NCBI GenBank assembly: GCA_015488555.1
Contig: WFNO01000086.1
Coordinates: forward strand, 64,467 to 123,336
Source: Gammaproteobacteria bacterium
GTDB taxonomy: Bacteria > Pseudomonadota > Gammaproteobacteria > SZUA-140
DNA length: 58,870 bases
Reading direction: 5' to 3'
This document shows, piece by piece, positions 1 to 58,870 of the stretch (position 1 is the stretch's first letter; each line of letters starts with the position of its first letter). The notes beneath the pieces were generated by a model that saw only the letters and a program-made list of their open reading frames with translations, was not told where the DNA came from and did not search any database. The position numbers and the translations under genes were made by a program.

Positions 1-1
1 G

Positions 2-1066
2 CTGGCTCTCAAGACCCCGCAAGTGGCTGAACTCGCCATGCAGAAGATCCACGCCGCCATCAGTGGCCGGCATACCGCAGGTGGCCTGGAACTGGCTGTG
101 GCGGTCCGCTGCGGAGGCGCCGTGTATCCTTTACATGCCTCGAATGGCCAGGCCCTCTTGCAAGCTGCCGACATGGCACTGTACCAAGCCAAGATGCAAC
201 AGCAGGAACGTATGCTTTATGAAAAGTGCCAGGGATGGGGCGGACATCAACAATTGGAATTGCAGCTGGAACTCGCGCAAGCCCTGAACGACAACCGGCT
301 CAAGCTGTATTACCAGCCACAGTTCGACCTGCAACGAGGCCGGGTGCATGGTTTCGAGACCTTGTTGCGTTGGTACCACGCCGAACATGGCTGGATCAGT
401 CCTGAAGTCTTCATCGCCGTGGCGGAACGCAGCGAATTGATTGATCAGCTGAGCACGTGGACCTTCAACACCGCCATGCGCGAGCAACGACGACTGCATG
501 ACATCCTGCCCAGAACCGCTCTGGCAATCAATCTGTCCCCTTGCTTGCTGAACGACCGGGAGATCGTTACTCTGGTACACGGTATCATGAACATCTGGGG
601 CACCCCTCCGGAGACGCTGGTTCTCGAAATCACGGAAAATGCCATGATGACCGATCCAGCGCGGGCCTTGTGCATCCTAGAAGCTCTGCACGATCTAGGC
701 ATCCGTCTCTCCATCGACGACTTCGGCACCGGTTATTCCTCGCTGGCCTATCTACAGCGCCTGCCCGTGGACGAACTCAAGATCGACAAGACCTTCGTAC
801 TGGACATGGTCCACAACCAGCACAACCGCCAGATCGTCCAGTCCGTCATCGACCTGGCCCACAACCTTGGAATGCACGTGGTGGCCGAAGGGATCGAGGA
901 TGCACAGACGCGCAACATGCTAGTGGCCATGGGTTGTGACTACGGGCAGGGCTATCACTTTGCCCGCCCGTTGCCCCTGACGGAACTGTGTGAACGGCTG
1001 CCGGCCCTGGCCGATAGCGATAAGGGTGTCGCTGATTCTCAATCCGACTGCCAGGACCGCGCCTGA
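2..1066 (+). CDS. GGDEF-EAL domain protein, C-terminal part (truncated by window edge)
   Basis: The reading frame is open to the left edge, so the start lies outside the window; codons are read from base 2. The first ~75 residues are the end of a GGDEF domain, recognisable by the AD-ALY-AK segment (ADMALYQAK). An EAL phosphodiesterase domain of about 240 residues follows. It has the YYQPQ segment, the DDFGTGYSSL motif, the ELKIDK segment and EGIED near the end. The signature motif itself reads ETL instead of EAL; the metal-binding Glu is kept, so activity against cyclic di-GMP is possible but not certain. Sensor and N-terminal domains cannot be seen. A perfect palindrome follows the stop and separates it from the convergent gene. 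Confidence 0.9.
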   Translation: MALKTPQVAELAMQKIHAAISGRHTAGGLELAVAVRCGGAVYPLHASNGQALLQAADMALYQAKMQQQERMLYEKCQGWGGHQQLELQLELAQALNDNRLKLYYQPQFDLQRGRVHGFETLLRWYHAEHGWISPEVFIAVAERSELIDQLSTWTFNTAMREQRRLHDILPRTALAINLSPCLLNDREIVTLVHGIMNIWGTPPETLVLEITENAMMTDPARALCILEALHDLGIRLSIDDFGTGYSSLAYLQRLPVDELKIDKTFVLDMVHNQHNRQIVQSVIDLAHNLGMHVVAEGIEDAQTRNMLVAMGCDYGQGYHFARPLPLTELCERLPALADSDKGVADSQSDCQDRA

Positions 1067-1100
1067 AAAAACCTGCGGGCAGACGGCCGTCTGCCCGCAG
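1065..1100 (-). terminator. Rho-independent terminator for the lipoprotein gene
   Basis: Bases 1073-1100 form a perfect 28-base palindrome. Read on the minus strand it is followed directly by a run of six T, the classical intrinsic terminator layout. There is no T run on the plus side, so it mainly serves the minus-strand lipoprotein gene, although the stem could also help end the convergent GGDEF-EAL transcript. Confidence 0.8.
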
Positions 1101-1124
1101 TGCCTAACGCAGTACCCGTGTGAC

Positions 1125-2257
1125 TCAGCGCAAATGCAGCTTGATCACCCGTGCCGTGAACAGGGCCGCCTGGCGATCCAGATCGCCCTTGCCCTGGATG
1201 CGCGCCACGGCCGCGCCTTCGGCGTGCCGGGCCTGCAGATCGGCCATGAAACGATCGAAGCGTGCGTACAGCTGCGCCACTCCGTGCTGGCGAATGACGA
1301 AGCGCCCCTCGCCGTCCAGGCGCGGCACCACCAAAAACTCGTCTCCATTGGCACTCAGATCGAGAATCACGCCGCCCTGGCGCGCGTGATGGAAGCGGCC
1401 GGCACCGGCAAGATCCAACACAGGCCATCGCTGCCCAGGCGCGCAACCCTTCCTGTCCCTCATAGCTGCGCCCGTCGATCTCGAAGCGGGTCCTCGTCAC
1501 CAGTCTGCACCCGCAGGGTCCCGAAATGACGCCCGCCGCTGGACAGATGATGCCGGAAAGGGCGCAACAACACCGAGAAGAACTGCTCCTCCACGGCCAC
1601 CCCGTCCAACAGCCCCTGCAGGCGATGCGGCTTGGGGCGCTCCAGCTCCACATCGGCGTACAGCACCGGCGCCACCGTCACCACGGGATGCCCATCCGCG
1701 TCGAAGGACACGCAATTGGAAGAAGCGAGATCGAAATCCAGCGTGAGATGAGCCGGCACGCCGGGAGCGATCACCAGTTGGCTGCGCGCCTCCAGATGCA
1801 CGTCCAGCGCCAGCGTGGTGACGGGTTCGCCCGCCTCGCCGACGATATTTTCCACCAGCACCGGGATCACATTACCCGCTGCGTCCTCCACCTGGAGATC
1901 GGCATTGCGATAATCCACCGTCATCACCGCTTTGACATAGGTCCCGCTGGGCACCGTGGCCGCAGTGAGGAACTCGGTCATCTCCGTGTATTGGGCGAAA
2001 TCCACACGGGTCTCGAGCGGCAAGGTTTCCACCACCGCGCCGTCGGCCTGGGTGAGGGTCAGCGACAGGACGTCCACCGTGTAACTGGCGATGTCTCCTT
2101 CGGCGTCGGTGAGGCCGATGATCACCTCACCCTGTTCCTCCACCGCTTCTCCCAACAGCGCCTGACCGCTACCACCGTCCTGACAGGCGGCCAGCACCAG
2201 CAACAACACCAGGAAGGGCCATGTCCAAAGCCGCCTTCGATCCGTTTCTGTGCGCAT
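1125..2257 (-). pseudogene. DUF4382/DUF5666-type lipoprotein, broken by two frameshifts
   Basis: The start at 2257 has a GAGGAG ribosome site 7 bases upstream and a type II signal peptide with lipobox LAAC, so the product would be an exported lipoprotein. The first ~255 codons resemble DUF4382 (a domain with alternating beta strands, containing the YTVDVLSLTLT segment). A second domain resembling DUF5666 follows but needs all three frames. The conserved protein leaves the first frame near 1495, continues as TRFEIDGRSYEGQEG in the second, and leaves that between 1419 and 1450 to run to the stop at 1125 in the third (LDLAGAGRFHHA onward). Two single-base indels would explain this, either real decay or consensus errors in GC-rich sequence. 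Function is unknown. Confidence 0.7.
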
Positions 2258-2384
2258 GTTCGTACTCCTCGTCGTTGCAACCGTGAAACATTCGGACACC
2301 CCCTCGCAAGGGCATGCGGGGGCACCGTTCATCCAGTCTCAACGCAGGAGTGGAGAATCAGTTGACAGCGGCGGAAGAGCTGCT

Positions 2385-2883
2385 TCAGCGCCTGGAAGCG
2401 GCGGGACGCTCGTGCAGGGGGTGGTGAGGCGGGCGTTGCAGATCACGCCGCCGTAGATCGCGCCGCTGGTCACGAAGCTGGTCATGGAGTTGGGGCCTCA
2501 GCTCGCGGTGGCGCAGCGAATGCAGGCGGCGCTCCTGCGGGGTCATGTGCCGCCATCGCTCGCGCAGGGCACGGCGGCGCTCTTGCGTGCGCGGGCGCAC
2601 CCACCACCGTAGCACGCCGCGCCGCACGCGCTGGCGCCGCTACCAGTCCCGGATGGCGGTCTGCAGGATACGATACAGCAACGGGGCCCATTCCGATTCC
2701 GACCGGTGCGCATAATGGCGCACCGGCTTGTAGATAGCCTCCTGGACCAGATCCAAGGCCTCGCCCCGATTGCCGGTGGCCAGCACCGCCATGCAGTACA
2801 GGCACCCTTCGCGCCGGCCAAAAAGGCATCACTTCTCCAGATCTTCACTCTCCACCGTGTATCCGGGATCGTTCCACGTCCAT
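2385..2883 (-). pseudogene. Decayed ECF sigma factor fused to a DUF3106-like tail
   Basis: On the minus strand about 2810-2640 encodes a clear sigma70 region 2: EALDLVQEA, then HYAHRSESEW, then LLYRILQTAIRDW. The next codon, where the family has Tyr (DWYRR), is TAG at about 2643-2641. The frame then continues with RRQRVRRGVLRWW. Upstream, the expected FLAGA start of the protein sits in another frame, so there is a frameshift near 2815. Region 4 is missing. Instead the frame runs into an Arg/Glu-rich stretch (RERWRHMTPQERR) that resembles DUF3106 proteins, which I recall as neighbours of this kind of sigma factor. A deletion joining the two genes plus point decay is the simplest reading. Confidence 0.65.
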
Positions 2884-3007
2884 GTTCAAACAACGGCCCG
2901 GTGGGAAAAACGTTGACAGGTTCCGGCTGGATTCGATTTCACATCCTGATCCCCTCCCCCCGCCCATGGCAAACCGGCCATCCACCCATAGCTTTTCTGG
3001 GGAGGGG

Positions 3008-3036
3008 TTGACTTATGAAATATTACGTTTTAGTAT
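3008..3036 (+). promoter_or_regulatory. Sigma70-type promoter for the small ORF at 3072
   Basis: TTGACT at 3008-3013 and TAGTAT at 3031-3036 are separated by exactly 17 bases in a locally AT-rich stretch. This is a good match to the housekeeping consensus. Transcription would start near 3043, about 30 bases before the ATG at 3072. Confidence 0.6.
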
Positions 3037-3071
3037 TTCTTCCTACTCACATCGGGAAGGTAGGAATCGCC

Positions 3072-3275
3072 ATGAACAAGCTGTTTCGCCGCTGGATCCG
3101 AAGAAAACACGATGGCCCCTCGGCACTCGCGCCGGAGGTGGCCCCACAGGGCGCGCACCATTCCGCCCGGCGCGAATGCTTCAAATCCCCCGCAGGTCGG
3201 GGACCCTTTCTCCCCTCCTGCGACGGCCGTGTGATCCCCTTGCGCAAGGCCGAATTCCTGCGCCGGCACCGGTGA
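3072..3275 (+). CDS. Small basic hypothetical protein (67 aa)
   Basis: The product is a 67-residue, strongly basic protein (starts MNKLFRRWIRRKHD) with no signal peptide or membrane segment and no family I recognise. Support comes from context: a near-consensus promoter ends 36 bases upstream, and an AGGA ribosome site lies 6 bases before the ATG. It has two Cys residues, not arranged as a known motif. The gene stands alone between a pseudogene and a convergent porin gene. It could be a real short protein or the remnant of a longer one. Confidence 0.4.
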   Translation: MNKLFRRWIRRKHDGPSALAPEVAPQGAHHSARRECFKSPAGRGPFLPSCDGRVIPLRKAEFLRRHR

Positions 3276-3320
3276 CTCCGATACACTCGAAATCCTGATA
3301 CCGCTTGTTCCCCCCCATAT

Positions 3321-3354
3321 AAAAATAGGCCCAGGCGCTACGCGCACTGGGCCT
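3321..3354 (-). terminator. Rho-independent terminator of the porin gene
   Basis: Arms AGGCCCAG (3327-3334) and CTGGGCCT (3347-3354) pair perfectly around a 12-base loop. On the minus strand the stem is followed by an A/T stretch that reads as ATTTTT, placing it about 60 bases after the porin stop codon. Confidence 0.75.
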
Positions 3355-3412
3355 GAATGTGACGCCTTGGCGTCGTTGCTACGTCAACCAACCCAAACAG
3401 GGTTCGCTTCAT

Positions 3413-4528
3413 TCAATAGATGAAGATCGCCTCGAAGGCCACGGAGGTCTGGGAATCCTGAGGCTTCCCTTCGTAGTCCATGAACACGTCCTCGTCCGAG
3501 GTGTCGCGACGGACTTCACCCCGAAATTCCACGTGCTCGGAAGGCATGTAGGCCAAGGTCACGGTGCCTTCCTGCAAGGTCTGCTTGGTGCCGGTGCGGA
3601 ACCCATCGTCGTCGCTGAAGGACTCGAGGCGCAAGGCTATGCGCCACATGGGCGAAAACTTGTAATTCACATAAGCAGCATACCCGCTCCAGCTGGCATC
3701 CTTGCCTCCCGCGGCACCGTTCTCCTGGGTGCCGAAGTCGGCATTGAAGAGCAGGGACAGGGCCTCGGTGACATCCCAGCCCGTAACGATGTCGATGAGG
3801 GTACGTGATTCATCCTTGCCATTGGCTTCCTCGTCCCCTATCATGCCCTGGACGTTGAAGAACCAGTTCTCGGCAGGGGCCAGGCTGATCTGGGCCTCCA
3901 GAGACTTGGAAGCGTTGTCGTCCACCAGATTGTCCCAGCCGTTGTTGACGCCCACAGTGAGGCCGATGGCGTCGCTCAAAGGAAAACTCACCCGCACGCC
4001 CGTGTGGGTAAAGGGAATGGCATTGAAAAACAACAGGGAACGCGAGAAGTTCCAGTTGTCCTTGCTCTCGATGACCTCGGCGCCTTGTAGAGTGGCGAAC
4101 TTGCCGAACAGCCACTGTGCGGAACCGCTGGCGTAGCTCACGTAGGCCTGCTGGATGTCGAATTCGTCGCTGCCACCGGAACCCGCCGCGGCCGTGACAT
4201 TGGCATCCGAACCGGCGTTGAGCACCACGGCGCCGCCCCAACCCTGCTCGGGCAGCTTGCTCAGTGACAGGCCGATCATGTTGACATTGAAGGAATTGGC
4301 GTCAGTGTCGAAGGCCCGAAACATGGGATCGGTCCCCAGATCGGTATAGGTGTACGAGGTATCCACGTAGCCGCTGATCTCGACACCCGATGCGCCCAAC
4401 ACCTCCCCCAGCGTGGGTACGTCCGCGGCCTGAGCGGCGCTGGAAATCATCCCGGCGACCATCCCGGCACCCATCAGGGCGGAAGTGGCCCACGCCAGGG
4501 CACGCGGCTTGTTGTTGTTCAGTTTCAT
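3413..4528 (-). CDS. Outer-membrane beta-barrel porin, bbp2/OmpL-like
   Basis: This 371-residue protein has a Sec signal peptide ending AAQAA-D near residue 30. The mature part has alternating hydrophobic and polar strands rich in aromatic residues and ends in a terminal aromatic residue (AIFIY), as outer-membrane barrels do. Segments such as ISGYVDTSYTY, FDIQQAYVSY and WLFGKFATLQGAEV resemble the putative beta-barrel porin-2 family. The ATG at 4528 follows a GAGAGGAG ribosome site; longer in-frame starts would put untranslated leader into the protein. Upstream is an unusual sigma54-type promoter with two NtrC-like sites (separate entries), which suggests uptake of a nitrogen compound. The solute itself cannot be read from sequence. 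Confidence 0.85.
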   Translation of the reverse strand: MKLNNNKPRALAWATSALMGAGMVAGMISSAAQAADVPTLGEVLGASGVEISGYVDTSYTYTDLGTDPMFRAFDTDANSFNVNMIGLSLSKLPEQGWGGAVVLNAGSDANVTAAAGSGGSDEFDIQQAYVSYASGSAQWLFGKFATLQGAEVIESKDNWNFSRSLLFFNAIPFTHTGVRVSFPLSDAIGLTVGVNNGWDNLVDDNASKSLEAQISLAPAENWFFNVQGMIGDEEANGKDESRTLIDIVTGWDVTEALSLLFNADFGTQENGAAGGKDASWSGYAAYVNYKFSPMWRIALRLESFSDDDGFRTGTKQTLQEGTVTLAYMPSEHVEFRGEVRRDTSDEDVFMDYEGKPQDSQTSVAFEAIFIY

Positions 4529-4634
4529 GGGTTCAAACTCCTCTCTCTTGCGAATCGAAAATGATGATGTCTTTCGTCGATGCGTCACTCCGCCTCGTGC
4601 CGGCCTGGCCGGTGCACGAGGGTCATCCCTGGCG

Positions 4635-4650
4635 AGCAGGATTTGTGCCA
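4635..4650 (-). promoter_or_regulatory. Sigma54 (-24/-12) promoter of the porin gene
   Basis: On the minus strand bases 4650-4635 read TGGCACAAATCCTGCT. The invariant GG and GC are present with the required 10-base spacing, and only the first T of the TTGC element is replaced by C. The start of transcription would be near 4625, giving a ~97-base leader before the ATG at 4528. The paired enhancer-like sites upstream strengthen the call. Confidence 0.7.
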
Positions 4651-4670
4651 CCCAAAAAATATAAATAGAA

Positions 4671-4682
4671 TCAAACGTTTGA
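4671..4682. promoter_or_regulatory. 12-bp perfect palindrome between enhancer sites and porin promoter
   Basis: TCAAACGTTTGA is a perfect palindrome centred about 50 bases upstream of the expected start of transcription. This is the position where IHF or a second regulator often acts at sigma54 promoters, but the sequence is not an IHF site. It is a possible operator; the cognate protein is unknown. Confidence 0.35.
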
Positions 4683-4714
4683 ATACGATTTGATCGAAAA
4701 CACCCTTCTCGCCC

Positions 4715-4729
4715 GCACCATTTTGGTGA
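4715..4729. promoter_or_regulatory. NtrC-like enhancer site 1
   Basis: GCACCATTTTGGTGA matches the NtrC consensus, whose half sites are TGCACC and GGTGCA around a central A/T run. It lies about 100 bases upstream of the predicted sigma54 start. It may form a pair with the site at 4756-4770. Confidence 0.65.
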
Positions 4730-4755
4730 ATACAGATCAACGCTGCCATCACATC

Positions 4756-4770
4756 GCACCATTACGGTGC
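4756..4770. promoter_or_regulatory. NtrC-like enhancer site 2
   Basis: GCACCATTACGGTGC is a near-perfect palindrome of the NtrC type. Its centre is 41 bases from that of the first site, almost exactly four helical turns, so two activator dimers would sit on the same DNA face. This spacing is typical for cooperative enhancers. Confidence 0.65.
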
Positions 4771-4859
4771 ACTCTTTCGTGGATGGTTTCGGCCGGATCA
4801 ACCCATGATTGCCGCGCAGGTGCCCAATCCCTGACCCGACCTTGGGTCACTGAACCTGC

Positions 4860-4888
4860 AAAAAAGAAGGGCGCCGGAGCGCCCTTCT
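4860..4888 (-). terminator. Rho-independent terminator of the peroxidase gene
   Basis: A 10-base stem with arms AGAAGGGCGC (4865-4874) and GCGCCCTTCT (4879-4888) closes a 4-base loop. On the minus strand it is followed by five T. It lies just after the cytochrome c peroxidase stop at 4917. Confidence 0.85.
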
Positions 4889-4916
4889 CGCAGGTAGCCG
4901 TGGAAACGGCTTCCGG

Positions 4917-5969
4917 TCACTGATCCCCCACCACGCTCATATTGGCCGTCTGCGGCAACACGGGCATGGTCTGCGGCGGGATCTCACCCGTCAGGCTGTT
5001 GAGGAAGGCGACGATGGCGCGCACCTCGTCCGGCTTCAGGTCCTTGTTGAGCTGGGTCTTGGCCATGACCCGCACGGCCTCGTCCAGGGTCTTCACCGAG
5101 CCATTGTGGAAATAGGGTGCGGTCAAGGCCACGTTGCGCCAGGTGGGCACCCGCCACATGTACTTGTCCTCCTCCTTGCCGGTGACGCTGTGCAGGCCGG
5201 TATCGCTCATGAGATCGTATTTCTTCACGTATTCGTTGTTGGTGAAAGTGGGGAATTTCTGGAAGAAGCCCTGCCCCACCGGCAGATTGGCCGGACCGGC
5301 GAAATTGGGCCCGGTGTGGCAGGCCGTGCAACCCACCGACTGCACCAATTCCATGCCCCGCAAGGCCTCTTCGCTCATGGCGGACTTGTCACCACGCATG
5401 TAACGGTCGAAGGGGCTGTTGGGGGTGATGAGGGTCCGTTCGTAGGCGGCGATGGCCTTGGCGATGTTGTCGTAGGTCAGACCGTTCTCCCCGAAGACCT
5501 CGGCGAACTTGGCCACGTATCCTGGGATCTTGCGCAGCCGCTCCAGCACCGCCTCTTCCGACGGCATGCCCATCTCGATGGGATTGAGGATGGGACCCTT
5601 GGCCTGATCCTCCAGGGTGGCCGCACGTCCATCCCAGAACTGGGCGCTGAGAAAGGCGGCGTTGAACACCGTGGGGGCCGAACGCCCTCCTTTCTGTCCC
5701 TTCACCCCCACCGACACCGGCCGATTGTCGGTGCCGTTGGTCATGACGTTGTGGCAGGAATTGCACGACACCGTACCGTCGATGGACAGGCGCGGATCGA
5801 AGAACAACATCTTGCCCAGCTCGATCTTGGCCGCCGACATGGGGTTGTCGGCCGGCACCGGCGGCTGGGCCGGCAGGGGCTCCAGGGCGCGGGCCGGACC
5901 GGCCTGCAGCACGCCGGCCGCAGCCAATACGGCCGCTGCCGCATGTACGGAAATGTTCGCGAATCTCAT
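4917..5969 (-). CDS. Diheme cytochrome c peroxidase (CCP/MauG family), periplasmic
   Basis: The 350-residue preprotein has a Sec signal peptide ending near PARA (about residue 28). Two CxxCH heme c sites are visible: C69-C72-H73 (CNSCH) and C214-C217-H218 (CTACH), the pattern and spacing of bacterial diheme peroxidases that reduce H2O2 with electrons from cytochrome c. The segments FWDGRAATLEDQA and VPTWRNVALTAPYFHNG are family hallmarks. The ATG at 5969 is preceded by GAGGAGG; the upstream in-frame ATG at 6047 would spoil the signal peptide. The gene appears monocistronic, with a terminator behind and a long leader with inverted repeats in front. Peroxide detoxification in the periplasm is the likely role; a MauG-like modifying role cannot be excluded. 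Confidence 0.92.
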   Translation of the reverse strand: MRFANISVHAAAAVLAAAGVLQAGPARALEPLPAQPPVPADNPMSAAKIELGKMLFFDPRLSIDGTVSCNSCHNVMTNGTDNRPVSVGVKGQKGGRSAPTVFNAAFLSAQFWDGRAATLEDQAKGPILNPIEMGMPSEEAVLERLRKIPGYVAKFAEVFGENGLTYDNIAKAIAAYERTLITPNSPFDRYMRGDKSAMSEEALRGMELVQSVGCTACHTGPNFAGPANLPVGQGFFQKFPTFTNNEYVKKYDLMSDTGLHSVTGKEEDKYMWRVPTWRNVALTAPYFHNGSVKTLDEAVRVMAKTQLNKDLKPDEVRAIVAFLNSLTGEIPPQTMPVLPQTANMSVVGDQ

Positions 5970-6009
5970 GACTTGCCTCCTCTTCTCGTTGGAAACCGTG
6001 CGTGATTTC

Positions 6010-6033
6010 GCCGCCGGCCTGCGGGCCGGCGGC
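6010..6033. other. Strong GC hairpin in the peroxidase leader
   Basis: A perfect 10-base stem (GCCGCCGGCC with GGCCGGCGGC) closes a 4-base loop about 40 bases upstream of the peroxidase ATG. There is no T run on either side, so it is not an intrinsic terminator. It could stabilise or regulate the mRNA leader. Confidence 0.4.
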
Positions 6034-6106
6034 ACGGAAAATCGCAACCTTCACCCGAGATCATAGGGGCCGTCAGCCGATAATTCCAATGAATTATTTT
6101 TATTTC

Positions 6107-6129
6107 ATCGATAGGAGTGCACTATCGAT
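6107..6129. promoter_or_regulatory. Inverted repeat, possible operator upstream of the peroxidase gene
   Basis: Arms ATCGATAG (6107-6114) and CTATCGAT (6122-6129) are perfect inverted repeats around 7 bases. They lie in the AT-rich part of the region between the peroxidase and the phosphorylase, about 140 bases before the peroxidase start. The position fits a regulator site; I do not recognise the protein. Confidence 0.35.
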
Positions 6130-6189
6130 TCCGGCAGCCGATCGGCCGGCATCCGCGATGTCTTGGATGCCGCAAAAACCCGAGCACGA

Positions 6190-7887
6190 TCATCGGATAT
6201 AGGCCTCGGTGGCATAGCGCCGCATCATGCGATGGCTGTTGAAATAGGAAGCATTGAGGCTGATGGCCCCTTTCATGACCGCGATCCAGGCACTGCGCTC
6301 CCGGGCGTGATAGAGGGGCAGCACCACTTGCTCCAGCTTGTCGTACAGGGAACGGGCATCGCGGTCGTTGTCCGCCTCGCTGCCCTCACCCACCGCCCAG
6401 CCGGTAACCCCTTCCACGCAACCCTCCAGCCACCAGCCATCCATGACGCTGAGACTGGGCACGCCGTTGAAGGCGGCCTTCATACCGCTGGTGCCGGAGG
6501 CCTCCAATGGACGCAACGGCGTATTGAGCCACACGTCCACACCGGACACCAGTGCCAGTGCCACCTCCAGGTCGTAATTGGGCACGTAGGCCACGGTCAC
6601 CGTGCCCGCCAGCGCCCGTATGTGCCCGTGCAAGATCTCGATGAGGCGCTTGCCTCCCTCGTCCCGGGGATGGGCCTTGCCCGCCAGGACGATCTGGAAG
6701 GGATGGCGGGCGGCGATCTGTTTCAAGCGCTCCAGGTCGCTGAACAGCAGATCGGGGCGCTTGTAGGCGGTCATGCGCCGCGCAAAGCCCAACACCGGCA
6801 GGTGGAGATCCAGGGTCACGCCACATCGTTCCTGTACCAGCGCCACCATTTTCTCCTTGGCCTCCTGGTGAGCGGCCCAGATGGCCTCTTCAGCGATGCA
6901 GCAATCCACCCGGCGCAACAGCTCGGGTTCGTGGCACCAGCCCGTGAGGTGGGTGTCGTAGAGCCTGGCGAAAGACTCGCAGGTCCAGAAATGAGGATGC
7001 ACGCCGTTGGTGATGGCCTTCACCCGGTAACCCGGGAACATGCGCCGCGAGACCTCGGCATGGCGCTTGGCCACGCCGTTGACATGTTCGCTGAGATTGA
7101 GGGCCAGGCGGGTCATGTTGAGATCGGTATCGCCGGCCAGCCGTTTCAGGGTGGGCAGATCCACATAGCCGTCTTCCACCTGCTGCCACAACTCGTAGGA
7201 AAAGCGGTCGTGCCCGGCCTCCACCGGCGTATGAGTGGTGAAGATGCACTGTTCCCGCACCCGGGGAATGTCATAGGGGGATTCCCCGGGTCGCACGTCC
7301 TCCGGGGAGTAGGCATGGCGCAACAACAGCTCCAGGGCCAGAAAGGCGGAATGCCCCTCGTTCAAATGATAGCGCTCGATCTCGAAACCCAGTGCCTGCA
7401 ACATGCGATTGCCCCCGATGCCCAATACGATCTCCTGTTTCAGGCGGTAGCGCTCGTCGCCGCCATAGAGATAATGCGTGATCTCCCGGTCGCGGGGGTC
7501 GTTTTCGGGCAGGTCCGTGTCCAGCAGGAGCACCGGCTGGCGGCCGTTCATGTGCCCTTCCAGCACATAGAGCCAGGCGCTGATCCACACCGTGCGCCCT
7601 TCCATGGTGACCGCCACCTTGGCGTCCATCGGCATCGCATGGTGCGCTGGCTCCCAGGCATCCGGACGTTCCACCTGGCGCCCCGTCTCGTCGATCTCCT
7701 GGCGGAAATAACCACACCGGCTCACCAGGGTCACCGCCACCAGCGGCAATTCCAGATCGGCCGCCGAACGCACCGTATCTCCCGCCAGTACGCCCAAGCC
7801 ACCACTGTAGGTGGGAATTTCGTTGCGCAAGGCGATCTCCATGGAGAAATAGGCGATGCGAGGTTCGCGAATGAATTCCTTGATCAT
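6190..7887 (-). CDS. glgP: Alpha-glucan phosphorylase, short form
   Basis: This 565-residue enzyme would release glucose 1-phosphate from glycogen or maltodextrin using phosphate and pyridoxal phosphate. Visible family segments are IAYFSMEIAL and TYSGGLGVLAGD near the N-terminus, YHLNEGHSAF mid-protein, NGVHPHFW, and the PLP/phosphate region LEASGTSGMK around residue 465. It is the short type that lacks the extra N-terminal domain of the ~850-residue form. The ATG at 7887 has a GGAG site upstream and places IAYFSMEIA at the expected distance; the longer frame starting at 7983 looks untranslated. No glycogen genes are adjacent, so it probably acts alone in storage polysaccharide breakdown. Confidence 0.93.
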   Translation of the reverse strand: MIKEFIREPRIAYFSMEIALRNEIPTYSGGLGVLAGDTVRSAADLELPLVAVTLVSRCGYFRQEIDETGRQVERPDAWEPAHHAMPMDAKVAVTMEGRTVWISAWLYVLEGHMNGRQPVLLLDTDLPENDPRDREITHYLYGGDERYRLKQEIVLGIGGNRMLQALGFEIERYHLNEGHSAFLALELLLRHAYSPEDVRPGESPYDIPRVREQCIFTTHTPVEAGHDRFSYELWQQVEDGYVDLPTLKRLAGDTDLNMTRLALNLSEHVNGVAKRHAEVSRRMFPGYRVKAITNGVHPHFWTCESFARLYDTHLTGWCHEPELLRRVDCCIAEEAIWAAHQEAKEKMVALVQERCGVTLDLHLPVLGFARRMTAYKRPDLLFSDLERLKQIAARHPFQIVLAGKAHPRDEGGKRLIEILHGHIRALAGTVTVAYVPNYDLEVALALVSGVDVWLNTPLRPLEASGTSGMKAAFNGVPSLSVMDGWWLEGCVEGVTGWAVGEGSEADNDRDARSLYDKLEQVVLPLYHARERSAWIAVMKGAISLNASYFNSHRMMRRYATEAYIR

Positions 7888-8037
7888 GTGTCTGCTCCAG
7901 TCTGCCGGACCCGTAAAAAGAGGCGCGCCGCGCCTCCAGGGAGCGACGGCCGCAGGAATCCGCTGAGTGATGCGACACATCATACGCTACATCACGAGCC
8001 GCATCACCCGCCGCTGTCGATTCCCACACGAGATCGC

Positions 8038-9150
8038 TCACTGACTCCGATGCCGGAACAGCCAACCCGCGGCCACCAGGGCCAGCACGCCCATCACGGC
8101 CATGGGCCAGTAATACGGCCACAGATCCGCCCACCCGGCACCTTCCAGGAACACGCCCCGTACCACGAGCAGAAAATAACGCAGCGGATCCAGATAGGTG
8201 AGCCATTGCACCACTTCGGGCATGTTGGCGATGGGGGTGGCGAAACCGGACAGAATGACTGCTGGTACTAGGAACAGGAAGGCGCCCAGCACCGCCTGCT
8301 GCTGGGTGGCCGAGAGCGAGGAAATCATCAGGCCGATGCCCACCGCCGAAAACAGAAACAACAACAGGCCCACGTACAAGGCCGGAATACTTCCCCGCAG
8401 GGGGACCTCGAACCACCACACGGCGAGCAACAACACCAGCGTGGCCTGGGCCAGGCCCACGAGCAGTCCCGGCAGGATCTTGCCCAGCAGGATTTCCGAG
8501 GGTGTGAGCGGCGTCACCAGCAACTGATCGAAGGTACCCATCTCGCGTTCACGGGCCACCGAGAGGGCGGTCACCACCAGACTCACCACCAGGGTGAGCA
8601 GGCCGACGATGCCGGGAACGATGAACCAGCGCGAACTGAGGTTTTCGTTGTACCAGACCCGCACCACCAAGCGAGCGGGTGGCGCCGAACCCCGTGCCTC
8701 CCGCAACCAGTCGCGATTGAATGCAAAGACGATGGCCCGCAGATAATTGAGCGCGATCATGGCGGTATTGGAATTGCGCCCATCCAGGATCACCTGCACG
8801 GGGGCATTGCGTCCCGCCAGCACCTCGGCACTGAAACGCGGCCCGATGTGCAGGACCAGCAGCACCCGGCGTTCGTCCACCAGGGGGGCGATGGCCTCGT
8901 CACGGTCGATACGGGCGCGGATGCGGAAATGGGGCGAGCCGGCGATGCGCGCCACCAGCTCGCGAGACAAGGCCCCGGCATCCTCGTTGTACACCGCCAC
9001 GTCGACGTTCTCCAGATCGAAGGTGGCGGCATAGCCGAACACCACCAGTTGCACGATGGGCGGCACCACCAGCACGAAACGGCTGCGCTTGTCCCGCAGC
9101 AAGGCGAGGAACTCCTTGTACACCAGCGCCAGGACCCGCTGCAGTCGCAT
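8038..9150 (-). CDS. ABC-2 type transporter permease (YhhJ/YbhR-like)
   Basis: The 370-residue protein has the layout of ABC-2 exporters: a first membrane segment (FVLVVPPIVQLVVFGY), a ~140-residue periplasmic domain, then five membrane segments from about residue 175 on. The conserved AREREMGTFDQLLVTPLTPSEILLGK loop is intact. It is the last gene of a HlyD/permease/permease operon, starting a few bases after the previous stop (9157). GTG at 9153 is an alternative start immediately before the ATG. The partner ATPase that should power it is missing from the operon, so it can work only with an ATPase encoded elsewhere. Confidence 0.9.
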   Translation of the reverse strand: MRLQRVLALVYKEFLALLRDKRSRFVLVVPPIVQLVVFGYAATFDLENVDVAVYNEDAGALSRELVARIAGSPHFRIRARIDRDEAIAPLVDERRVLLVLHIGPRFSAEVLAGRNAPVQVILDGRNSNTAMIALNYLRAIVFAFNRDWLREARGSAPPARLVVRVWYNENLSSRWFIVPGIVGLLTLVVSLVVTALSVAREREMGTFDQLLVTPLTPSEILLGKILPGLLVGLAQATLVLLLAVWWFEVPLRGSIPALYVGLLLFLFSAVGIGLMISSLSATQQQAVLGAFLFLVPAVILSGFATPIANMPEVVQWLTYLDPLRYFLLVVRGVFLEGAGWADLWPYYWPMAVMGVLALVAAGWLFRHRSQ

Positions 9151-9156
9151 CACCGC

Positions 9157-9780
9157 TCACTCCAATCGCTTGCGGGTGCGGCGCATCACCAGCACGGCCA
9201 GGATGCACAGCAGTACCAGCAGGGCGGCCGAGTTGAGCAGCACCACCAGCCCCAGCACCAGGAAATGGCGGCTGATGAGCGCCGGGTTGTACCACACGCG
9301 TGGCTCGAGGCTCACCGGCACCGGCAGGTCCCGGCCCTGCTCGCGGGCGTAGGCGGTCAGCCAGGCCAGCCACACGCCTTGCAGATAGCCCTCCGTGATG
9401 CGCGCCTGATTGGCATCCACGCCGTTGACTCCCAGGGCCATGGGCGCTTCCCCACCTGCGAACAGCCGGCGGGCGAAGTCCGCCCGCAACCACAGGATGG
9501 CGTCCACCCGGTGCTGTTTCAGCGCCGATTGTGCACTCTGGATGTTGCGGTAGATCACCGGCGAGAAATATTCCGAGTGCCGGAAGGCCGCACTCACCGA
9601 GGTCGTGGCCGGATCGGGCTGTTCCACCACGATGGCGATGGGGATGTGGCGTGCATCCAGCGAAACCCCATAGCCGAACAGCAACAACAGCACGATGGGC
9701 AACACGAAGGCCACGGCCACGCTGGAAGGATCCCGGACGATCTGGATGAACTCCTTGCGGATCATGCCGCGCAGGCGCAT
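9157..9780 (-). CDS. ABC-2 permease with internal deletion (207 aa)
   Basis: The first ~165 residues are a normal ABC-2 permease N-terminus: MIRKEFIQIVRDPSS, one membrane segment, and a periplasmic domain ending in VWYNPALISRHFLV. Full-length relatives have about 370 residues and five more membrane segments. Here the protein jumps to a single hydrophobic stretch and the typical basic C-terminus (MRRTRKRLE). The conserved cytoplasmic loop and about four helices are absent. The frame stays open across the junction, so the deletion was in frame. The product is most likely not a working transporter subunit. Confidence 0.75.
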   Translation of the reverse strand: MRLRGMIRKEFIQIVRDPSSVAVAFVLPIVLLLLFGYGVSLDARHIPIAIVVEQPDPATTSVSAAFRHSEYFSPVIYRNIQSAQSALKQHRVDAILWLRADFARRLFAGGEAPMALGVNGVDANQARITEGYLQGVWLAWLTAYAREQGRDLPVPVSLEPRVWYNPALISRHFLVLGLVVLLNSAALLVLLCILAVLVMRRTRKRLE

Positions 9781-9809
9781 GGCCTGGAATCTTCGCCCCG
9801 CCCTACCGG

Positions 9810-10472
9810 TCACGAGGGCTCCCGGCCGCTGTGAATGATGCCTGCGGCCGGGGCCCGCAGATGGGCGTCGTCCAGCATCTCGCGGGCCAGTGCCAGGGCC
9901 GCCTTGCGCGCCTCCAACTCGGCCTTGGCGGCGGCGATGTCTTCCTGGCGCGGCCCCGCCAGCAACAGGGCCAGATGCTCGCGCTCGGCCCGCACCTGCG
10001 CCTCCGCGGCCTCGGCCAGATAGCGGGCGTTCTCCGCGTCCTCTGGCGAGGCGAGCTTGCGCTCCGCCAGGCGCTGCAGGCGCCGGGCGGTGTCCGCCGC
10101 CGCACGCGCCCGGGCCTGTGCCGCCTCCAGTTGCGCGCGCGCCCGGGCGATCTCCTCCGGCCGGCTGCCCGCCTTCAGGCGCGCCACCACTTGGCGCTGG
10201 GCCTCCAGACGCGCCTGGGCCTCCTGGACCCGCGCCTCCAGCCGCGCCGTGTGGAGCCGCGCCAGCAACTGGCCCGCACGCACCCGGTCGCCCTCCTCCA
10301 CCAGCACCTCCGCCACGTGCTCGTTGCCGTTGAAGGCCAGGCGCACCTCCCGGATGTCCACGTTCCCGTAGAGTGTCAGCCCTTCCCTGCCGCCGGCATC
10401 CCGGCCGGCCAGCCACCAGACGGCGGCGCCGGTCCCTGCCAACACCGCGATCAACAGCCACGCCCTTTTCAT
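9810..10472 (-). CDS. HlyD/YbhG-like membrane fusion protein, C-terminally truncated
   Basis: This 220-residue periplasmic adaptor has an N-terminal membrane anchor (WLLIAVLAGTGAAVWWLAG), half of a lipoyl-like domain (YGNVDIREVRLAF) and a long coiled coil of Ala/Glu/Arg repeats from about 75 to 190. It then reaches the second lipoyl half (DDAHLRAPAAGII) and stops after seven more residues. Relatives continue for ~110 residues. The sequence after the stop still encodes, in another frame, VTGRAGRR, which resembles the tail of the ATPase expected here. This suggests that the end of hlyD and nearly the whole ATPase gene were deleted together. Confidence 0.75.
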   Translation of the reverse strand: MKRAWLLIAVLAGTGAAVWWLAGRDAGGREGLTLYGNVDIREVRLAFNGNEHVAEVLVEEGDRVRAGQLLARLHTARLEARVQEAQARLEAQRQVVARLKAGSRPEEIARARAQLEAAQARARAAADTARRLQRLAERKLASPEDAENARYLAEAAEAQVRAEREHLALLLAGPRQEDIAAAKAELEARKAALALAREMLDDAHLRAPAAGIIHSGREPS

Positions 10473-10513
10473 GTGCAGCTCCTTTTTCGCTCACCCTAGC
10501 ACGGGCGGCGCCA

Positions 10514-10552
10514 GAGTGGGAAATCGGAGTGGGAAATCGGAGTGGGAAATCG
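10514..10552. repeat. Tandem repeat, 13 bp x 3
   Basis: GAGTGGGAAATCG is repeated three times without mismatch at 10514-10526, 10527-10539 and 10540-10552. It lies between the divergent hlyD-like and pentapeptide genes, where promoters would be expected. Confidence 0.9.
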
Positions 10553-10624
10553 CGATACCGGCAGCCGCCAGGCGGGCACGAACCCTGCATGAAGAGGGGA
10601 AAGGACGATTGGGAATCAGTGAAC

Positions 10625-10966
10625 ATGAGCGCACCGGAAATCAAGCAGGATCCCATGTATCAGCTCTTGCGCGAGGGCAAGATCGAGGCCTTCAACGAGC
10701 GCAAGGCGCGGGGCGAGGCCATCGACCTGCAGGGCTGCGACCTGCGGGGACTGGACCTGCGGGGGCTGCACGCCGAGGGGATCGACTTCAGCAATTGCTA
10801 TTTCCGCCAGGCCGACTTGCGGGGCATCGATTTCTCCACCTGCAAGCTGGACGGCGCCAGCATCAACGGTGCCAAGATCTCCGGCTGCCTGTTCCCCACG
10901 GAATTCTCGGCCGCGGAACTGGAACTGTCGCTGCTCCACGGCACCCGCCTGCGCGCCGGCTGCTGA
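10625..10966 (+). CDS. Pentapeptide-repeat protein (113 aa)
   Basis: A short soluble protein whose middle (about residues 36-80) is built of pentapeptide repeats of the A(D/N)LXX type: CDLRGLDLRGLHAEG, then YFRQADLRGIDF and SINGAKISG. Such repeats fold as a right-handed quadrilateral beta helix. The N-terminal ~35 residues are charged and helical. The ATG at 10625 was chosen because it begins a plausible protein (MSAPEIKQD) and the upstream frame runs into the 13-bp tandem repeat. Pentapeptide proteins have many roles; nothing here points to a specific one. It is close to the convergent metE gene (17 bases between stops). Confidence 0.7.
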   Translation: MSAPEIKQDPMYQLLREGKIEAFNERKARGEAIDLQGCDLRGLDLRGLHAEGIDFSNCYFRQADLRGIDFSTCKLDGASINGAKISGCLFPTEFSAAELELSLLHGTRLRAGC

Positions 10967-10983
10967 ACGAAGGCCGGGCCGCC

Positions 10984-13266
10984 TCAGGCCGCCCGGCCTT
11001 GCAGTTCGGCGCGCAAGCGCCTAGCGGCGGCCACCATGTTGGCCAGGGCGGCCTCCACCTCGGGCCAGGCCCGGGTCTTGAGCCCGCAGTCCGGATTGAC
11101 CCACAGGCGCTCGGCGGGAATACAGGCCAGCGCCCGGCGCAGCAGCGCCTCGATCTCGTCCACCGAGGGAACGTTGGGCGAGTGGATGTCGTAGACGCCG
11201 GGGCCGATCTCGTTGGGATATTCGAAGTCGCGGAAGGCCTCCAGCAGGTTCATGCGCGAGCGGGCGCTCTCGATGGTCACCACGTCGGCGTCCATGGCGG
11301 CGATGGCCTCGATGATGTCGTTGAACTCGGAATAGCACATGTGGGTGTGGATCTGGGTCTCGTCGCGCACTGCGCAAGCGGCCACGCGGAAGGCCTGCAC
11401 CGCCCACTCCAGATAGGCCTGCCAGTGCCGGCGGCGCAGCGGCAGTCCCTCGCGCAGGGCCGCCTCGTCGATCTGGATGACGGCGGCCCCGGCGGCCTCC
11501 AGGTCCCGCACCTCGTCGCGCAAGGCCAGGGCCAGTTGCAGGCAGGTGGCGGCGCGCGGCTGATCGTCGCGCACGAACGACCAGTTGAGCAGGGTCACGG
11601 GCCCGGTGAGCATGCCCTTCACCGGCTTTTCAGTGAGGGACTGGGCATAGCGAAACCAGTCCACGGTCATGGGGGCGGGGCGCTCCACGTCCCCGTAGAG
11701 GATGGGCGGTTTGACGCAACGCGAACCATAGGACTGCACCCAGCCGTGGCGGGTGAAGGCGAAGCCTTCCAGGCGTTCCCCGAAATACTCCACCATGTCG
11801 CTGCGCTCCGCCTCGCCGTGTACCAGCACGTCCAGGCCCAGGGCCTCCTGCCGGCGGATGGCGGTCTCGATCTCGGCGCGGATCCGCGCCCGGTACTCGG
11901 CCTCGCTCAATTCACCGCTCCGATGGCGGCGCCGGACGGCGCGGATCTCGGCCGTCTGCGGGAAGGAGCCGATGGTGGTGGTGGGCAGCAAGGGTAGATC
12001 GAGTCGCGCCCGTTGTTTGGCGCGGCGCTGTGCATAGGGGCTCGCGCGCCGCGCCCAATCTTCACTCACCGCCTCCAGGCGACCGCGCACCGAGAGCCGG
12101 TACAGGCGCGGCGAACGGCGCCGGCGCGCCCAGGCGTCGCGCGCAGCAGCCAGGGCCTCGGACACCACCGCGGGGCCTTCGTCCAGGGCCCGTTTGAGCA
12201 GGGCCAATTCCTCCAGCTTCTGCACCGCAAACGCCAGCCACTCCCGGATCTCGCCGTCCAACTCCGTTTCCAAGGTCAAATCCACCGGCACGTGCAGCAG
12301 GGAACAGGAAGGCGCCAGCCACAGGCGTTCGCCTAGGCGCTCGCGCACGGGGGCCAGGCGCTCCAGTACGGCGTCCAAGGGCGTGCGCCAGACGTTGCGC
12401 CCGTCCACCACACCCAGGGACAACACCTTGTAGGGCGGCAGGCGATCCAGGGCGGGAGCGAGCTGTTCCGGGGCGCGCACCAGATCCAGGTGCAAGCCGG
12501 CCACCGGCAGGCGGCAGGCCAGCTCCAGATGATCCTCCAGCCCTCCGAAATAGGTGGCCAGGAGCAGCTTCACCCGCCGCGACTGCAAGCGATGATAGGC
12601 CGCTTCGAAGGCCTGGCACCAGGCGGGCGGCAGGTCCAACACCAGGATGGGCTCGTCCACCTGCACCCATTCCACCCCCCGCGCCGCCAGCCCGTCCAGC
12701 AATTCACCATAGACCGGCAACAATTCGTCCAGCAATTGCAGGCGATCCAGTGCCGGTGTCATGGCCTTGCCCAGCCAGAGATAGGTGAGCGGGCCGGGCA
12801 GCACCGCCTTGACCGGATGACCCAGGGCGCGCGCCTCCTCCACCTCCTGGAAGATGCGCGGCGCGCGCAGGCGAAAGCGCTGTCCGGCTTCGAATTCCGG
12901 AACGATGTAGTGGTAGTTGGTATCGAACCATTTGGTCATCTCGCAGGCCGCCGCCGGCTCGGCGCCGGGGGCCCGTCCCCGGGCCATGGTGAAATAGGTG
13001 ACCAGGTCATCTTCACGGCGGCAGCGCGCGGGCACCACGTCCAGGGCCAGGCTCAGGTCCAACACGTGGTCGTAGAAGGAGAAATCCCCCACCGTGACGT
13101 AATCCAAGGCGGCCCGCTGCAGGGCCCAATGCCGGGCGCGCAACATTCGCCCGCAGGCCTCCAACGCGCCGGCGTCCTGTTCGCCCCGCCAATAGGCCTC
13201 CAGGGCCTGCTTCAACTCCCGCTGCGCCCCGATCCGCGGAAAGCCGAGAATGTGCGTAGTGGTCAT
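10984..13266 (-). CDS. metE: Cobalamin-independent methionine synthase
   Basis: MetE (760 residues) transfers the methyl group of 5-methyltetrahydropteroyl-triglutamate to homocysteine. The protein starts [16 protein letters not shown] and has the N-terminal KFDTNYHY-like segment ([13 protein letters not shown]). The C-terminal catalytic barrel carries the zinc ligands H642 and C644 ([11 protein letters not shown]) and C727 (NPDCGLKTR), close to the Escherichia coli numbering. The ATG at 13266 follows an AGGAG site; the longer frame from 13311 is leader. The LysR-type gene metR is divergent, with a MetR-type site between them, so activation by MetR with homocysteine is expected. Confidence 0.97.
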
Positions 13267-13317
13267 GTTCGTCTCCTGTCGTGGTTGACGGGATCCAGTA
13301 TCGGCCGGCATGGATAT

Positions 13318-13330
13318 TGAATCAATTTCA
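13318..13330. promoter_or_regulatory. MetR-type binding site in the metE-metR spacer
   Basis: TGAATCAATTTCA matches the MetR recognition pattern (TGAA, five bases with A or T in the centre, TTCA) with no mismatch. It lies 52 bases upstream of the metE start and 47 bases before metR, in an AT-rich spacer, and overlaps a possible -35 element (TTGATT) of a metE promoter. Confidence 0.65.
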
Positions 13331-13376
13331 TTTTTTTAAGATTCAATATTAAAATAATTGAAAAACGGCCATACCC

Positions 13377-14309
13377 GTGTTTCTGGAACTCCGCCATCTC
13401 CGCAGCCTGCTGGCCATCCACGAGACGGGCAATCTGTCCCGCGCCGCCCAGCGCCTGCACCTCACCCAGTCGGCCCTGACCCACCAGGTCAAGGCCCTGG
13501 AACACTACTTCGGCACCCCCCTCTTCTACCGCCGGCGCCGCCCCCTGCAGCTCACTCCCGCCGGCCACCGCTTGCTGGAACTGGCCCGCGCGGTATTGCC
13601 GCAAGTGGAAAGCACGGAGCGGGCCCTGCGCGCGCTGGCGGAAGGACGCAGCGGGCGCCTGTACCTCACCATCGAATGTCACGCCTGTTTCGAATGGCTG
13701 TTGCCGCTGTTGGATCACTATCGCGAGGCCTGCCCCGAGGTGGAGGTGGACATTCGCCTGGGCATGAGCTTCGATCCCCTGCCGGCGCTGTTGCGCGGCG
13801 ATATCGATCTGGTGATCACCTCCGATCCCACAGACATGGCGGACGTGGTCTTCGAGCGACTCTTCGCCTACGAGGCGCGGCTGGTGGTTCCCGCCGGCCA
13901 CCGCCTGGCGCGCCGCCGTCACGCGGCACCGGCCGACCTGGCCGCGGAGACCCTCATCACCTATCCCGTGGCGCGCCGGCGCCTGGACGTCTTCACCCGC
14001 TTCCTCGAACCCGCCGGCGTGGAACCGGCGGCCGTACGCCAGGTGGAACTCACCGCCATGATCCTGCAACTGGTGGCGGCGGGACGCGGCGTGGCGGTCC
14101 TGCCGGACTGGGTCCTGCAGGCCGCGCGCCCGCCCGGGCTGCGCAGCCTGTCCCTGGGGCGCGAGGGCCTGGCGGGCACCCTCTATGCCGCGGTCCGCCG
14201 GCAGGAACGCTCCGCCCCCTACGTGGATCGCTTCATCCACATGGCCCGCCGCCACGCGGAGGCCCGCGTCCGAAAGGCTCGTACCGCCGGGACGCGGAAA
14301 AAACGCTAG
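13377..14309 (+). CDS. metR: LysR-type regulator of methionine genes
   Basis: The 310-residue protein has an N-terminal winged helix-turn-helix (residues 1-60, with NLSRAAQRLHLTQSALTHQVKALE) and an effector-binding domain. Features of MetR are the ECHACFEWLLPLL segment and the GMSFDPLPALLRGDIDLVITSD segment. It is divergent from metE, the usual arrangement of a LysR regulator and its target. The start is a GTG at 13377 immediately before FLELRHLRSL, the normal N-terminus of this family; no ATG is available upstream in frame. Homocysteine would be the co-inducer by analogy. Confidence 0.93.
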   Translation: MFLELRHLRSLLAIHETGNLSRAAQRLHLTQSALTHQVKALEHYFGTPLFYRRRRPLQLTPAGHRLLELARAVLPQVESTERALRALAEGRSGRLYLTIECHACFEWLLPLLDHYREACPEVEVDIRLGMSFDPLPALLRGDIDLVITSDPTDMADVVFERLFAYEARLVVPAGHRLARRRHAAPADLAAETLITYPVARRRLDVFTRFLEPAGVEPAAVRQVELTAMILQLVAAGRGVAVLPDWVLQAARPPGLRSLSLGREGLAGTLYAAVRRQERSAPYVDRFIHMARRHAEARVRKARTAGTRKKR

Positions 14310-14317
14310 ACCGACCC

Positions 14318-14346
14318 TTGCCATACGCCCAACGATGGGCTATCTT
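14318..14346 (+). promoter_or_regulatory. Sigma70 promoter for the riboswitch-nrdAB transcript
   Basis: TTGCCA (14318-14323) and TATCTT (14341-14346) are spaced by 17 bases, directly before the first conserved riboswitch helix. The predicted transcript begins near 14353, leaving a leader of about 545 bases before the nrdA ATG. Confidence 0.6.
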
Positions 14347-14352
14347 GGGTTC

Positions 14353-14605
14353 CGCTCTGGTACGGACCACAACATCTTGTGTCCGTGACAACGGGGAACC
14401 CGGTGAGAATCCGGGACTGTCGCGCAGCGGTATAGGGGAACGAAGGCCACAGGCAGTGCCCCGATGGGTCCGGCCACCGCCGAGGCCCATCGAGAATGCG
14501 AGGCACTGCAGGCACTGTCCCGCAAGGGATGGGAAGCCGTGGCCGTAGGCGGCGGGGAGATGTGCGACCCGCCCTGCCCCTGAGTCCGAACACCCGCCGG
14601 AGCGG
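14353..14605 (+). promoter_or_regulatory. Cobalamin (adenosylcobalamin) riboswitch
   Basis: The RNA has the conserved core of cobalamin riboswitches in order: GGGAACCCGGTGAGAATCC at about 14394, then GGGACTGTCGCGCAGCGGTA, a peripheral arm, CACTGTCCC with GGGATGGGAAG near 14512-14534, and a B12 box GTCCGAACACCCGCC at 14584-14598. The box differs from the usual ACCTGCC by one base. The element precedes nrdA. Cobalamin riboswitches are established regulators of class I reductase genes in genomes that also carry a B12-dependent class II reductase. B12 binding is expected to lower nrdAB expression. The control step (terminator or ribosome-site masking) was not resolved. Confidence 0.9.
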
Positions 14606-14715
14606 GCCGCCCGCATTGGAGTGCCGTGACCGAGAAGGTATCGGCGGCGGGCGGCCGGACTGCCCGGGCCTCGCGTCAAGGCGAAGGGCAGAGGTGGTTT
14701 CGCATCCGCGCCGGT

Positions 14716-14800
14716 GGAGATCTGGTGGAGATCTGGTGGAGATCTGGTGGAGATCTGGTGCAGATCTGGTGTGGATCTGGCGCGGATCTGGTACGGATTG
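14716..14800. repeat. Tandem repeat, 11 bp x ~7, in the nrdA leader
   Basis: GGAGATCTGGT is repeated four times perfectly from 14716, followed by about three diverged copies (GCAGATCTGGT, GTGGATCTGGC, GCGGATCTGGT) and a partial one. It lies between the riboswitch and the nrdA start, so it is part of the transcribed leader. Confidence 0.9.
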
Positions 14801-14897
14801 GATGTCCTCGATCCGCCCCGCCCGTCATCCGCCTCCTGCCTCTTCTTTCCCGCGCGAGTCTCCCGATCCACACGAACGAGAAAAGGAGGAGACCAGC

Positions 14898-17753
14898 ATG
14901 CACGACGACACCGTCCTCGAACACGACCGCACCGCCGTCCCGCCCGTCGCGCCCGTGGTCCCGCCGCCGGCCACCGCGCCCGGTACCCGGCGCGTGATCC
15001 GGCGCAACGGCAAGGTCACCGCCTTCGATCGCAGCAAGATCGTGGTGGCCATCACCAAGGCCTTCCTGGCCGTGGAAGGCGGAACCGCCGCCGCCTCGCG
15101 GCGCATCCACGAGACCGTGGAAACGCTCACCGATCAGGTGTGCGAATCCCTCTTCCGGCGCCTGCCCGAGGGTGGCACGGTGCACATCGAAGACATCCAG
15201 GATCAGGTGGAGCTGGCCCTCATGCGCGCCGGTCACCACAAGGTGGCGCGTGCCTACGTGCTCTATCGCGAGGCCCGCGCCCGAGAACGCGAGGCCGCGC
15301 GCCGCAGCGGCACTCCAGCGGATGTAGGCGGCACGGCAGCCGTTCAGGTCACCCTGGCCAACGGCGAGCGCCAACCGCTGGATCTGGCCCGCCTGCGGGC
15401 CCTGCTGGAAGAGGCCACCGCCGGTCTGGAAGACGTGGATGCCGACATCGTGCTGGCAGAGCTGCAGCGCAACCTCTTCGACGGCATCGGCGAGGCCGAC
15501 CTGCGCGAGGCCCTCGTCATGAGCGCCCGCACCCTGGTGGAACGCGAACCCCACTATGGCCAGGTGGCGGCGCGCCTGCTGCTGGACAAGCTGCGCCACG
15601 AGGCCCTGAGCTTCCTCGCCGGCCGCCCCGAGAATGCCACGCACGGCGAGATGCGCGCCCGCTACGGCGCCTATTTCCAGCGCTACCTGCACCGGGCCAT
15701 CGAACTGGAACTGCTGGACGAAGAGCTGGGACGCTTCGATCTGGAGATCCTGGCGGCGGCGCTTCAGCCGGACCGCGACCTGCAATTCACCTATCTGGGC
15801 TTGCAGACCCTCTACGACCGCTATTTCCTCCACTGGGAGGAGACCCGCTTCGAACTGCCGCAGGCCTTCTTCATGCGCGTGGCCATGGGCCTGGCCGTGA
15901 ACGAGCTGGATCGCGAGGCCCGCGCCGTGGAGTTCTACGAGCTGCTGTCCACCTTCGACTTCATGAGTTCCACCCCCACCCTGTTCAACGCCGGCACCCG
16001 GCGCCCCCAGCTCTCCTCCTGCTATCTCACCACCGTGCCCGACGACCTGGAAGGCATCTACAGCGCCATCCGCGACAACGCCCTGCTGTCCAAGTACGCC
16101 GGCGGCCTGGGCAACGACTGGACCCGGGTGCGCGGCATGGGCGCGCGTATCCGCGGCACCAACGGCAAGAGCCAGGGCGTGGTGCCCTTCCTCAAGGTGG
16201 CCAACGACACCGCCGTGGCCGTCAATCAGGGCGGCAAGCGCAAGGGGGCGGTGTGCGCCTATCTGGAGGCCTGGCACATCGACGTGGAGGAATTCCTGGA
16301 ACTGCGCAAGAACACCGGCGACGACCGGCGCCGCACCCACGACATGAACACCGCCCTGTGGATTCCGGACCTGTTCATGAAGCGCGTGGCCGAGGACGGC
16401 CACTGGACCCTGTTCTCCCCGGACGAGGTACCGGACCTGCACGAGCGCTACGGTTGCGATTTCGAGCAGGCCTACCTGGAGTACGAACGGCGCGCCGCCC
16501 GTGGCGAGCTGCGGGTCACCAAGACCCTGCGCGCCCAGGACCTGTGGCGGCGCATGCTCTCCATGCTCTACGAGACCGGCCATCCCTGGCTCACCTTCAA
16601 GGACCCTTGCAACGTGCGCTACACCAACCGCCATGTGGGGGTGGTGCATTCCTCCAATCTGTGCACGGAGATCACCCTGCACACCAGCGACGAAGAGATC
16701 GCCGTATGCAACCTGGGCTCGGTGAACCTGGCCGCCCACGTGAACGAAGAGGGGCTCGATCACGACAAACTGGCGCGCACCATCCGCACCGCCCTGCGCA
16801 TGCTGGACAACGTCATCGACATCAACTACTACAGCGTGCCCGCGGCGCGCCGTTCCAACCTGCGCCACCGCCCCGTGGGCCTGGGCCTGATGGGCTTCCA
16901 GGACGCGCTCTACAAACTGGGCCTTCCCTACGCCTCGGAAGAGGCGGTGGAATTCGCCGACCGTAGCATGGAGGCCGTGAGCTACTACGCCATCCAGGCC
17001 TCCAGCGAGCTGGCCGCCGAGCGCGGCGCCTATCCCAGCTTCCCGGGCTCGCTGTGGAGCCAGGGCATCCTGCCCATCGACTCCCTGCGCCTGCTGGCCG
17101 AGGAGCGGGGCGGCTATCTGGACGTGGATCGGAGCAGCACCCTGGACTGGGAGGCATTGCGCGAGCGGGTGCGCGGGGGCATGCGTAATTCCAACATCCT
17201 GGCCATCGCCCCCACCGCCACCATCGCCAACATCTGCGGGGTGAGCCCCTCCATCGAGCCCACCTATCAGAACCTGTTCGTCAAATCCAACCTGTCCGGG
17301 GAGTTCACGGTGGTCAACCCCTTCCTGGTGCGCGAACTCAAACGCCGCGGGCTGTGGGACGAGGTGATGGTCAACGACCTCAAGTACTACGACGGCTCGG
17401 TGGCCGCCATCGACCGGGTACCGGAGGAACTGAAACCCCTGTTCGCCACCGCCTTCGAGATCGATCCCCGCTGGCTGGTGGAGGCCGCCGCCCGGCGCCA
17501 GAAATGGATCGACCAGTCCCAGAGCCTCAATCTCTACCTGGCCGAACCCTCGGGGCCCAAACTGGACCGGCTCTACAAGCTGGCCTGGGTGCGCGGCCTG
17601 AAGACCACCTACTACCTGCGCACCCTGGGGGCCACCCACGTGGAGAAATCCACCATGGCCGAGGCCGGCCGCGCCAACCGTCTCAACGCCGTGCCCGGCA
17701 CGCCGGCCGCGGCCTGCCGCCTGGACGATGCGAACTGCGAGGCCTGCCAGTAG
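14898..17753 (+). CDS. nrdA: Ribonucleoside-diphosphate reductase, alpha subunit (class I)
   Basis: This 951-residue subunit reduces ribonucleoside diphosphates to deoxyribonucleotides. An ATP cone ([26 protein letters not shown]) occupies roughly residues 30-120, indicating allosteric control. A less conserved region to about 260 may be a second, degenerate cone. The catalytic barrel shows [10 protein letters not shown], the active-site Cys pair segment ([12 protein letters not shown]), the [10 protein letters not shown] segment and the loop Cys ([13 protein letters not shown]). The C-terminus ends with the redox-active pair in CEACQ. The ATG at 14898 has a strong AAGGAGGAG site. nrdB follows after 52 bases in the same operon, all downstream of a cobalamin riboswitch. 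Confidence 0.97.
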
Positions 17754-17805
17754 AGCCACTGCTCATCTCATCGACGACCAAAACGAATACGAGGAGGAGG
17801 ACCAC

Positions 17806-19023
17806 ATGCTGAACTGGGAAGACCCCCTGGCACCCTTCCAGCAAACCGATACCACCGAAGCGGCCCGGACCATGCCGCCGTCCGGCCCCATCCAGCCCCG
17901 GCCGGCGGCCGACATGGGAAGCGGAACCGGTGCCGGAATCGATACAGGGACGGACACGCAGTCAGGGGCCGGCGCCACCGGGCTGGAAGACATCGCCATG
18001 GGCGCGGGACGCATCCGGGTGGACGACAAGCGCATCATCAATTGCCGCGCCGACCTCAATCAACTGGTGCCCTTCAAATACCGCTGGGCCTGGCAGAAGT
18101 ACCTGGACGCCTGCGCCAACCACTGGATGCCGCAGGAGATCAACATGACCGCCGACATCGCCCTGTGGAAAGACCCTGGCGGGCTCACCGAGGACGAACG
18201 CACCATCATCAAGCGCAACCTGGGTTTCTTCTCTACCGCCGACTCCCTGGTGGCCAACAATCTGGTGCTGGCGGTATACCGCCACATCACCAACCCCGAA
18301 TGTCGCCAGTACCTGCTGCGCCAGGCCTTCGAAGAGGCCCTGCACACCCACGCCTACCAGTACGTGGTGGAATCCCTGGGCCTGGACGAGGGCGAGATCT
18401 TCAACATGTATCGTGAAGTGCCGGCGGTGGCGCGCAAGGCGGAATGGGCCCTGCCCTTCACCCGCCACCTGGCCGATCCCCATTTCCAGACCGGCACGCC
18501 GGAGGCGGATCGCGAACTGCTGCGCGAACTGGTGGCCTTCTACGTCATCTTCGAGGGCATCTTCTTCTACGTGGGATTCACCCAGGTACTGTCCATGGGC
18601 CGGCGCAACAAGATGGTGGGTACCGCCGAGCAGTTCCAGTACATCCTGCGCGACGAATCCATGCACATGAATTTCGGCATCGACGTCATCAACCAGATCA
18701 AGCTGGAGAACCCCCATCTCTGGGACGCGGCATTCCAGGAAGAACTCACCACCATGATCCGCGAGGCGGTGGCGCTGGAGACCCAATACGCCTACGACAC
18801 CATGCCGCGGGGCATCCTGGGCCTCAACGCCCCCATGTTCGAGGAATACCTGCGCTTCATCGCCAATCGCCGCTGCGCCCAGATCGGCCTGCCGGAACTG
18901 TATCCGGGGGCCGGCAACCCCTTTCCCTGGATGTCGGAGGTACTGGACCTCAAGAAGGAAAAGAACTTCTTCGAGACTCGGGTGACGGAATACCAGAGCG
19001 GTGGCGCCCTGAAGTGGGATTGA
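17806..19023 (+). CDS. nrdB: Ribonucleoside-diphosphate reductase, beta subunit (class I)
   Basis: The 405-residue radical-generating subunit has an unconserved Gly/Thr/Pro-rich N-terminal extension (about 65 residues) before the ferritin-like fold. Metal-site segments are present: [12 protein letters not shown], then [10 protein letters not shown] and later FEGIFFY and [10 protein letters not shown]. The Tyr of HTHAY (Y184) is at the radical position, so it reads as a tyrosyl-radical enzyme and not the Phe-bearing class Ic type. The sequence ends with the partner-binding tail. A GAGGAGGAGG ribosome site precedes the ATG. Its last 74 bases overlap the 3' end of the convergent HPP-CBS gene. 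Confidence 0.96.
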
Positions 19024-20170
19024 AAGCGCGGGCGGCGGCAGGCGGCGGTTCCTCGCCGGCGTCGAACATCCCCAGGAAACGGCCGCGCTCGTCCACCACC
19101 GGCAGGTGACGGATCTGATGCTCCACGAGCAGGCGTGCCACCTCGCGCACGCGCTGGTCGGCGCGCGCGGTGACGGCGGGGCGGCTCATGATCTGCCCCG
19201 CCACCTCGGGCTGGTCCGATTCCAGCAGGCGGTCCGGATGCAGCAGCCGCTGCAGGCGTTGCTGCAAGTCACCATCCGGCAATTCCTGGGCGTGGCGCAG
19301 GAAATCACCCAGGGTGACCACCCCGACGACCTCGCCGTTGCGGGCCAGTACGGCCGCGGCCCGCCTGCCGCGCTGCTGCAGGCATTGCCACAGTTCGGCC
19401 AACGGGGTGGCGAATTCGGCCGTGCACGGCTCCGTATCCATGACCTCTCCCAGCCTGCGGTCTCCCAGCGCGCGCAGGCGGGCGTGCAGGGCCGCCAGGC
19501 CGTAGATCCGGCACAGGTCCTCGCGCGAGACATCGATGTAGGTGTCCAGGTTGGCCATGGCGCGGGCGAGATCCTGGTCACCGAAGGGCGGGGTGAGCGC
19601 ATCGCCCGGCGCCTGGAGGCGCTGCAAGGCCGCCTCCTCCAAAAGCGGCCGCATGCGCTTGCGCAACAGGCGCTCCAGCAGCAACGCCACCAGCAGCAGC
19701 ACGGCGACGTCCAGCGCCACGGGCGTGAGCACGAACTGATAGCCCAGTGACTGGACATCGTCCCCGCCCAATACCGCCACCAGGGCGGTACCACCGCCGG
19801 GGGGATGCAGGCAGCGCAGGAGATGCATGGTGAGAATGGTGGCCGCCACCGCGGCGGCACTGGCCAGCACGGGGTCGGGCAGATAACGGGCACAGCTCAC
19901 GCCGATGATGCCGGCGCACAGATGGCCGCCCACCAGAGGCCAGGGATGGGACATGGGACTGGCCGGCACTGCGAACAACAGCACCGAAGACGCCCCCAGG
20001 GACGACAACAACACCGGCCCGCTCCAACCGGGCAGGAACAGGCGCGTGATCCAACCCGCCAGCAGAATGCCGGCGCAGGCCGCGGCTGCGGCACCGATGG
20101 TCCGTTCAGCACTGATCACGGTGTACGTCGCCGGAGTTGCGTGGTTCCATGGGACATCGAGTGCGCTCAT
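18950..20170 (-). CDS. HPP-family membrane protein with two C-terminal CBS domains
   Basis: The 406-residue protein has about four or five membrane helices in its first 190 residues, including the family signature [17 protein letters not shown]. The HPP domain is named for this His-Pro-Pro motif. After a linker come two CBS domains (about 245-310 and 325-385, with [21 protein letters not shown] and [18 protein letters not shown]). CBS pairs bind adenosine nucleotides and usually report energy status. Some HPP proteins transport nitrite in phototrophs; this one has not been assigned. The last ~25 codons lie antisense to nrdB and look less conserved. The ATG at 20170 lacks a clear ribosome site, so the start is uncertain. 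Confidence 0.85.
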
Positions 20171-20458
20171 TGTATCAGGCCACGAAATCCCTGCGCGCCA
20201 AGGCAAAAGCCGCCATGATCGAACCACCATGATCAAACTGCCGGCAGCAGTACCGTGGAACCAGTGCTCGAGACGACCTCCCCATAGGGTCCCAGGAACG
20301 CGGGTCATGTCTCCACGGCAGCATGCCGGAAATCGTGGAGTGGAGAATCGACCAGGCGGCATCGGTTCGTTCTTCCCACCACCGGTGATCAATCTGGCCG
20401 GAACGTAACCCAGCCGCGCGCATTCGTGCCGACATCTTCGTGCCGGCATCTTGAAATA
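20171..20458. other. Intergenic region between the HPP-CBS and DUF4143 ATPase genes
   Basis: This divergent spacer must hold both promoters. Two direct copies of CCATGATC at 20213-20220 and 20227-20234, 14 bases apart, are the only internal structure seen. No RNA gene or further ORF is convincing. Confidence 0.4.
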
Positions 20459-20495
20459 CTCAATATAATGAGAAAAAATGCTCAATACGATGAGC
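20459..20495. promoter_or_regulatory. Two near-identical palindromic elements at the ATPase start
   Basis: CTCAATATAATGAG (20459-20472) and CTCAATACGATGAG (20481-20494) are copies of the same 14-base inverted repeat. They are spaced by 22 bases, or two helical turns. The second overlaps the start codon region of the ATPase. This is the layout of a repressor operator pair; autoregulation is possible. Confidence 0.55.
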
Positions 20496-21680
20496 AAATT
20501 TTTCTATCAGCGGCCGCATGCAGCCATTCTTCGCGAGCGCCTGAACGAGCCACGCCGCTTCATCCAGGTAGTGGCCGGTCCCCGGCAAGTGGGCAAGACC
20601 ACCCTGGTGCTCTCGGTCATGGAGCAGCTCGAACACCCGGCGGTGTATGCGAGCGCGGATGAACCGGCGTTGCGGGGGCCCGGCTGGCTGGCACAACAGT
20701 GGCAGCGCGCGCGCCTCGCGGCCCGTGAAGGTGGCGCCGTGCTGGTGATCGACGAGATCCAGAAGGCCGCCGGCTGGGCGGAAGCGGTGAAACGCCTGTG
20801 GGACGAGGACACGCGCAACGGCATACCGCTCCAGGTGGTGCTGTTGGGATCGGCACCCCTGCTGGTACAAAGAGGATTGTCGGAGAGCCTGGCCGGACGC
20901 TTCGAAATGCTCTACCTGCCGCACTGGAGCCTTCCGGAAATGCAGGCGGCCTTTGGCTTCGGTCTCGAGGAATTCTTGTTCTTCGGCGGTTATCCGGGTG
21001 CGGCACCACTCGTCCGAGACGAAATCCGCTGGCGCAACTATATCCGCGAAGCCCTGATCGAGACCACGCTCTCCCGCGACATCCTGCTGCTGGAGCCGGT
21101 GCGCAAGCCGGCTTTGCTGCGCCGCTTGTTCGCGCTCGGCTGCCAGTATTCCGGGCAGATACTCTCCTACAACAAGTTGCTCGGCCAGCTCCAGGATGCG
21201 GGTAATACCACCACGCTCGCGCATTATCTGGATCTGCTCTGCGCCGCCGGCATGCTGGCCGGACTGCAGAAACACGCCGGCCAAGGGGTACGGCGCCGCG
21301 GTTCCAGCCCCAAGTTTCAGGTCTTCAATACCGCCCTGTTCACCGCCGAACTGGAAATGGAACGGGCCGCTCTCGAGCAGGATCCCATCACCTATGGGCG
21401 CCTGGTGGAATCCGCCGTGGGCGCCCACCTCGTCAATGCCGCCGCCCAAGGACTGTGCCAGGTGTACTATTGGCGCGAAGGCCACTGGGAGGTGGACTTC
21501 GTAGTCACCCGCGGACGGCGGCTGCTCGCCATCGAGGTCAAATCCGCCCCTTCATCCGCTACCCTCCCAGGGATCGATCGCTTCCTGGCCGCCTTCCCGC
21601 AAGCCCAGGCCCTTCTGGTGGGAGGCGAGGGGATGCCGCTGGCGGAGTTCCTATCGACGCCGGTGGCGGAACTGCTGTGA
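20478..21680 (+). CDS. AAA ATPase with DUF4143 domain
   Basis: A 400-residue member of the AAA_14/DUF4143 group. Walker A is GPRQVGKTT (residues 34-42), Walker B AVLVIDEIQ (about 85-93), followed by the sensor LLGSAPLLVQRG. The C-terminal DUF4143 part ends with a nuclease-like core: YYWREGHWEVDFVV and LLAIEVKS, the D and E-x-K of PD-(D/E)XK folds. Such proteins are common, often laterally transferred, and their role is unclear; stress or toxin-antitoxin-like functions have been suggested for some. ATG 20478 and ATG 20490 are both possible starts. The twin palindromes cover this region and the local base composition is AT-rich. Confidence 0.88.
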   Translation: MLNTMSKFFYQRPHAAILRERLNEPRRFIQVVAGPRQVGKTTLVLSVMEQLEHPAVYASADEPALRGPGWLAQQWQRARLAAREGGAVLVIDEIQKAAGWAEAVKRLWDEDTRNGIPLQVVLLGSAPLLVQRGLSESLAGRFEMLYLPHWSLPEMQAAFGFGLEEFLFFGGYPGAAPLVRDEIRWRNYIREALIETTLSRDILLLEPVRKPALLRRLFALGCQYSGQILSYNKLLGQLQDAGNTTTLAHYLDLLCAAGMLAGLQKHAGQGVRRRGSSPKFQVFNTALFTAELEMERAALEQDPITYGRLVESAVGAHLVNAAAQGLCQVYYWREGHWEVDFVVTRGRRLLAIEVKSAPSSATLPGIDRFLAAFPQAQALLVGGEGMPLAEFLSTPVAELL

Positions 21681-21734
21681 AGCTCACCTGTCCGCATCGG
21701 CCCCTGCACAGCGCCTCGCAGACAGCACCATTGA

Positions 21735-21794
21735 TACTGGGGATAGTACTGGGGATAGTACTGGGGATAGTACTGGGGATAGTACTGGGGATAG
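21735..21794. repeat. Tandem repeat, 12 bp x 5, between convergent genes
   Basis: TACTGGGGATAG is repeated five times without mismatch, followed by a broken copy. It lies between the stop of the DUF4143 ATPase (21680) and the stop of the patatin-like gene (21813). There are no spacers, so it is not a CRISPR array. Confidence 0.93.
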
Positions 21795-21812
21795 TGGGGA
21801 TACTGGCCACCC

Positions 21813-22661
21813 TTAGACGGCCAGGATCTCGGCGAGCGCCCGGCGGTGGGCCCGCACCGCGCGCAGGCCGGCCGCGGCGCAACAGCGCTTGTGGCGGAAA
21901 TCCAGGGCATCGATGGCGAAGGGATAGGGCGGGCGCAGCACGAAATCCGCCTTCTTGAAACGCAACTGTGAATGGCTGTGATGGCAGATCTCCATGGCCC
22001 GCATCATGGCCTGCAGGCCGTTGCGGATCTCCAGGCGGTGGTTGATCTGGGTGGAGTCCACGGCGATCACCCGTTCCACGCCGAACTCCCGGGCCACGTC
22101 CACCGGCACGTTGTCCACGTAGGTGCCGTCGGCGAGCAGGGAACCGTCGCGGCGCAGCGGCGGCAGGATGCCGGGCAAGGCCGCGCTGGCATAGATCAAT
22201 TCCGCCGCCGGACCTTCGCGCAGCACCACGCGCCGGCCGGTGCGCAACTCGGTGGCGACCACCGCCACCGGGATGTGACCTTCCTCCAAACGGCGATCCA
22301 GGGTCAGGCCCGCCAGCAGGGCCTGGCCCTGCTTGAGACTGCGGCTGCCCACCCCCCAGCCCAGGAGCATGTCGCGCAGGGCCCGCTCCGAAGCCAGCAG
22401 GGCGCGGATGCGCTCCCGCAGATCGCTGCTGGAGGCCACCGGGGGTTCGGGAAAATCGCGGGTGTCCATGTTCACCAGGGCCCGGTACCAGTCACGATTG
22501 AGGGCATAGGTGGCGGCCACGATGGCGCCCATGGACACCCCGACGATGGCCGCCGGCCGCCAGCCGTAGTGGATCAGGCCCTGCAACACCCCGGCATGGG
22601 CCAGGCCCCGGACACCGCCGCCGGAGAGCACCAGGGCGAAGCTGCGATGTGCAGATTTCAT
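21813..22661 (-). CDS. Patatin-like phospholipase (RssA-like)
   Basis: A 282-residue cytosolic serine hydrolase of the patatin family. The oxyanion loop is SGGGVRGLAHAGVL (residues 13-26), the nucleophile Ser43 sits in GVSMG, and the partner Asp178 is in ADGTYVDN, so the Ser-Asp dyad is complete. It would hydrolyse acyl esters of phospholipids or lysophospholipids. The ATG at 22661 follows a GAGGAG-like site and puts the glycine loop at the usual distance. It lies 109 bases downstream of the outer-membrane protein gene in the same direction and may belong to the same envelope cluster. Confidence 0.92.
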   Translation of the reverse strand: MKSAHRSFALVLSGGGVRGLAHAGVLQGLIHYGWRPAAIVGVSMGAIVAATYALNRDWYRALVNMDTRDFPEPPVASSSDLRERIRALLASERALRDMLLGWGVGSRSLKQGQALLAGLTLDRRLEEGHIPVAVVATELRTGRRVVLREGPAAELIYASAALPGILPPLRRDGSLLADGTYVDNVPVDVAREFGVERVIAVDSTQINHRLEIRNGLQAMMRAMEICHHSHSQLRFKKADFVLRPPYPFAIDALDFRHKRCCAAAGLRAVRAHRRALAEILAV

Positions 22662-22770
22662 GTACCGGCGGCTCCTCGTTCGCATACGTTTTTCATGTCT
22701 GCTGCTCCACGACCCTGTCCTCGCGCCTGCCGGGGAAAGACTGTTCGCCGGCCCGATCCTCCCTGTCGAA

Positions 22771-23976
22771 TCAGAAGAACCATTGCAGTTCGCTGTAGAA
22801 CAGGCTCTCCAGACGGCCGTACTCACTGCCGGAGGGGCCGTCGAAGAGTTGTGCGCCCAGGGACCAATCCAGGTCGTCACTCACCCCATAGACCAGGCGC
22901 GGGGCGAAGAATCGACTGGCATCGTCCAGGTTGAGAATGGCATAGGCCTCTCCGCGCAGAATGGGGGTGAAGTCATAGGCGGCGAAGAAGCCGGCATAGT
23001 AACGCGCCAGACTCAGCAGCTCCCCGCCGAGCAGGCGGGCGAACGCATAGTCGCGCGAGCGGGCCTGCCCCCGGCCATTGTAGTAGAGTTCCAGGTTCAG
23101 GGTCAGGGTATTGGCGAAGCTGCGATCGGCACCCAGCACCAGGCGGGCATAGTCTCCGTCTTGCGCGGAACGGGTGCCGGTGAGTTCACCACGCAGGCCC
23201 ACCAGGCCGGCCTGACCGGCGAAGTCGAATCCCAGCACCTCGTCGCCGCGAAAGCGCCCGCCCGTCAGGGCCAGGTCGAAGCCCCGCCAGTGACTGCGCC
23301 AGCGCAGGGCACCGCTGGAGCCGCCGCGCTGGCGGGCGTACACCGCTGTGAGGCGCGATAAGACGCCATAGTCCCAGCCCCATTGTACGGCATCCACTCC
23401 CGGGCGTTCCTCGCGTTCCAGTTGGATGGGGTCGAAGGGATTGAGCAGGTCCATGGGATTCCAGAACAGGGCCGTGCCCCAGGCCAGGCGCTGACGGCCG
23501 ATGCGCAGTTCACTGCGCGCGCCGCGGAAAGTGAGGTGGGCACGGTACAGGCGGTGCCGCCCCAGCCATTGCCCCCGCCGCACATAGGCGTCCTCCCAGT
23601 CGAAATAGGTCTCGGGCTCCAGCGCCTCCTGAAAGGCGGATTGCCGGGTCTCCAAATAGCTGCCCCAGAGGATCTCGTTGTCGTACTGCAGGTCGTAATC
23701 CACCGCATCGCCCACCCCGCCCCGAAGGCGCAGGCGCAGGCGATTGAGGTCCAGCACGGTGCGCTCCTGCGGGCCGAAGGCAGGCAGGATCTGGGAGGCC
23801 ACGAACAGGTTCTTGTAATAGCCGGAGAAGGCGTGGTCGCGCCACACATCACCCCACACATCACTCCAGACCTCACTGCACCACCCCATCCAGAGCAGCG
23901 CCACTACCCCGATCACGCCCGTGCGGCGCCCGCCCGCCGCTGTTCCGCGCATTCCGGGACGCTGGCGCTCACACAT
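22771..23976 (-). CDS. Predicted outer-membrane beta-barrel protein
   Basis: The 401-residue protein starts with a signal-like segment (GVIGVVALLWMGW), then a short repeated stretch (VWSD, VWGD, VWRD) encoded by a 12-bp DNA repeat. The remainder has about sixteen amphipathic strands with abundant Tyr/Trp and Arg, e.g. SELRIGRQRLAWG and WNPMDLLNPFDPIQL, and ends in aromatic residues (ELQWFF), the signal for barrel insertion. It resembles DUF1302/alginate-export type barrels only loosely. The start overlaps the permease stop by 8 bases (ATGTGTGA), so the genes are translationally coupled. It probably forms the outer-membrane part of the LolA-ABC-FtsX system. Confidence 0.75.
   Translation of the reverse strand: MCERQRPGMRGTAAGGRRTGVIGVVALLWMGWCSEVWSDVWGDVWRDHAFSGYYKNLFVASQILPAFGPQERTVLDLNRLRLRLRGGVGDAVDYDLQYDNEILWGSYLETRQSAFQEALEPETYFDWEDAYVRRGQWLGRHRLYRAHLTFRGARSELRIGRQRLAWGTALFWNPMDLLNPFDPIQLEREERPGVDAVQWGWDYGVLSRLTAVYARQRGGSSGALRWRSHWRGFDLALTGGRFRGDEVLGFDFAGQAGLVGLRGELTGTRSAQDGDYARLVLGADRSFANTLTLNLELYYNGRGQARSRDYAFARLLGGELLSLARYYAGFFAAYDFTPILRGEAYAILNLDDASRFFAPRLVYGVSDDLDWSLGAQLFDGPSGSEYGRLESLFYSELQWFF
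23839..23874. repeat. Tandem repeat, 12 bp x 3, inside the barrel gene
   Basis: Three 12-base units, for example ACCCCACACATC, at 23839-23874 encode VWSD-VWGD-VWRD just after the signal segment. The unit is a whole number of codons, so copy changes would keep the frame. Confidence 0.7.
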
Positions 23977-24400
23977 GGCGGATGGCCCGCACCGGTTCCA
24001 GGCGCGCGGCCCGGGCCGCGGGATAGAGGGCCGCCAGCACGCCGACGAGAAACAACACCAGGGTGGGGCCCCACAGATGGGCCACCCGCACCACCGGATA
24101 GACCGTGGCGGTCATGCCGGGGATGGTCTCCGTGACCCCGGCGAAGGCGGCCAGATTCAATCCGCCGTCGTGATAATAGGCCACCAGGGACAGCCCCAGG
24201 ACGATGCCGGCGGCGAAGCCGGCCAGGCCCAGGATCACGGCCTCGTAGACGACGATGCGCAGGATCTGCAGCGGTTGGGTCCCCAAGGCCATCATGACCC
24301 CGAACTCCCGGGTGCGTTCCAGCACCGACATCAGCAAGGTGTTCGTCACCCCCATGGCCACCACGGCGAACACCACGGCCAGTACCACATAGAAATCCAA
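23969..24400 (-). CDS. FtsX-like permease, C-terminal fragment after an in-frame TGA
   Basis: These 143 codons directly continue the frame of the preceding gene after a single TGA (24403-24401). They encode the last three membrane helices of an FtsX/MacB permease, with the family segment MSVLERTREFGVMMALG and the end AARAARLEPVRAIRHV, as in the first permease half. A TTG codon immediately after the TGA could restart translation, with coupling to the stop. Without readthrough or restart this half-permease has no partner N-terminus in the same chain. See the finding on the split permease. Confidence 0.7.
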   Translation of the reverse strand: MDFYVVLAVVFAVVAMGVTNTLLMSVLERTREFGVMMALGTQPLQILRIVVYEAVILGLAGFAAGIVLGLSLVAYYHDGGLNLAAFAGVTETIPGMTATVYPVVRVAHLWGPTLVLFLVGVLAALYPAARAARLEPVRAIRHV

Positions 24401-26503
24401 TCAGGAGAGTTCGATCATCTGCACCACCTCCGGCAGCAATTGCTGCCAGGTCAGTACGGTATAGGGCCCGCCACTCAAGGCCTCGCGCAAGGCCGCCGCC
24501 GTCTCTTGCACCCGGCTGCGATCGGCGAGCACCACGGCGATGGTGGACACCTCGCCCCGTTCATAGGACAGGAGCCGCTGGGCCGCGGTCAGGGAGATCA
24601 GGCCCAGCGTGCCGTCGAACAGGTCGTTTCCGGTACGAAAGATACCCACCAGCCGGTAGGCCGCCGACCCCAGGTCGCCGTTCGCGAGCTGCACCGTGAC
24701 CACCAGTTTCTCCCCCAGGCGCAATCCCAGCTTCTCCACCAGCTTGGCCCCCAGCACCATACCGCGCAGTTCGCCCGCCTCGAGATAACGCCCCTCCACC
24801 AGGGCGCGCTGCAGGACCGTCACCCGCGGCTCCAGCTCCGGATCCACGCCGTGCAACAACAGGGGTTCCGTGGCCCGCGGGCTGCTCACCATGGCCTGCA
24901 CCTTGACGCGCGGCGCCGCAGCCCGAATCCCGGGCCAGGCCTGCAGGCGCGCCAGCAGGGCCTGCGGTTCCTCGATGACCCGCGCGGGCGAGAGCTCGTC
25001 ACGGAAACCGTGCCGCTCCACCTGCAGGTCGCCGGTGAGGAATCCCGTGGAGTTGTCGATCATCTGCTCGAAGAAACCGTCGGCCAGGGCATAGAGGAAC
25101 AGGAAGGCGGCGAGGCCGAAGGCCATGGCCCCCGCGGTGAGCGTGGCGCGCCGCGGATTGCGGGCGATGCCCCGTGCGGCGATCCTCCAGAACACGCGCC
25201 CCCCGCCGCCGGCTCCAACGCTCCGCATGGCGGGCGGCGCCCGGCGCGCACCCCGCCGCAGGCGCCAGGGCCGTTCCCCAGGCAGTCCGCGGATGGCCTG
25301 CACCGGCTCCAGGCGCGCGGCACGCCAGGCGGGATAGAGGGGCGGCAGCAGGCTGATGCTCAACACCAGCAGGGAGACGATGGCCACGTGATCCCAGCGC
25401 AGCAGGGGATAGACCATGCCGGACAGGCCCGGCATGGTCTCCATGGCCGCCGTGTACTGGCCCAGGTCGATCCCCGTCTCGCCCAGCGCGCGGGTTAGCG
25501 CCACCCCCAGCAGGTTGCCCAGCACCAGACCGAACAACCCCAGCAGCACGGATTCCATCACCACCATGCGCACGATCTGGCCGCGCGTGGTGCCCAGGGC
25601 CATCATCACCCCGAACTCCCGGGTGCGCTCCATCACGGCCATGAGCATGGTATTGCCCACGCCGATGGCCACCACCACCAGCACGATGAGTAACACCACG
25701 TAGGTGACGGCCTCGTGGAAACGCACCATCTGCACCATGGCGGGCAGCAACCGGGGCCAGTCCAGCACCTCGTAATCGGGACCGAGCAAGGCACGCAGGC
25801 GTTGCGCCATGTCCTGCGAACGGTTGCGCCGTTCCAGGCGCAGCACCCAGGCGGTGGAGCGCCCCCACAGGGCGAACAGGTCGCGGGCCGCCTCCAGGGT
25901 GATGAAGGCATGACCGGCATCGAGGACGTCGATGCCGCTGTCGAACAGGCCCACGACCCGGTAGCGCCCGGCGCCCAGGGAACCGTCCATGGCCTGGGTG
26001 ATGAGCACCACCGTATCCCCCACCCCCACACCCAGCAACTCGGCCGCCTTGTCGCCCAGGAGAATGCCCTCGTCGTCACCGGGGCGCAGGTAGCGACCGG
26101 CGGCGACCGCCTGGTGGATGGTGGTGACCCGGGGCTCCAGGGTGGGATCCACCCCCACCACCTTCACGGGCCGCGACTTCTCCTCCCCGCTCATGAGGGC
26201 CTTGCCCTCGATGCGCGGCGCCACGCCGGCCACGCCGGCCAGCGCCTGCAGTCGCGCCCGCAGCGCCGGATCCTCCCGCATGGCCCGGTACAGGGCCGGG
26301 TCCTCGTGAAAACCGCGCTGGTGGATCTGCAGATGACCGGAGAGATAGCGCGTACTGTTGTCGATCATCTGCTCGTTGATGCCATCGACGAAGCCCCAGA
26401 TGAAGACCAACGCCACCAGGCTCAAGGTGATGGAGGCCAGGGTGATGAACGAGCGGCGCACGTTGCGCCAGACGTTGCGTGCGGCCAGGTACAGCAGCTT
26501 CAT
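24401..26503 (-). CDS. Double FtsX/MacB-type permease (fused), interrupted in the second half
   Basis: The protein contains two FtsX-like permeases in tandem. The first (residues 1-~410) is complete: a first helix (FITLASITLSLVALVF), a large periplasmic domain, and three helices with VMERTREFGVMMALG and AWRAARLEPVQAIRG. The second begins near 445 (RIAARGIARNPRRATLTAG) and runs to ELS at residue 700, where TGA ends the frame just before the second helix. The halves share IDNST and ERTREFG segments, so the fusion came from duplication. The first ATG overlaps the stop of the ABC ATPase gene by 4 bases. This family moves lipids or lipoproteins, or transmits force, instead of ordinary solute export. 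Confidence 0.85.
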   Translation of the reverse strand: MKLLYLAARNVWRNVRRSFITLASITLSLVALVFIWGFVDGINEQMIDNSTRYLSGHLQIHQRGFHEDPALYRAMREDPALRARLQALAGVAGVAPRIEGKALMSGEEKSRPVKVVGVDPTLEPRVTTIHQAVAAGRYLRPGDDEGILLGDKAAELLGVGVGDTVVLITQAMDGSLGAGRYRVVGLFDSGIDVLDAGHAFITLEAARDLFALWGRSTAWVLRLERRNRSQDMAQRLRALLGPDYEVLDWPRLLPAMVQMVRFHEAVTYVVLLIVLVVVAIGVGNTMLMAVMERTREFGVMMALGTTRGQIVRMVVMESVLLGLFGLVLGNLLGVALTRALGETGIDLGQYTAAMETMPGLSGMVYPLLRWDHVAIVSLLVLSISLLPPLYPAWRAARLEPVQAIRGLPGERPWRLRRGARRAPPAMRSVGAGGGGRVFWRIAARGIARNPRRATLTAGAMAFGLAAFLFLYALADGFFEQMIDNSTGFLTGDLQVERHGFRDELSPARVIEEPQALLARLQAWPGIRAAAPRVKVQAMVSSPRATEPLLLHGVDPELEPRVTVLQRALVEGRYLEAGELRGMVLGAKLVEKLGLRLGEKLVVTVQLANGDLGSAAYRLVGIFRTGNDLFDGTLGLISLTAAQRLLSYERGEVSTIAVVLADRSRVQETAAALREALSGGPYTVLTWQQLLPEVVQMIELS

Positions 26504-27279
26504 GACCCGCCGCCGCGTCCCTCGCCCCCTTCACCCTCTTCGTTCGGCTCGTCGGCCACGATGCGGCCGTCGTGCAGACGCACGATGCGCCGCGCGCGCG
26601 CCATCACCATGGGGTCATGCGTGGAGAACAGAAAAGTGACACCATAGCGCTCGTTGAGGGCGCGCATCAGGTCCAGCAGGGCCGCCCCGGTGGCCGAATC
26701 CAGATTGGCCGTGGGTTCGTCGGCGAGCACGATGTCGGGCTGCGAGGCGATGGCCCGGGCCACCGCCACCCGTTGCTGCTGGCCGCCCGAGAGCTGGGCG
26801 GGACGGCGCTCCGCCATCTCCCCCAGCCCCACTTCCTCGAGCATGGCCAGGGCCCGCGCGCGGCGCTCGCGGGCCGGCACCCCTTGCAGCAACATGACGT
26901 ATTCCACGTTCTCCCGGGCCGAGAGCACGGGGATCAGGTTGTATTCCTGGAACACGAAACCGATGCGATGCAGGCGCAGTCGCGAGCGTTCGCGGGCGGT
27001 GAGCCGGCCGAGCTCCTGAGCGCCGATCCAGATACGGCCGGCCGTGGGGCGATCCAGGGCGCCGATGAGATTGAGCAGAGTGGTCTTGCCCGACCCCGAG
27101 GGACCCACCAGGGCCAGGAACTCCCCCTGCGTCACGATCAGATCGACACCGGCCAGGGCCTCCACGGCGATGCCGTCCTGGCGATAGCGCTTCACCAGGC
27201 CCTCGATGCGCACCAGCGGCGGGGAAGAAGACTGCGCGCCGCCCGCTGCCGACTCGGCCTGGCCCATTGCCCGAATCAT
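26500..27279 (-). CDS. ABC transporter ATPase (LolD/MacB type)
   Basis: A 259-residue ATPase with Walker [10 protein letters not shown] (59-67), signature LSGGQQQR, Walker [12 protein letters not shown] and the switch His in STHDP. The spacing and the PTANLD form place it with LolD/MacB ATPases, which drive FtsX-like permeases. Its 3' end overlaps the permease start (ATGA), a strong sign of a joint complex. The ATG at 27279 was preferred to the TTG at 27288; it lies just after the stop of the LolA-like gene (27285), so all three are one transcription unit. Confidence 0.93.
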
Positions 27280-27284
27280 GACGC

Positions 27285-28100
27285 TCAACGCCGCCCGCTG
27301 CGCAGATGGCGCAGGGTGAAGATGCCCGCGTCGATGGGCACGTCGAAGCGCACCTCGAGCATCTCGATCACGGTGGCGTTGCCGGGCTCGTCCACGGGAC
27401 GCATCTCCCAGCGGGTGGGCAGGCGGCGCCCGTCCATCTCCCGCACTTCGCTGAAAGTGAGCACCTTGACCAGGCGCCCCCGCTCGTCGTAGTAGGAGAG
27501 CCGCAGGGGGATGAGATCGTCACGGCGCACTTCGTAGACCAGCTTGCCCCACACCACCGCAGCCTCCGGCTTGGGCAGGGATTCGATGACATAGACCACC
27601 ACTCCGTCGCGTTCCTCCTCCGCGAGCACGGTGTGGGTGTAATCGTGCACCATGCTGCTCTCCTTCACCAGGTCGTCGTTGGTGAAGTGGGAGCCCATCC
27701 AGGGCTGCAGCATCATGGAAGGGGGGATCTTGACGATGCGTTCCACCTTGGGCAGGTAATTCCACATCTCGCTGCCGATGCGCAGGGAACCGATGCCCGC
27801 TTCCTTGGGGGGCGCGAGAATGCGGATGAAGGTCTTCTCGGGACGATCCATCCACACCCGTAATTCCAGGGTGCGCCGCCAATGGGGCGTGGTGATGCGC
27901 ATGCGATAGCGGCCCACGCTGGTCTTGCCCCACAACAGGTTCTCCACCCGCCGCACGATCTCCTGGCCGGAGAGGGACCCAGAGGGTGACTCGGAGAGCG
28001 AGACGGGCGGTGCGGCGGCGAGCGCGGCAGCCGGCGTGAACGACAGGGACCAGGCGAGCAGCAGGCCTGCGGCGATCGCCGGACGCGGGCGGGTCACCAT
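27285..28100 (-). CDS. LolA-like outer membrane lipoprotein-sorting protein
   Basis: The 271-residue periplasmic protein has a Sec signal peptide (hydrophobic stretch AAGLLLAWSLSFTPAAALA) and a LolA-like beta fold. Recognisable segments are the YRMRITTPHWRRTLELRVWM strands, LRIGSEMWNYLPKVERIVKIPP, and MLQPWMGSHFTNDDLVKES, typical of the 'outer membrane lipoprotein-sorting protein' group, which is distinct from housekeeping LolA. Such proteins carry a hydrophobic cargo across the periplasm. Immediately downstream are an ABC ATPase, FtsX-like permeases and an outer-membrane barrel, giving a candidate complete route from inner to outer membrane. Confidence 0.88.
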   Translation of the reverse strand: MVTRPRPAIAAGLLLAWSLSFTPAAALAAAPPVSLSESPSGSLSGQEIVRRVENLLWGKTSVGRYRMRITTPHWRRTLELRVWMDRPEKTFIRILAPPKEAGIGSLRIGSEMWNYLPKVERIVKIPPSMMLQPWMGSHFTNDDLVKESSMVHDYTHTVLAEEERDGVVVYVIESLPKPEAAVVWGKLVYEVRRDDLIPLRLSYYDERGRLVKVLTFSEVREMDGRRLPTRWEMRPVDEPGNATVIEMLEVRFDVPIDAGIFTLRHLRSGRR

Positions 28101-28142
28101 GAGGTCATCTCACCCGATCTCACCCGGCCGCCATCGTCTCCA

Positions 28143-28469
28143 TCACAACTCCTCCGGTACCGCCGCAGCCCGGGAGCGGATCCGGTACAGTTTCAACACC
28201 GGCAGGATAGCCACGATCCCATCGCCTTCGCAACCGGTGTGGGCCGCGCCCATGATGGCCTCGGCGATGGGCTCGGCCTTGTCCTCACCGGTGAAGATCT
28301 CGATGCGCGCGTGGCTGGTGAGCCAGTCCTTGGTGTAGGTGTCGGCGTACTCGCCGTAGCCCTTGACCTGGGTCACGCTGATACCGGAGACGCCCATGTC
28401 CTGGAGCGTGCGCTCCACGGACTTGAGGGCGTCCTTGCGGATGATGGCGGTCACCTTGCGCAGTTCCAT
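28143..28469 (-). CDS. PII-like nitrogen-regulator family protein next to the Cus pump (PII-NG type)
   Basis: The 108-residue protein has the PII fold: MELRKVTAIIRKDALKSVE at the start, VSGISVTQVKGYGEY leading into the T-loop, and the C-terminal GEDKAEPIAEAIM and GCEGDGIVAILPV segments. The T-loop (about residues 37-55) is short and has no canonical Tyr-uridylylation sequence, unlike GlnB/GlnK. A GAGGAGAAC site precedes the ATG at 28469. PII-like proteins beside RND metal pumps are known as the PII-NG subgroup; their ligand is not settled. Here it lies 73 bases after cusA, downstream of a tandem repeat, and likely senses metal or nucleotide state. Confidence 0.85.
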   Translation of the reverse strand: MELRKVTAIIRKDALKSVERTLQDMGVSGISVTQVKGYGEYADTYTKDWLTSHARIEIFTGEDKAEPIAEAIMGAAHTGCEGDGIVAILPVLKLYRIRSRAAAVPEEL

Positions 28470-28497
28470 ATCGTGTTCTCCTCTGCAAGACAATTTA

Positions 28498-28551
28498 GAT
28501 CCGGGATCAGATCTGGGATCAGATCCGGAATCAGATCTGGGATCAGATCTG
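28498..28551. repeat. Tandem repeat, 12 bp x 4.5, across the cusA stop codon
   Basis: Units GATCCGGGATCA, GATCTGGGATCA, GATCCGGAATCA and GATCTGGGATCA occupy 28498-28545, and a partial unit reaches into the last codons of cusA. Because the unit is 12 bases, the cusA frame meets TGA at each repeat (28545, 28533, 28521, 28509), then TAA at 28497. The array separates cusA from the PII-like gene. Confidence 0.92.
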
Positions 28552-31500
28552 GCGGCGGCGCTCCTGCCATTGCAGGATGAGGCCGTAGATCACCGGCAAC
28601 ACCACCAGGGACAACAAGGTGGTGGTGATCATGCCGCCTACCATGGGGGCGGCGATGCGCTGCATCACCTCGGAACCGGTGCCGCCGCCCAGCATGATGG
28701 GGATCAGACCAGCGATCACCGCGGTGGCGGTCATGGTGATGGGACGCACGCGTTCCGAGGTGCCCTGGAATACCGCCTGACTGATGTCCGCGCTGCTCAG
28801 GCGCACCCGCTCGACGCTCAGGCCCTCGCTCCGGGCCCGCTCATGACGCAGGTTCTGGATGGCCTCGTTGATGAAAGTGAGCACCAGCACCCCGATCTCG
28901 GCCGCCACCCCGGCCAGGGCGATGAAGCCCACCGCCACCGCCACCGATAGGTTGAAGCCGTAGAAATACACCAGCCAGATCCCGCCGATCAGGGCAAAGG
29001 GGATGGACAACATCACCACCAGCGGTGCCGTCACGTTGCGGAAATTGAAATAGAGCAGCAGGAAGATCATCAACAGCGTCGCCGGAATGACGATGCGCAG
29101 GCGCTGGGCCGCCCGTTCCATGAACTCGAACTGCCCCGACCAGGTCACGGTGTAGCCCGGCGGGATCTCCACCTGCTCCGCCAACACTTGCTTGGCCTTG
29201 GCCACGAAACCGCCGATGTCCGAGGTCTTGATGTCCACGTAGATCCAGGCGTTGGGACGCGCATCTTCGCTCTTGATGACCGGCGCACCGCGGCGCAGGG
29301 TCAGGGTGGCCACCTGCGACAGGGGGATCTGGGCGCCGGTGGGAGTGGGGATGAGCACCCGGCGCAGTTCCTCCGGACTGTCGCGCAACTCCCGCGGGTA
29401 GCGCAGGTTCACCGGATAGCGCTCCAGGCCCTCCACGGTGTAGGTGATGTTCATGCCGCCCACCGCCGACATGATCACGTCCTGCACGTCGCCCACCGTG
29501 AGCCCGTAGCGGGCGGCGGCCGCCCGGTCGATGTCGAAGTCCAGGAAATAACCGCCCACGGCGCGGTCACCGAAGGCCGACAAGGTCTCGGGAAGGGTCT
29601 TCATGGCCCGTTCGATGGCCGTGGACAGTTCCTGCAACACGTTGAGATCCGGGCCGCTGACCTTGATGCCGATGGGGGTCTTGATGCCCGTGGACAACAT
29701 GTCGATACGGGTCTTGATGGGCATGGTCCAGGCATTGGCCAGACCGGGGAAACGAATGGCCTGGTCCATCTCCGCCATCAATTCCTTCGTGGTCTTGTCC
29801 GGATCGGGCCATTGGTCGCGCGGCTTCAGGCGGATGATGGTCTCGATCATGGACAGCGGCGCCGAGTCGGTGGCGGTCTCCGCCCGCCCCACCTTGCCGA
29901 ACACCGTCTCCACCTCGGGGAAGGTGCGCAGGATCTTGTCGGTCTGCTGCAACAACTCCTTGGCCTTGGTGATGGAGATGCCCGGGAAGGTGGTGGGCAT
30001 GTAGAGGATGTCGCCTTCGTCCAGGGGCGGCATGAATTCGCTGCCCAGCTTGCTCAGAGGATACACCGTGGCCCCCAGCAGGAGCAGCGCCAGCGTAATG
30101 GTGATCATCCGCCAGCGCATGGTGAGGCGCAACACCGGGGAATGCAACCAGTGGAGAATGCGATTCACCGGATTCCTGGCTTCGGGCAGGATCTTGCCGC
30201 GGATGAACAGGCCCATGAGCACCGGCACCAGGGTCACCGCGAGCAGGGCCGCCGCGGCCATGGAATAGGTGCTGGTAAAGGCCAGGGGGCTGAACAGGCG
30301 GCCTTCCTGTCCCTGGAGCGTGAAAATGGCCACGTAGGACACGGTGATGATGAGCAGGGAGAAGAACAGGGCCGGACCCACTTCCTTGGCGGCCTCGGCG
30401 ATGGCCGCCCAGCGCTGCATGGGGGTCAGGGGGCCGCCCGCCGCCTTGCCCGCCCGCTCCAGATGCTTGTGGGCGTTCTCGATGAGCACGATGGCGCCAT
30501 CCACCATGGCACCGATGGTGATGGCGATTCCTCCCAGGGACATGATGTTGGCGTTGATGCCCTGCCAGCGCATGGCGATAAAGGCGATCAGGACACCCAC
30601 CGGCAAGGCGACGATGGCCACCAAGGCCGAACGCGCGTGCAACAGGAAGATCATGCAGATGATGCTGACAACGATGAACTCCTCGATCAGCTTGTCGCGC
30701 AGGTTGGCCACGGCGCGTTCGATGAGATCGCCGCGGTCGTAGACCGTCACGATCTCCACCCCTTCCGGCAGTCCCGCCTTCAGCTCCTCCAGCTTGGCGC
30801 GTACCCCGCGGATGGTGGCGAGGGCGTTCTCGCCGAAACGCATCACCACCACGCCGCCGACCACCTCACCTTCGCCATTGAGTTCCGCCACGCCGCGGCG
30901 CAACTCCGGTCCCAGCTTGACGGTGGCCACGTCCTCCAGCCGGATGGGCGTGCCGTGGGCGTCCACACCCACCGGGATCACCTTCAGGTCCTCGATGGAC
31001 TGGATGTAGCCGCGCCCGCGCACCATGTATTCGGTCTCGGACATCTCGATGAGCCGCCCGCCCACGTCGTTGTTGGAACGCTTGATAGCCATGCGCACCT
31101 TGGACAAGGGGATGTTGTAGGCCAGCAGGGCATTGGGATCCACTTCCACCTGGTATTGCTTCACATAACCCCCCACCGAGGCCACCTCGGCCACGCCCGG
31201 CACCGTCTGCAGGGGATAGCGCAGATACCAGTCCTGGATGGAACGCAGCTGTGCCAGGTCGTGACGGCCGCTGCGGTCCACCAGCGCGTACTCGTAGATC
31301 CAACCCACACCGGTGGCATCCGGTCCCAGGGTCGGTGTCACACCCGCCGGCAGGCGGCCACTGACATAATTGAGGGATTCCAGCACCCGCGAGCGGGCCC
31401 AGTACAGGTCAGTGCCATCCTCGAAGATGATGTAGACAAAGGACAGGCCGAAGAAGGAATAACCGCGCACCACCTTGGCATAGGGTACCGCCAGCATGGC

Positions 31501-31713
31501 CGTGGTGAGGGGATAGGTCACTTGGTCTTCCACCACCTGCGGCGCCTGCCCCGGGTATTCCGTGAACACGATCACCTGGACGTCGGAGAGATCGGGGATG
31601 GCGTCCAGAGGCATGGTGCGCACGGCCCACAGCCCGGCGGCCACCACCAGGGCGGTGACGATGAGTACCAGAAAACGGTTGCGCAGAGAGGCGTCGATGA
31701 TGGCCTTAATCAT
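28543..31713 (-). CDS. cusA: Heavy-metal RND efflux pump, Cu(I)/Ag(I) type
   Basis: The 1056-residue inner-membrane transporter uses the proton gradient to expel metal. Twelve helices are expected; the TM4 motif GAMVDGAIVLIENAHKH is present. The methionine metal triad of CusA is conserved as M572 (LYMPTT), M622 (PLSMIET) and M672 (RIDMLSTG), which marks Cu(I)/Ag(I) and argues against the zinc/cobalt CzcA type. The ATG at 31713 overlaps the cusB stop by 8 bases. The stop lies inside a 12-bp tandem repeat. With cusB and cusC it forms a complete tripartite pump through both membranes. Confidence 0.96.
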   Translation of the reverse strand: MIKAIIDASLRNRFLVLIVTALVVAAGLWAVRTMPLDAIPDLSDVQVIVFTEYPGQAPQVVEDQVTYPLTTAMLAVPYAKVVRGYSFFGLSFVYIIFEDGTDLYWARSRVLESLNYVSGRLPAGVTPTLGPDATGVGWIYEYALVDRSGRHDLAQLRSIQDWYLRYPLQTVPGVAEVASVGGYVKQYQVEVDPNALLAYNIPLSKVRMAIKRSNNDVGGRLIEMSETEYMVRGRGYIQSIEDLKVIPVGVDAHGTPIRLEDVATVKLGPELRRGVAELNGEGEVVGGVVVMRFGENALATIRGVRAKLEELKAGLPEGVEIVTVYDRGDLIERAVANLRDKLIEEFIVVSIICMIFLLHARSALVAIVALPVGVLIAFIAMRWQGINANIMSLGGIAITIGAMVDGAIVLIENAHKHLERAGKAAGGPLTPMQRWAAIAEAAKEVGPALFFSLLIITVSYVAIFTLQGQEGRLFSPLAFTSTYSMAAAALLAVTLVPVLMGLFIRGKILPEARNPVNRILHWLHSPVLRLTMRWRMITITLALLLLGATVYPLSKLGSEFMPPLDEGDILYMPTTFPGISITKAKELLQQTDKILRTFPEVETVFGKVGRAETATDSAPLSMIETIIRLKPRDQWPDPDKTTKELMAEMDQAIRFPGLANAWTMPIKTRIDMLSTGIKTPIGIKVSGPDLNVLQELSTAIERAMKTLPETLSAFGDRAVGGYFLDFDIDRAAAARYGLTVGDVQDVIMSAVGGMNITYTVEGLERYPVNLRYPRELRDSPEELRRVLIPTPTGAQIPLSQVATLTLRRGAPVIKSEDARPNAWIYVDIKTSDIGGFVAKAKQVLAEQVEIPPGYTVTWSGQFEFMERAAQRLRIVIPATLLMIFLLLYFNFRNVTAPLVVMLSIPFALIGGIWLVYFYGFNLSVAVAVGFIALAGVAAEIGVLVLTFINEAIQNLRHERARSEGLSVERVRLSSADISQAVFQGTSERVRPITMTATAVIAGLIPIMLGGGTGSEVMQRIAAPMVGGMITTTLLSLVVLPVIYGLILQWQERRRQI

Positions 31714-33433
31714 GCTGCATGCCTCCGTGGCCTCCGTTCATGTCCATGCCGCCGTGCATATCGTGCATGCTGGTACCGTCACCCTCGGCGGCCTGGTCCT
31801 TTCCGTGCGGGGTTTCATGCGCCATGCCCGCCATGGAACCGGAGTGGCCTCCCGACATCGTCGCGGTACCCGCACCGCCGCCCATGGACATGCCCTTCAT
31901 GCCCGACCCGTCCATCTTCATGTCCTTATCCATTTTCATATCCATTTTCATGTTCATCTGCATGTCCTTTTGCATGTTCGGGTCGCCGTGCTGCATGCCC
32001 GGCATGTCGTGATCGCCGTCCATGGCCGCGCCATCGGCGGTGGGCTGCTGCGAGACCGACTCCAGCATCTTGGCCGCGGCCTCGCGCAGCTTGGACTCGG
32101 AATCGATGAGGAACTGCGCGGAGGTGACCACTTCCTCACCGGGTTGCACGCCTTCCAGGATCTGGGTCAAGCCGTCGCTGCTCACCCCCACTTTCACCAC
32201 ACGCGGTTCGAACTTGCCCGGGCCGCGTACCACGAACACCAGCTCGCGGCTGCCGGAACGAACGATGGCCTCTTCCGGCACCACCACGGCATCCAGTTGC
32301 TTGCTGGCATGGATGGTGACATCGGCGAACATCTCCGGCTTGAGCAGGCCGTCACGGTTGTCGAACTCCATACGCACCTTGACGGTACGGGTCTTGGCCT
32401 CGAAATAGGGATAGATGTAGGTGATGCGACCGCGGAACACCCGTCCCGGGATCCCCGTCACGCGCATCTCCGCCTCGTCGCCTACCTGGACCCAGGGCAA
32501 CTCGTCTTCGAAGACGTCCACATACACCCATACCCAGGACAGATCGGCGATGCGGTACAACTCGGTGCGCGGCGTGACGTACTGGCCTTCACGCACCCCC
32601 ACCTTGATCACCACACCGTCGAAAGGTGAATGGATGTGGACGTATTTCTTGATCTTGCCGGTCTGTTCCAGCTCGCGGATCTGGTGTTCCGCCATGTCCA
32701 GCAGCTCCAGGCGCTCGCGTGCGGACTGCACCAATTCGGCGGCCCCGCGGCGAATGTCCTCGAAGGGACTCTGGGACAGGACCTTTTGGTTTTGCAGCGC
32801 CAACAGATACTCCTCCTGACTGGAGACCAATTGCGGGGAATAGATGCTCAGCAGGATCTGATCCTTCTTGACCCGCTCCCCGGTCTTGTCCACGCGCATC
32901 TTCTCCACCCATCCTTCCACCTTGGGATGCAGGCGCGCCAGGTGCTCCTCGTCGAAGTCCACGCGCCCCACGCTGCGCACCTTGCGGCTCAAGACGCGCC
33001 GCTCGGCGCGGGCGGTGCGCACGCCGATGTTCTGTACCGTGACCGGGTCGATCTTCACCGTCCCCGGCGGCTCGTCCGCATCCTCGCCCTCGTCCGCGTA
33101 GACGGGAATGTAGTCCATGCCCATCTCGTCCTTGGCCGGCACCGGTGAAGTGATGCTGGGATTCATGGGATGGCGGTAGAAGAGCGGCTTGCGTTCCTTC
33201 TTGGGTTCCTCCTCGGCGTAGACCGGGATGTAGTCCATGCCCATCTCGTCCTTGGCCGGCACCGGCGAGGTGATGCTGGGATTCATGGGATGGCGATAGA
33301 AGAGTGGCTTGCGCGCCTCTTCCTGCGGCCCGGCGGCCGGTGCCGGTGCCTGCAGGCGTTGCGCCAACCAATACCCGCCGCCCAGGCCGGCGGCCAGGGC
33401 GATGACTGCGATGAGAATTGCGCTCTTATTCAT
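31706..33433 (-). CDS. cusB: Cus-type periplasmic adaptor with duplicated metal-binding domain and Met/His-rich tail
   Basis: This 575-residue adaptor has an N-terminal membrane segment (ILIAVIALAAGLGGGYW) and then two identical 32-residue copies (41-72, 81-112) of the heavy-metal-binding domain with YRHPMNPSI and KDEMGMDYIPVY. The adaptor body follows: the barrel-sandwich part, a helical hairpin around residues 190-270, and beta domains to about 455. The last ~105 residues form a tail with about 23 Met and 9 His, which can bind copper or silver. Typical CusB proteins are about 400-500 residues and lack such a tail. The ATG at 33433 overlaps the cusC stop by 8 bases. Confidence 0.93.
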   Translation of the reverse strand: MNKSAILIAVIALAAGLGGGYWLAQRLQAPAPAAGPQEEARKPLFYRHPMNPSITSPVPAKDEMGMDYIPVYAEEEPKKERKPLFYRHPMNPSITSPVPAKDEMGMDYIPVYADEGEDADEPPGTVKIDPVTVQNIGVRTARAERRVLSRKVRSVGRVDFDEEHLARLHPKVEGWVEKMRVDKTGERVKKDQILLSIYSPQLVSSQEEYLLALQNQKVLSQSPFEDIRRGAAELVQSARERLELLDMAEHQIRELEQTGKIKKYVHIHSPFDGVVIKVGVREGQYVTPRTELYRIADLSWVWVYVDVFEDELPWVQVGDEAEMRVTGIPGRVFRGRITYIYPYFEAKTRTVKVRMEFDNRDGLLKPEMFADVTIHASKQLDAVVVPEEAIVRSGSRELVFVVRGPGKFEPRVVKVGVSSDGLTQILEGVQPGEEVVTSAQFLIDSESKLREAAAKMLESVSQQPTADGAAMDGDHDMPGMQHGDPNMQKDMQMNMKMDMKMDKDMKMDGSGMKGMSMGGGAGTATMSGGHSGSMAGMAHETPHGKDQAAEGDGTSMHDMHGGMDMNGGHGGMQHD

Positions 33434-34778
33434 GTACCGTCTCCTTGCCCACGGCCGCCGCCACCCGGGCGAGGGCCTGCTTGGCCTCACTGAGGGCCTT
33501 CCAATACTGGGTCTGATAGTTGAAGAGTGTGATCTGCGCGCGCACCAGATTGAGAAAGTCCACCTTGTTCACCTGGTAACCGGCGCGCATGGAGGCCACC
33601 GTCTGCGTGGCCTGGGGAATGATGCCCTCGCGGAACAGGATCACCTGCTGGCGGGCGCGCCGGTAATCCGCCAGTGCGGCGTCGATCTCCGCCGCCACGC
33701 GGGCGCGCATGTCCTGCAAGGCATAGCGCTCCCGGTTGAGCTCACTGGTGCGCTGGTCCACCTGCTTGTCCTGACGGGAATCGGTGCGAATGGGCAGGTT
33801 CATACTGAACATGAAAGTGGCGAAATCGGCACGGTCGCTGCCGTCGGGATTGTTGCCGCCGCGCAGGCCGTAGGCGGCCCCCACCCGAAAATCCGGATAG
33901 TATTCCTTCTTGGCCAGGTCCAGGCGCAGGCGGGCGGCTTCGATGAGACGCGCTTGCTGGCGCAGCAGAGGCCGCCGGCTCTCGGCCTCGGCCAGCAGTG
34001 TCGAGGCCTCACCGGCTTCGGCGAGGGATTCGTCCACCCGCGAGGCGATCTTCACCGGCGCCGCCACGGGACGATCCAGCAAAGCATTGAAACGCGCCGC
34101 CGCCGTGCGCCGCATGCCCTGCAGGGCGATTTCGCGATCCAGCATCTTGGACAATTCCACCTGTGCCAGCAGCACGTCCTGCTGCAGGCCCTTGCCCACC
34201 TTGTACTTGGTCTGGGCGATGGTCACGAACTGGCGCAGCAGCTCTTGATTGCTGGCCACGATCTCCAGGGCGCGGTCCAGATAGAACAGGTTCCACCACA
34301 AGGTGCGCACGTCGCGTATCAGGCGCAGGCGCATCTCCGCCACCCGATCCTCGGCCGCCGCCGCTTCCAGGCCGGCCACTTCCTCCTGTAAGGCCAGTTT
34401 GCCCGGATAGGGCAGCATCTGGCTGATGCCCACCTGAAACTGGGTCATGGCCTCCTGGGTGAAAGAGAAGCCGTCCACGGGCAGGTTCATGAGATTGACC
34501 AGCAGCTGAGGATCGGGCAGCGTGCCCTTTTGTTCGGGCACCGCCCGCAAGGCCCGCGCGCGCGCCTCGATGGCGGCCAGCCCGGGATTGTCGGCCAGTG
34601 CCTGAGACACCGCCCACGCTTCGGTGTAGACCTCGCCCTGCACCGCCGGTGTGGCGGGCGCCCCTTCCGGATCGCCGGCTGCGCCCGCTGCCATGCTCGC
34701 GCCCCACAACAACAGCCCCAACCACGGCCAGCGGCGGGAACGAGCTCGGTGCACATTCACTACGTTCGTTTGTTCCAC
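33426..34778 (-). CDS. cusC: Outer-membrane efflux channel, TolC family
   Basis: The channel protein (about 450 residues) has a signal peptide (RWPWLGLLLWGASMAAGAAG) and two repeats of the outer-membrane efflux fold with long amphipathic helices, such as VQGEVYTEAW and the DPQLLVNLMNLP segment. It forms the outer part of the Cus pump. The start is ambiguous: GTG at 34778 has GGAG about 10 bases upstream and puts the signal peptide near the N-terminus; ATG at 34823 extends the protein by 15 residues but has no ribosome site. It overlaps cusB by 8 bases at the 3' end. Confidence 0.9.
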   Translation of the reverse strand: MEQTNVVNVHRARSRRWPWLGLLLWGASMAAGAAGDPEGAPATPAVQGEVYTEAWAVSQALADNPGLAAIEARARALRAVPEQKGTLPDPQLLVNLMNLPVDGFSFTQEAMTQFQVGISQMLPYPGKLALQEEVAGLEAAAAEDRVAEMRLRLIRDVRTLWWNLFYLDRALEIVASNQELLRQFVTIAQTKYKVGKGLQQDVLLAQVELSKMLDREIALQGMRRTAAARFNALLDRPVAAPVKIASRVDESLAEAGEASTLLAEAESRRPLLRQQARLIEAARLRLDLAKKEYYPDFRVGAAYGLRGGNNPDGSDRADFATFMFSMNLPIRTDSRQDKQVDQRTSELNRERYALQDMRARVAAEIDAALADYRRARQQVILFREGIIPQATQTVASMRAGYQVNKVDFLNLVRAQITLFNYQTQYWKALSEAKQALARVAAAVGKETVHE

Positions 34779-35018
34779 GCTTCGTGTTCTCCAGAAATCC
34801 CAGGCCGCAGGCGCGGCCTGCATGTTTCATGATGCTGTACGAATGACAGGGTGAAGAAGAGAAAACGGGCGGGCATCGGATCTCCGGCCCGGGGCATGCA
34901 GATCCCGCCGGGCATGCCCCTCTCCCTTCAGGACATCGCCCCAGACATCATCCGCCAGATATCACCCGAATCACCGGAGGACATCACCGGCGGGCAGGGA
35001 CCAGAGGAGCAGCGATGC

Positions 35019-35393
35019 TCAACCCAGGGCGTACGAGATGGGGGGGCGTAAGAGCAGAGGATCGAAAGGCGGCAGCGGCCGCACGCCGGAAGCGGCGGGC
35101 AAGGTCTGGGCCGCCACGGAAACCGCAGGCTCACTGCTGTGGAGGGTGAAGCAAACGACACACACCGCACAATCGTGTCCGGCTTGCTGGCACTGGTCCT
35201 GGGCCATGAGGCCAGGAGCCTTGCCGACAGGGGACCGTGCAATGGAGGGCATCACCACCGCACCGGCGGCCTTCGCGGCCGCGGCGGCTTCACAGCCCTT
35301 CATGTGCACGGTCATGCCGGCAAAGGTCAGCAGCGACCACGCCAGCGACAGGGCCAGCACGAGATGGGCGATTGTTCTCGTAGTGCGGTTCAT
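35019..35393 (-). CDS. Small Cys/His-rich periplasmic protein (DUF2946-like), head of the Cus operon
   Basis: The 124-residue protein has an N-terminal signal or anchor (HLVLALSLAWSLLTFAGMTV) and a Cys-rich cluster (CQQAGHDCAVCVVC) followed by a proline-rich end. This matches small DUF2946-type proteins often found beside copper-efflux genes; they are thought to bind metal in the periplasm, but function is not proven. It lies about 240 bases upstream of cusC. No ribosome site is obvious before the ATG at 35393. Confidence 0.65.
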   Translation of the reverse strand: MNRTTRTIAHLVLALSLAWSLLTFAGMTVHMKGCEAAAAAKAAGAVVMPSIARSPVGKAPGLMAQDQCQQAGHDCAVCVVCFTLHSSEPAVSVAAQTLPAASGVRPLPPFDPLLLRPPISYALG

Positions 35394-35521
35394 GATGGGG
35401 CATGCTGGGTGATCTGCTTCCTTTTGTCAAGCCAGGAGGCCATAAGTTCAACTTGTGCATCCTGCGACCGCTTTCCCGAAGCGGACCAGAACTAGCACGT
35501 TTCTCAGGGTTACTGCCCGGG

Positions 35522-36718
35522 TCACGGCCCCGGCACTTGCTCTGCCAGGCAAGCCTGCACCTGGCGGGCGATCTCCCGCTCCTCATCGGCGCGGATCACC
35601 AGGATCTTCAAGGACGATTCCTGCGCGTGTATCGCCACGACCTCATCTTCCAGGGCGGCCTCGTTGCGAGACTCGTCGAGGCGGATGCCCAGGTGTTCCA
35701 AGCCCTCGCAACTGCGAGCGCGCACCGGCGCAGCGTTTTCTCCCACCCCGCCGCTGAAGACCAGGGCATCCACCCGACCCAGGAGGGCCAGATAGGCGCC
35801 GATGTATTTGCGCACCCGCCGGCAATAGATCTCCAGGGCCAGGTTCGCCGCCGCCTCGCCCGCCTCTGCACGAGCGATGATGGCGCGCAGGTCGTTGCTT
35901 CCGCACAGGCCCTCGAGACCGCTGTCCCGATTGAGTGCCGTTTCAACTGCCTCCGGGGTGTGTCCGGCGCGCAGGAGGTGGAATACCACGGCGGGATCCA
36001 GATCCCCGCTGCGGCTGCCCATCACCAGACCCTCCAGCGGGGTCATGCCCATGGAAGTGTCCACACTGCGGCCTCCTGCCACGGCACAGGCACTGGCGCC
36101 GTTGCCCAGGTGCAGCGTGATGAGGTTGACCTGCTCCGGCCTCTTGTCCAGCCAGGCTGCCGCGCGCCGGACGAGCCAGGCATGGGACAGGCCATGGAAT
36201 CCATAGCGGCGGACACCGTGATCGCGATACCAGGCCTCCGGTACCGCATAACGAAAGGCCGCAGGTGACAACGTGTGATGAAAGGCGGTATCGAAGGCCG
36301 CCACCTGGGGCACACCGGGAAACAGCGCCTGGCATCGGCGGATGCCCGCGAGACCAGGCGGATTGTGCAGAGGCGCCAGAGGCGTCAGGGCCTGCAAGGC
36401 ATCCAGCACCTCCGCGTCGATGCGGACCGCTTCCCAGAAGCGCCCGCCACCGTGCACGATGCGATGACCCACGGCATCCGGGCCACCGGCATCCTGCTTC
36501 TGTACGAGAAACCGGGCCAACAATGCAAAGGCCTGGTCGTGATCGGCCAGCCGCAGCACCTGTTCTTGCACCGGGACACCACGGCTGCGGTGATGGAGCC
36601 GTCCCTCTGCGGCACCGATTCCTTGCATGACCCCGTCCAGCAGCACCCGCTCGCCCGCCATGTCGAACAGGCGGTATTTGAGCGAGGAGCTGCCGCTGTT
36701 GATGACCAGGATGCGCAT
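35522..36718 (-). CDS. ackA: Acetate kinase
   Basis: A 398-residue cytosolic enzyme that transfers phosphate from acetyl phosphate to ADP. Signature segments: INSGSSSLKYRLF at the N-terminus, GHRIVHGGGRF, RRYGFHGLSHAW, HLGNGASACAV and GLVMGSRSGDLDP. All are intact. It lies 41 bases downstream of the phosphoketolase gene in the same direction. Phosphoketolase makes acetyl phosphate and AckA turns it into acetate with ATP gain, so the two probably form one operon and one pathway. Confidence 0.97.
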   Translation of the reverse strand: MRILVINSGSSSLKYRLFDMAGERVLLDGVMQGIGAAEGRLHHRSRGVPVQEQVLRLADHDQAFALLARFLVQKQDAGGPDAVGHRIVHGGGRFWEAVRIDAEVLDALQALTPLAPLHNPPGLAGIRRCQALFPGVPQVAAFDTAFHHTLSPAAFRYAVPEAWYRDHGVRRYGFHGLSHAWLVRRAAAWLDKRPEQVNLITLHLGNGASACAVAGGRSVDTSMGMTPLEGLVMGSRSGDLDPAVVFHLLRAGHTPEAVETALNRDSGLEGLCGSNDLRAIIARAEAGEAAANLALEIYCRRVRKYIGAYLALLGRVDALVFSGGVGENAAPVRARSCEGLEHLGIRLDESRNEAALEDEVVAIHAQESSLKILVIRADEEREIARQVQACLAEQVPGP

Positions 36719-36759
36719 GCGTCAGAGAATCGATGCGAGCGGAAAGAAACGTGCCCCGC

Positions 36760-39168
36760 TCACCATTTCCCGTTCTGATAATCTCCCCATTTCCAGTCCC
36801 GGATCTCCGGCAGATCGATGCCGTGGCGGGTGATGTACTCGCGGTGTTCGATGAGCTTGTCCTGTAGCCGCTGGCGGGTATAGGCGGCATGGACGCCCAG
36901 CCTGGGCACGCGCTCGATGACATCGCTCACCAGATGGAAGCGATCGAGGTCGTTGCGCACCACCATGTCGAAAGGCGTGGTGGTGGTGCCTTCCTCCTTG
37001 TAGCCGCGCACGTGAAGATTGCGGTGATTGGTGCGCCGGTAGGTGAGGCGGTGAATCAACCAGGGGTAACCGTGATAGGCGAAGATGATGGGCCGGTCGG
37101 TGGTGAACAAGGCATCGAAGTCCGGATCGGTCAGGCCGTGGGGATGCTCCTCGTGCGGTTGCAAGGTCATGAGATCCACCACGTTGACGACCCGGATCTT
37201 GAGGTCCGGTACGTGACGGCGCAGCAGATCCACCGCCGCCAGGGTCTCGATGGTGGGTACGTCGCCGGCGCAGGCCATCACCACGTCGGGATCGCAGCCC
37301 TGGTCGTTGCTGGCCCACTCCCAGATGCCGATACCGCGCGTGCAGTGTTTGATGGCGGCTTCCATGTCCAACCACTGGGGCTGAGGTTGTTTGCCGGCGA
37401 CGATGACGTTGATGAAATTGCGGCTGCGCAGGCACTTGTCGGTGACATAGAGCAGGCAGTTGGCATCCGGCGGCAGGTAGACGCGGATGATGTCGGCCTT
37501 CTTGTTCACCACCAGGTCGATGAAACCCGGATCCTGATGGGAAAAACCGTTGTGATCCTGGCGCCAGACATGGGAAGTGAGCAGGATGTTGAGCGAGGCG
37601 ATGTCCGCCCGCCAGGGAATCTCGTTGCACACCTTGAGCCATTTGGCGTGCTGATTGAACATGGAATCGACGATGTGGATGAAGGCCTCGTAGCAGGAAA
37701 ACAAGCCATGGCGCCCGGTGAGCAGATAACCCTCCAGCCAACCCTGGCAGGTGTGCTCGCTGAGGATCTCCATCACCCGTCCCTCCGGCGACAGGTGTTC
37801 ATCCTCGGGCACCGTATCCGCCAGCCAGGTACGGCCGGTCACCTCGAACAAGGCATCCAGCCGATTGGAGGCCGTCTCGTCCGGACCCATGACACGGAAA
37901 TTGCGATGTTCTGCGTTGAGTTTCATCACATCGCGCAACAACCGCCCCATGACGCGCGTGGCCTCGCCCAGCCTACGGCCCGGTTCCGGCACCTCCAGGG
38001 CATAGTCACGAAAATCAGGCATCTTGAGGTCGCGTAGCAGCAGCCCGCCGTTGGCGTGCGGATTGGCCCCCATACGCCGCCGCCCCTGTGGAATCAAATC
38101 CTGGAATTCTGGGCGCGGCACGCCATGTTCGTCGAAGAGTTCCTCCGGCCGGTAGCGCTTCATCCATTGCTCCAGTAGCCGCACGTGTTGGGGCTGCTCG
38201 GCAAAGTCCGCCAAGGGGACCTGGTGAGAGCGCCAAAACCCCTCTACTTTCTTGCCATCCACCTCCCGGGGGCCGGTCCAGCCCTTGGGGGTACGTAGCA
38301 CGATCATGGGCCAGCGGGGCAGGGAAACGTCTCCTCCCACGCGCGCGGCGTGCTGGATGTCGTGGATCCGTTCCAGCACCTGCTCCAGGGCAGCGGCCAT
38401 GCGCTGGTGCATCCGCTCGGGGTCGTCTCCTTCCACGAAGATGGGATGGTGGCCATAGCCCAACAACAGGCGCTCCAGGTCCTCGCGGGGCATGCGCGCC
38501 AGGACCGTGGGGTTGGCGATCTTGTAACCGTTGAGGTGCAGAATGGGAAGCACTGCACCGTCGCGAGCCGGATTGAGGAATTTGTTGGAATGCCAGGCCG
38601 TGGCCAACGGCCCGGTCTCGGCCTCACCGTCCCCCACCACACAGGCGACGATGAGATCGGGATTGTCGAAAGCGGCGCCATAGGCATGGGCCAAGGCATA
38701 ACCCAGCTCGCCGCCCTCGTGGATGGACCCGGGGGTCTCGGGCGCCGCATGGCTGGGTACGCCGCCGGGAAAGGAGAATTGCTTGAAGAGCCGCTTCATG
38801 CCCTCCGCGTCTCGGGACACGTTGGGATAGAACTCGGAGTAGGTCCCTTCCAGCCAGGTGTTGGCCACCAGCGCCGGACCACCGTGGCCGGGACCGGTGA
38901 CGAGGATCATGTCGAGGTCGTGGACCTTGATGAGGCGGTTGAGATGCGCATAGATGAAATTCAACCCCGGGGTGGTGCCCCAATGTCCCAGCAGGCGCGG
39001 CTTGATGTGTTCCAGGCGCAGGGGTTCCTTGAGCAGGGGATTGTCATAGAGATAGATCTGCCCCACTGAGAGATAGTTGGCCGCACGCCAGTAGGCATCG
39101 ATGAGACGTAGGGTGCGGGCATCCAGAGGTCCGTGTCCGGCCTCGAGCTTCGTGTCTGCAAGTTCCAT
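36760..39168 (-). CDS. xfp: Phosphoketolase (xylulose-5-P/fructose-6-P)
   Basis: The 802-residue thiamine-diphosphate enzyme cleaves xylulose 5-phosphate or fructose 6-phosphate with phosphate to acetyl phosphate. Visible family segments are [48 protein letters not shown], the cofactor loop [13 protein letters not shown], and [13 protein letters not shown] near the C-terminus. The ATG at 39168 has a CAGGAG site. The enzyme, with AckA, gives a carbon-saving route from sugar phosphates to C2 units and is common in autotrophs and lactic bacteria. Length equals that of the family. Confidence 0.97.
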
Positions 39169-39345
39169 GTCGTTCTCCTGTGCAGGTCTTTCCTGCCACT
39201 CCTACTCTCATCTACTCTCATCGGCGGCCGGAATCAAGTCGGCATACCCGAAGGAAAGTCCGGTGGTATATGATTCCTCCGCAGACAGCCGACAACTCTT
39301 CCACCGGAGCCCGTCCGCCCCTTCTCTACGAAGGCCCCGATACAC

Positions 39346-41388
39346 ATGATGGAACTCTTCGACAAGGCCGCGACCTGGATCGCATCGAACCCCGAAGTGG
39401 CGGGGTTGATGGTCTTCATGGTGGCCTTCACCGAGTCGCTGGTGCTGGTGGGCCTGCTGATCCCCGGTGCCACCTTGATGTTTGCCGCCGGTGCCCTGGT
39501 GGGCACGGGCAGCCTGGAATTGTGGCCCACCATGGCCTGGGCCGTGGCAGGGGCGGTGGCCGGGGACGGCCTGAGTTTCTGGCTGGGCTGGTACTACCGA
39601 GACCGCCTGAGGAGCAAATGGCCGTTCTCCCAGCATGCGGACTGGCTGGAACGGGGTGAGACCTTCTTCCACCGGCACGGCAACATGAGCATCATCCTGG
39701 GACGCTTCGTGGGGCCCGTACGCCCCATCATTCCGGCCGTGGCCGGCATGATGGGCATGAAGCCGCTACGTTTCACCCTGGTCAACGTGACCTCCGCCCT
39801 GCTCTGGGCGCCGGCCTATCTGTTGCCTGGCGTGGCCTTCGGTTCCTCCCTGGCCCTGGCCGGACAGGTGGCTGGCCGCCTGGCACTCTTGCTGGTGGGC
39901 TTGCTGCTGGTCCTGTGGCTGGCCTTCTGGCTGGTAAGGCGCCTCTATCGTGCCCTGACCCCTCGCGCCGCGGCCCTGGCCGCACGGCTGCTCGCCTGGG
40001 GGCGGACCCATCCCCTGCTGGGCCGCCTCACCAACGCCCTGCTGAACCCCGAGATCCCGCCGCCGCAAGCACTGCTGGTCTTCGCCTTGCTGCTGCTGGG
40101 CGGTGCCTGGCTGGTGCTCGCCTTGACCATCTACGCCGGGCTCTACGAGCAATTGAAACGCATCGACGAGAACGTGCTCCATCTGTTCAGCGCCCTGCGC
40201 ACCCCCTGGGGAGACCACCTCATGGTCTTTCTCTCTCAACTGGGTGATGCCGTCGTCATCTCCAGCGTGACCGCGGTCACCCTGGCCCTGATCGCCTGGC
40301 AGCGGCGCTGGCGGGAGATGCGCTACTGGCTGGCGGCCCTGGCTTTCACCGCCGTCGAATTCCTGTTCCTGCAGCGCATCGGCAGCCTGAACGGCGAGAT
40401 CCCTCATGAACCCATGGTGCAGAGCGTCATCGTCTACGGCTTCCTGGGCGTGTTTCTCGCCCAGGAGCTGCAACCTCAGCGACGCTGGCTGCCCTATGCC
40501 TGGGCGGTGCTGCTGGTATGCGCCATCGCGCTGGCGCGGCTCTATCTGGGAGCCATCCGCCTATCCGATCTCTTGGGTGACTTGGGACTGGGCGGTGCCT
40601 GGGTCATCCTGCTGGGCATCGCCTACCACCGCCATCTGAAAGTTCGCCGTGCCATCCCCCACCTGCCGCTCACCCTCCTCCTGACTCTGGCCGCGGCCAG
40701 CGGCTGGCACACGGTCTTCTCCCATGAAGAGGCCCTGCGCCGCCATACTTTGCAAACCACCGTTCAGACCCTGCCGCTGGCCGCCTGGTGGCGTGAAGGC
40801 TGGCGCGAATTGCCCGCCTATCGCATCGATCTGGGTGGTGATTTCGAACAACCCCTGAACGTACAGTGGGCGGGACAAATCGAGGCAATACAGGTCCGGC
40901 TCCGGGACCGGGGCTGGCGCGCCCCTCCTCCCCTCACTTTCGCCTCCGCCCTCTACTGGCTGCTGCCGGACACTCCCTTGCACGAACTGCCGGTACTGCC
41001 CCAGCTCCACGAGGGCCACCACGAAAGCCTGTTGCTGGTCCAGCCGCTGACGGAGACCCGCCAGCTGGTGTTGCGCCTGTGGCCGGCCGACGTCGAGCTA
41101 GCGCCCGGCAAAATCCCATTGTGGATCGGCACCGTGGCACTGCTGGAAGCACGGCGCATCGGTTTTTTCACCCTGCCCGCCACCAGCGTGGAATTCGACG
41201 AACCCATGCGGCGTCTGGAACGGGATCTGGACATGCTGCCGCAGCGCCTGCAACAAAGGCCCTTGGCCGTACCGGACCATCTGCGCTGGCAAGGCCAGGT
41301 GCTGTTGCTGAAAGGTCCCCATGAGATCGGGGCTTCGAGAGGCCAAGTGCTCAGGAAGACCGGGGCTCGCTCTCCAAGTCGCGGGTGA
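39346..41388 (+). CDS. DedA-PAP2-LssY three-domain membrane protein; PAP2 catalytic residues lost
   Basis: The 680-residue protein joins three parts. Residues 1-~200 are a DedA/SNARE-associated domain (FMVAFTESLVLVGLLIPGATLMF, the FVGPVRPIIPAVAGM signature), a family linked to lipid scrambling. Residues ~240-430 are a six-helix PAP2 phosphatase fold. Residues ~450-640 are the LssY C-terminal domain (RIDLGGDFEQPLNVQWAG). The PAP2 catalytic motifs are degenerate: PSGH is replaced by PHEPMVQS and the SR-x5-H motif reads ARLYLGAIRLSD, with the key His lost. ATG 39346 and 39349 are both possible starts. The last 38 bases overlap the convergent zinc-ribbon gene. Confidence 0.9.
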   Translation: MMELFDKAATWIASNPEVAGLMVFMVAFTESLVLVGLLIPGATLMFAAGALVGTGSLELWPTMAWAVAGAVAGDGLSFWLGWYYRDRLRSKWPFSQHADWLERGETFFHRHGNMSIILGRFVGPVRPIIPAVAGMMGMKPLRFTLVNVTSALLWAPAYLLPGVAFGSSLALAGQVAGRLALLLVGLLLVLWLAFWLVRRLYRALTPRAAALAARLLAWGRTHPLLGRLTNALLNPEIPPPQALLVFALLLLGGAWLVLALTIYAGLYEQLKRIDENVLHLFSALRTPWGDHLMVFLSQLGDAVVISSVTAVTLALIAWQRRWREMRYWLAALAFTAVEFLFLQRIGSLNGEIPHEPMVQSVIVYGFLGVFLAQELQPQRRWLPYAWAVLLVCAIALARLYLGAIRLSDLLGDLGLGGAWVILLGIAYHRHLKVRRAIPHLPLTLLLTLAAASGWHTVFSHEEALRRHTLQTTVQTLPLAAWWREGWRELPAYRIDLGGDFEQPLNVQWAGQIEAIQVRLRDRGWRAPPPLTFASALYWLLPDTPLHELPVLPQLHEGHHESLLLVQPLTETRQLVLRLWPADVELAPGKIPLWIGTVALLEARRIGFFTLPATSVEFDEPMRRLERDLDMLPQRLQQRPLAVPDHLRWQGQVLLLKGPHEIGASRGQVLRKTGARSPSRG

Positions 41389-41890
41389 ACACCGTGCCGT
41401 GACACTTGGGACAGGGAGGGATGCGGCTGGTGCGGTGAAAGTGCAGGATCTCGCCGCAATCGAGACAGGCCAGGGCGCCGGGGCCGGTGATCTCACCCGT
41501 GTGGTACTCGCTGGCCTCTTCCAGTTGTTCCTGGAACTTGAGCATGTCCAGCTTGGTCTGGTCGGCCACGCTCAGGAACATGTCCAGCAACTGGCGTTCG
41601 ATGAGTTCCACATCGATGCGGAACCAATCCCGGAGTTCCTGCACTTCCTCGCTGGCCAGGTAGTTGGCGGCGGCCTCGATGTCGCGGCGCAGGTATTCCC
41701 CGATGCGCTGGGCCTCCTCCTCGGTCAGTTCTTCCAGCTCCACGGCCTTTTCCTTGGCGTGTTCGATGGCTTCGCGCAGGCGCGGGCCGGCCTTCTCGCC
41801 CATCTGCTCCAGCGCGGTCTTGACCCGCGCCATCATGCGGTTGTAGCCGTGGATGAGTTTTTCTTCCTGGGAATGGTCCTGCCGGGTCAT
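41351..41890 (-). CDS. Zinc ribbon-containing protein, DUF1451 family
   Basis: A 179-residue soluble protein with a long helical N-terminal part (coiled-coil character, residues 1-125, rich in Glu/Lys) and a C-terminal zinc ribbon with two CxxC pairs (CLDCGE and CPKCHG). The arrangement is that of DUF1451. The biochemical role is unknown. The ATG at 41890 has a GAGGAGAAC site. Its stop lies inside the convergent DedA-LssY gene, an overlap of 38 bases. Confidence 0.85.
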   Translation of the reverse strand: MTRQDHSQEEKLIHGYNRMMARVKTALEQMGEKAGPRLREAIEHAKEKAVELEELTEEEAQRIGEYLRRDIEAAANYLASEEVQELRDWFRIDVELIERQLLDMFLSVADQTKLDMLKFQEQLEEASEYHTGEITGPGALACLDCGEILHFHRTSRIPPCPKCHGTVFTRDLESEPRSS

Positions 41891-41963
41891 GGTGTTCTCC
41901 TCGTCGCCCCTGCCCACTGTACCGCAATTCCGGTACCACCGGAACGTTCCGTGTGACCGATTT

Positions 41964-42959
41964 TCACTGATCGCGCCCGCCCCCGCCGATCCCATCGATG
42001 GGGCAGCCGGCCGCTTCGTACCAGTCGAGAATGCCCTGCCAGATCTCATCGGCGGTCTCGGCATACCAGAACAGGTCCCGGTCCTCCTCGTCGATCACGC
42101 CTTCGTCCACCAGGAAATCCACGTCGAAGGCGCGGCGCCAGAACGCTTCCCCCACCAGGATCACGGGTAGGGGCTGGATCTTGCGCGTCTGAATCAGGGT
42201 CAAGGTCTCGAACAGCTCGTCGAAAGTACCATAGCCGCCGGGAAAGGCCACCAGGGCGCGGGCGCGCAGCAGGAAATGCAGCTTGCGCAAGCCGAAATAG
42301 TGGAAGCGGAAACACAGCTCCGGCGTGATATAGGGGTTGGGATATTGCTCGTGGGGCAGGGTGATGTTGAGTCCCACCGATTTCGCGCCCACGTCGAAGG
42401 CCCCGCGGTTGGCCGCCTCCATCATGCCAGGGCCGCCGCCGGTCATCATCACCACCTGACAGCCACAGGGTCCCTCCTTGGCGGAACCCACCAGGCGCCC
42501 GAACTCGCGTGCCACTTCGTAATACCGGCTCTTGGCCTCGATGCGCTCGGCCACCGCCAGGCGCTTCGACAATTCGGGATCTCCCGGCTTTTCCTCCAGC
42601 GCGGCACGCAAGGCCGCCACCCGGCGCCGCGCGGCATCGGGCTCCACGATGCGCGTGCTGCCGAACACCACGATGGTGTGCTCGATGCCATGCTTCTGCA
42701 GCAGCAATTCCGGCTTGAAATAATCGAGTTGCAGCCGAATGCCGCGGGTCTCGTATTGCTGCAGGAAATCGAGGTCTTCATCCGCCTGCCGGTAACCCGG
42801 ACTGAGCAGGATGGTCTGTACCCGGCTCCAGGCCTCGGCGTCGTCCTCTACGGGCTTGGGTGTCTGCCACGGCAGTGGTTCGCGCCGCAGATGGGGATGG
42901 GCGGGTTCGGGAATCTCCACCGGATCTTCGTCTTCGAAGGATTGCGATCGGTCCGTCAT
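41964..42959 (-). CDS. LOG-family protein (TIGR00730-like), nucleoside-monophosphate phosphoribohydrolase fold
   Basis: The 331-residue protein has the Rossmann-like LOG core: VVFGSTRI, the MMTGGGPGMMEAANRGA segment, and the family signature PGGYGTFDE (about residues 240-250). LOG enzymes hydrolyse the N-glycosidic bond of nucleoside 5'-monophosphates, including cytokinin precursors. This long version carries ~90 extra N-terminal residues, and an insertion of ~50 residues before the glycine loop, as in the larger bacterial type. The ATG at 42959 is preceded by AGGGAGGTG; a GTG two codons upstream is less likely. Physiological substrate is open. Confidence 0.9.
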   Translation of the reverse strand: MTDRSQSFEDEDPVEIPEPAHPHLRREPLPWQTPKPVEDDAEAWSRVQTILLSPGYRQADEDLDFLQQYETRGIRLQLDYFKPELLLQKHGIEHTIVVFGSTRIVEPDAARRRVAALRAALEEKPGDPELSKRLAVAERIEAKSRYYEVAREFGRLVGSAKEGPCGCQVVMMTGGGPGMMEAANRGAFDVGAKSVGLNITLPHEQYPNPYITPELCFRFHYFGLRKLHFLLRARALVAFPGGYGTFDELFETLTLIQTRKIQPLPVILVGEAFWRRAFDVDFLVDEGVIDEEDRDLFWYAETADEIWQGILDWYEAAGCPIDGIGGGGRDQ

Positions 42960-43167
42960 GGGCACCTCCCTTCACGCGTGAAGTATTGCAGTCTACCCGA
43001 GTGTCGCATGAACCCAAACCTCCCGCGGGCAGCCGCCCCCGCCCCTCTTCACGGCAGGAAAAAAAACGGCCGGCCACCAGCCATCGGACGGGAAATCGAT
43101 GATCCATGGCTGCTACCATCGCAGGATCCTTCTGCTCTCGATTTGTGCGACAATCAGCGGGACCATC

Positions 43168-43962
43168 ATGACTCCCGAATCGCTGCAAGACCTCGCCGAC
43201 CTGGTGCGCGAAATCGCCCATCGCCATCTGTCTCCACCGGCACAGCCCCGTCCGGCCAGGCGCAAGGCCGACGGCAGTCTGGTCACCCGCGCCGACCATC
43301 TGATCCAGGCGGATCTGGGCCGGGCCCTGCAGGAGCGTTGGCCCCGGAGCATCCTGCTCGGAGAAGAGATGGCGCCGGCCGCGCAACTCCGTGCCCTGGA
43401 GGCGGGCGAGCGCGATCTGTGGTGCATCGATCCCCTGGATGGTACCAGCAACTACTGCGCCGGGCTTCCCTACTACGCCGTCTCCGTGGCCCTGTTGCGG
43501 GAGGGCCGGGTGGCGGCGGGCGTGGTCTACGATCCGGTGCGCCGGGAATGTTTCACGGCCGCGCAGGGCCTGGGCGCCTGGTGCAACGGCCAGCCCCTGG
43601 AGGCCGTGCCTGCTCCCTCGCATCTGGCCGACGCCCTGGCCCTGGTGGACTTCAAGCGACTGCCCGTGGCTCTGGCCACGCGCCTCGCCACCCATCCCCC
43701 TTATCGCTCCCAGCGCAGTTTCGGAGCCGTGGCCCTGGATTGGTGCTGGCTGGCGCTGGGGCGGTGCCAGCTCTATTTGCACGGGCGCCAGCGGCTCTGG
43801 GACTACGCCGCCGGCAGCCTCATCCTGGCCGAGGCCGGTGGCCGGGCCGCCACCCTGGAAGGGGAGGACGTCTTCCGCCCCACGCTCACCCCCCGTTCGG
43901 TGGCCGCCGCCTCGAGCCCGGCCCTGTTCCGGGAATGGCGCCGGTGGCTGGGCGAGGACTGA
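43168..43962 (+). CDS. Inositol-monophosphatase superfamily phosphatase
   Basis: The 264-residue enzyme has the metal-binding motifs of the superfamily: LLGEE, D88-P-L-D91-G-T (WCIDPLDGTSNY), and WDYAAGSLILAEAGG near the C-terminus. The catalytic metals can be bound fully. Substrates range from inositol phosphate to 3'-phosphoadenosine phosphate or fructose bisphosphate; motifs alone do not decide. The start at 43168 (MTPESLQDLA) fits family length; the extended frame from 43099 is unlikely. The gene ends 16 bases before the convergent ppsA stop. Confidence 0.92.
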   Translation: MTPESLQDLADLVREIAHRHLSPPAQPRPARRKADGSLVTRADHLIQADLGRALQERWPRSILLGEEMAPAAQLRALEAGERDLWCIDPLDGTSNYCAGLPYYAVSVALLREGRVAAGVVYDPVRRECFTAAQGLGAWCNGQPLEAVPAPSHLADALALVDFKRLPVALATRLATHPPYRSQRSFGAVALDWCWLALGRCQLYLHGRQRLWDYAAGSLILAEAGGRAATLEGEDVFRPTLTPRSVAAASSPALFREWRRWLGED

Positions 43963-43977
43963 CATCCATGAATCGAT

Positions 43978-46443
<2,466 letters not shown>

Positions 46444-46463
46444 CCTCCGTCCTCCGCCCTCTG

Positions 46464-47846
46464 TCATCTGATCACGATGAACAAGGCGCCTTCGCCGCGG
46501 CGGATGTTGAGCAACAAGCCATCCCGCCGCGCCTGTACGGCGCGTTTCAAATCCGCCAGGGTCTTCACCCGCATGCGATTGACGGAGACGATCACGTCAC
46601 CACGGCGCAGGCCTGCCCGCCAGGCCCGGCTACCGCGCTCCACGTCCAGCACCTCCAGTCCCTCCACGCGTCCGGCCAGGGGGTGATCCGGCGTGACGGG
46701 CCCCAGTTCGGCCCCGGCCAGCAACTTGGTGATGCGTCCCGCGTCCACACGCTCGCGGCGCGGCTCCTCGATGACCGCGCGCACCGTCTTGCGCCGGCCG
46801 TCGCGGATGACATCCAGCGTGACCCGGGAACCCACCCGCAGCAGGCCTATGCGGTTACGCAACTGGGCGGCGTTCTTCACCGGCTCTCCGTTGACGGCCA
46901 CGATCACGTCCCCCACGCGCAGGCCGGCGCGTGCCGCCGGGGAATCTTCCATGACCTGGGCCACCACGGCCCCCTGATGCGTCTCCAGGTCCAATGCCTC
47001 AGCCAGTTCCGGGGTCACGTCTTGGATCAACACGCCCAGCTGGCCGCGGCGTACTTCGCCGTATTCGATGAGCTGTTCCATGATCTGGCGGGCCATGTTC
47101 ACGGGGATGGCGAAGCCGATGCCCACGTTACCGCCGCTGGGAGCGACGATGGCGGTGTTGATGCCCACCAGGCGGCCGTCCAGGTCCACCAGGGCGCCGC
47201 CGGAATTGCCGGGATTGATGGAGGCATCGGTCTGGATGAAGTCTTCGTACCCTTCGATGCCCAGACCGCTGCGCCCCAGGGCGCTGACGATACCCGAGGT
47301 CACGGTCTGTCCCAAACCGAAGGGATTGCCGATGGCCACGACGAAGTCGCCCACCTCCAGGGCATCGGAGTCCCCCAGAGGCACGGCATGCAGATTCTCC
47401 GCCTCGATGCGCAGCACCGCGAGATCGGCCTCGGGATCGGTACCCACCACCTCGGCCCTGAAACTGCGCCCGTCACGCAGGGTCACGGTGATCTCGTCGG
47501 CATGTTCGATGACATGATTGTTGGTGAGCACGTAGCCCTCGTCCGCATCCATGATCACGCCGGAACCCAGGGACTGGCGTTCCCGTTCCCGTGGGATCTC
47601 CGGGAGATTGAAGAAACGGCGGAAGAAGGGGTCGCTGAAGAGCGGGTTCTGTCGGATCTGCACCCGGGAGACCGTGGAGATGTTGACCACCCCGGGCAGC
47701 ACTTCCTTGAGCATGGGCGCCAGGGAAGGCCTTTCTCGATCCTCGAACCATGGCAATGCACCTTCCGCGGAAGGGTGCCAGACGATCGCTGCCAGCAGCA
47801 GGGCAAATACCCCTTGTCTCGATATCTTCTCCATTGCTTTCATCAT
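46464..47846 (-). CDS. degP: DegP/DegQ-family periplasmic serine protease
   Basis: The 460-residue HtrA protease has a signal peptide (VFALLLAAIVW), a trypsin-like domain with the complete triad H111 (TNNHVIEHAD), D141 (EADLAVLRIE) and S215 (NPGNSGGAL), and two PDZ domains (about 255-345 and 365-455). The role is degradation or chaperoning of misfolded periplasmic proteins, commonly under envelope stress control. Three ATGs lie close together (47846, 47843, 47834); the first has GGGGA upstream. The stop overlaps the start of the ppsA frame by 4 bases. Confidence 0.95.
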   Translation of the reverse strand: MMKAMEKISRQGVFALLLAAIVWHPSAEGALPWFEDRERPSLAPMLKEVLPGVVNISTVSRVQIRQNPLFSDPFFRRFFNLPEIPRERERQSLGSGVIMDADEGYVLTNNHVIEHADEITVTLRDGRSFRAEVVGTDPEADLAVLRIEAENLHAVPLGDSDALEVGDFVVAIGNPFGLGQTVTSGIVSALGRSGLGIEGYEDFIQTDASINPGNSGGALVDLDGRLVGINTAIVAPSGGNVGIGFAIPVNMARQIMEQLIEYGEVRRGQLGVLIQDVTPELAEALDLETHQGAVVAQVMEDSPAARAGLRVGDVIVAVNGEPVKNAAQLRNRIGLLRVGSRVTLDVIRDGRRKTVRAVIEEPRRERVDAGRITKLLAGAELGPVTPDHPLAGRVEGLEVLDVERGSRAWRAGLRRGDVIVSVNRMRVKTLADLKRAVQARRDGLLLNIRRGEGALFIVIR

Positions 47847-48234
47847 CACCACATCCCCGTCATGCATGTTCCATGAGCCCCCTGGCACCTATCCGGCAAG
47901 TGTTGATTCATTGGCCCACCCTCAAATTGAACGCGCATACCTCGTGCCCTTACCACTGCATGGCCGGTAGCAGGAAATTCGACTCGATAGCATCATGCCT
48001 ACGACTCTAGCCCTGCATTTAGGGGTGGGCGTAAGAAACATCAAGCGTTGTCTCGTTACCCTATGATTCCATCTCTCACGGTACTATACAAATTTCGTGC
48101 ACCCAGCTATGATCGCTCATGCGTTGAGCCACACTAGCGTTACCGCTTTTGACCGAAAGGAACCGAATCTCGTCCAATTCGTGGATTCGTCGTTTTTGGT
48201 GTGATCTCGCATTCCGTATCCTCGACCGCCGGCC
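47847..48234. other. 388-bp divergent spacer between degP and lptF
   Basis: The region is richer in A/T than its surroundings and must contain promoters for both genes. Some -35-like hexamers (TTGATT, TTGAAC, TTGACC) occur, but none has a convincing -10 partner at 16-18 bases. Small frames on either strand do not have ribosome sites or recognisable products. No hairpin with a T run was seen. Confidence 0.4.
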
Positions 48235-49353
48235 TTGATCATCCGCCGCTACATCTTCCTGGAAATCCTCCGGCCCATGGCCCTGGTCTGTCTGGTGCTG
48301 GTGGTGATTTTCGCTAGCTTCAGTTCCGCGGCCTATCTGGCGGATGCGGCCCACGGCCTGCTCAGCGGGCGGGCGGTACTTCAATTGACGGCCCTCAAGA
48401 CCCTCATCGGCCTGGAGGCACTGCTGCCCACCGCCTTCTATCTGGCCGTCATCATCGGCCTGGGCCGCCTTTACCACGACAGCGAGATGACGGCACTCGC
48501 TGCCAGTGGTTTCAGTGAATTCCAGGTGCTCAAGACCACCGCCATACTGGCCCTGGGCGTGGCCATCCTGGTGGCGGCTCTGACGCTCCACGTACGCCCC
48601 TGGGCCTACCATACCATCTATGAGACCGAGGCCCGCTCACTGGCGGAGCTGGACCTCGACAAACTGGAAGGGGGGCGGTTCTATCGCCTGGGCAACACGG
48701 ACTACGTATTGTTCGCTGCCCGCGTCGATCGTGATGAAAACCGCCTGCACGACGTCTTCTTCCGCAGCACGCCCGCTCGCGACAGCACCCAGATCATCCG
48801 CGCGCGGCAGGCCTATCTGTCCCGCACCGAGGCCGGACAACCCGCAATGGTCTTCCTGGACGGCTTCGGATACAGCCTGGCGGACGGCACGCAACAGGAC
48901 CTCACCTTGCGCTTCAAGACCCTGACACTGCCGCTGGAGGGCTTCGCGCACGAAGGGGTCGGCTACAAACGCAAGGCCTTGCCGCTGGCACGACTCGCCC
49001 AATCCGAGCACAGTGGAGACCTGGCGGAATACCAGTGGCGCCTGTCCATGCCCGTGGCCACCCTGATCCTGGGCCTGCTGGCGGTGCCTCTGAGCCGCAG
49101 CCGTCCCCGCCATGGTCGTTTCGCGCGCCTCTTCGCCGCCTTGCTGGTCTACGCCTTGTATTACAATCTGCTCACCCTGGCCAAGACCTGGCTGGATCAA
49201 GGCAAGGTCGCCCCTCTGCCCGGCCTCTGGTGGGCCCACGTGATCCCAGCATTGCTGCTCCTTGCCCTGCTCCTGCAACCCTACGTCCGGCTGCGCCGAA
49301 CCGGCCGCAGGCCGGAAACCGCCATCCCGTCATCGGGCACCACGGCCTCGTGA
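48235..49353 (+). CDS. lptF: LPS export permease LptF
   Basis: The 372-residue permease has six expected helices (three at each end) and a central periplasmic jellyroll-type domain. Family segments: IIRRYIFLEILRPMALV, FYLAVIIGLGRLYHDSEMTALAASGFS (coupling loop), and MPVATLILGLLAVPLSRSRPRHGR. With LptG and LptB it extracts lipopolysaccharide from the inner membrane. The start is a TTG at 48235 without a clear ribosome site; no ATG fits the family N-terminus. Its stop overlaps the GTG start of lptG (GTGA), the usual lptFG coupling. Confidence 0.94.
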   Translation: MIIRRYIFLEILRPMALVCLVLVVIFASFSSAAYLADAAHGLLSGRAVLQLTALKTLIGLEALLPTAFYLAVIIGLGRLYHDSEMTALAASGFSEFQVLKTTAILALGVAILVAALTLHVRPWAYHTIYETEARSLAELDLDKLEGGRFYRLGNTDYVLFAARVDRDENRLHDVFFRSTPARDSTQIIRARQAYLSRTEAGQPAMVFLDGFGYSLADGTQQDLTLRFKTLTLPLEGFAHEGVGYKRKALPLARLAQSEHSGDLAEYQWRLSMPVATLILGLLAVPLSRSRPRHGRFARLFAALLVYALYYNLLTLAKTWLDQGKVAPLPGLWWAHVIPALLLLALLLQPYVRLRRTGRRPETAIPSSGTTAS

Positions 49354-50420
49354 AACTGCTGGACCGCTACATCTCCCTGGCCATACTCAGAAACAGCATG
49401 CTGGTGCTGCTGGTGCTGCTGGCCGTCTTCAGTTTCATCGACCTGGTGCAGCAACTGGACGACGTGGGCAAGGGGGATTTCCAAACCGGGGATGCCTTCC
49501 GCTACGTCTCCCTGAGCCTGCCCGCACGCGCTGTGGAACTCATGCCCATCGCCGCCCTGCTGGGCACCATCGTCGGCCTGGGCATTCTCAACCGCAACAG
49601 CGAACTGACGGCCATGCGGGCCTGCGGCCTGTCGCTGCAACGGATCGCCGCAGCAGTGCTGAAGACCGCCTTGCTGTTGTTGCTGGTGACCGCGATCACC
49701 GGCGAGTGGCTCGCCCCACCGGCGGCTCAGGAGGCCGAACGCGGCCGGGCCCTGGCCGTCTCGCGGGGCAGTGACATCCTCGGTGAGGAAGGATATTGGA
49801 CGCGGGACGGCGCGCGCTTTCTCAACATCCACCGCCTCCATCTGGGCCGCGTTCCCAGCGACATCCGCCTGTTCGAATTCGATGCCGACGGCCGGCTGCG
49901 CAGCTATCTCTACGCCCGCAAGGCGGAGATGGAAACCACCCGGCAATGGCTGCTCAAGGACGTGGTGATCAAGCGCTTCGCCGCCGGAACGCCGCTGGAG
50001 ACCCTGCAGCGGCAGACGCTCGCCTGGCGCCCCTTGCCCGCGCTCACCGAATTCGGCCGCTTCGAGCTTCCGGCCCGGAGTCTGGCCCCCTCCAATCTCT
50101 ACCAGTACATCGCCTATCTGCGTGCCGCGGGCGAGAACACCCAGCGCTTCGAGATCCTCTTCTGGCACAAGCTCATGACGCCGGTGAGCATCGCCGCCCT
50201 GATGTTGCTCGCCATGCCCTTCGCCTTCGGCTCTCTGCGCTCCGCCAGTTTCGGCCTGCGTGTGGTCCTGGGTGTCATCGCCGGACTGCTCTATGTATTG
50301 GCCGATCAGCTGCTGGGCAACATCGCGCTCCTGACGGGCACCAGCGCCGCCCTGATGGCCGCCTTGCCTCCCCTGGCCGCGGCCGTCACCGGCTTGTTCC
50401 TGCTACAACGGATCCGGTAG
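49350..50420 (+). CDS. lptG: LPS export permease LptG
   Basis: The 356-residue partner of LptF starts at a GTG (KLLDRYISLAILRN) that overlaps the lptF stop. Six helices, the coupling segment GTIVGLGILNRNSELTAMRACGLS and the C-terminal MTPVSIAALMLLAMPFAFGSLRSAS are visible. Together with LptF and the LptB ATPase it lifts lipopolysaccharide towards the Lpt bridge. The last 18 bases overlap the convergent phosphoesterase gene. Confidence 0.95.
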   Translation: MKLLDRYISLAILRNSMLVLLVLLAVFSFIDLVQQLDDVGKGDFQTGDAFRYVSLSLPARAVELMPIAALLGTIVGLGILNRNSELTAMRACGLSLQRIAAAVLKTALLLLLVTAITGEWLAPPAAQEAERGRALAVSRGSDILGEEGYWTRDGARFLNIHRLHLGRVPSDIRLFEFDADGRLRSYLYARKAEMETTRQWLLKDVVIKRFAAGTPLETLQRQTLAWRPLPALTEFGRFELPARSLAPSNLYQYIAYLRAAGENTQRFEILFWHKLMTPVSIAALMLLAMPFAFGSLRSASFGLRVVLGVIAGLLYVLADQLLGNIALLTGTSAALMAALPPLAAAVTGLFLLQRIR

Positions 50421-51323
50421 CCACAGGCGGTAACGGTCCCGTTCGGCGAAGGCCCGCCGGCCGGCGTCGTAGGCCCGCACGGTGACCTCCAACTGGCGTG
50501 CTTCCCCCTCGCGCAGCACACGGAAGAGATGGTAACAGGCGTGGCGTTCGGGATCGTGTCCCAAGGCCGAAGCGGAGGCGGCCCCGAGCACCGGCACCCG
50601 GCCCGCGGCGGTCTCCAGATGGCCGCAGGTATTGCGATGGGTATGGCCGTGCAGGACCAGTTCCACGCCGGTCTTCCGCAACACCCGGCACAACGGTTCG
50701 GCATCCACCAGGCGCTTGCGCGGCCCCACGGTACGGGCCAGCGGCGGGTGATGGATCAACAGGACGCGCACCAGACCGGCCGCACCCGCCTCCCGCAACA
50801 GGACTTCGAGCCGGGCCAATTGCTGGGTGCCCACCCGGCCGGTGGCCAGAAAAGGGGGCGTCGGTATGGCACTGGAGACGCCGAAGAAGACCACCTCCCC
50901 TGCGCGGCGTTGGATGGGGAACACGGTCTCGTCTTCCCCGCCGTCCAAATACTCGCGCCAGTAGTCGAAGGTCTCGCGCCAGGGCGCCGCCACGTACCGT
51001 TCGTGATTGCCGGGTACCAGGAAGACCCGCCCGGGCGGACCGAGCCGCCGCAGCCAGGCTGCGGCCTCCCGGAACTCGGCCGGCAAACCTACGTGGGTAA
51101 GATCCCCGGCCACCAGGATCTGCCCGGGCCGGAAACGATGCAGATCTTCCACCAGGGCCGCCAGCACCTCACCGCGATGTTCGGCGCGCCGGCGCCGGCG
51201 CCAGGAGAGATAGCCCAGCAGGCGTTTGTTCAGCAACTCGCGCCAGCGCACGCCCTCCAGTGTCGTCAAGTGGGGATCGGCGAGATGTGCGAAGCAATAT
51301 GCCGGAGCGGTGGACGAAGCCAT
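50403..51323 (-). CDS. Calcineurin-like metallophosphoesterase
   Basis: The 306-residue protein has all five blocks of binuclear metallophosphoesterases: HLADPHL, AGDLTHVG, PGNHER, LIHHPP and HGHTHRN. It would hydrolyse phosphoester bonds; the substrate is unknown. The neighbours (LPS export, lipid kinase) suggest an envelope or lipid phosphate but prove nothing. The start at 51323 (MASSTAPAYCF) gives a normal length, although ribosome-site support is weak; the longer frame to 51449 is unlikely. The 3' end overlaps lptG by 18 bases. Confidence 0.9.
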   Translation of the reverse strand: MASSTAPAYCFAHLADPHLTTLEGVRWRELLNKRLLGYLSWRRRRRAEHRGEVLAALVEDLHRFRPGQILVAGDLTHVGLPAEFREAAAWLRRLGPPGRVFLVPGNHERYVAAPWRETFDYWREYLDGGEDETVFPIQRRAGEVVFFGVSSAIPTPPFLATGRVGTQQLARLEVLLREAGAAGLVRVLLIHHPPLARTVGPRKRLVDAEPLCRVLRKTGVELVLHGHTHRNTCGHLETAAGRVPVLGAASASALGHDPERHACYHLFRVLREGEARQLEVTVRAYDAGRRAFAERDRYRLWLPDPL

Positions 51324-51426
51324 GGATCTTGCGGAAATTCGGCCTGCAGCGGTTCGGGTGGAGGCGGGTACGCGCCGCGACATGGTATCATGCCGCCTAC
51401 GGTCAGACCATCGTCTCGTTCCTTCC

Positions 51427-52527
51427 ATGTCATCCGAAGCATCCGCCACCAGCCGTCCGGGTCCCTTGCCAGTTCCCCTACCGGATCCCCTACCGGATCC
51501 CCTGCCAGATTCCTTGCCACATCCCTGGACGGCGGCGGAACTGTCTCCTCACCGGCCGGTACGGCTGGCCCTGCTCCTCAATCCCGCCAGCGGCCGCAAC
51601 CGCAAGGCCGCGGACCGGCTCCTGCGGCTCGCACGGCGCTACCCGGAAACGATGGTGGTGACGGCCACCACCCCGGCGGAGATCCGCCAGGCCTTGCGGG
51701 CGCTGGCGGAAAAACCCCCACAGGTGCTGGCCGTCAACGGCGGCGACGGCACCGTGGCCGCCGTGCTCACCGTCTTGTTCAACGAACGCCCCTTTCCCAG
51801 ATTTCCGCTCCTGGCCTTGCTGCCGGGTGGCACCACCAACATGACGGCCGCCGACGCCGGTATGCGAGGCCCTCTGCAACGCGCCCTGGAGCGGCTCCTG
51901 GCCTGGTCCCGGCACCCCGATCCCTCCGTGGGCCTGGTGAAACGGTCCGTTCTGCGCATCCAGGCCGGCACCGAGGCACCGCGCTTCGGACTGTTCTTCG
52001 GGACCGGAGCCATCATCAATGGGATCGAGTACTGCCACCGCAAGGTCTTGCGCCGGGGGTTGGGTGGCGGCATCGGCCCGGGACTGTGCCTGTTGCGCAT
52101 CCTCGTCGCCCTGTTGCGCGGGGATGGCCGTTATGTGACTCCCGTTCCCGTCGCGGTGAATACGACCCCCGCACTGCCGGCCTTGGACGAAAGGGAAGAA
52201 TATTTCATTCTGCTCGCCAGCACCCTGGAACGCCTGTTCCTCGGCCTGCGCCCCTATTGGGGCGCCTCACCCGGCGGGCAAGGACTCTATTATTCTGCCG
52301 TCGGTGCTCCCCCGCACCGCCCCCTGCGACTCATTCCACCGCTCCTCTGGGGGCGGGCCGGCCGCCATGCGATACCGGAGAACGGTTACTGGAGCGGCAA
52401 ACTCGACCAGCTCACCTTACGGCTGGACGGCACCTTCACCATCGACGGCGAACTCTATCCCATAAGTCCGGATCGGGGACTCTTGCAGGTGGCGCATACT
52501 CCACCACTGGCCTTTCTCAGATTCTGA
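51427..52527 (+). CDS. Diacylglycerol/lipid kinase family protein
   Basis: The 366-residue protein has the DAGK catalytic fold: LLLNPASGRNRKAADRL, NGGDGTVAAVL (about 105-115) and LPGGTTNMTAADAG. This family phosphorylates diacylglycerol, sphingoid bases or related lipids with ATP. The start is uncertain; ATG 51427 is followed by a ~25-residue Pro/Leu-rich stretch (PLPDPLPDPLPD) encoded by a 12-bp repeat before the enzyme begins. It lies 3 bases before the Tam41-like gene. If it makes phosphatidate, the next gene product could use it. Confidence 0.85.
   Translation: MSSEASATSRPGPLPVPLPDPLPDPLPDSLPHPWTAAELSPHRPVRLALLLNPASGRNRKAADRLLRLARRYPETMVVTATTPAEIRQALRALAEKPPQVLAVNGGDGTVAAVLTVLFNERPFPRFPLLALLPGGTTNMTAADAGMRGPLQRALERLLAWSRHPDPSVGLVKRSVLRIQAGTEAPRFGLFFGTGAIINGIEYCHRKVLRRGLGGGIGPGLCLLRILVALLRGDGRYVTPVPVAVNTTPALPALDEREEYFILLASTLERLFLGLRPYWGASPGGQGLYYSAVGAPPHRPLRLIPPLLWGRAGRHAIPENGYWSGKLDQLTLRLDGTFTIDGELYPISPDRGLLQVAHTPPLAFLRF
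51457..51528. repeat. Tandem repeat, 12 bp x 6, inside the lipid-kinase gene
   Basis: Six units (for instance CCGGATCCCCTA at 51481-51492) run from 51457 to 51528 and encode the series PGPL, PVPL, PDPL, PDPL, PDSL, PHPW. Two units differ by a single base; the outer ones have diverged. Confidence 0.88.
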
Positions 52528-52530
52528 ACC

Positions 52531-53490
52531 ATGCACGGACGTGTGATGAACGAGCCGGGAAGCGCATTGGTGGAACAGTGCCGCCGTTTCAGTCGCGTGG
52601 AGCCGCCACCGGCCTTGCAGGCCCTGAGCCACCACCTGCAGCGGCGCTACGGCGAGCATCTGACGGCCATCCTCTATTACGGCTCCTGCCTGCGCGGCGG
52701 TGATCCCTTCGACGGCCTGGTGGATCTGTATGTGGTGGTGTCCGCCTATCGCCCGGCCAGTTCGAACACCGCGCAGGCCCTGGCCAACGCCCTCCTGCCC
52801 CCCAACGTCTTCTACCTGGAGATGGAGCTGGATGGAAGAACCCTGCGCTGTAAGTACGCCGTGGTCTCGGAGAAGCAACTGCAACGCCATGTGGCACCCG
52901 GCTGCTTCCATCCCTATTTCTGGGCTCGCTTCGCCCAACCCATGGCCTTGCTGTACGCCCGCGACGAACCGGCGGCCGGATTCATTCACCGGCAACAGGC
53001 GCAGGCCATTCGCACCTTCTGCCGCAAGGTGCTCCCCTGCCTGCCCGCCGCCTTCACCGTGGCCGATGTCTGGCGCCAGGGTCTGCGCCTGACCTATGGA
53101 GCCGAATTGCGTGCCGAACGCACGGAGCGGGCGGACGAACTCTTCCGGCACCACGAAGCCTATTACCGGACCGTCACCCCCCTGGCCCTGGCGCATCATC
53201 CCCAGCTCTCCCCTGCAGGAGGCGTCTGTTACCAGGCCGACCTCTCTCCCCGCCAGCGGCAATGGGCGCGCATGGCCTGGCGGCTGCGCACCATACAGGG
53301 CAAATCCCTCTCGGTGATGCGGCTGCTGAAGGCCTTCTTCACTTTCGAGGGCGGCCTGGACTACCTGGTCTGGAAGCTGGAACGACACACGGGCGTGGCC
53401 ATCGAGATCACGCCGCGCCTGCGGCGCTGGCCGCTGATCTTCATCTGGGGACTGATGTGGCGGCTCTACCGCCAGGGCGTGATTCGCTGA
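52531..53490 (+). CDS. Nucleotidyltransferase-fold protein resembling Tam41 phosphatidate cytidylyltransferase
   Basis: The 319-residue protein has a nucleotidyltransferase-like start (AILYYGSCLRGG, then DLYVVV), KYAVVSEKQL in the middle and HPYFWARFAQPMALLYARD. These segments remind me of the mitochondrial Tam41/Mmp37 family and its bacterial relatives, which make CDP-diacylglycerol from phosphatidate and CTP. The assignment is by memory of motifs, so moderate. It follows the lipid kinase by 3 bases and precedes the ELM1-like gene by 4, so the genes are cotranscribed. ATG 52531 was used; ATG 52546 (MNEPGSALV) is an alternative. Confidence 0.55.
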   Translation: MHGRVMNEPGSALVEQCRRFSRVEPPPALQALSHHLQRRYGEHLTAILYYGSCLRGGDPFDGLVDLYVVVSAYRPASSNTAQALANALLPPNVFYLEMELDGRTLRCKYAVVSEKQLQRHVAPGCFHPYFWARFAQPMALLYARDEPAAGFIHRQQAQAIRTFCRKVLPCLPAAFTVADVWRQGLRLTYGAELRAERTERADELFRHHEAYYRTVTPLALAHHPQLSPAGGVCYQADLSPRQRQWARMAWRLRTIQGKSLSVMRLLKAFFTFEGGLDYLVWKLERHTGVAIEITPRLRRWPLIFIWGLMWRLYRQGVIR

Positions 53491-53494
53491 AGAG

Positions 53495-54643
53495 ATGGCG
53501 GCAACTCCAACCACAGTCGCCACACCTCCTGCACCCCGTGTGTGGTTGCTCATGGGCCACAAGGCCGGTGACAACAACCAGGTGCTGGCGCTGGGCGAAG
53601 CGCTGAGCGAAACCCTGGGCTGGCCCTTCGAGATCAAGCGCCTGCGCTACCGGCGGACGGAATTGCTGAGCAATCTGCTGCTGGGCCCCAATCTGGCCGG
53701 TATCGACCGGCGCCGCTCCTCTCCCCTGCATCCCCCCTGGCCGGACCTGGTCATCACCGCAGGGCGGCGCAACGAACCGGTGGCCCGCTGGATCCAGCGG
53801 CAAGCGGATCACCCCGTGCGCCTGGTGCATCTGGGACGCCCCTGGGCCCGGCCGTCACGCTTCGATCTCATCGTCACCACGCCGCAGTATCGCCTGCCCC
53901 AGGCCGACAACATCCTGCACAACACCTTGCCCCTGCACCGGGTGCAGCGGGAACGGCTGGAAGCGGAGGCCTCCCGCTGGGAGCCCCTGCTGGCCTCACT
54001 GCCGCGGCCGCGCATCGCCCTGCTCGTGGGCGGCAACAGCGGTCCCTATACCCTGGATCCTGCCAAGGCCGGCGAACTGGCACGCCAGGCGGAGACCATG
54101 GCCCGCCGCATGGGGGGCAGCCTGCTCGTCACCACCAGCGCCCGCACCCCACCGCAGGCGGCCGCCCTCCTGGAACGGGAGATCCGGGTCCCACACCATT
54201 TCCACCGCTGGCAACCCGGCGCTGCGGACAATCCCTATTTCGCCTATCTGGCCTGCGCCGAGGCCTTCATCGTCACCGGTGACAGCATCTCCATGCTCGC
54301 CGAGGCTTGCGCCACCGGTAAGCCCGTGTACATCTTCGACCTCACCGACGGCCCCCACGCCCGGCGCCCGGGCCGCGCCGGCAAACGCCCGTGGTGGTGC
54401 TATGCCTACAACTACCGCTTCCGCCCCCTCTCCCACCGCCTGGCCATGGCCCTGGGACCCAGGCGCATGGCCCGTGATGTGGGCCGCATGCATGAACGGC
54501 TGATTCGCGAAAGGCGGGCCGCGTGGTTGGGAGAGGAATGCGACTCCGCGTCTCAAATTGCTCCGATGGTCGACCTGGAGCAGGCAGTCGAAGTGGTTTG
54601 CGGACTATTCGGTTTTCCGGCGAGGGGGAGATCCGATGCATGA
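53495..54643 (+). CDS. ELM1/DUF1022 family protein
   Basis: The 382-residue protein starts with a low-complexity segment, then WLLMGHKAGDNNQVLALGEAL, DLVITAGRRNEPVA, LVGGNSGPYTLD and ITGDSISMLAEA-like segments (FIVTGDSISMLAEACATGKPVY). These are signatures of the ELM1 family, named from a plant mitochondrial fission factor; the bacterial members look like GT-B glycosyltransferases and are often in LPS gene clusters. Two Rossmann-like halves are consistent with that. The last 8 bases overlap the start of the GT2 gene. Confidence 0.85.
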   Translation: MAATPTTVATPPAPRVWLLMGHKAGDNNQVLALGEALSETLGWPFEIKRLRYRRTELLSNLLLGPNLAGIDRRRSSPLHPPWPDLVITAGRRNEPVARWIQRQADHPVRLVHLGRPWARPSRFDLIVTTPQYRLPQADNILHNTLPLHRVQRERLEAEASRWEPLLASLPRPRIALLVGGNSGPYTLDPAKAGELARQAETMARRMGGSLLVTTSARTPPQAAALLEREIRVPHHFHRWQPGAADNPYFAYLACAEAFIVTGDSISMLAEACATGKPVYIFDLTDGPHARRPGRAGKRPWWCYAYNYRFRPLSHRLAMALGPRRMARDVGRMHERLIRERRAAWLGEECDSASQIAPMVDLEQAVEVVCGLFGFPARGRSDA

Positions 54644-55610
54644 TGTCAAGACGAGGCATCCCGTGCACGTCGCGGTCTGCATATGCACCTATCGCAGAAC
54701 GCATGAGCTGAGCAAGCTCCTGAAAAGACTGGCAGACCAAACTCTACCCCCACAGATCGAAACCCGTCTCACCGTCGTCGTCGCCGACAATGACGCCGAT
54801 TCCAAAGTGGAAAGGCTCTGTTCTTCCTTCATCCGGGATCACAATTTACATTTGATCTACGTTGCGGTGCCAGAACGCGGCATTTCTCAGGCACGCAACG
54901 CCTGCCTGGACCATGTACCTGTGGAAACCGACTTCTTGGCCTTCATCGATGACGACGAGGTTCCAGAACCGGATTGGTTGATGCAGCTCCTTCTGGTCCA
55001 GGCCGCAACCTGCGCCGACATCGTTCATGGCCCTGTACTGCCTCGTTACACGGAGTCAACTCCGGACTGGATCAAAGCCGGCGACTTCTTCACTACTCCA
55101 CGCACCTATCGTCAATATGAGAATGGGCAGGAAATCCATTTCGCCGCCACTGGCAACTGCCTGATACGGTTCGACATACTGCAAAAAACAGGATTGCGTT
55201 TCGATGAGCGACTGGGGCTGAGCGGTGGAGAGGACAAGCAATTCTTCCGGCAGCTCAGGCAGTCCGGCTATCGGATCGTCTGGGCGGCTCACGCCGTAGT
55301 CAAAGAGCGTATCCCCCAAGAACGCGCCAGGCTGGGTTATTTGCTACGATCGGAGTTCCGCAAGGGCAATGTACGGCTGCCCATCAAATACCGCCTCAAA
55401 GGGCAGGGAGAAAAAAACAAGGTGCAACTTACGCTCAAAACATTCCATCGTTCGCTCGCCACGATAGCATCGGGCATCATGATCATGCTACGGGCTCCAT
55501 TTCGAACAGCGGACAGAGTCCCCGACTGGGTAACCGGTGCTCTGAGAGTAGCCGAGGGTTTGGGCATGCTCAGCAGTGTGTTTGGTTATCGCCACCAACA
55601 CTATCGTTGA
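54636..55610 (+). CDS. Family 2 glycosyltransferase
   Basis: A 324-residue GT-A enzyme: HVAVCICTYRRTHELSKLLKRL at the N-terminus, a sugar-nucleotide binding DND segment (VVVADNDADSK), and the metal-binding FIDDDEVPEPDW. The second domain has GLSGGEDKQFF. The N-terminal part resembles enzymes that add sugars to lipopolysaccharide or capsule. The ATG at 54636 has GGGGAGATCCG before it and overlaps the previous stop. Base composition is visibly less GC-rich than the flanking genes, as in many LPS-biosynthesis genes. Confidence 0.9.
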   Translation: MHDVKTRHPVHVAVCICTYRRTHELSKLLKRLADQTLPPQIETRLTVVVADNDADSKVERLCSSFIRDHNLHLIYVAVPERGISQARNACLDHVPVETDFLAFIDDDEVPEPDWLMQLLLVQAATCADIVHGPVLPRYTESTPDWIKAGDFFTTPRTYRQYENGQEIHFAATGNCLIRFDILQKTGLRFDERLGLSGGEDKQFFRQLRQSGYRIVWAAHAVVKERIPQERARLGYLLRSEFRKGNVRLPIKYRLKGQGEKNKVQLTLKTFHRSLATIASGIMIMLRAPFRTADRVPDWVTGALRVAEGLGMLSSVFGYRHQHYR

Positions 55611-55636
55611 CTCTCGCGCATCTCCATCGTTGCGCC

Positions 55637-56833
55637 TCAATGGTTTGTCTCCTTTGACACACGAAGCAAGGAGCTATGAGCCATGAGCAAACCTAGAGGT
55701 AGCCACAGCACCAACCACAACTCCCGGGGCCTGGTCAGAAGACGATCGGTATCGAATAACATGCAAATCGATGCCAGCACCAGCAATGCAAGGTGGACGG
55801 AGGTGGCAGCATTTCTGTCCAGTTGAAATGCCCTGCGAAATCCTTCACCCAAAAAAGCTAACAACAGTAATCCACCGATGATACCTCCGTCGCGCAAGGT
55901 GGCAAGATAGGCATTGTGTGCAAAGGAAAAATTCGCTCTTCTTCCTTCCACGTATACCGATGGGTCCACCAAATAACCATGCCCCAAGAATGGCGCCTCC
56001 CGGATCTGGGACCACACCACTTTCCAAATATCCGGACGGGCCCCGATACCGCGATCCAGCGCAGAATAGACTTGTGGAAAATAGAAGTGAACAGCCATGA
56101 AGACAACGACGAGCAGCAGGGCAAACAGAAAAATTTCTCTGGCGCGACGACCTATGAAAAGTGTGATGATACCAGCCAGTCCCGCCAATAAGGCTCCTCG
56201 GCTGTGTGTCAGTAATACGAACCAGAACAATACTGCAGCCGCAAGCAGGTGACCGATCCGCAACCACACCTTTCCACTCGGAATCATTGCATAGGCTAGG
56301 TTCACGACTCCAAATACTGCGTGCGCGTAACCACTGGCATTGGGATTCCTCAGAATTCCAATACCTATGAGCCGCGCCGAGGAGGGATGAGCATCACTGA
56401 ACCAAATGGCGAGCGAAACCAGCCCAGCAATCCCTGCCAGAAGCGAAACCGCTCGCAACGCAATTTCATGGCGTTCAGGCCACATGTGATACAACAGGAC
56501 CGTCGCTCCCAGAAAAGCCAGCACATAAAGCGCTAGCCGTAGATAATCGACATAGGGGCGCCACTGAAACGATTCACCCCATGCCGGGGTGATCAACATA
56601 TAAACGAGATAGAGCAACACCAGTAAGAACAGGCGGTCACCACGCAACAGTGGCAACGTTCTAGAGAACAAGATCAGGGCAGGAAGCAATACTGCGATAC
56701 TATAGAATTTATAGAGATCGACGGCATTTGGTACGAAAAAGAAACCCGCCAGGAACGCGCTATAGGTCAGGAGCAAGAACCGCGAAAGGCGGCCGTAAAG
56801 ATCTTCCGACCACCTCGACCATTGGCCAGCCAT
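55637..56833 (-). CDS. O-antigen ligase family protein
   Basis: The 398-residue protein has ten or more membrane helices and the periplasmic loop of the Wzy/WaaL-type ligases, with the segments NPNASGYAHAVFGVVNLAYA, LTHSRGALLAG, and FLGHGYLVDPS followed by FSFAHNAYLATLRDGGIIGG (the HN-x6-G motif). Such enzymes join O-antigen or other glycans to a lipid or lipid A core. The gene faces the GT2 gene tail to tail with 26 bases between. Its GC content is low, suggesting horizontal acquisition of the surface-glycan part. Confidence 0.9.
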   Translation of the reverse strand: MAGQWSRWSEDLYGRLSRFLLLTYSAFLAGFFFVPNAVDLYKFYSIAVLLPALILFSRTLPLLRGDRLFLLVLLYLVYMLITPAWGESFQWRPYVDYLRLALYVLAFLGATVLLYHMWPERHEIALRAVSLLAGIAGLVSLAIWFSDAHPSSARLIGIGILRNPNASGYAHAVFGVVNLAYAMIPSGKVWLRIGHLLAAAVLFWFVLLTHSRGALLAGLAGIITLFIGRRAREIFLFALLLVVVFMAVHFYFPQVYSALDRGIGARPDIWKVVWSQIREAPFLGHGYLVDPSVYVEGRRANFSFAHNAYLATLRDGGIIGGLLLLAFLGEGFRRAFQLDRNAATSVHLALLVLASICMLFDTDRLLTRPRELWLVLWLPLGLLMAHSSLLRVSKETNH

Positions 56834-56854
56834 GATAACGCGAGTATATCGCCG

Positions 56855-57760
56855 TCAAGCGGCCAGCGGCGGCGTCCTCTCCAATACCTCGAAGGCGTCG
56901 TGACGGACGTGATTGCGGCGCATCTCCTCGCGCAGCATCTCCTCGCTGACGATGCCCTGTTCCAGGCATTCCTTCAGCAGACCAAAGAACAATTGTTCCT
57001 GCCTGGGATCGGGATGGGGACGGTAGCGACCCAGCAAGGCGTATTCACCGAATAGCTTGCGACGGGCCCGCATCAGCCAGCCCAGGGGCGGAAAGAGCCG
57101 GAACCGCTCCGCCGGCCGCCAATCGATGGGCAACCCAGTCTTCCACGGCTGCGTGAGACGGCGGGTGTTGTGCAACATCTTGGTTGCGGGCGTCAGCCGG
57201 TCGAAGTCGTTCCACTCGTCTTCGAAGAAGCCGATGGACTCGCGCGGCTCCAGCTTGAGACAGATCCAGCGGCTGTAATCGCGCTTGAATTCGAACAACT
57301 CGTTGAATTGCTCCTCCACCCGCCAGTGGGTCAGCTTGGCGCAATCCAGCAACATCACGCTGCTAGCCAGGCAACGGTCGATGAAGCCCTTGGGACCGGC
57401 CCGCATCCGGCACAGGATGGCCTTGCCCTGCATGTCCCGGGACAAGAGTTCCCAGACGTCACTCACGGCGAAGATGTCGGGGTCGATCACCACCGCCCGG
57501 CCCTGGTAACCCATCAGTTCCGGCGGCATGAAACGTAGGGGTGTGAAGGACTGCAAGTCGTCGTACAGCCAGACCCGCTTGACTCCGTCGCGCAGATATT
57601 CCTGGCCCTCGCGTGCCTTCAAGAAAGGGTAGTCCTCCGTATGAATGATGCGGACGTCGAACTTGTCGTTGTTCCGGGAATTCCTGCGCAGCGCGTATTG
57701 TGCCACCAGGGCCCCCACGATCTGCTTGTGATTGGTATGGATGAAGACACAATGATCCAC
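56855..57760 (-). CDS. GT8-like glycosyltransferase, paralogue A
   Basis: The 301-residue protein begins FIHTNHKQIVGALVAQYALRR, has DPDIFAVSDVWELLSRDM (a DxD motif that may bind metal and nucleotide sugar), then VMLLDCAKLTHWRVEEQFNELFEFKRDY. This fits a GT-A fold of the GT8 kind, but the family is not one I know by name. The start is a GTG at 57760 with GAGG upstream. The next gene is a close paralogue with the same ending (VRHDAFEVLERTPPLAA), so the pair arose by tandem duplication. Confidence 0.7.
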   Translation of the reverse strand: MDHCVFIHTNHKQIVGALVAQYALRRNSRNNDKFDVRIIHTEDYPFLKAREGQEYLRDGVKRVWLYDDLQSFTPLRFMPPELMGYQGRAVVIDPDIFAVSDVWELLSRDMQGKAILCRMRAGPKGFIDRCLASSVMLLDCAKLTHWRVEEQFNELFEFKRDYSRWICLKLEPRESIGFFEDEWNDFDRLTPATKMLHNTRRLTQPWKTGLPIDWRPAERFRLFPPLGWLMRARRKLFGEYALLGRYRPHPDPRQEQLFFGLLKECLEQGIVSEEMLREEMRRNHVRHDAFEVLERTPPLAA

Positions 57761-57802
57761 TAGACCATCCTCTGTATCCGTCTGCGCGATATCACTTCTG
57801 CC

Positions 57803-58717
57803 TCAGGCCGCCAGCGGTGGCGTCCGCTCCAGGACCTCGAAGGCGTCGTGTCGCACATGATTCTTGCGCATTTCCTCACGCAACAATTCCTCCGTGATGA
57901 TGCCTTTTTCCAGGCACTCCTTGAGCAGGCCGAAGAAAAAGCGCTCCTGATTGGGATCGGGATGAGGCTTGTAATGTCCCAACATCCCGTACTCCCCGAA
58001 CAAGTGGCGGCGCAGGCTTTGCAGCCAACCCTGAGGAGAGAACCCCCGCACCCGCTCGGGCGGGCGGAAATCCACGGGCAGTCCGGTCTTCCACGGCTGC
58101 GTCTTGCGCTTGGTAGTATGGAGCATCTTGGTCTGCGGCGTCAGGCGGTCGAAGTCGTTCCATTCGTTTTCGAACAGGCCAATGGTCTCGCGCGGCTCCA
58201 ATTTGAGGCAGATCCAGTCCATGTAGTCACGCTTGAACTCGAACATCTCGTTGAACTGTTCCTCCACCCGCCAATGAGTCAGCTTGGCGCAATCCAACAG
58301 CATGACGCTGCTGGCCAGACAGCCGTAGAGGCGCCCCTTCTTCCCGGACCGGGGCCGGCACATGATCGCCTTGCCAGCCATATCGCGGGACAACAACTCC
58401 CAGACGTCACCCACTGCGAAGACGTCGGGATCGATCACCACCGCGCGGCCCTGGTAACCCATCAATTCCGGCGGCATGAAACGGGTCAGGGTGAAGGATT
58501 GGAGATCGTCGTTGAGCCAGACCCGCTTGGCACCGTCGCGCAGATAGTACTGGCCTTCTTTGGCGGCGAAAAAGGGATAATCCCTCATGTCGATGATATG
58601 GACATCGAATCGATCTGCATGACGGGAATTGCGCTTGAGGGCGTATTGAGCCACCAAAGCGCCAATATATTGTTTGTGGTTGGTCTGAATGAAAACTTTG
58701 TATTCCATCGACTCCAT
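57803..58717 (-). CDS. GT8-like glycosyltransferase, paralogue B
   Basis: About 304 residues, nearly colinear with paralogue A: FIQTNHKQYIGALVAQYALKR, DPDVFAVGDVWELLSRDM, FNEMFEFKRDYMDW and the same C-terminus. The most variable part is residues ~225-260. Four in-frame starts are close (58723, 58717, 58708 and the region above); ATG 58717 has GGGA 8 bases upstream, while ATG 58708 aligns exactly with the start of paralogue A. The leader contains a 12-bp tandem repeat whose copies include GGAG. Both genes probably add a sugar to a surface glycan. Confidence 0.75.
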   Translation of the reverse strand: MESMEYKVFIQTNHKQYIGALVAQYALKRNSRHADRFDVHIIDMRDYPFFAAKEGQYYLRDGAKRVWLNDDLQSFTLTRFMPPELMGYQGRAVVIDPDVFAVGDVWELLSRDMAGKAIMCRPRSGKKGRLYGCLASSVMLLDCAKLTHWRVEEQFNEMFEFKRDYMDWICLKLEPRETIGLFENEWNDFDRLTPQTKMLHTTKRKTQPWKTGLPVDFRPPERVRGFSPQGWLQSLRRHLFGEYGMLGHYKPHPDPNQERFFFGLLKECLEKGIITEELLREEMRKNHVRHDAFEVLERTPPLAA

Positions 58718-58727
58718 CGTCATCGTC

Positions 58728-58763
58728 CCAGTGCTCGCTCCAGTGCTCGCTCCAGTGCTGGCT
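58728..58763. repeat. Tandem repeat, 12 bp x 3, in the leader of paralogue B
   Basis: CCAGTGCTCGCT occurs at 58728-58739 and 58740-58751, and with one change (CCAGTGCTGGCT) at 58752-58763. On the minus strand the copies read AGCGAGCACTGG, so the array presents repeated GGAG-like elements just before the start codons. Confidence 0.88.
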
Positions 58764-58870
58764 GCCGCTCACGGGCGGCTTACTATAACACACAAAATGT
58801 ACGGATTAAACCTTTCGCCCCAGGTCAGGCTCCTTGCCCACCGACCTCTCCGCCCATGATGTAACCACCA

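Follow-up and report, generated by a model that had tools for sequence, protein, structure and literature searches.

A BBP2 porin with a predicted NtrC/sigma-54 promoter and its relatives in porin-glnK-amtB operons

The porin gene and its upstream region

The window, a stretch of 58,870 nucleotides from a gammaproteobacterial contig, carries on its minus strand a gene for an outer-membrane porin of the BBP2 family together with the upstream features listed here.

3413..4528, minus strand: BBP2 (beta-barrel porin-2) outer-membrane porin, 371 aa with a signal peptide, predicted 16-stranded barrel
4544-4538, minus strand: Shine-Dalgarno-like AGAGGAG, read from the sequence, ahead of the porin ATG at 4528
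4650-4635, minus strand: sigma-54 -24/-12 element TGGCACAAATCCTGCT, read from the sequence and conserved in orthologues
4651-4713, minus strand: AT-rich tract between enhancer and promoter, 65% AT
4730-4714, minus strand: proximal NtrC-type 17-mer TTCACCAAAATGGTGCG, centre at about -98
4771-4755, minus strand: distal NtrC-type 17-mer TGCACCGTAATGGTGCG, centre at about -139
4889-4861, minus strand: GC-rich hairpin with a T run, terminator-like, read from the sequence

The porin matched Pfam PF07642 over profile positions 2-337 of 339 (E 8.5e-81, 272 bits against a gathering threshold of 26.2). BBP2 was the only Pfam family found on it, and the window genome holds this one BBP2 gene. No NCBIfam family was found for the porin, no relative was recovered from viral contigs with the porin alignment, and the search of solved structures gave no convincing sequence relative (best E 0.076). 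The AlphaFold2 model, computed from an alignment of 15 relatives, has 16 strands (mean pLDDT 71.7, pTM 0.70), and its best structural matches were the 16-stranded porins OprP/OprO, DcaP, PorB and OmpF. As the identities to these proteins are only 6-17%, the matches show the fold and not the substrate. Across Pseudomonadota and Omnitrophota, segment 146-177 is by far the most conserved part of the protein, with a mean column identity of 0.87 vs 0.59 over the barrel; in the model it lies between strands 5 and 6 and is the constriction loop L3 of this fold, the part likely to set selectivity. The predicted barrel is acidic overall (net -30).

The first-pass annotation had placed a sigma-54 element with exact GG-N10-GC spacing before the porin, and two NtrC-type palindromes with centres 41 bases apart about 100-140 bases upstream. 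All of these were found on the minus strand where they had been placed, the sigma-54 element with the exact spacing and with 10 of the 11 specified positions of TGGCAC-N5-TTGCW matched. For the palindromes we used the NtrC consensus form of paired TGCACC-N5-GGTGCA sites lying about 100-140 bp upstream with near-integral helical spacing, and each 17-mer agreed with the consensus TGCACCANNNTGGTGCA at 12 of 14 specified positions and differed at 2. With the first T of TGGCAC set to -26, transcription of the porin would start at about 4624 and leave a leader of about 96 bases; the centres of the two sites, 41 bp apart, then fall at about -98 and -139. The 40 bases adjoining the promoter are 75% AT, vs 65% GC for the window overall, and this AT-rich tract probably eases DNA looping.

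The porin gene seems to be transcribed on its own, since a terminator-like hairpin stands upstream and the next recognised gene on the same strand, a DUF4382 gene, lies about 1 kb downstream. The hairpin at 4861-4889, which appears to end the upstream peroxidase gene, was not among the matches listed by the consensus terminator scan. The peroxidase, a di-haem cytochrome c peroxidase (CCP_MauG, 4917-5972, minus strand), is encoded directly upstream of the porin beyond this hairpin, and no sign of co-regulation of the two genes was found. Elsewhere in the window, a cobalamin riboswitch (Rfam RF00174, 63.4 bits; 14341-14615, plus strand) lies downstream of an apparent LysR-type regulator gene (13377-14309, plus strand), to which an apparent metE (10984-13311, minus strand) is divergent. 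Besides, a divergent PII protein (P-II, E 1.8e-15; 28143-28493, minus strand), the sole PII in the window, is encoded directly after a gene for an AcrB-type RND efflux pump (28543-31713, minus strand) and before a LolA-like gene (27285-28100, minus strand), and resembles PII proteins of the kind associated with metal efflux pumps.

Linkage of orthologous porins to glnK and amtB

Orthologues were drawn from a scan of named genomes and from sampled genomes. Most of them stand at the head of a porin-glnK-amtB operon: by Pfam and tblastn, glnK (P-II) and then amtB come after the porin at L027, L067, L068, L044, L128, L069, L070, L071, L131 and L132, as glnK and amtB also do at the more distant L073, L137 and L138. 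The L027 operon is from Thiohalobacter, and its porin is 68% identical to that of the window. In Omnitrophota the order is porin-amtB-glnK (L032, L035-L040). A 112-aa ORF after the porin at L077 had been read as PII, which proved wrong. At another locus (L080, 7491-8750), a distant BBP2 porin is followed by genes for the urea ABC transporter components UrtB and UrtD.

In the window and in genome G001, glnK and amtB are not directly downstream of the porin; glnK-amtB is on another contig, and no remnants of either gene were found near the window porin. At L027, L069 and L070 a divergent gene of the ComM/YifB type (Mg-chelatase family) is found upstream of the porin operon, and in the window's own genome a gene of this type is divergent beside glnK-amtB, with no porin between. 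The AmtB of the window's genus (L088 8095-9372, G000:C66) is about 30% identical to the AmtB of the porin operons, and the original AmtB partner of the porin seems to have been replaced in this genus.

In the porin tree, the window porin and that of L028, both solitary and from the window's genus, are sister to the operon-borne L027 and to L029, and the solitary porin of L030 is sister to another operon group; L029 is cut by a contig end and some forks of the tree are modestly supported. As the tree places solitary porins beside operon-borne ones, the arrangement is most simply explained if the porin has left its operon at least twice, together with a copy of its promoter. The ancestral unit would have been porin-glnK-amtB, from which the window porin would derive, and in the window's genus the porin would have moved out and kept its own promoter copy, so that it may still be co-regulated with the glnK-amtB encoded elsewhere. 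The solitary porin of L030 (4944-6134) and its promoter are flanked by an rlpA-like gene (lytic-transglycolase/SPOR) on one side and by a dacA-like gene for a D-Ala-D-Ala carboxypeptidase on the other.

Conservation of the predicted promoter and presence of its regulators

The composite of the sigma-54 element and two NtrC-type sites was present in ten gammaproteobacterial upstream regions, the window included, ahead of porins with identities to the window's down to 34%. Across these orthologues the proximal site is 78-81 bases upstream of the sigma-54 element (91 in L071) and the distal site 31-33 or 41 bases beyond the proximal one; all four members of the window clade (window, L027, L028 and L029) have distances of 80 and 41. 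Every orthologue has an AT-rich tract ahead of its promoter (68-93% AT in the last 40 bases), which suits DNA looping. The first-pass annotation had read the window promoter as an NtrC/sigma-54 nitrogen-starvation promoter and had proposed a comparison of upstream regions in relatives, in which absence of the elements would speak against it. The element and both palindromes are kept upstream of the orthologues, and the reading is supported by this conservation. Its remark that a bbp2-type porin is an unusual NtrC target gives way to the opposite, such control apparently being the rule in the gammaproteobacterial clade of this porin.

In 834 kb of fetched DNA, a set of overlapping loci mostly chosen around BBP2 porins and glnK/amtB, composite scores of 28 or more occurred only at BBP2 porins or glnK/amtB, with one exception (L078). 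BBP2 porins remotely related to that of the window also have the NtrC/sigma-54 composite upstream at L081, L082 and L084, where no glnK-amtB adjoins the porin in the stretches examined. Sigma-54-like and NtrC-like sites lie upstream of the BBP2 gene of L058, the same gene as that of L080. Nitrogen control may, as the upstream sites suggest, be wider within the BBP2 family.

Taken singly, elements this good should turn up by chance in a stretch of such length: the -24/-12 pattern with up to 2 mismatches gave 40 matches in the window vs 33 expected, and the NtrC-like pattern with up to 3 mismatches gave 3 vs 3.9 expected, the two best NtrC matches of the whole window being the porin promoter pair. 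Yet their combination is far beyond chance, since the composite score was reached in none of 1,500 dinucleotide shuffles, both for the window promoter and for each of the nine orthologous ones. Exact patterns fail to show uniqueness, since the controls match more often: in the window's own genome the strict composite pattern gave 3 matches vs 4 for the reversed control, and the two-half-site composite pattern gave 2 vs 4 for its control, so the scored composite is the better measure. The degenerate NtrC 15-mer alone, with 182 matches genome-wide, was set aside as uninformative. A chance resemblance without promoter function is hardly conceivable when the shuffles fail in each of ten genomes, the spacing is near-fixed and the composite is conserved at different genomic sites, in lineages whose porins are less than 50% identical.

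The window genome encodes the regulators that such a promoter would need, namely NtrC (TIGR01818, 747 bits vs the equivalog cut-off of 558.6) and RpoN (one Sigma54_DBD gene, E 6.5e-73). In the promoter of its own glnK, a sigma-54 element lies at -101, with a pair of NtrC-like sites at -210 and -168 whose spacing is 42 bp. As three further full-length NtrC-like sigma-54 activators are encoded in the genome, the porin promoter could in principle answer to an enhancer-binding protein other than NtrC, but we regard this as very unlikely: each site matches the NtrC consensus at 12 of 14 positions, similar sites recur at the genome's own glnK-amtB promoter, and the orthologous operons hold classic NtrC targets. 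Control of the porin by NtrC and sigma-54 is therefore considered very likely on the evidence of sequence and conservation.

Proposed role of the porin and comparison with known systems

When nitrogen is short, phosphorylated NtrC bound at paired sites loops to RNA polymerase-sigma54. At the window promoter, where NtrC binding and activation are predicted, scarce ammonium would place phosphorylated NtrC on the palindromes centred at about -98 and -139, and contact with RNA polymerase-sigma54 at the -24/-12 element via DNA looping would turn the porin on. The porin would be made together with GlnK and AmtB; NH4+ would cross the outer membrane most likely via the porin and the inner membrane via AmtB, and with plentiful nitrogen AmtB would be closed by GlnK. 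The best overall explanation of the locus, and one that we hold to be probable, is a nitrogen-starvation porin driven by NtrC and sigma-54, most likely passing ammonium and stemming from a porin-glnK-amtB unit.

As regards the cargo, the first-pass annotation had guessed at an amide, urea, an amino acid or nitrate. This guess has been revised to ammonium, as the orthologues share operons with glnK and amtB; since these partners, in two phyla, are an ammonium transporter and its regulator, ammonium appears the likeliest substrate. A role of the porin in ammonium uptake is accordingly likely, though with some reserve. Several observations count against the overall explanation: the AmtB of the window's genus is of a different type, the original partner apparently being gone; genome G170 has a BBP2 gene 33% identical and no Amt was found there; the operon member L132 has the sigma-54 element and no clear NtrC site; and the Omnitrophota homologues share the operon with sigma-54/NtrC sites mostly absent. 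That the porin is selective for ammonium in particular is rather less likely than not. Equally tentative is the wider proposal that porins of this BBP2 clade serve as dedicated ammonium channels, in which loop 146-177 would act as the selectivity filter; they would supply the outer-membrane partner that AmtB/GlnK has so far lacked, in a unit conserved between phyla. Selectivity is usually weak in porins, and general ones let ammonium through, so a dedicated channel need not be ammonium-specific.

The porin might instead serve another nitrogen compound (urea, short amides, amino acids or nitrate) under NtrC control, in keeping with the many nitrogen-scavenging systems that NtrC governs and with the distant BBP2 proteins, about 25% identical (L080), that adjoin the urea-transporter genes urtB and urtD. 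This is unlikely, as the genes linked to the close clade in two phyla are glnK-amtB, with none for urea, amides or nitrate, and the likely selectivity loop is highly conserved across the glnK-amtB operons. It is also possible, and less easily set aside, that the porin is non-selective and merely raises the permeability of the outer membrane in nitrogen starvation. In the prediction it folds like ordinary 16-stranded porins, ranging from the anion-selective OprP to the general OmpF, and the net -30 of the barrel favours cations, though acidity of this kind is often seen in salt-adapted bacteria as well. Against non-selectivity, loop 146-177 is strongly conserved across phyla and the porin is closely tied to amtB, both of which suggest that its role is specific.

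Ammonium uptake has been studied almost only at the inner membrane, with AmtB. That a porin is encoded with glnK-amtB in one operon, under shared and predicted NtrC control, in several lineages suggests outer-membrane passage as a step that may limit uptake when ammonium is low. A family of porins listed without a known substrate thereby gains a testable function, and the window porin would offer an example of a gene that is out of its operon but still in the regulon through a kept promoter.

The best structural alignment to the porin model was given by the phosphate porins OprP/OprO (Z ~25), which, as is proposed for the window porin, are starvation-induced 16-stranded porins for the limiting nutrient. 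They differ from it in sequence (14-17% identity) and in belonging to the phosphate, not the nitrogen, regulon. The literature search for an ammonium porin returned no paper. The parts described here are of known kinds, while nothing in the literature searched was found to describe an operon of Pseudomonadota and Omnitrophota with the porin in first place, the conserved NtrC/sigma-54 promoter ahead of it, or the escape of the porin with that promoter.

The BBP2 family is entered as TC 1.B.66 with its substrate listed as unknown (PMC4827864). The Kuenenia gene KSMBR1_3177, which has its Pfam family in common with the window porin, is reported to be highly induced under ammonium limitation, and its authors consider that the product may permit higher ammonium influx (PMC7438415). 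Unlike for the window porin, no link to NtrC/sigma-54 is reported in the consulted passages of the two papers (PMC4827864, PMC7438415). Among known systems the locus is close to the NtrC/sigma-54 glnK-amtB operon of Proteobacteria. The nearest described layout is the NtrC-dependent nlmA-glnK-amtB operon of Herbaspirillum seropedicae (PMC3023670), in which a membrane-associated gene comes first, followed by glnK and amtB, and expression takes place under nitrogen limitation. Compared by layout and regulation, the envelope gene here is a BBP2 porin, which in the window is solitary with its own promoter copy. A PII-Amt-OmpL linkage has been described in marine viruses and is said to occur only in Flavobacteriales (PMC8115048); there too an OmpL-like porin stands beside glnK and amtB. 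The porin is last in that arrangement (glnK-amtB-ompL), whereas here it comes first, in Pseudomonadota and Omnitrophota, and the Pseudomonadota operons are set apart by their predicted NtrC/sigma-54 control.
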